Shown: positions 1 through 11,453 of the stretch, in pieces
Position numbering within the stretch: the stretch's first letter is position 1
Layout: every line of letters begins with the position of its first letter
From: Streptomyces sp. NRRL S-118
GTDB lineage: Bacteria > Actinomycetota > Actinomycetes > Streptomycetales > Streptomycetaceae
Direction of reading: 5' to 3'
NCBI RefSeq assembly: GCF_000716335.1
Contig: NZ_JOBL01000267.1
Coordinates: forward strand, 1-11,453
Length of the DNA stretch: 11,453 bases
Notes under the pieces: generated by a model
The model's database searches: none
What the model was told of the DNA's origin: nothing
The model's input: the letters and a program-made list of their open reading frames with translations, nothing else
Made by a program: the position numbers and the translations under genes

Positions 1-107
1 TCGCCGCGAGGGCCGTCTGAACGACCGGCGCGCGAAGGGTGCACGTAACGCCTGGGTTCGAAGTCCTCACCTTCGCGGCAAGTGCCCGTGACGCCGGAGA
101 GGAGGGA
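1..107. other. Left edge, downstream of the flavoprotein gene
   Basis: No gene was recognised. CGCGAAGG (31-38) and CCTTCGCG (70-77) form an eight-base inverted repeat with a 31-base loop, a weak candidate for a transcription end of the leftward operon. The loop is long and there is no T-tract, so this is not called a terminator. Confidence 0.3.
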
Positions 108-1085
108 TCATGACGACTCGAGACCGGCAGCCGGGTCCGACGCTCCGGAGCGCCGTCTCCTCCAGAACGGTGTGTCCCACCGCCGCTCCCTCCCGTAACA
201 GATGAGGCGGCCCCTCAAGAACTCGCTGTGGCTCGCCCCGACCAGTCCGGCATAAGCACTCAGAGCGGCGGAGTCGCCTGCCGCGTCGGCGTGAAGGGCG
301 TCGGCCGCCGCGATGCCTGTGGCGAGTGCGGTGATGATGCCCCTCGCGGCGATCGGGTCGGACGTGGTGGCAGCGTCACCCACCGCGGCCCATCCCGGAG
401 CTGCCGCGGGGCTGGTGCACGACGTCGCCGTCCGTACGATGCGCAGCCCGGAAGGCGGGGCTGCCCTTGCGCGCCACACGCGTTGGCGAAGAAGGGTGGT
501 CTCCTGCAGCGCCCCCCACCAGTGGTCTGGCCTGTGGAGCGCCTGCCCGGCGACGAGGTCGGCGTCCGTCATCGCCATGACGAAGCAAGTTCCGGCGGGC
601 AGCGGCGCGCTGTACCACCAGCCGAAGGGCGCCGACTCGATCAGCGAACTCCGGGGCACACCGCGACCCGGCGCGCCGAACGGCAGGCAGGCCGCGAGAG
701 CGACCATACGGTCAGCCCTCACGAGGGTGGCTCCTGCCTGACGCGCCAAGAGACAGGAATGAGTGCGATCGAGGTGCCACCCCGTTCCATAGGGGCTGAA
801 GAGGAAGTCCACCTCATCGAGCGTGTCACCACCCCAGAGCGACTGATTGCCGAAGCACGGGGTGTGGGGCCCGGTGGCCACCGCGTCCAGCACGCCGAGG
901 CGCTCCAGGAGAGGTCTCGCCCGGGACGCCAGGCTTTCACCGGGCTTCCACGGATGTCTGCTGCCCGGGTCGATGATGACGACGGAGGCACCGTGGTGTG
1001 CAAGGGTGATCGCGGCCGCGGCCCCCGCAGGCCCCGCCCCGGCAACGGCCACGTCACTGCACGCACCGGCCCAAGGTTCACTCAT
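108..1085 (-). CDS. LodB-like FAD-dependent oxidoreductase, internally shortened
   Basis: A 325-residue flavoprotein of the FAD monooxygenase/tryptophan-halogenase-like superfamily. Visible features are an N-terminal Rossmann motif GAGPAG (residues 16-21) ending in VVIID, a GWWYSAPL segment (155-162), and the C-terminal FAD motif VGDAATTSDPIAARGI (235-250). In known LodA/LodB pairs the flavoprotein is needed to form the CTQ cofactor of the oxidase, and its position directly after the LodA-type gene supports that role here. The ATG start at 1085 overlaps the upstream stop by one base (TGATG), so translation is probably coupled; the longer reading frame upstream is antisense-quality sequence inside the neighbour. 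Oddity: HLDRT (104-108) runs straight into a segment resembling the later LARQ-GA/RADRMVALAA region. About 75-80 residues usually present between them, including the DATG motif, appear absent. It could therefore be a degenerate copy. Confidence 0.85.
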   Translation of the reverse strand: MSEPWAGACSDVAVAGAGPAGAAAAITLAHHGASVVIIDPGSRHPWKPGESLASRARPLLERLGVLDAVATGPHTPCFGNQSLWGGDTLDEVDFLFSPYGTGWHLDRTHSCLLARQAGATLVRADRMVALAACLPFGAPGRGVPRSSLIESAPFGWWYSAPLPAGTCFVMAMTDADLVAGQALHRPDHWWGALQETTLLRQRVWRARAAPPSGLRIVRTATSCTSPAAAPGWAAVGDAATTSDPIAARGIITALATGIAAADALHADAAGDSAALSAYAGLVGASHSEFLRGRLICYGRERRWDTPFWRRRRSGASDPAAGLESS

Positions 1086-4000
1086 CAGTGCACGGCCCCC
1101 ATGCCGTACACGTGCATCGGCGGTTTCTCCGCGGCGCCGGCGCCGGCGCCGGGGGCCTTGGCCGGCAACGGTGCCGAGAGAAGAGGCCGGTTGGCCGGAG
1201 GCGTCAGGTCCGGCAGCGGACAACCCGCAGCGATCCAGTTGATGGTGATCTCGCGGCCGGTCATCCCCGTCCCGGGCACCACGCCGGCGTAGGCCCTGCC
1301 CATGCTGGTCGACGGTGCGAGAAGGCCGAGGAAGGCGCTCTCCTCCGGGCGGCCGGGTGAGACGAGCTCGTTGCCCAGGTGGGCGACGGCGCTCAGGAGG
1401 AACACCGTGGGCTGGGTGAACCACCAGGCGACCGACTCGTGCCTGGTGCGGGTCGGGTCGCCGGGGTCGGGGCCGGTGATGCGGATGCCGGTGTGGGCGA
1501 CCGAACCCGTCTGCCGCGGGCGCAGCGTGTCGACCAACCGGATCATTGCCTGCAGCGGTGAGAGGTGAGGGTGACCGTCGGGGGGAAGGGCGAGTGAACG
1601 AGTCCACTCGCGCCACAGCTCGAGCTCGCTCTCCTCGAAGACTTTGTACATGGGCCCGGAGAACGTGGTCAGTTCGAAGAAGGGGCTCTTCTCCGGTTCC
1701 CCCGGCACGATCAGTCCCGACTCCTGGAGCTCCAGCAGAAGACCGAGAGGGTCGAGGAACCAGTCGTTGATCGTGTTGCCTCCGAGCCGCTTGTCGTGGT
1801 GGTTCATGCGGGCGAAGGGAGCCTTGCGCTCGATCAGGCCGATCAGCCGCTCCTGCGGTGTCGGCCGGTCGGCCACCAGAGCTCTGAGGTCATCGGACAG
1901 GGTGCCGACGATGAGGAAGGCCACATAGCCGTCCCAGATGCGTCGCCAGTGCTCCTGTACGGCTTCATCTCCGCCGCTCTCGTGCACCTTGTCCAGGTAG
2001 AGCATGACCGCATCGCGGGCCTTGGCACCGTGACCCGCCGCCGCATTGTCGATGCCGATGTGCATCCTGTAGAACTGCGAATTGATGCCGTGATAGTCCA
2101 GCAGCCGCACGACCGGCACGATCTCCAGAACGTTCCACTCCAGTTGCAGTGTCATTCCGAGCAGTTCCGGAAAGAAGCGCTGGGAATGCTGGGAGATGGC
2201 CAATTGGAACACGCTGGCCGTGTACGCCGAATCAAGCATCTCCGGGAGCATGGCGAACTGGTAGGAGTCGACCGGTGGAAGGTACAGGCCCACACTGTGC
2301 AACAGATCGGCATAGAGGTTGGAATGGTTCAGGGCGGGATCACCGCCGCCGATCTCGTCGATCCAGATGGAGAACAGCAGTGAATGGACCTCGTCGATCG
2401 GCCCCAGGGGAGTGATGTTGCGCAACCAGGCGCCGTCCAGAAGGTTGAACGGCGCGAATTGACGGATCCGCTCGATGACGTCGCTACGGGTACGGAGCGG
2501 GTCGAGTGCGGGGTCTGCGTTCTCCACCCGTTCCACGATGTTCGTGTAGATGAGCTGCAGCCGTGCTTCGAATGCGTCACGGGTGTAGCGGAACGGACGC
2601 AGCATCAGCGGGAACAAGGGGTCGGTGGTCTGTGCTGCCCGGGCCTGGGCCAGCACCGCCTCCGCGTAGCGCTGGGCAGCATCCGCCTGCTCGGGGTACC
2701 GGTCGGGGTGTTGGAGCATGTGGAACCAGTCACGGTCGCCGAGTCCGACGTGCTCCGCGCGTTCGGTTTCGACCAGCATGGTTTCGCCCGACGTACCGGT
2801 ACGGGACACGACGAAGCCGAGGCTGCTCCATTTCTCGACCATCTCGTTGTCTCCGGCGTGCGCGCGCAGCAGGGTCCAGCGCTCGGCGACCCTGTCGAGG
2901 TACTGTTGCTCGTTCTCGCCCGGCAGCGGATCGAGTTGCGGAGGGTAGACCGGCTGGACGCCGACGCCACGCGCCCATGGCCTGCGGTACACACTGAGCT
3001 CGGTGGGCTCCCAATGGGCCTCCGCCGTGCTGATGAGCCGCCGGTACTGCTCCTCGGGCAGGACGTCGTCCGGGCGTTGAGCCGGCCACCAGTGCGTATG
3101 GCACTCGTAGAAGTCGGCGTGCCACGGCACGGCCATATGCTTGGTGACATCTCCGGCCCGAAGGTCCTCACGCAGGCGGAACGGTTCCGACCAGGTCGAC
3201 GGCTCAGCGGCGATGTACGTCATCTCGATGCCTGGGAAGAACGACGCCCCGACACATGCCTCGAGGGAAGCCCGGACCAGCGCGTGCGGTTGCTCGGCAA
3301 GAGGGAGGTCGCTGAGCGGAACCGCTTCGACCGGGCCCGTGCCGTCGGCGATGAATTCGCCTGCGGCCCATCGGCGCATTTGTTCGTACTGTCCCGGCAG
3401 GAGTGACGTCCAGGTGCGGGGCTTGCCGTCGGTCGGAGCTCCGTCGTCCCCCGCGAGCTGTGGCATGAAGGCGTAGTTGGCCTGGGTCACGTCCTCCGCG
3501 CCGGGCGTGCGCAGCCGGTCGAAGACCGCCTTCCTGACGCCCGAGTCCTCCGGGGCGTTCGATGCCAGGCGGGAAAGGAGGCCGGGGTTCAGGAAATCGC
3601 CCTGCGTGCCCCGGCCGTGCCCTCGCAGAGCGTTCCTGTTCACCCATGAGTAGCCATGGATGCGTTCCAGCAGTGGGCGGATGTCACGGGTGAACGACAC
3701 CTCGCCGGCCTGCGGCAGCCGGCCGGTGCGCTCGGCGACATCGCGGGCGACGTCGTACAGGGTCACGAGATTCGACGTGTCGGGTGAGAAGTCGGGTGGA
3801 GCGACGATCACCCAGGCGGGCCTCACGGGAACCGTGCGGTGCTCGCCGACACGCACGGTAGCCGTGACCGGTCCGTCGGAGGTGTCGTCGTACCAGTGGT
3901 CGTTGTTCGCGTAGTGGGTCAGAGGGTTGTCCGGTTTCACGGAGGCCGCCTGCCCGAAGCCGCCCAGGACGAGGAGCCGCCCCGCCTCGTCGGTCCGCAG

Positions 4001-4480
4001 CTCCCCGAGGGGGACCGGCTTCCCGAGAAAGGTCCCGGTGTCGAACTGGGCGTCCGTGCCATCCGCGTCCGGGCCCTTGACCCGTCGCGGCCCCGGCGTG
4101 ATCATCAGCGTCGCACGCGCCTGCGGATCCGCCGGATCGACGTGCTGATTACGCCGGTTCTCCAGGGATACCGACTGATAGAATCGCCCGCGGAACTGGA
4201 ACCACGCCGCTTTGGTATTGGACAGCTCGACCGACCATTCCACGTCTGCATCGGCAGCCGACACCTCGCCGAGGACATTGCCGTCCTTGTCGAACGCATA
4301 GACACGAAAGCGTGCGGCCTGGCGCTTGATCCGTCCTTCGGGATCTTTGAAACCACCCTCCGGACGGACCGGGATGCCCGGTGACTCCGGCCCGACGAAG
4401 TACGCGTCCGGGCTGTTGCCGACTCGTGCGACGCCGACCGTCGGATGGATTTCGCAATAGGCGATCTCGTCAGGATTCAA
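1085..4480 (-). CDS. LodA/GoxA-type CTQ oxidase fused to a heme-oxygenase-like diiron (HDO) domain
   Basis: A 1131-residue protein; LodA/GoxA enzymes are usually about 650-750 residues. Residues 1-580 are the quinoprotein oxidase domain. It opens with the family signature EIHPTVGVARVGNS (10-23). It carries the candidate CTQ Cys409 in ACVGASFFPGIE, with partner Trp candidates W453 (PWHADF) or W464/W465 (HWWPAQRPDD). Family members oxidatively deaminate amines or amino acids (lysine, glycine), releasing H2O2 and ammonia. Residues about 660-960 look like an iron-containing redox enzyme (HDO fold): E709 (WIDE), H719 (LNH), E781, then H807-x3-D811-x5-H817 (HIGIDN...GH). A segment with GPMYKVF (942-948) follows, then a poorly recognised region and an Ala/Gly/Pro-rich tail. 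No signal peptide or heme-binding CxxCH was seen. The start chosen is TTG at 4480, which has a good RBS; the ATG at 4588 would add 36 residues and has none. Confidence 0.88.
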   Translation of the reverse strand: MNPDEIAYCEIHPTVGVARVGNSPDAYFVGPESPGIPVRPEGGFKDPEGRIKRQAARFRVYAFDKDGNVLGEVSAADADVEWSVELSNTKAAWFQFRGRFYQSVSLENRRNQHVDPADPQARATLMITPGPRRVKGPDADGTDAQFDTGTFLGKPVPLGELRTDEAGRLLVLGGFGQAASVKPDNPLTHYANNDHWYDDTSDGPVTATVRVGEHRTVPVRPAWVIVAPPDFSPDTSNLVTLYDVARDVAERTGRLPQAGEVSFTRDIRPLLERIHGYSWVNRNALRGHGRGTQGDFLNPGLLSRLASNAPEDSGVRKAVFDRLRTPGAEDVTQANYAFMPQLAGDDGAPTDGKPRTWTSLLPGQYEQMRRWAAGEFIADGTGPVEAVPLSDLPLAEQPHALVRASLEACVGASFFPGIEMTYIAAEPSTWSEPFRLREDLRAGDVTKHMAVPWHADFYECHTHWWPAQRPDDVLPEEQYRRLISTAEAHWEPTELSVYRRPWARGVGVQPVYPPQLDPLPGENEQQYLDRVAERWTLLRAHAGDNEMVEKWSSLGFVVSRTGTSGETMLVETERAEHVGLGDRDWFHMLQHPDRYPEQADAAQRYAEAVLAQARAAQTTDPLFPLMLRPFRYTRDAFEARLQLIYTNIVERVENADPALDPLRTRSDVIERIRQFAPFNLLDGAWLRNITPLGPIDEVHSLLFSIWIDEIGGGDPALNHSNLYADLLHSVGLYLPPVDSYQFAMLPEMLDSAYTASVFQLAISQHSQRFFPELLGMTLQLEWNVLEIVPVVRLLDYHGINSQFYRMHIGIDNAAAGHGAKARDAVMLYLDKVHESGGDEAVQEHWRRIWDGYVAFLIVGTLSDDLRALVADRPTPQERLIGLIERKAPFARMNHHDKRLGGNTINDWFLDPLGLLLELQESGLIVPGEPEKSPFFELTTFSGPMYKVFEESELELWREWTRSLALPPDGHPHLSPLQAMIRLVDTLRPRQTGSVAHTGIRITGPDPGDPTRTRHESVAWWFTQPTVFLLSAVAHLGNELVSPGRPEESAFLGLLAPSTSMGRAYAGVVPGTGMTGREITINWIAAGCPLPDLTPPANRPLLSAPLPAKAPGAGAGAAEKPPMHVYGMGAVH

Positions 4481-4485
4481 CCAGG

Positions 4486-4490
4486 CCTCC
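4486..4490 (-). promoter_or_regulatory. Ribosome binding site deciding a TTG start
   Basis: On the minus strand GGAGG lies five bases before the TTG codon at 4480. The first in-frame ATG, at 4588, is preceded by a C-rich stretch with no purine-rich site. The TTG start also places the family signature at residue 10, about where LodA-type proteins normally begin it. Confidence 0.6.
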
Positions 4491-4628
4491 GTCAGGAACT
4501 GCGACGGCCGATTGACGCGCAGGCATTCCCCCAGATGCTGCCCAGGGGGTCGTCGCAGAGTGGGCTGGAAACGTCCGCATGGTCGCATATGCGGGCGTCG
4601 GGGGGTTTGTGCCGCGCCGGGCAGGCCA

Positions 4629-4656
4629 ACAGTAGAGATCAGGAGCTACGCTGCAA
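4629..4656 (-). promoter_or_regulatory. Candidate promoter for the CTQ oxidase operon
   Basis: On the minus strand TTGCAG (-35-like, 4656-4651) and TACTGT (-10-like, 4634-4629) are separated by 16 bases. This would give a leader of roughly 140 bases before the TTG start. It lies in the 280-bp divergent intergenic region between the oxidase gene and the methyltransferase gene. That region must also hold the rightward promoter, which I could not assign convincingly. The call rests on hexamer resemblance only. Confidence 0.3.
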
Positions 4657-4760
4657 CGAGGAGGGGAACCTTGCCGGTGTTCACGTCCTGGGAGAAGCCC
4701 TCTCCGGGAAACGGGTACCGGCTGATTCTGTGATGACGGAACCCGATTGGACATGCACAG

Positions 4761-5681
4761 GTGACCTCCTTGTCCGCCGAGCTCCCCCGGGCCGCGGAAT
4801 TGACGATGCAACAGGCGATCCCTCCCTGGCACTTCGCCATGATGAACGACCAGGAGCGAAATCACGCCTATCGGCAAGCGATCGAGACGGCCGTTCGCCC
4901 CGGTGACCTCGTCCTGGACATCGGTACCGGCGCCGGTGTCACGGCGCTGCTCGCCGCTCGCGCCGGTGGTCAGGTCTTCACCTGCGAAAGCAACCTTCAC
5001 ACGGCGTTCCTCGCAGACCGGGTGATCAGCGCCAACGGCTACGGCGACCGGATCACACTGATTCCGCGCTCGTCCACCGAGCTCGTTGTCGGCCGCGACC
5101 TCCCCGGAAAACCGGACGTCGTCACCGCTGAGATCTTCGACTGCGGGCTGATCGGTGAGTCGGCCCTGCATGCCCTCGAGCACGCCCACCGCGAGCTCAT
5201 CTCCTCCACCACGCGCCTCGTTCCCTCCGGCGGCCGCCTCTGGGCGCAGCTGGTGGAGAGCGAGAGCCTCCACGGGCTCAACCACGTCGATGTCGTGGAG
5301 GGCTTCGACCTGCGCCCGTTCAACGTTGCGAGCACGCGCGGTTACTTCCCGCGCCGGATCGACTGTCACCCCCATACCGTTCTGGCTCCCGCGTTCAGGC
5401 TTTTCGACTTCACCTTCGGTGAACCACCCGTTCCCCGCACCCGGCAGCTCACGGTCCCCGTCACCAGGGACGGCATCGCACACGCCGCCGTCATGTGGTT
5501 CGAACTCGACCTCGGCAACGGCATCACCGTGAGCAACCACGGCGCGGGTTCGTGCCACTGGGAGCAGGCAGTGCAAACCTTCCCCGCGCCGGTCACGACG
5601 AAGGCGGGTGCGGCCGTTCGCATCACGGCACGGCACGACCTGTGTGCACTGACCCTCGACGTCGAACGGACACGACTCTGA
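4761..5681 (+). CDS. PRMT7-like protein arginine methyltransferase
   Basis: A 306-residue class I SAM-dependent methyltransferase with PRMT hallmarks. WHFAMMND followed by RN..Y..AI (23-41) matches the N-terminal PRMT5/7-type signature. Motif I is VLDIGTGAG (51-59) and the acidic SAM-ribose residue is probably E76. A double-E loop is present as AEIFDCGLIGE, with E124 and E133 nine apart. A THW-loop equivalent CHWEQAV occurs at 265-271. PRMTs methylate arginine guanidino nitrogens in proteins. They are common in eukaryotes and unusual in bacteria, so a dedicated local substrate is plausible. The gene is divergent from the CTQ oxidase and its stop overlaps the glycosyltransferase start. GTG at 4761 is used; its RBS is weak, and the ATG at 4806 (M16) is an alternative that keeps all motifs. 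An automatic pipeline might call it a generic class I methyltransferase. Confidence 0.85.
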   Translation: MTSLSAELPRAAELTMQQAIPPWHFAMMNDQERNHAYRQAIETAVRPGDLVLDIGTGAGVTALLAARAGGQVFTCESNLHTAFLADRVISANGYGDRITLIPRSSTELVVGRDLPGKPDVVTAEIFDCGLIGESALHALEHAHRELISSTTRLVPSGGRLWAQLVESESLHGLNHVDVVEGFDLRPFNVASTRGYFPRRIDCHPHTVLAPAFRLFDFTFGEPPVPRTRQLTVPVTRDGIAHAAVMWFELDLGNGITVSNHGAGSCHWEQAVQTFPAPVTTKAGAAVRITARHDLCALTLDVERTRL

Positions 5682-6664
5682 TGGACCGGCGCACCGGGCA
5701 AGGGGTGACGGCAGACCCGCGGGTGACGGTGATCGGAGCGACGAGGAACGCACGTCCGGTGACCCGCCTGACGTACGCGTCGTTCCGTCGCCACACTCCC
5801 GAACCCGTTCGCGTGCTGGTGGCGGACAACGGATCCACTGACGGCACGCTCGACGATCTACGGCGGCTCGACTGGGTGACCGTCTTCTCACTGGACGAGA
5901 GGAAGCGCCGTGCCCGGGAGGAGGCGCTGGAAGCGCGCAGGACGCTGCGGAAGCTGAAGAAGAAGATGGATGCGCTGGTCGCCGAGTGCCCAGCGGGGCA
6001 GCGCTTCTTGCTCGAGAAGCTCAGGACCGGAGTGGAGATCGTGCTCCCGACCGACAGCGAGCTCTGCCAGCATTCCACAGCTCTCGACTGGCTCGCGCCC
6101 CAGGTGGACACGCCGTACTTTCTGCTGCTCGACTCCGATGTCGAGTTTCTGGCCCCGGGGTGGCTCAGCGATCTCGTCGACCTTGCGGAAGCCGAGGGGC
6201 TGGCAGCCGTCGGCGAATTCGAACCCGGCCGGTTTCCTTGCCAGGATCGCCTCGCGACCTACCTGCTCCTGCTGCGCACCGACGCATTCCGCGGGCTCGG
6301 CGTCCCCTTCCGCCAGGTTCTGCGGTTCGGCGACCCACGTGAGGAGGAGCGGTGGTACGCGCGTGCACGCCACCATGTTCTTGATCCGTCGGCTTTCGAC
6401 GGCTTCCCGTCAGCGGCCTTCTACGACACGGCAGCCGCTCTCTTCGAGGAGATGCAACGGCAAGAAGTGCCGTGGAAGCCCTTCCCGCCCGGTGTCGCAG
6501 CCAAGTTCCGCCACCTCGGACAGATGTCGTGGTCGGCCGATGCGCACGACGACTACGTCGGCGTCGAACTCCTGCGTGCACACGTGCGGGTGGCCGGCGA
6601 GTATGCCCGTACCCGTCTCAGGGATCAGTACGACGGTGGACTGCCGGGCTGGCAACCCTGCTGA
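5681..6664 (+). CDS. Family-2-type (GT-A) glycosyltransferase
   Basis: A 327-residue protein. RVTVIGATRN (14-23) and VLVADNGSTDGT (45-56) form the nucleotide-sugar-binding first half typical of GT2 enzymes. LLLDSDVEF (148-156) supplies the metal-binding DxD motif D151-S-D153. FRHLG (276-280) may give the C-terminal His seen in many GT-A enzymes. Between these halves, residues 72-115 form a highly charged, basic helical stretch rich in Arg, Lys and Glu, which I do not recognise from ordinary GT2 enzymes. No membrane segment was seen, so it is probably cytosolic. The ATG overlaps the methyltransferase stop by one base (TGATG), so the two are probably made together. The acceptor is unknown; a peptide or protein from this locus is an inference from context. 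Confidence 0.82.
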   Translation: MDRRTGQGVTADPRVTVIGATRNARPVTRLTYASFRRHTPEPVRVLVADNGSTDGTLDDLRRLDWVTVFSLDERKRRAREEALEARRTLRKLKKKMDALVAECPAGQRFLLEKLRTGVEIVLPTDSELCQHSTALDWLAPQVDTPYFLLLDSDVEFLAPGWLSDLVDLAEAEGLAAVGEFEPGRFPCQDRLATYLLLLRTDAFRGLGVPFRQVLRFGDPREEERWYARARHHVLDPSAFDGFPSAAFYDTAAALFEEMQRQEVPWKPFPPGVAAKFRHLGQMSWSADAHDDYVGVELLRAHVRVAGEYARTRLRDQYDGGLPGWQPC

Positions 6665-6668
6665 CACT

Positions 6669-6683
6669 CCGGCCGCCGGCCGG
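6669..6683. terminator. Possible bidirectional terminator hairpin
   Basis: A perfect inverted repeat, CCGGCC-GCC-GGCCGG (six-base arms, three-base loop), lies in the 47-bp gap between the convergent stops at 6664 and 6712. There is no T-tract, as is common in high-GC actinomycetes. Placement is the main support. Confidence 0.4.
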
Positions 6684-6711
6684 GGCGCTGGTGGTGGGTC
6701 CTGCGATGTCA

Positions 6712-7885
6712 TCAGGGGCAGAACGTCGCCCTCAGATCAGCGGCCGCGTGGGAAGGAACTAGAGGCCCGAACAGCTCGAGCCGGCCCAGGATTTCATCCA
6801 CCTCGGCTCCGGACACTTCGACGTCGGGAACCTGCTCGCGCAGGCTGGCCCAGGAGATGAGGAAGACACCTGCCGCTGTGCTGCCGTCCAGATGGGCAGC
6901 CGCGGGCTCCCCGAGGATGCGAGCAGTGAAACGACCGCCGGAAGTGGGCCGGTCGGTACGGCGGTCGAGGGTCGTGTAGAGGTGAACGAGTTGTTCGGCC
7001 TTCGCGCCGATGACCTCCCGCAGTGTGGCCCGGGCGTCCGGGGGCAGGAGGGCGGTGCCGAGGCCCAGCGGTCCGTAGATCCCGTGGAAGAGCCCGATCG
7101 GATAGTGGTCGCGTTCTCGCCCGGGGTCCGGAGGCGGCAGCCCGCCGACCGGCATGCGGAACCTCATGGGCCCCGATCCGCTCCATGAACTGCCGTAGGT
7201 GACCGGGGAGAGCCCCCGCGTCCCGACCGCGGCGCAGTCCTTCGCGCGCATCCGCGGCCCAGTACGACAGCACCAGGCTGTATCTGATGCCGCTCCGTAC
7301 CGGGAGGACGGAATGGAAGGAGCGGTCGGACAATTCCATGAGCGCCGCACGGTTGTGCACCGGCCGCACGCGCACGGCGTCGTCCGAGGAGAACTGCGAG
7401 CGCTGGAGCATCAGCTCTCCCCCTGTGACGGGGGGAGTGGGGGACGCGAACGAGATCACCGCTCGATGGGTCTCGGTGAGGCCGTGCGGTACATCGGTGT
7501 GCGTCCGGATGTACTGCCCCTCCACCAGCTTGTGCGCACTGACCTCGATACGCCGCCGCTCCATCGGACGGCGGAAGACCTCCTCCAGCCGGTCGGCTGC
7601 GCCCAGCAGCATCGCGCTGGTGCAGGTCGAGTCGGCGAAGAGAAGATCCAGGAGGTTCACGCAGCGGTGCTGCTCGTAAAGACCGGTGCGCTCGACGGCC
7701 CAGGAGCCCTGCTTCTCGAGCCAGTCGAGGATGCGGGCGGCGATGTCCTCGTCGAGGAATCCGTCGATGAGAGCGTGCCGATACGGCTCCCGTGCGAGTG
7801 CGGCGGAGCCGGCGCACCGTTCGGGGCTGGTGGGGGCGGAGCCGGATCGGGATGTGGCTCTCGTATCACTCGTCCGGCCGGTCAT
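6712..7885 (-). pseudogene. 2-oxoglutarate/Fe(II) hydroxylase with a frameshifted C-terminal domain
   Basis: The gene starts at ATG 7885, overlapping the upstream radical SAM stop by four bases (ATGA). Residues 1-246 read as a 2OG/Fe(II) dioxygenase of the prolyl-4-hydroxylase-like type. H129-T-D131 is the HxD iron motif, H191 (SFHSVLPV) the distal iron ligand, R201 (GIRYSL) the likely 2OG-binding Arg, and GGELML (155-160) a typical core strand. After about 7165 this frame loses coding character and runs open to 6794. The next frame shows strong G/C third positions, continues as GLFHGIYGPLG and VIGAKAEQLVHLYTTLDRR, and ends with TGA at 6712. That second part resembles the DUF6817-type domain (recalled, not searched). 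The shift lies around 7110-7165. Alternatives are two overlapping genes, with the second starting at an ATG near 7175, or a sequencing error. Confidence 0.6.
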
Positions 7886-8988
7886 CCGTGCTCGTCCGCC
7901 ACGGGATGTGCTCGGACGTGGCGGATGAAGTCGGCCTGCCCGCAGCACCCGCCGACGGGTTCCGGATCATGACGCGCGGCCATGTACGTCTCCATGGGGC
8001 ATCCGCCCCGGCACACCTCGACCTCGGGGCACTGCTGCAGCGACGCCTCTTCCTCCGCTCGCTCGGCAACGACCACCTTCATGTTCGGGCTTCGCCGGAT
8101 GGCCGCGAAGTCCTGGTGCATGATGTCGCCCCACTGGTAGCTCGGGTCGCCCAGCAGGTAGCAGCAATGGTTGACATCACCGTTGGCTTCGACCGTGTAG
8201 AGGTTTCCGAAGCAGTCGCCCGCGAACGTGCACGGCAACGAGCCGCCGCGGATCTTCGCCAGCCGGTGCCGCACCGTGGAGATCTCCCGGATCTCGATGC
8301 CCCGGTCGCCGTGAGCCCGCCACCGGTCGTACAGGCCGATCAGGAACTCCGTCCGTTCCTTGGTCGTGATGTAGTGATCAACCCTGGTGCCGGGCGGGGC
8401 ATGGGGCTGCGGCTCGGGCATGGCGAAGTTGATGCCGTAGTCACGGATACCGACCTCTGCCATGAAGTCGAAGAGCGCGTCAGGGCCGAGGGCAAGTGCC
8501 TGCCGGTCCACCACCGAGATGACTCCCACACCGAGCCCCTCCGCGCGGAGCTTCGCGTAGCCGCGCAGCGCGCGGTCCAGGGTGGGACGGCCGGCCGCGT
8601 CCACACGGTGGCGGTCATGGACCTCGCGCGGGCCGTCCACGCTGATGCCGACCTGCCATTCGTACCGGCGGAAGAAGTCGATCCACCTATCGCTGATGTG
8701 GAGGGCATTCGTGTGGATCGAGTTGACGATGGGCTGTCCCGGGCGCCTGAAACGCCCCTGTACCGCCATCACCTTCTCGAAATAGTCGATCGGAACCAGC
8801 GTGGGCTCTCCGCCGTGCCAGAGGAACTCGACCGCCCGGTGCTCGGGGTCCCGGAGCGCCGCGGCCGTCATGCGGGCGGCCACTCGGAACGGCATCCTCT
8901 GATCCGGTCCTGACCGCCAGTCGTAACAGTACGAGCACCGCAGGTTGCACAAGCGGGTTACCTTGACAATGAGCCCGACGTCGCGCAT
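7882..8988 (-). CDS. Radical SAM/SPASM peptide-modifying-type enzyme (second copy)
   Basis: A 368-residue radical SAM protein. C14-x3-C18-x2-C21 (LCNLRCSYCYDW) binds the catalytic [4Fe-4S] cluster, and WHGGEPT (57-63) is the SAM-binding GGE motif. The C-terminal SPASM region has Cys253, 259, 275/276, 320, 326, 330 and 348/349, suited to auxiliary clusters. The arrangement resembles anaerobic sulfatase maturases and FxsB-like RiPP enzymes, so the substrate is probably a peptide or protein. No N-terminal RRE-type recognition domain is present. It aligns almost without gaps over its first half to the adjacent radical SAM protein, so the pair arose by duplication. The ATG at 8988 has RBS AGGGAGA at 8997-9003; the much longer open frame upstream is a shadow of the neighbour. 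Its stop overlaps the hydroxylase start. Confidence 0.88.
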   Translation of the reverse strand: MRDVGLIVKVTRLCNLRCSYCYDWRSGPDQRMPFRVAARMTAAALRDPEHRAVEFLWHGGEPTLVPIDYFEKVMAVQGRFRRPGQPIVNSIHTNALHISDRWIDFFRRYEWQVGISVDGPREVHDRHRVDAAGRPTLDRALRGYAKLRAEGLGVGVISVVDRQALALGPDALFDFMAEVGIRDYGINFAMPEPQPHAPPGTRVDHYITTKERTEFLIGLYDRWRAHGDRGIEIREISTVRHRLAKIRGGSLPCTFAGDCFGNLYTVEANGDVNHCCYLLGDPSYQWGDIMHQDFAAIRRSPNMKVVVAERAEEEASLQQCPEVEVCRGGCPMETYMAARHDPEPVGGCCGQADFIRHVRAHPVADEHG

Positions 8989-9011
8989 CGCGCTGTTCTC
9001 CCTGAAGTCGG

Positions 9012-10130
9012 TCAACCTGATACGGCCGGAGCCGGTTCGGCGTTCTGCGGCGGGTTCGCACGGATGTGCGTGATGAGCGGCCGCAGGCCACAGCAGTCCT
9101 CGCGATGCCCCGCGTAGTGCTGACGTGATGTGTGCCGTACATGGGGGCACCAGCCGTTGCACACACTGAATTCGTCGCAGGAGCGCATCCGCTCGCGGTC
9201 CTGCGCATGGGCCTTGGACCGCTCGTGAAGGCCGGCATTCCGCCGGATGGCGGAGAAGTCGTCGGTGTTGATGTTCCCCCAGCGATAGCGGGGGTCTTCT
9301 CCGAAATAGTCGCAGTGGCGGACGTCGCCGTTCGGCTCGATGCGATAGACGATGCCGAAACAGCGACCCGCCAGGGTGCACGGCGAGGGCTTCCTGCCGT
9401 GCAGCGACTCCACGAGCGCGGCCAGTTCCCGGATGTGGATGTCCGGGCCTGTGTGCCGGCGCCAGCGGTCGTACAGGCCGATGAGGAACCGGGCGGACTG
9501 CCCGGGATCGACGTAGTGCCGCCCGTCGCCGTGCCCGATCGCATCGGCGAGGGCGTCCGGCATCACGAAATTGAGACCGGCGACGCTGATGTCATGCTCG
9601 ATGAGGAAGTCGAACAGGGCTGCGGGGCCCACGTCCAGGGCCGCCTGGTCCACGACGACTCCGACGCCCGGTTCGATCCCGTGGTCCCGCAGCCGCCGGA
9701 GCCCCTCCAGCGTCCGGGCCAATGTGGGGCGACCTGCTCTGTCGACACGGTAGCGGTCGTGAACGGCAGCCGGCCCGTCGATGCTGATGCCCACGTCGAT
9801 GTGGTTGTCCGCGAAGAACCGCGCCCACTCCGACGTGATCCGCGTGGCGTTGGTCTGGATGGCGTTCCGGACCAGCTGGCCCGGCTGCCGGAAGCGCTCC
9901 TGCAGATGAAGTGCCTTCTTGAAGAAGGCGAGGGGAAGGACCGTGGGCTCACCGCCGTGCCAGTCGAACCCGGCCGAACGATGGTCGGGGTGGCCGAGCG
10001 TCCTGGCGACGAGCCGTGCAAGAGTGCTGAAGGACATGGTGTTGCCCTCGCCCGCGCGCCAGTCGTAGCAGTAGGTGCAGCGCAGGTTGCACAGTCGGGT
10101 CGCTTTGACGATGAGTTCCACACTGGTCAT
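9012..10130 (-). CDS. Radical SAM/SPASM peptide-modifying-type enzyme (first copy)
   Basis: A 372-residue paralogue of the next gene downstream. The radical SAM motif is C14-x3-C18-x2-C21 (LCNLRCTYCYDW), and WHGGEPT is at 57-63. SPASM cysteines are C251, C257, C273, C318, C324, C328 and C346/C347. Compared with the common C-x2-C-x5-C-x3-C block, the first Cys is missing (M315 in its place), as in the paralogue. The ATG overlaps the stop of the 78-residue gene by four bases (ATGA), a strong sign that enzyme and small protein work together. The expected reaction is 5'-deoxyadenosyl-radical H-atom abstraction from a peptide. Which bond is formed cannot be read from the sequence; the lack of Cys in the candidate substrates argues against thioether formation. 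Confidence 0.9.
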   Translation of the reverse strand: MTSVELIVKATRLCNLRCTYCYDWRAGEGNTMSFSTLARLVARTLGHPDHRSAGFDWHGGEPTVLPLAFFKKALHLQERFRQPGQLVRNAIQTNATRITSEWARFFADNHIDVGISIDGPAAVHDRYRVDRAGRPTLARTLEGLRRLRDHGIEPGVGVVVDQAALDVGPAALFDFLIEHDISVAGLNFVMPDALADAIGHGDGRHYVDPGQSARFLIGLYDRWRRHTGPDIHIRELAALVESLHGRKPSPCTLAGRCFGIVYRIEPNGDVRHCDYFGEDPRYRWGNINTDDFSAIRRNAGLHERSKAHAQDRERMRSCDEFSVCNGWCPHVRHTSRQHYAGHREDCCGLRPLITHIRANPPQNAEPAPAVSG

Positions 10131-10363
10131 TCCGGCCGCCGAAACTCCGATTCGAGCTCACGGACGAGAGCTTCCTCCGAAGGGTCGAGCACGTCCACCT
10201 GTTCCACGCGCATGCGGTCGTGAGGACCGGCGTGACGCCAGGCGAGGTCGATGAGGATCGCGCGCTCCCTCTCGGAGAGTTCCGCATTGCCCCAGTCGAA
10301 GAGCTTGGCCGCGAGACCGGCCGCCGTCTGCTTGTCCGGCTGCACTGCCGAGGTCGATTCCAT
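10127..10363 (-). CDS. Small Cys-free acidic protein, candidate modification substrate or carrier
   Basis: A 78-residue protein not assignable to a known family. Residues 20-37 contain KLFDW...ELSERERAIL, a predicted amphipathic helix matching one in the upstream small protein. The remainder, including VEQVDVLDPSEE and a C-terminal FRRPE, is charged and probably helical. It has no Cys, signal peptide or membrane segment. The ATG at 10363 has AGGAA four bases upstream (10368-10372), overlapping the previous stop. The first in-frame ATG (10402) would overlap the preceding gene and lacks support. The downstream radical SAM start overlaps its stop. It could be a precursor peptide, a leader or partner protein, or an enzyme-bound adaptor. 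The sequence alone does not decide. Confidence 0.75.
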   Translation of the reverse strand: MESTSAVQPDKQTAAGLAAKLFDWGNAELSERERAILIDLAWRHAGPHDRMRVEQVDVLDPSEEALVRELESEFRRPE

Positions 10364-10371
10364 GCCGTTCC

Positions 10372-10683
10372 TCACCTCTGCCGCTGAATGAATCTCACCC
10401 ACGACGGGCCTGCCTCCTTGATGTACACGCGCTTCCCGGGACCCTCCTGCTCGTACCGGAAGCGGTACAGGAGGCTCTCCAGAGGAACCTCGATGCTGAA
10501 CTTGTTGAACTTGAAGCCGCGCTCCTCAAGACTTGTCGTGCCGTGCTGCACGTCCTCAGGAGGAGTCATCATGGCCTGCAGCAGGGCCTTTTCCTTGTCG
10601 TCGAGGCCCTCGCTCCATTGCTCGAGCTTCCGGACGAATGCCGCGACCTCGTCTTCCGAAATGCGTTCGTGTTCCTCAGCCAT
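10372..10683 (-). CDS. Small Cys-free protein, candidate precursor of the radical SAM pair
   Basis: A 103-residue protein of unrecognised family, first in the leftward operon. Residues 19-35 carry KLEQWSEGLDDKEKALL, the same helix motif as the next small protein; it may act as a leader or recognition element. The C-terminal half alternates aromatic and basic residues: FKFNKF (57-62), YRFRY (73-77), VYIK (86-89), WVRF (95-98), then FIQRQR at the end. That pattern fits either a small beta-sheet or aromatic-x-x crosslink sites. There is no Cys. The ATG at 10683 has the best RBS of the window, GAGGGAGG at 10689-10696, five bases upstream. Its arginine-rich end makes it a conceivable target for the arginine methyltransferase, which is inference only. 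Confidence 0.8.
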   Translation of the reverse strand: MAEEHERISEDEVAAFVRKLEQWSEGLDDKEKALLQAMMTPPEDVQHGTTSLEERGFKFNKFSIEVPLESLLYRFRYEQEGPGKRVYIKEAGPSWVRFIQRQR

Positions 10684-10688
10684 GACGG

Positions 10689-10696
10689 CCTCCCTC
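10689..10696 (-). promoter_or_regulatory. Strong ribosome binding site of the operon's first gene
   Basis: GAGGGAGG on the minus strand is five bases before the ATG at 10683. It fixes the start against the in-frame ATG at 10776. A strong site on the small-protein gene is what one expects if this product is needed in excess over the enzymes. Confidence 0.65.
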
Positions 10697-10762
10697 ACAT
10701 GGAGTGGTGCGCCGCCCCGTCGGTCCGCCACCTCGTCGTGGAACGGGAGCCGACCCGGGCGG

Positions 10763-10776
10763 GTGATGTTGATCAC
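10763..10776. promoter_or_regulatory. Operator-like palindrome upstream of the small-protein operon
   Basis: GTGAT-GTTG-ATCAC is a perfect five-base inverted repeat with a four-base centre, about 80 bases upstream of the first start codon of the leftward operon and just downstream of a possible -35 element. It could bind a dimeric regulator. No regulator gene is visible in the window to pair with it. Confidence 0.3.
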
Positions 10777-10779
10777 GCC

Positions 10780-10808
10780 CCCTCAGCTTCTCCCGCGCGT
10801 GGGGTCAA
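10780..10808 (-). promoter_or_regulatory. Possible promoter of the small-protein/radical SAM operon
   Basis: TTGACC (10808-10803 on the minus strand) is close to a consensus -35 hexamer. The expected -10 position, 17 bases on, reads TGAGGG, which is poor, so only the -35 half is convincing. It sits upstream of all five genes of the leftward operon, with no other clear promoter between them. Confidence 0.25.
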
Positions 10809-11001
10809 CGCCTCGGGTGGCGCGCCGCAGAGGCAGCGCCGTGCGGGTGAAGCTGCTGTGCGAAGCCCTGCGCGCGGCACTGCAACCGACGGCGCTGGTG
10901 ACTCCGGAGCCTGTGAGTGGGTGGTGGGGTGGCAGTGGGTGGTCGTCAGCGGGATCGCGGTGTTGATGTCCTGGTGGGTGGTGTGGGGCGGGGTTGTGGT
11001 C

Positions 11002-11068
11002 GCTGTCATGGGTGACCAAGCGGCTGTTGTGGGGCGGTTAGCAGGTCTGGTTGCTGGCTGTCATGGGT
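11002..11068 (+). repeat. 12-bp direct repeat, candidate transposon end
   Basis: GCTGTCATGGGT occurs at 11002-11013 and again at 11057-11068, 55 bases apart in the same orientation. Both copies contain TGTCA, which resembles the outer end of Tn552/Tn5053-type elements. Those elements are mobilised by TniA/TnsB-like transposases that bind repeated sites near each end. A transposase-like gene begins 50 bases further on in the outward-to-inward direction expected for such an end. Confidence 0.4.
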
Positions 11069-11117
11069 TTCGCTGTTCCTGTGTGAGGGGCGGGCGGGGT
11101 CGGGTGGGCTGGCGTGT

Positions 11118-11453
11118 ATGACGGTGCATGGGGCGGCGGGTGTGGCCGGGGGCGGGGCGGGGTCGGCTGGGGTTGTGCCGGGCGGGGGTGTGGTGGTACG
11201 GCGGCTTCTTGCGGTGGATGGGGAGGGGACGCTGACTGCGCTGCATGTGCGGATCGCGGCGGAGCGGACGGTGTGGCGGTGGCTGGCCGATGGGCGCCGG
11301 GGCCATGTTGAGGCGCGGCCGCGGCAGGGCGGGTTTTCGCTGAGTGACGCCTTGTGGGAGGTCCTCGCTCAGGCGGGCGGGAACGTTGCGGAGTTGCGGC
11401 GCAGGATGCTCCGTGCCCAGGAAGAGGGGGCGTTGGAGGGGTGGGGTGCGCGG
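11118..11453 (+). CDS. Partial gene, N-terminus of a Mu/TniA-type transposase-like protein
   Basis: An open frame of 112 codons from ATG 11118 that runs off the window with no stop. After a Gly/Ala/Val-rich start, VRRLLAVDGEG (27-37) is followed by an apparent helix-turn-helix ending RTVWRWLADG (50-59). FSLSDALWEVLAQAGGNVAELRR (73-95) comes next. This order resembles the DNA-binding N-terminus of Mu-transposase/integrase-core proteins common in Streptomyces, whose DDE catalytic domain would lie beyond the window. The helix-turn-helix looks several residues short between HVRIAAE and RTVWRWL, where a turn such as GVS is usual. No good RBS was seen, so the start is uncertain. Family assignment is from memory of the pattern. 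Confidence 0.5.
   Translation, partial: MTVHGAAGVAGGGAGSAGVVPGGGVVVRRLLAVDGEGTLTALHVRIAAERTVWRWLADGRRGHVEARPRQGGFSLSDALWEVLAQAGGNVAELRRRMLRAQEEGALEGWGAR

What the first reader, a model, noticed from the sequence alone, without database searches (positions are those of the whole stretch)
108..10683. Candidate undescribed peptide/protein-modification system combining radical SAM pair, PRMT, hydroxylase, glycosyltransferase and CTQ oxidase
Three tightly packed operons encode two small Cys-free proteins plus seven enzymes of types that act on peptides or amino acids. I recall no characterised RiPP class with this set. The likely order is radical SAM modification of a small protein, then hydroxylation, methylation and glycosylation, with the CTQ oxidase/HDO acting on a Lys/Gly amine or on a released product. 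The order and the shared substrate are inference.
Basis: inference. Interest (0 to 1): 0.85.

Follow-up and report, generated by a model that had tools for sequence, protein, structure and literature searches.

The report
Heavily tailored radical-SAM peptide gene cluster
A Streptomyces gene cluster appears to make a small ring-bridged peptide and to decorate it with an unusual set of enzymes, including a relative of protein arginine methyltransferases; two of its genes look damaged in this strain.

Summary
In detail: two Cys-free small proteins (sp1, sp2) and seven enzymes in three gene groups, sp2-sp1-rSAM2-rSAM1-2OG, PRMT-GT2 and LodA-LodB. Best reading: a RiPP cluster. sp2 has a leader-like helix shared with other radical-SAM-linked peptides and an invariant C-terminus GPSWVRFIQR (6 of 6 sequences). 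W-x-R is a known target of DarE/triceptide-type radical SAM enzymes, the nearest curated families here, though below cut-off. sp1 and its relatives have [W/H]-x-R at one aligned place (4 of 4), so sp1 may be partner or second substrate. The hydroxylase is YhhC-like, the methyltransferase PRMT7-like. The gene order recurs in Streptomyces sp. 378, with dN/dS 0.11-0.32. But LodA-LodB occurs without the rest in G129 and G058, and the small-protein/radical-SAM core without LodA in G173, so oxidation of the same peptide is unproven. Relative to sp. 378, a frameshift cuts DUF6817 from the hydroxylase and LodB lacks 51 codons. New variant of a known kind; its tailoring set was not found in the library searched. 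Crosslink site, order and oxidase role are inferred.

The parts
10372..10683 (-). sp2, 103 aa, proposed precursor peptide
   Evidence: 5 database homologues; 55 of 103 columns invariant in 6 sequences; dN/dS 0.108
10549..10656 (-). sp2 leader-like helices (about residues 10-45)
   Evidence: sp2 HMM finds the same leader beside the G173 radical SAM gene and in G727; 0 of 400 shuffles as high for each
10381..10410 (-). sp2 proposed core GPSWVRFIQR (residues 92-101); WVR at 10393-10401, FIQ at 10384-10392
   Evidence: invariant in 6 of 6; positions; low AF2 confidence over 78-103
10127..10363 (-). sp1, 78 aa helical small protein, partner or second substrate
   Evidence: AF2 mean pLDDT 73.8 from 3 rows; same place and size in G173 and Cupriavidus
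10214..10222 (-). sp1 H48-D49-R50, aligned with H-E-R (sp. 378), W-K-R (G173) and W-S-R (Cupriavidus)
   Evidence: alignment A3, R50 invariant in 4 of 4
9012..10130 (-). rSAM2, radical SAM/SPASM, CxxxCxxC at 10068-10091
7882..8988 (-). rSAM1, radical SAM/SPASM, CxxxCxxC at 8926-8949
   Evidence: 47% identical to rSAM2
6794..7885 (-). 2OG-Fe(II) oxygenase, YhhC-like, reading frame up to and past the break at about 7097
   Evidence: PF13640; NF041706 114 bits, cut-off 150; HTD 7484-7501, H 7307-7321, R 7277-7291
6712..7096 (-). DUF6817 (HD-like) domain, out of frame with the oxygenase here, fused to it in sp. 378
5681..6664 (+). family 2 glycosyltransferase
   Evidence: PF00535 43.6 bits, cut-off 23.3; no solved relative by sequence
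4761..5681 (+). PRMT7-like methyltransferase; double-E loop EIFDCGLIGE at 5130-5159
   Evidence: best solved relative PRMT7, E 1e-41; position
4481..4760 (.). divergent intergenic region between PRMT and LodA
   Evidence: divergent layout also in sp. 378
1085..4480 (-). LodA/GoxA-like CTQ oxidase fused to a haem-oxygenase-like domain
   Evidence: TTG start as in relatives
3083..3115 (-). CTQ residues: Cys496 in DFYEC and the Trp in HWW
   Evidence: Cys aligned by HMMER with LodA C516 (C516 and W581 named in PMC4417212); the Trp partner was assigned by eye, not by the aligner
1937..2464 (-). Haem_oxygenas_2 domain of the LodA fusion
   Evidence: PF14518 79 bits, cut-off 28.9
108..1085 (-). LodB/GoxB-like flavoprotein, with a 51-codon gap at about 749-759 relative to sp. 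378

Best explanation
It is a RiPP biosynthetic gene cluster of the darobactin/triceptide radical-SAM kind. sp2 is the precursor: its N-terminal helices are the leader and its C-terminal GPSWVRFIQR is the core. rSAM2 and rSAM1 install side-chain crosslinks; the most likely site is Trp95-x-Arg97 of sp2. The second radical SAM enzyme may act on Phe98-x-Gln100 of sp2 or on His48-x-Arg50 of sp1; sp1 is otherwise a recognition partner. The YhhC-like 2OG enzyme then hydroxylates the core, the PRMT7-like enzyme methylates a core Arg, and GT2 adds a sugar, perhaps at the new hydroxyl. LodB matures the CTQ cofactor of the LodA/haem-oxygenase-like fusion, which may oxidatively deaminate a free amine of the released product; this is the weakest step. 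Shown by sequence: gene content, motifs, conserved order, purifying selection. Inferred: crosslink sites, order of steps, sites of methyl, hydroxyl and sugar, role of the oxidase. In this strain the hydroxylase C-terminal domain and LodB look damaged.
For: sp2 C-terminal ten residues invariant in 6 of 6 sequences down to 64% identity. Leader shared with peptides beside other radical SAM genes. G173 and a Cupriavidus plasmid repeat the layout WVR-bearing small protein, sp1-sized protein, radical SAM gene, glycosyltransferase. Nearest NCBIfam models of both rSAMs are DarW and DarE. Trp-Arg crosslinks have precedent in DarE on WNWSRSF (PMC9055067, passages) and XncB (PMC11002830, passages); YhhB links His to Arg. 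Hydroxylase closest to YhhC. PRMT7-like methyltransferase beside an Arg-rich core. Same order in sp. 378 and dN/dS 0.11-0.32.
Against: Curated cut-offs of DarE, DarW, YhhC, GoxA, LodA and GoxB are not reached, and the anaerobic sulfatase maturase model ranks third for both rSAMs and is the best solved relative of rSAM2. WVR is absent from the leader-sharing G727 and G751 peptides. None of the ten window translations scanned hit a protease or transporter family. The LodA module is separable. sp1 relatedness across loci is weak by sequence: 2 and 25 of 1000 shuffles as high. Only six sp2 sequences exist to judge conservation.
Confidence: 0.55

Rival explanations
1. Two functional units lie side by side: a radical-SAM RiPP cluster (sp2 to GT2) and an independent LodA-LodB amino acid oxidase that makes hydrogen peroxide or uses free amino acids. 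They are neighbours and are inherited together in close relatives, but do not share a substrate.
For: LodA-LodB without the other window genes in the 20-kb regions of G129, G058 and G159; LodA fusion relatives in many organisms (730 at E <= 1e-100, best 120 seen); radical-SAM core without a LodA-like gene in G173, and the Cupriavidus plasmid is not among the 23 plasmids with a LodA match. rSAM2 relatives at 76-83% (S. sp. CJ_13, S. albogriseolus, S. nigrescens and one unnamed) have no counterpart between 71 and 86% in the LodA list.
Against: The divergent PRMT/LodA layout is kept in sp. 378 with LodA at 89%; S. yangpuensis also has sp2, rSAM2 and LodA at 92, 90 and 86%.
Confidence: 0.35
2. The small proteins are not precursors. 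The radical SAM proteins mature another enzyme, such as a sulfatase or the LodA protein, and sp1 and sp2 are accessory or regulatory proteins.
For: Sulfatase maturase is the third-best family and the closest solved relative; most of sp2, not only its C-terminus, is conserved.
Against: LodA-LodB occurs without radical SAM genes in G129 and G058; sp2 model is of low confidence and its last 26 residues score under 50; the leader is shared with peptides of different C-termini. No sulfatase was seen in the window.
Confidence: 0.07
3. In this strain the cluster is decaying and makes no full product. This does not exclude the readings above.
For: Frameshifting loss in the 2OG/DUF6817 gene and a 51-codon gap in LodB relative to sp. 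378; in sp. 378 the PRMT is itself split between contig ends.
Against: The 2OG catalytic residues precede the break; the 8 genes or parts tested have dN/dS 0.11-0.32, which does not exclude a recent loss; draft-assembly error is possible.
Confidence: 0.3

Closest known systems
Daropeptides (darobactin, DarA/DarE)
   Same: Nearest curated radical SAM families are DarW and DarE; a Trp-x-Arg unit at the precursor C-terminus, as in the Arg-containing daropeptide WNWSRSF (PMC9055067).
   Different: Two diverged radical SAM genes, no W-x-W ether motif, a second small protein, and hydroxylase, PRMT, GT and CTQ oxidase genes; the paper's minimal cluster is darA and darE.
Triceptides (XncB, YhhB and related enzymes)
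   Same: Aromatic-x-Arg three-residue motif is a described target (PMC11002830); YhhC-like 2OG oxygenase.
   Different: Radical SAM proteins score far below the cyclophane-maturase cut-offs; leader unlike any NCBIfam model.
LodA/LodB and GoxA/GoxB quinoprotein oxidases
   Same: LodA_N and LodA_C domains, conserved CTQ Cys, adjacent LodB-like gene. Fusion with PF14518 listed in 2015 (PMC4417212).
   Different: Located beside a peptide cluster; below the LodA and GoxA cut-offs; the PF14518 domain is C-terminal here, while the paper speaks of N-terminal regions.
PRMT7
   Same: Best solved relative by sequence, with the double-E loop aligned.
   Different: A single 306-aa unit; matches both halves of the 692-residue PRMT7 chain; Pfam PRMT_C is just under cut-off (26.9 against 27).

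Membership tests
RiPP (radical SAM class) | small gene with conserved leader and a C-terminal core next to a modifying enzyme | tested here: met
RiPP (radical SAM class) | enzymatic modification of the small protein | not testable with these tools
   needs co-expression and mass spectrometry
Radical SAM/SPASM peptide maturase | CxxxCxxC and SPASM domain | tested here: met
   PF04055 and PF13186 above cut-off in both; motifs
Daropeptide | DarE-type synthase at the NCBIfam cut-off | tested here: not met
   DarE 248 and 274 bits, DarW 303 and 314, cut-off 650
Daropeptide | W-x-W or W-x-F/Y ether motif in the core | tested here: not met
   core is GPSWVRFIQR
Triceptide | aromatic-x-x motif with crosslink between residues i and i+2 | tested here: inconclusive
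   motif W-V-R present and invariant in 6 of 6; crosslink untested
Triceptide | cyclophane-forming rSAM at a curated cut-off | tested here: not met
   AmcB, GrrM, FxsB, YhhB and XncB models all below cut-off
YhhC 2OG oxygenase | NF041706 score at cut-off | tested here: not met
   114 bits here, 105 in sp. 378, cut-off 150
YhhC 2OG oxygenase | H-x-D...H...R residues of 2OG enzymes | tested here: met
   role of the residues recalled
LodA/GoxA family | LodA_N and LodA_C domains | tested here: met
   248 and 105 bits, cut-offs 26.3 and 25
LodA/GoxA family | CTQ Cys and Trp | tested here: inconclusive
   Cys aligned with C516; Trp assigned by eye
LodA or GoxA proper | curated NCBIfam cut-off | tested here: not met
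   GoxA 378 of 750, LodA 211 of 600
PRMT | sequence relation to PRMT7 with the double-E loop | tested here: met
   E 1e-41, loop aligned
PRMT | arginine as methyl acceptor | not testable with these tools
   needs an enzyme assay

The most novel reading that the evidence does not exclude
A new RiPP class with two small substrates: sp2 with a Trp-Arg bridge and sp1 with a His-Arg (elsewhere Trp-Arg) bridge, each made by its own radical SAM enzyme; a core Arg is methylated by a PRMT7-type enzyme, the product is hydroxylated and glycosylated, and finally oxidised at an amine by a CTQ quinoprotein fused to a haem-oxygenase-like oxidase, giving an aldehyde-bearing or shortened peptide antibiotic or cofactor.
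Probability: 0.2. Interest if true: 0.85.

Novelty: new variant of a known kind. Interest (0 to 1): 0.6.

Why it matters
It would bring a PRMT7-type arginine methyltransferase and a CTQ amine oxidase into peptide natural-product biosynthesis; the open library searched held no paper with radical SAM, RiPP and LodA or with arginine methyltransferase, RiPP, precursor peptide and radical SAM. It also offers a defined case of two diverged DarE-like enzymes beside one short core, so their division of labour can be tested, and a conserved second small protein that may be a new recognition subunit or second substrate.

Tried and rejected
A genome-contig scan with sp2 gave one locus, sp. 378; a viral scan with rSAM2 gave no relative. 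Among the 20 of 41 plasmid records shown for rSAM2 most were annotated as sulfatase maturases, with Cupriavidus (no annotation) the best; its precursor found only itself among plasmids. G785 has a more distant radical SAM gene (36%) with a different small ORF and was set aside. The G727 and G751 peptides share the leader but not WVR, and I saw no radical SAM gene among the ORFs of the short contigs held; G727 was in the query alignment, so its match there is by construction. A QhpC-like role for the small proteins (thioether target of the radical SAM QhpD, recalled) was rejected because they lack Cys. Maturation of LodA by the radical SAM proteins was rejected because LodA-LodB occurs without them. 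sp1 as a mere recognition protein is not established: the aligned [W/H]-x-R keeps it open as a second substrate; those four sequences are only two independent groups. No fold search was run: the sp2 model is too poor, and matches of a small helical model would say little. S. yangpuensis, S. nigrescens, S. albogriseolus, S. sp. CJ_13 and Plantactinospora could not be reached by name, so their neighbourhoods were not read. G281 is taken as Streptomyces sp. 378 because contig length and sp2 position agree with L036.
Full report
Gene content. The window is a whole 11,453-bp contig of a 7.9-Mb genome, of the same genus as G281, which matches Streptomyces sp. 378. ORFs, base composition by frame and family scans give three gene groups: minus strand sp2, sp1, rSAM2, rSAM1, 2OG oxygenase (10683 down to about 6712); plus strand PRMT and GT2 (4761-6664); minus strand LodA fusion and LodB (4480 down to 108). 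Neighbours within groups overlap or lie within about 25 bases.

Corrections. Against sp. 378 the window lacks a net 62 bp at about 7097 in the oxygenase gene, which puts the C-terminal DUF6817 domain out of frame; the 2OG residues lie before the break. LodB lacks a net 153 bp, in frame. In sp. 378 the oxygenase/DUF6817 ORF (up to 421 aa) and a 401-aa LodB ORF are open, but its PRMT is split: residues 1-100 match the end of contig C66 and 97-306 the end of contig C59. The outer 67 and 52 bases of these ends do not match PRMT and carry a similar CCAAATGAGA stretch, which suggests an inserted element; not proven.

One locus in close relatives. In sp. 378 the order sp2, sp1, rSAM2, rSAM1, 2OG/DUF6817, GT, PRMT goes on, on the second contig, with PRMT, LodA (89%) and LodB. 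dN/dS is 0.108 (sp2), 0.319 (sp1), 0.162 (rSAM2), 0.153 (rSAM1), 0.291 (GT), 0.161 (LodA), 0.293 (LodB), 0.281 (PRMT residues 97-306). S. yangpuensis has sp2, rSAM2 and LodA relatives at 92, 90 and 86%; their arrangement could not be read. A Streptomyces sp. NPDC051310 protein is 99% identical to the LodA fusion.

Rarity and independence. sp2: 5 homologues in the protein database; 2 of 392 Streptomyces (own, G281); 2 of 396 genomes of the phylum (own; G727 at E 4.7e-4). rSAM2: 3 of 392 Streptomyces at E <= 1e-70 (own, G281, G173); 2 of 394 of the class at 1e-85 (own, G173); 2 of 100 relatives at 1e-40 (own, G785); 2 of 81 relatives of G281 at 1e-60 (G281, G785). The draws overlap. LodA-like matches at E <= 1e-30: 26 of 199 Streptomyces, namely own, G129 and G058 over the whole fusion, G159 over the first half with one stop inside, 14 with a match to the LodA part and 8 to the haem-oxygenase-like part only. 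The 20-kb regions of G129, G058 and G159 show LodA and LodB and no match to the other window proteins at E <= 1e-3. Only 120 of 730 LodA relatives and 120 of 457 rSAM2 relatives were listed.

Precursor and partner. Six sp2 sequences, the window included, share 55 of 103 positions, among them all ten of GPSWVRFIQR. An sp2 HMM scores the small protein beside the G173 radical SAM gene (16.0 bits) and two G727 peptides (20.8, 23.3) above all 400 shuffles of each; sp1 is borderline (window 2, sp. 378 1 of 400 shuffles as high). G173 and a Cupriavidus plasmid share a layout: WVR-bearing precursor, sp1-sized protein, one radical SAM gene, a GT4-type glycosyltransferase. Their precursors match at E 3e-18 and their sp1-like proteins at E 3e-14 (small two-sequence BLAST without composition correction). 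Window/sp. 378 sp1 matches these two weakly (2 and 25 of 1000 shuffles as high). In the alignment of the four sp1-like proteins an invariant Arg is preceded two places earlier by His, His, Trp, Trp. AF2: sp2 mean pLDDT 44.5 from 6 rows, helices 10-24 and 29-39, residues 78-103 under 50; sp1 73.8 from 3 rows, all helical.

Enzymes. Best NCBIfam models are DarW and DarE, below cut-off, with sulfatase maturase third. The methyltransferase matches PRMT7 best. The LodA fusion matches LodA and GoxA structures; PF14518 fusions of LodA-like proteins were listed in 2015 (PMC4417212, passages and section 7 read).

Mechanism. DarE crosslinks Trp to Arg in WNWSRSF (PMC9055067, passages); XncB links Trp to Arg and YhhB His to Arg at i+2 (PMC11002830, passages). 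A W95-R97 bridge in sp2, and an H48-R50 bridge in sp1, thus have chemical precedent. F98-x-Q100 is offered only because the residues are invariant and there are two enzymes. Hydroxylation, Arg methylation and glycosylation follow from the families; sites are unknown. The CTQ oxidase step rests on conserved position in close relatives alone.

Literature. No paper in the open-licence PMC library held radical SAM + RiPP + LodA or arginine methyltransferase + RiPP + precursor peptide + radical SAM. Two held radical SAM, RiPP, heme oxygenase-like and Streptomyces, by title on thioamidated RiPPs (listing only). Other searches: (listings, apart from the three papers above). Absence in print is claimed no further than this.

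Odds. On re-checking, the [W/H]-x-R in sp1 was added and the novel case was widened to two substrates; its probability was set at 0.2, lower than in the returned draft (0.25), because it now needs more to be true.

Noticed in passing
L036 8239-8807 and L052 5321-6333 (Streptomyces sp. 378): Transposase-like ORFs lie on both sides of the cluster in sp. 378 (rve/HTH_21 hits beside sp2; ORFs of similar look beyond LodB), which suggests a mobile or recently inserted island.
   Followed up: partly
L041 1-60 and L052 1-75: The two sp. 378 contig ends that meet inside the PRMT gene carry a similar CCAAATGAGA stretch, as expected of the ends of an inserted element.
   Followed up: partly
   Followed up: partly
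L053 7257-10385 (Cupriavidus sp. KK10 plasmid, unannotated): A WVR-bearing small protein, an sp1-like protein, a DarW-like radical SAM gene and a GT4-type glycosyltransferase in a row in a betaproteobacterium.
   Followed up: yes
   Followed up: no
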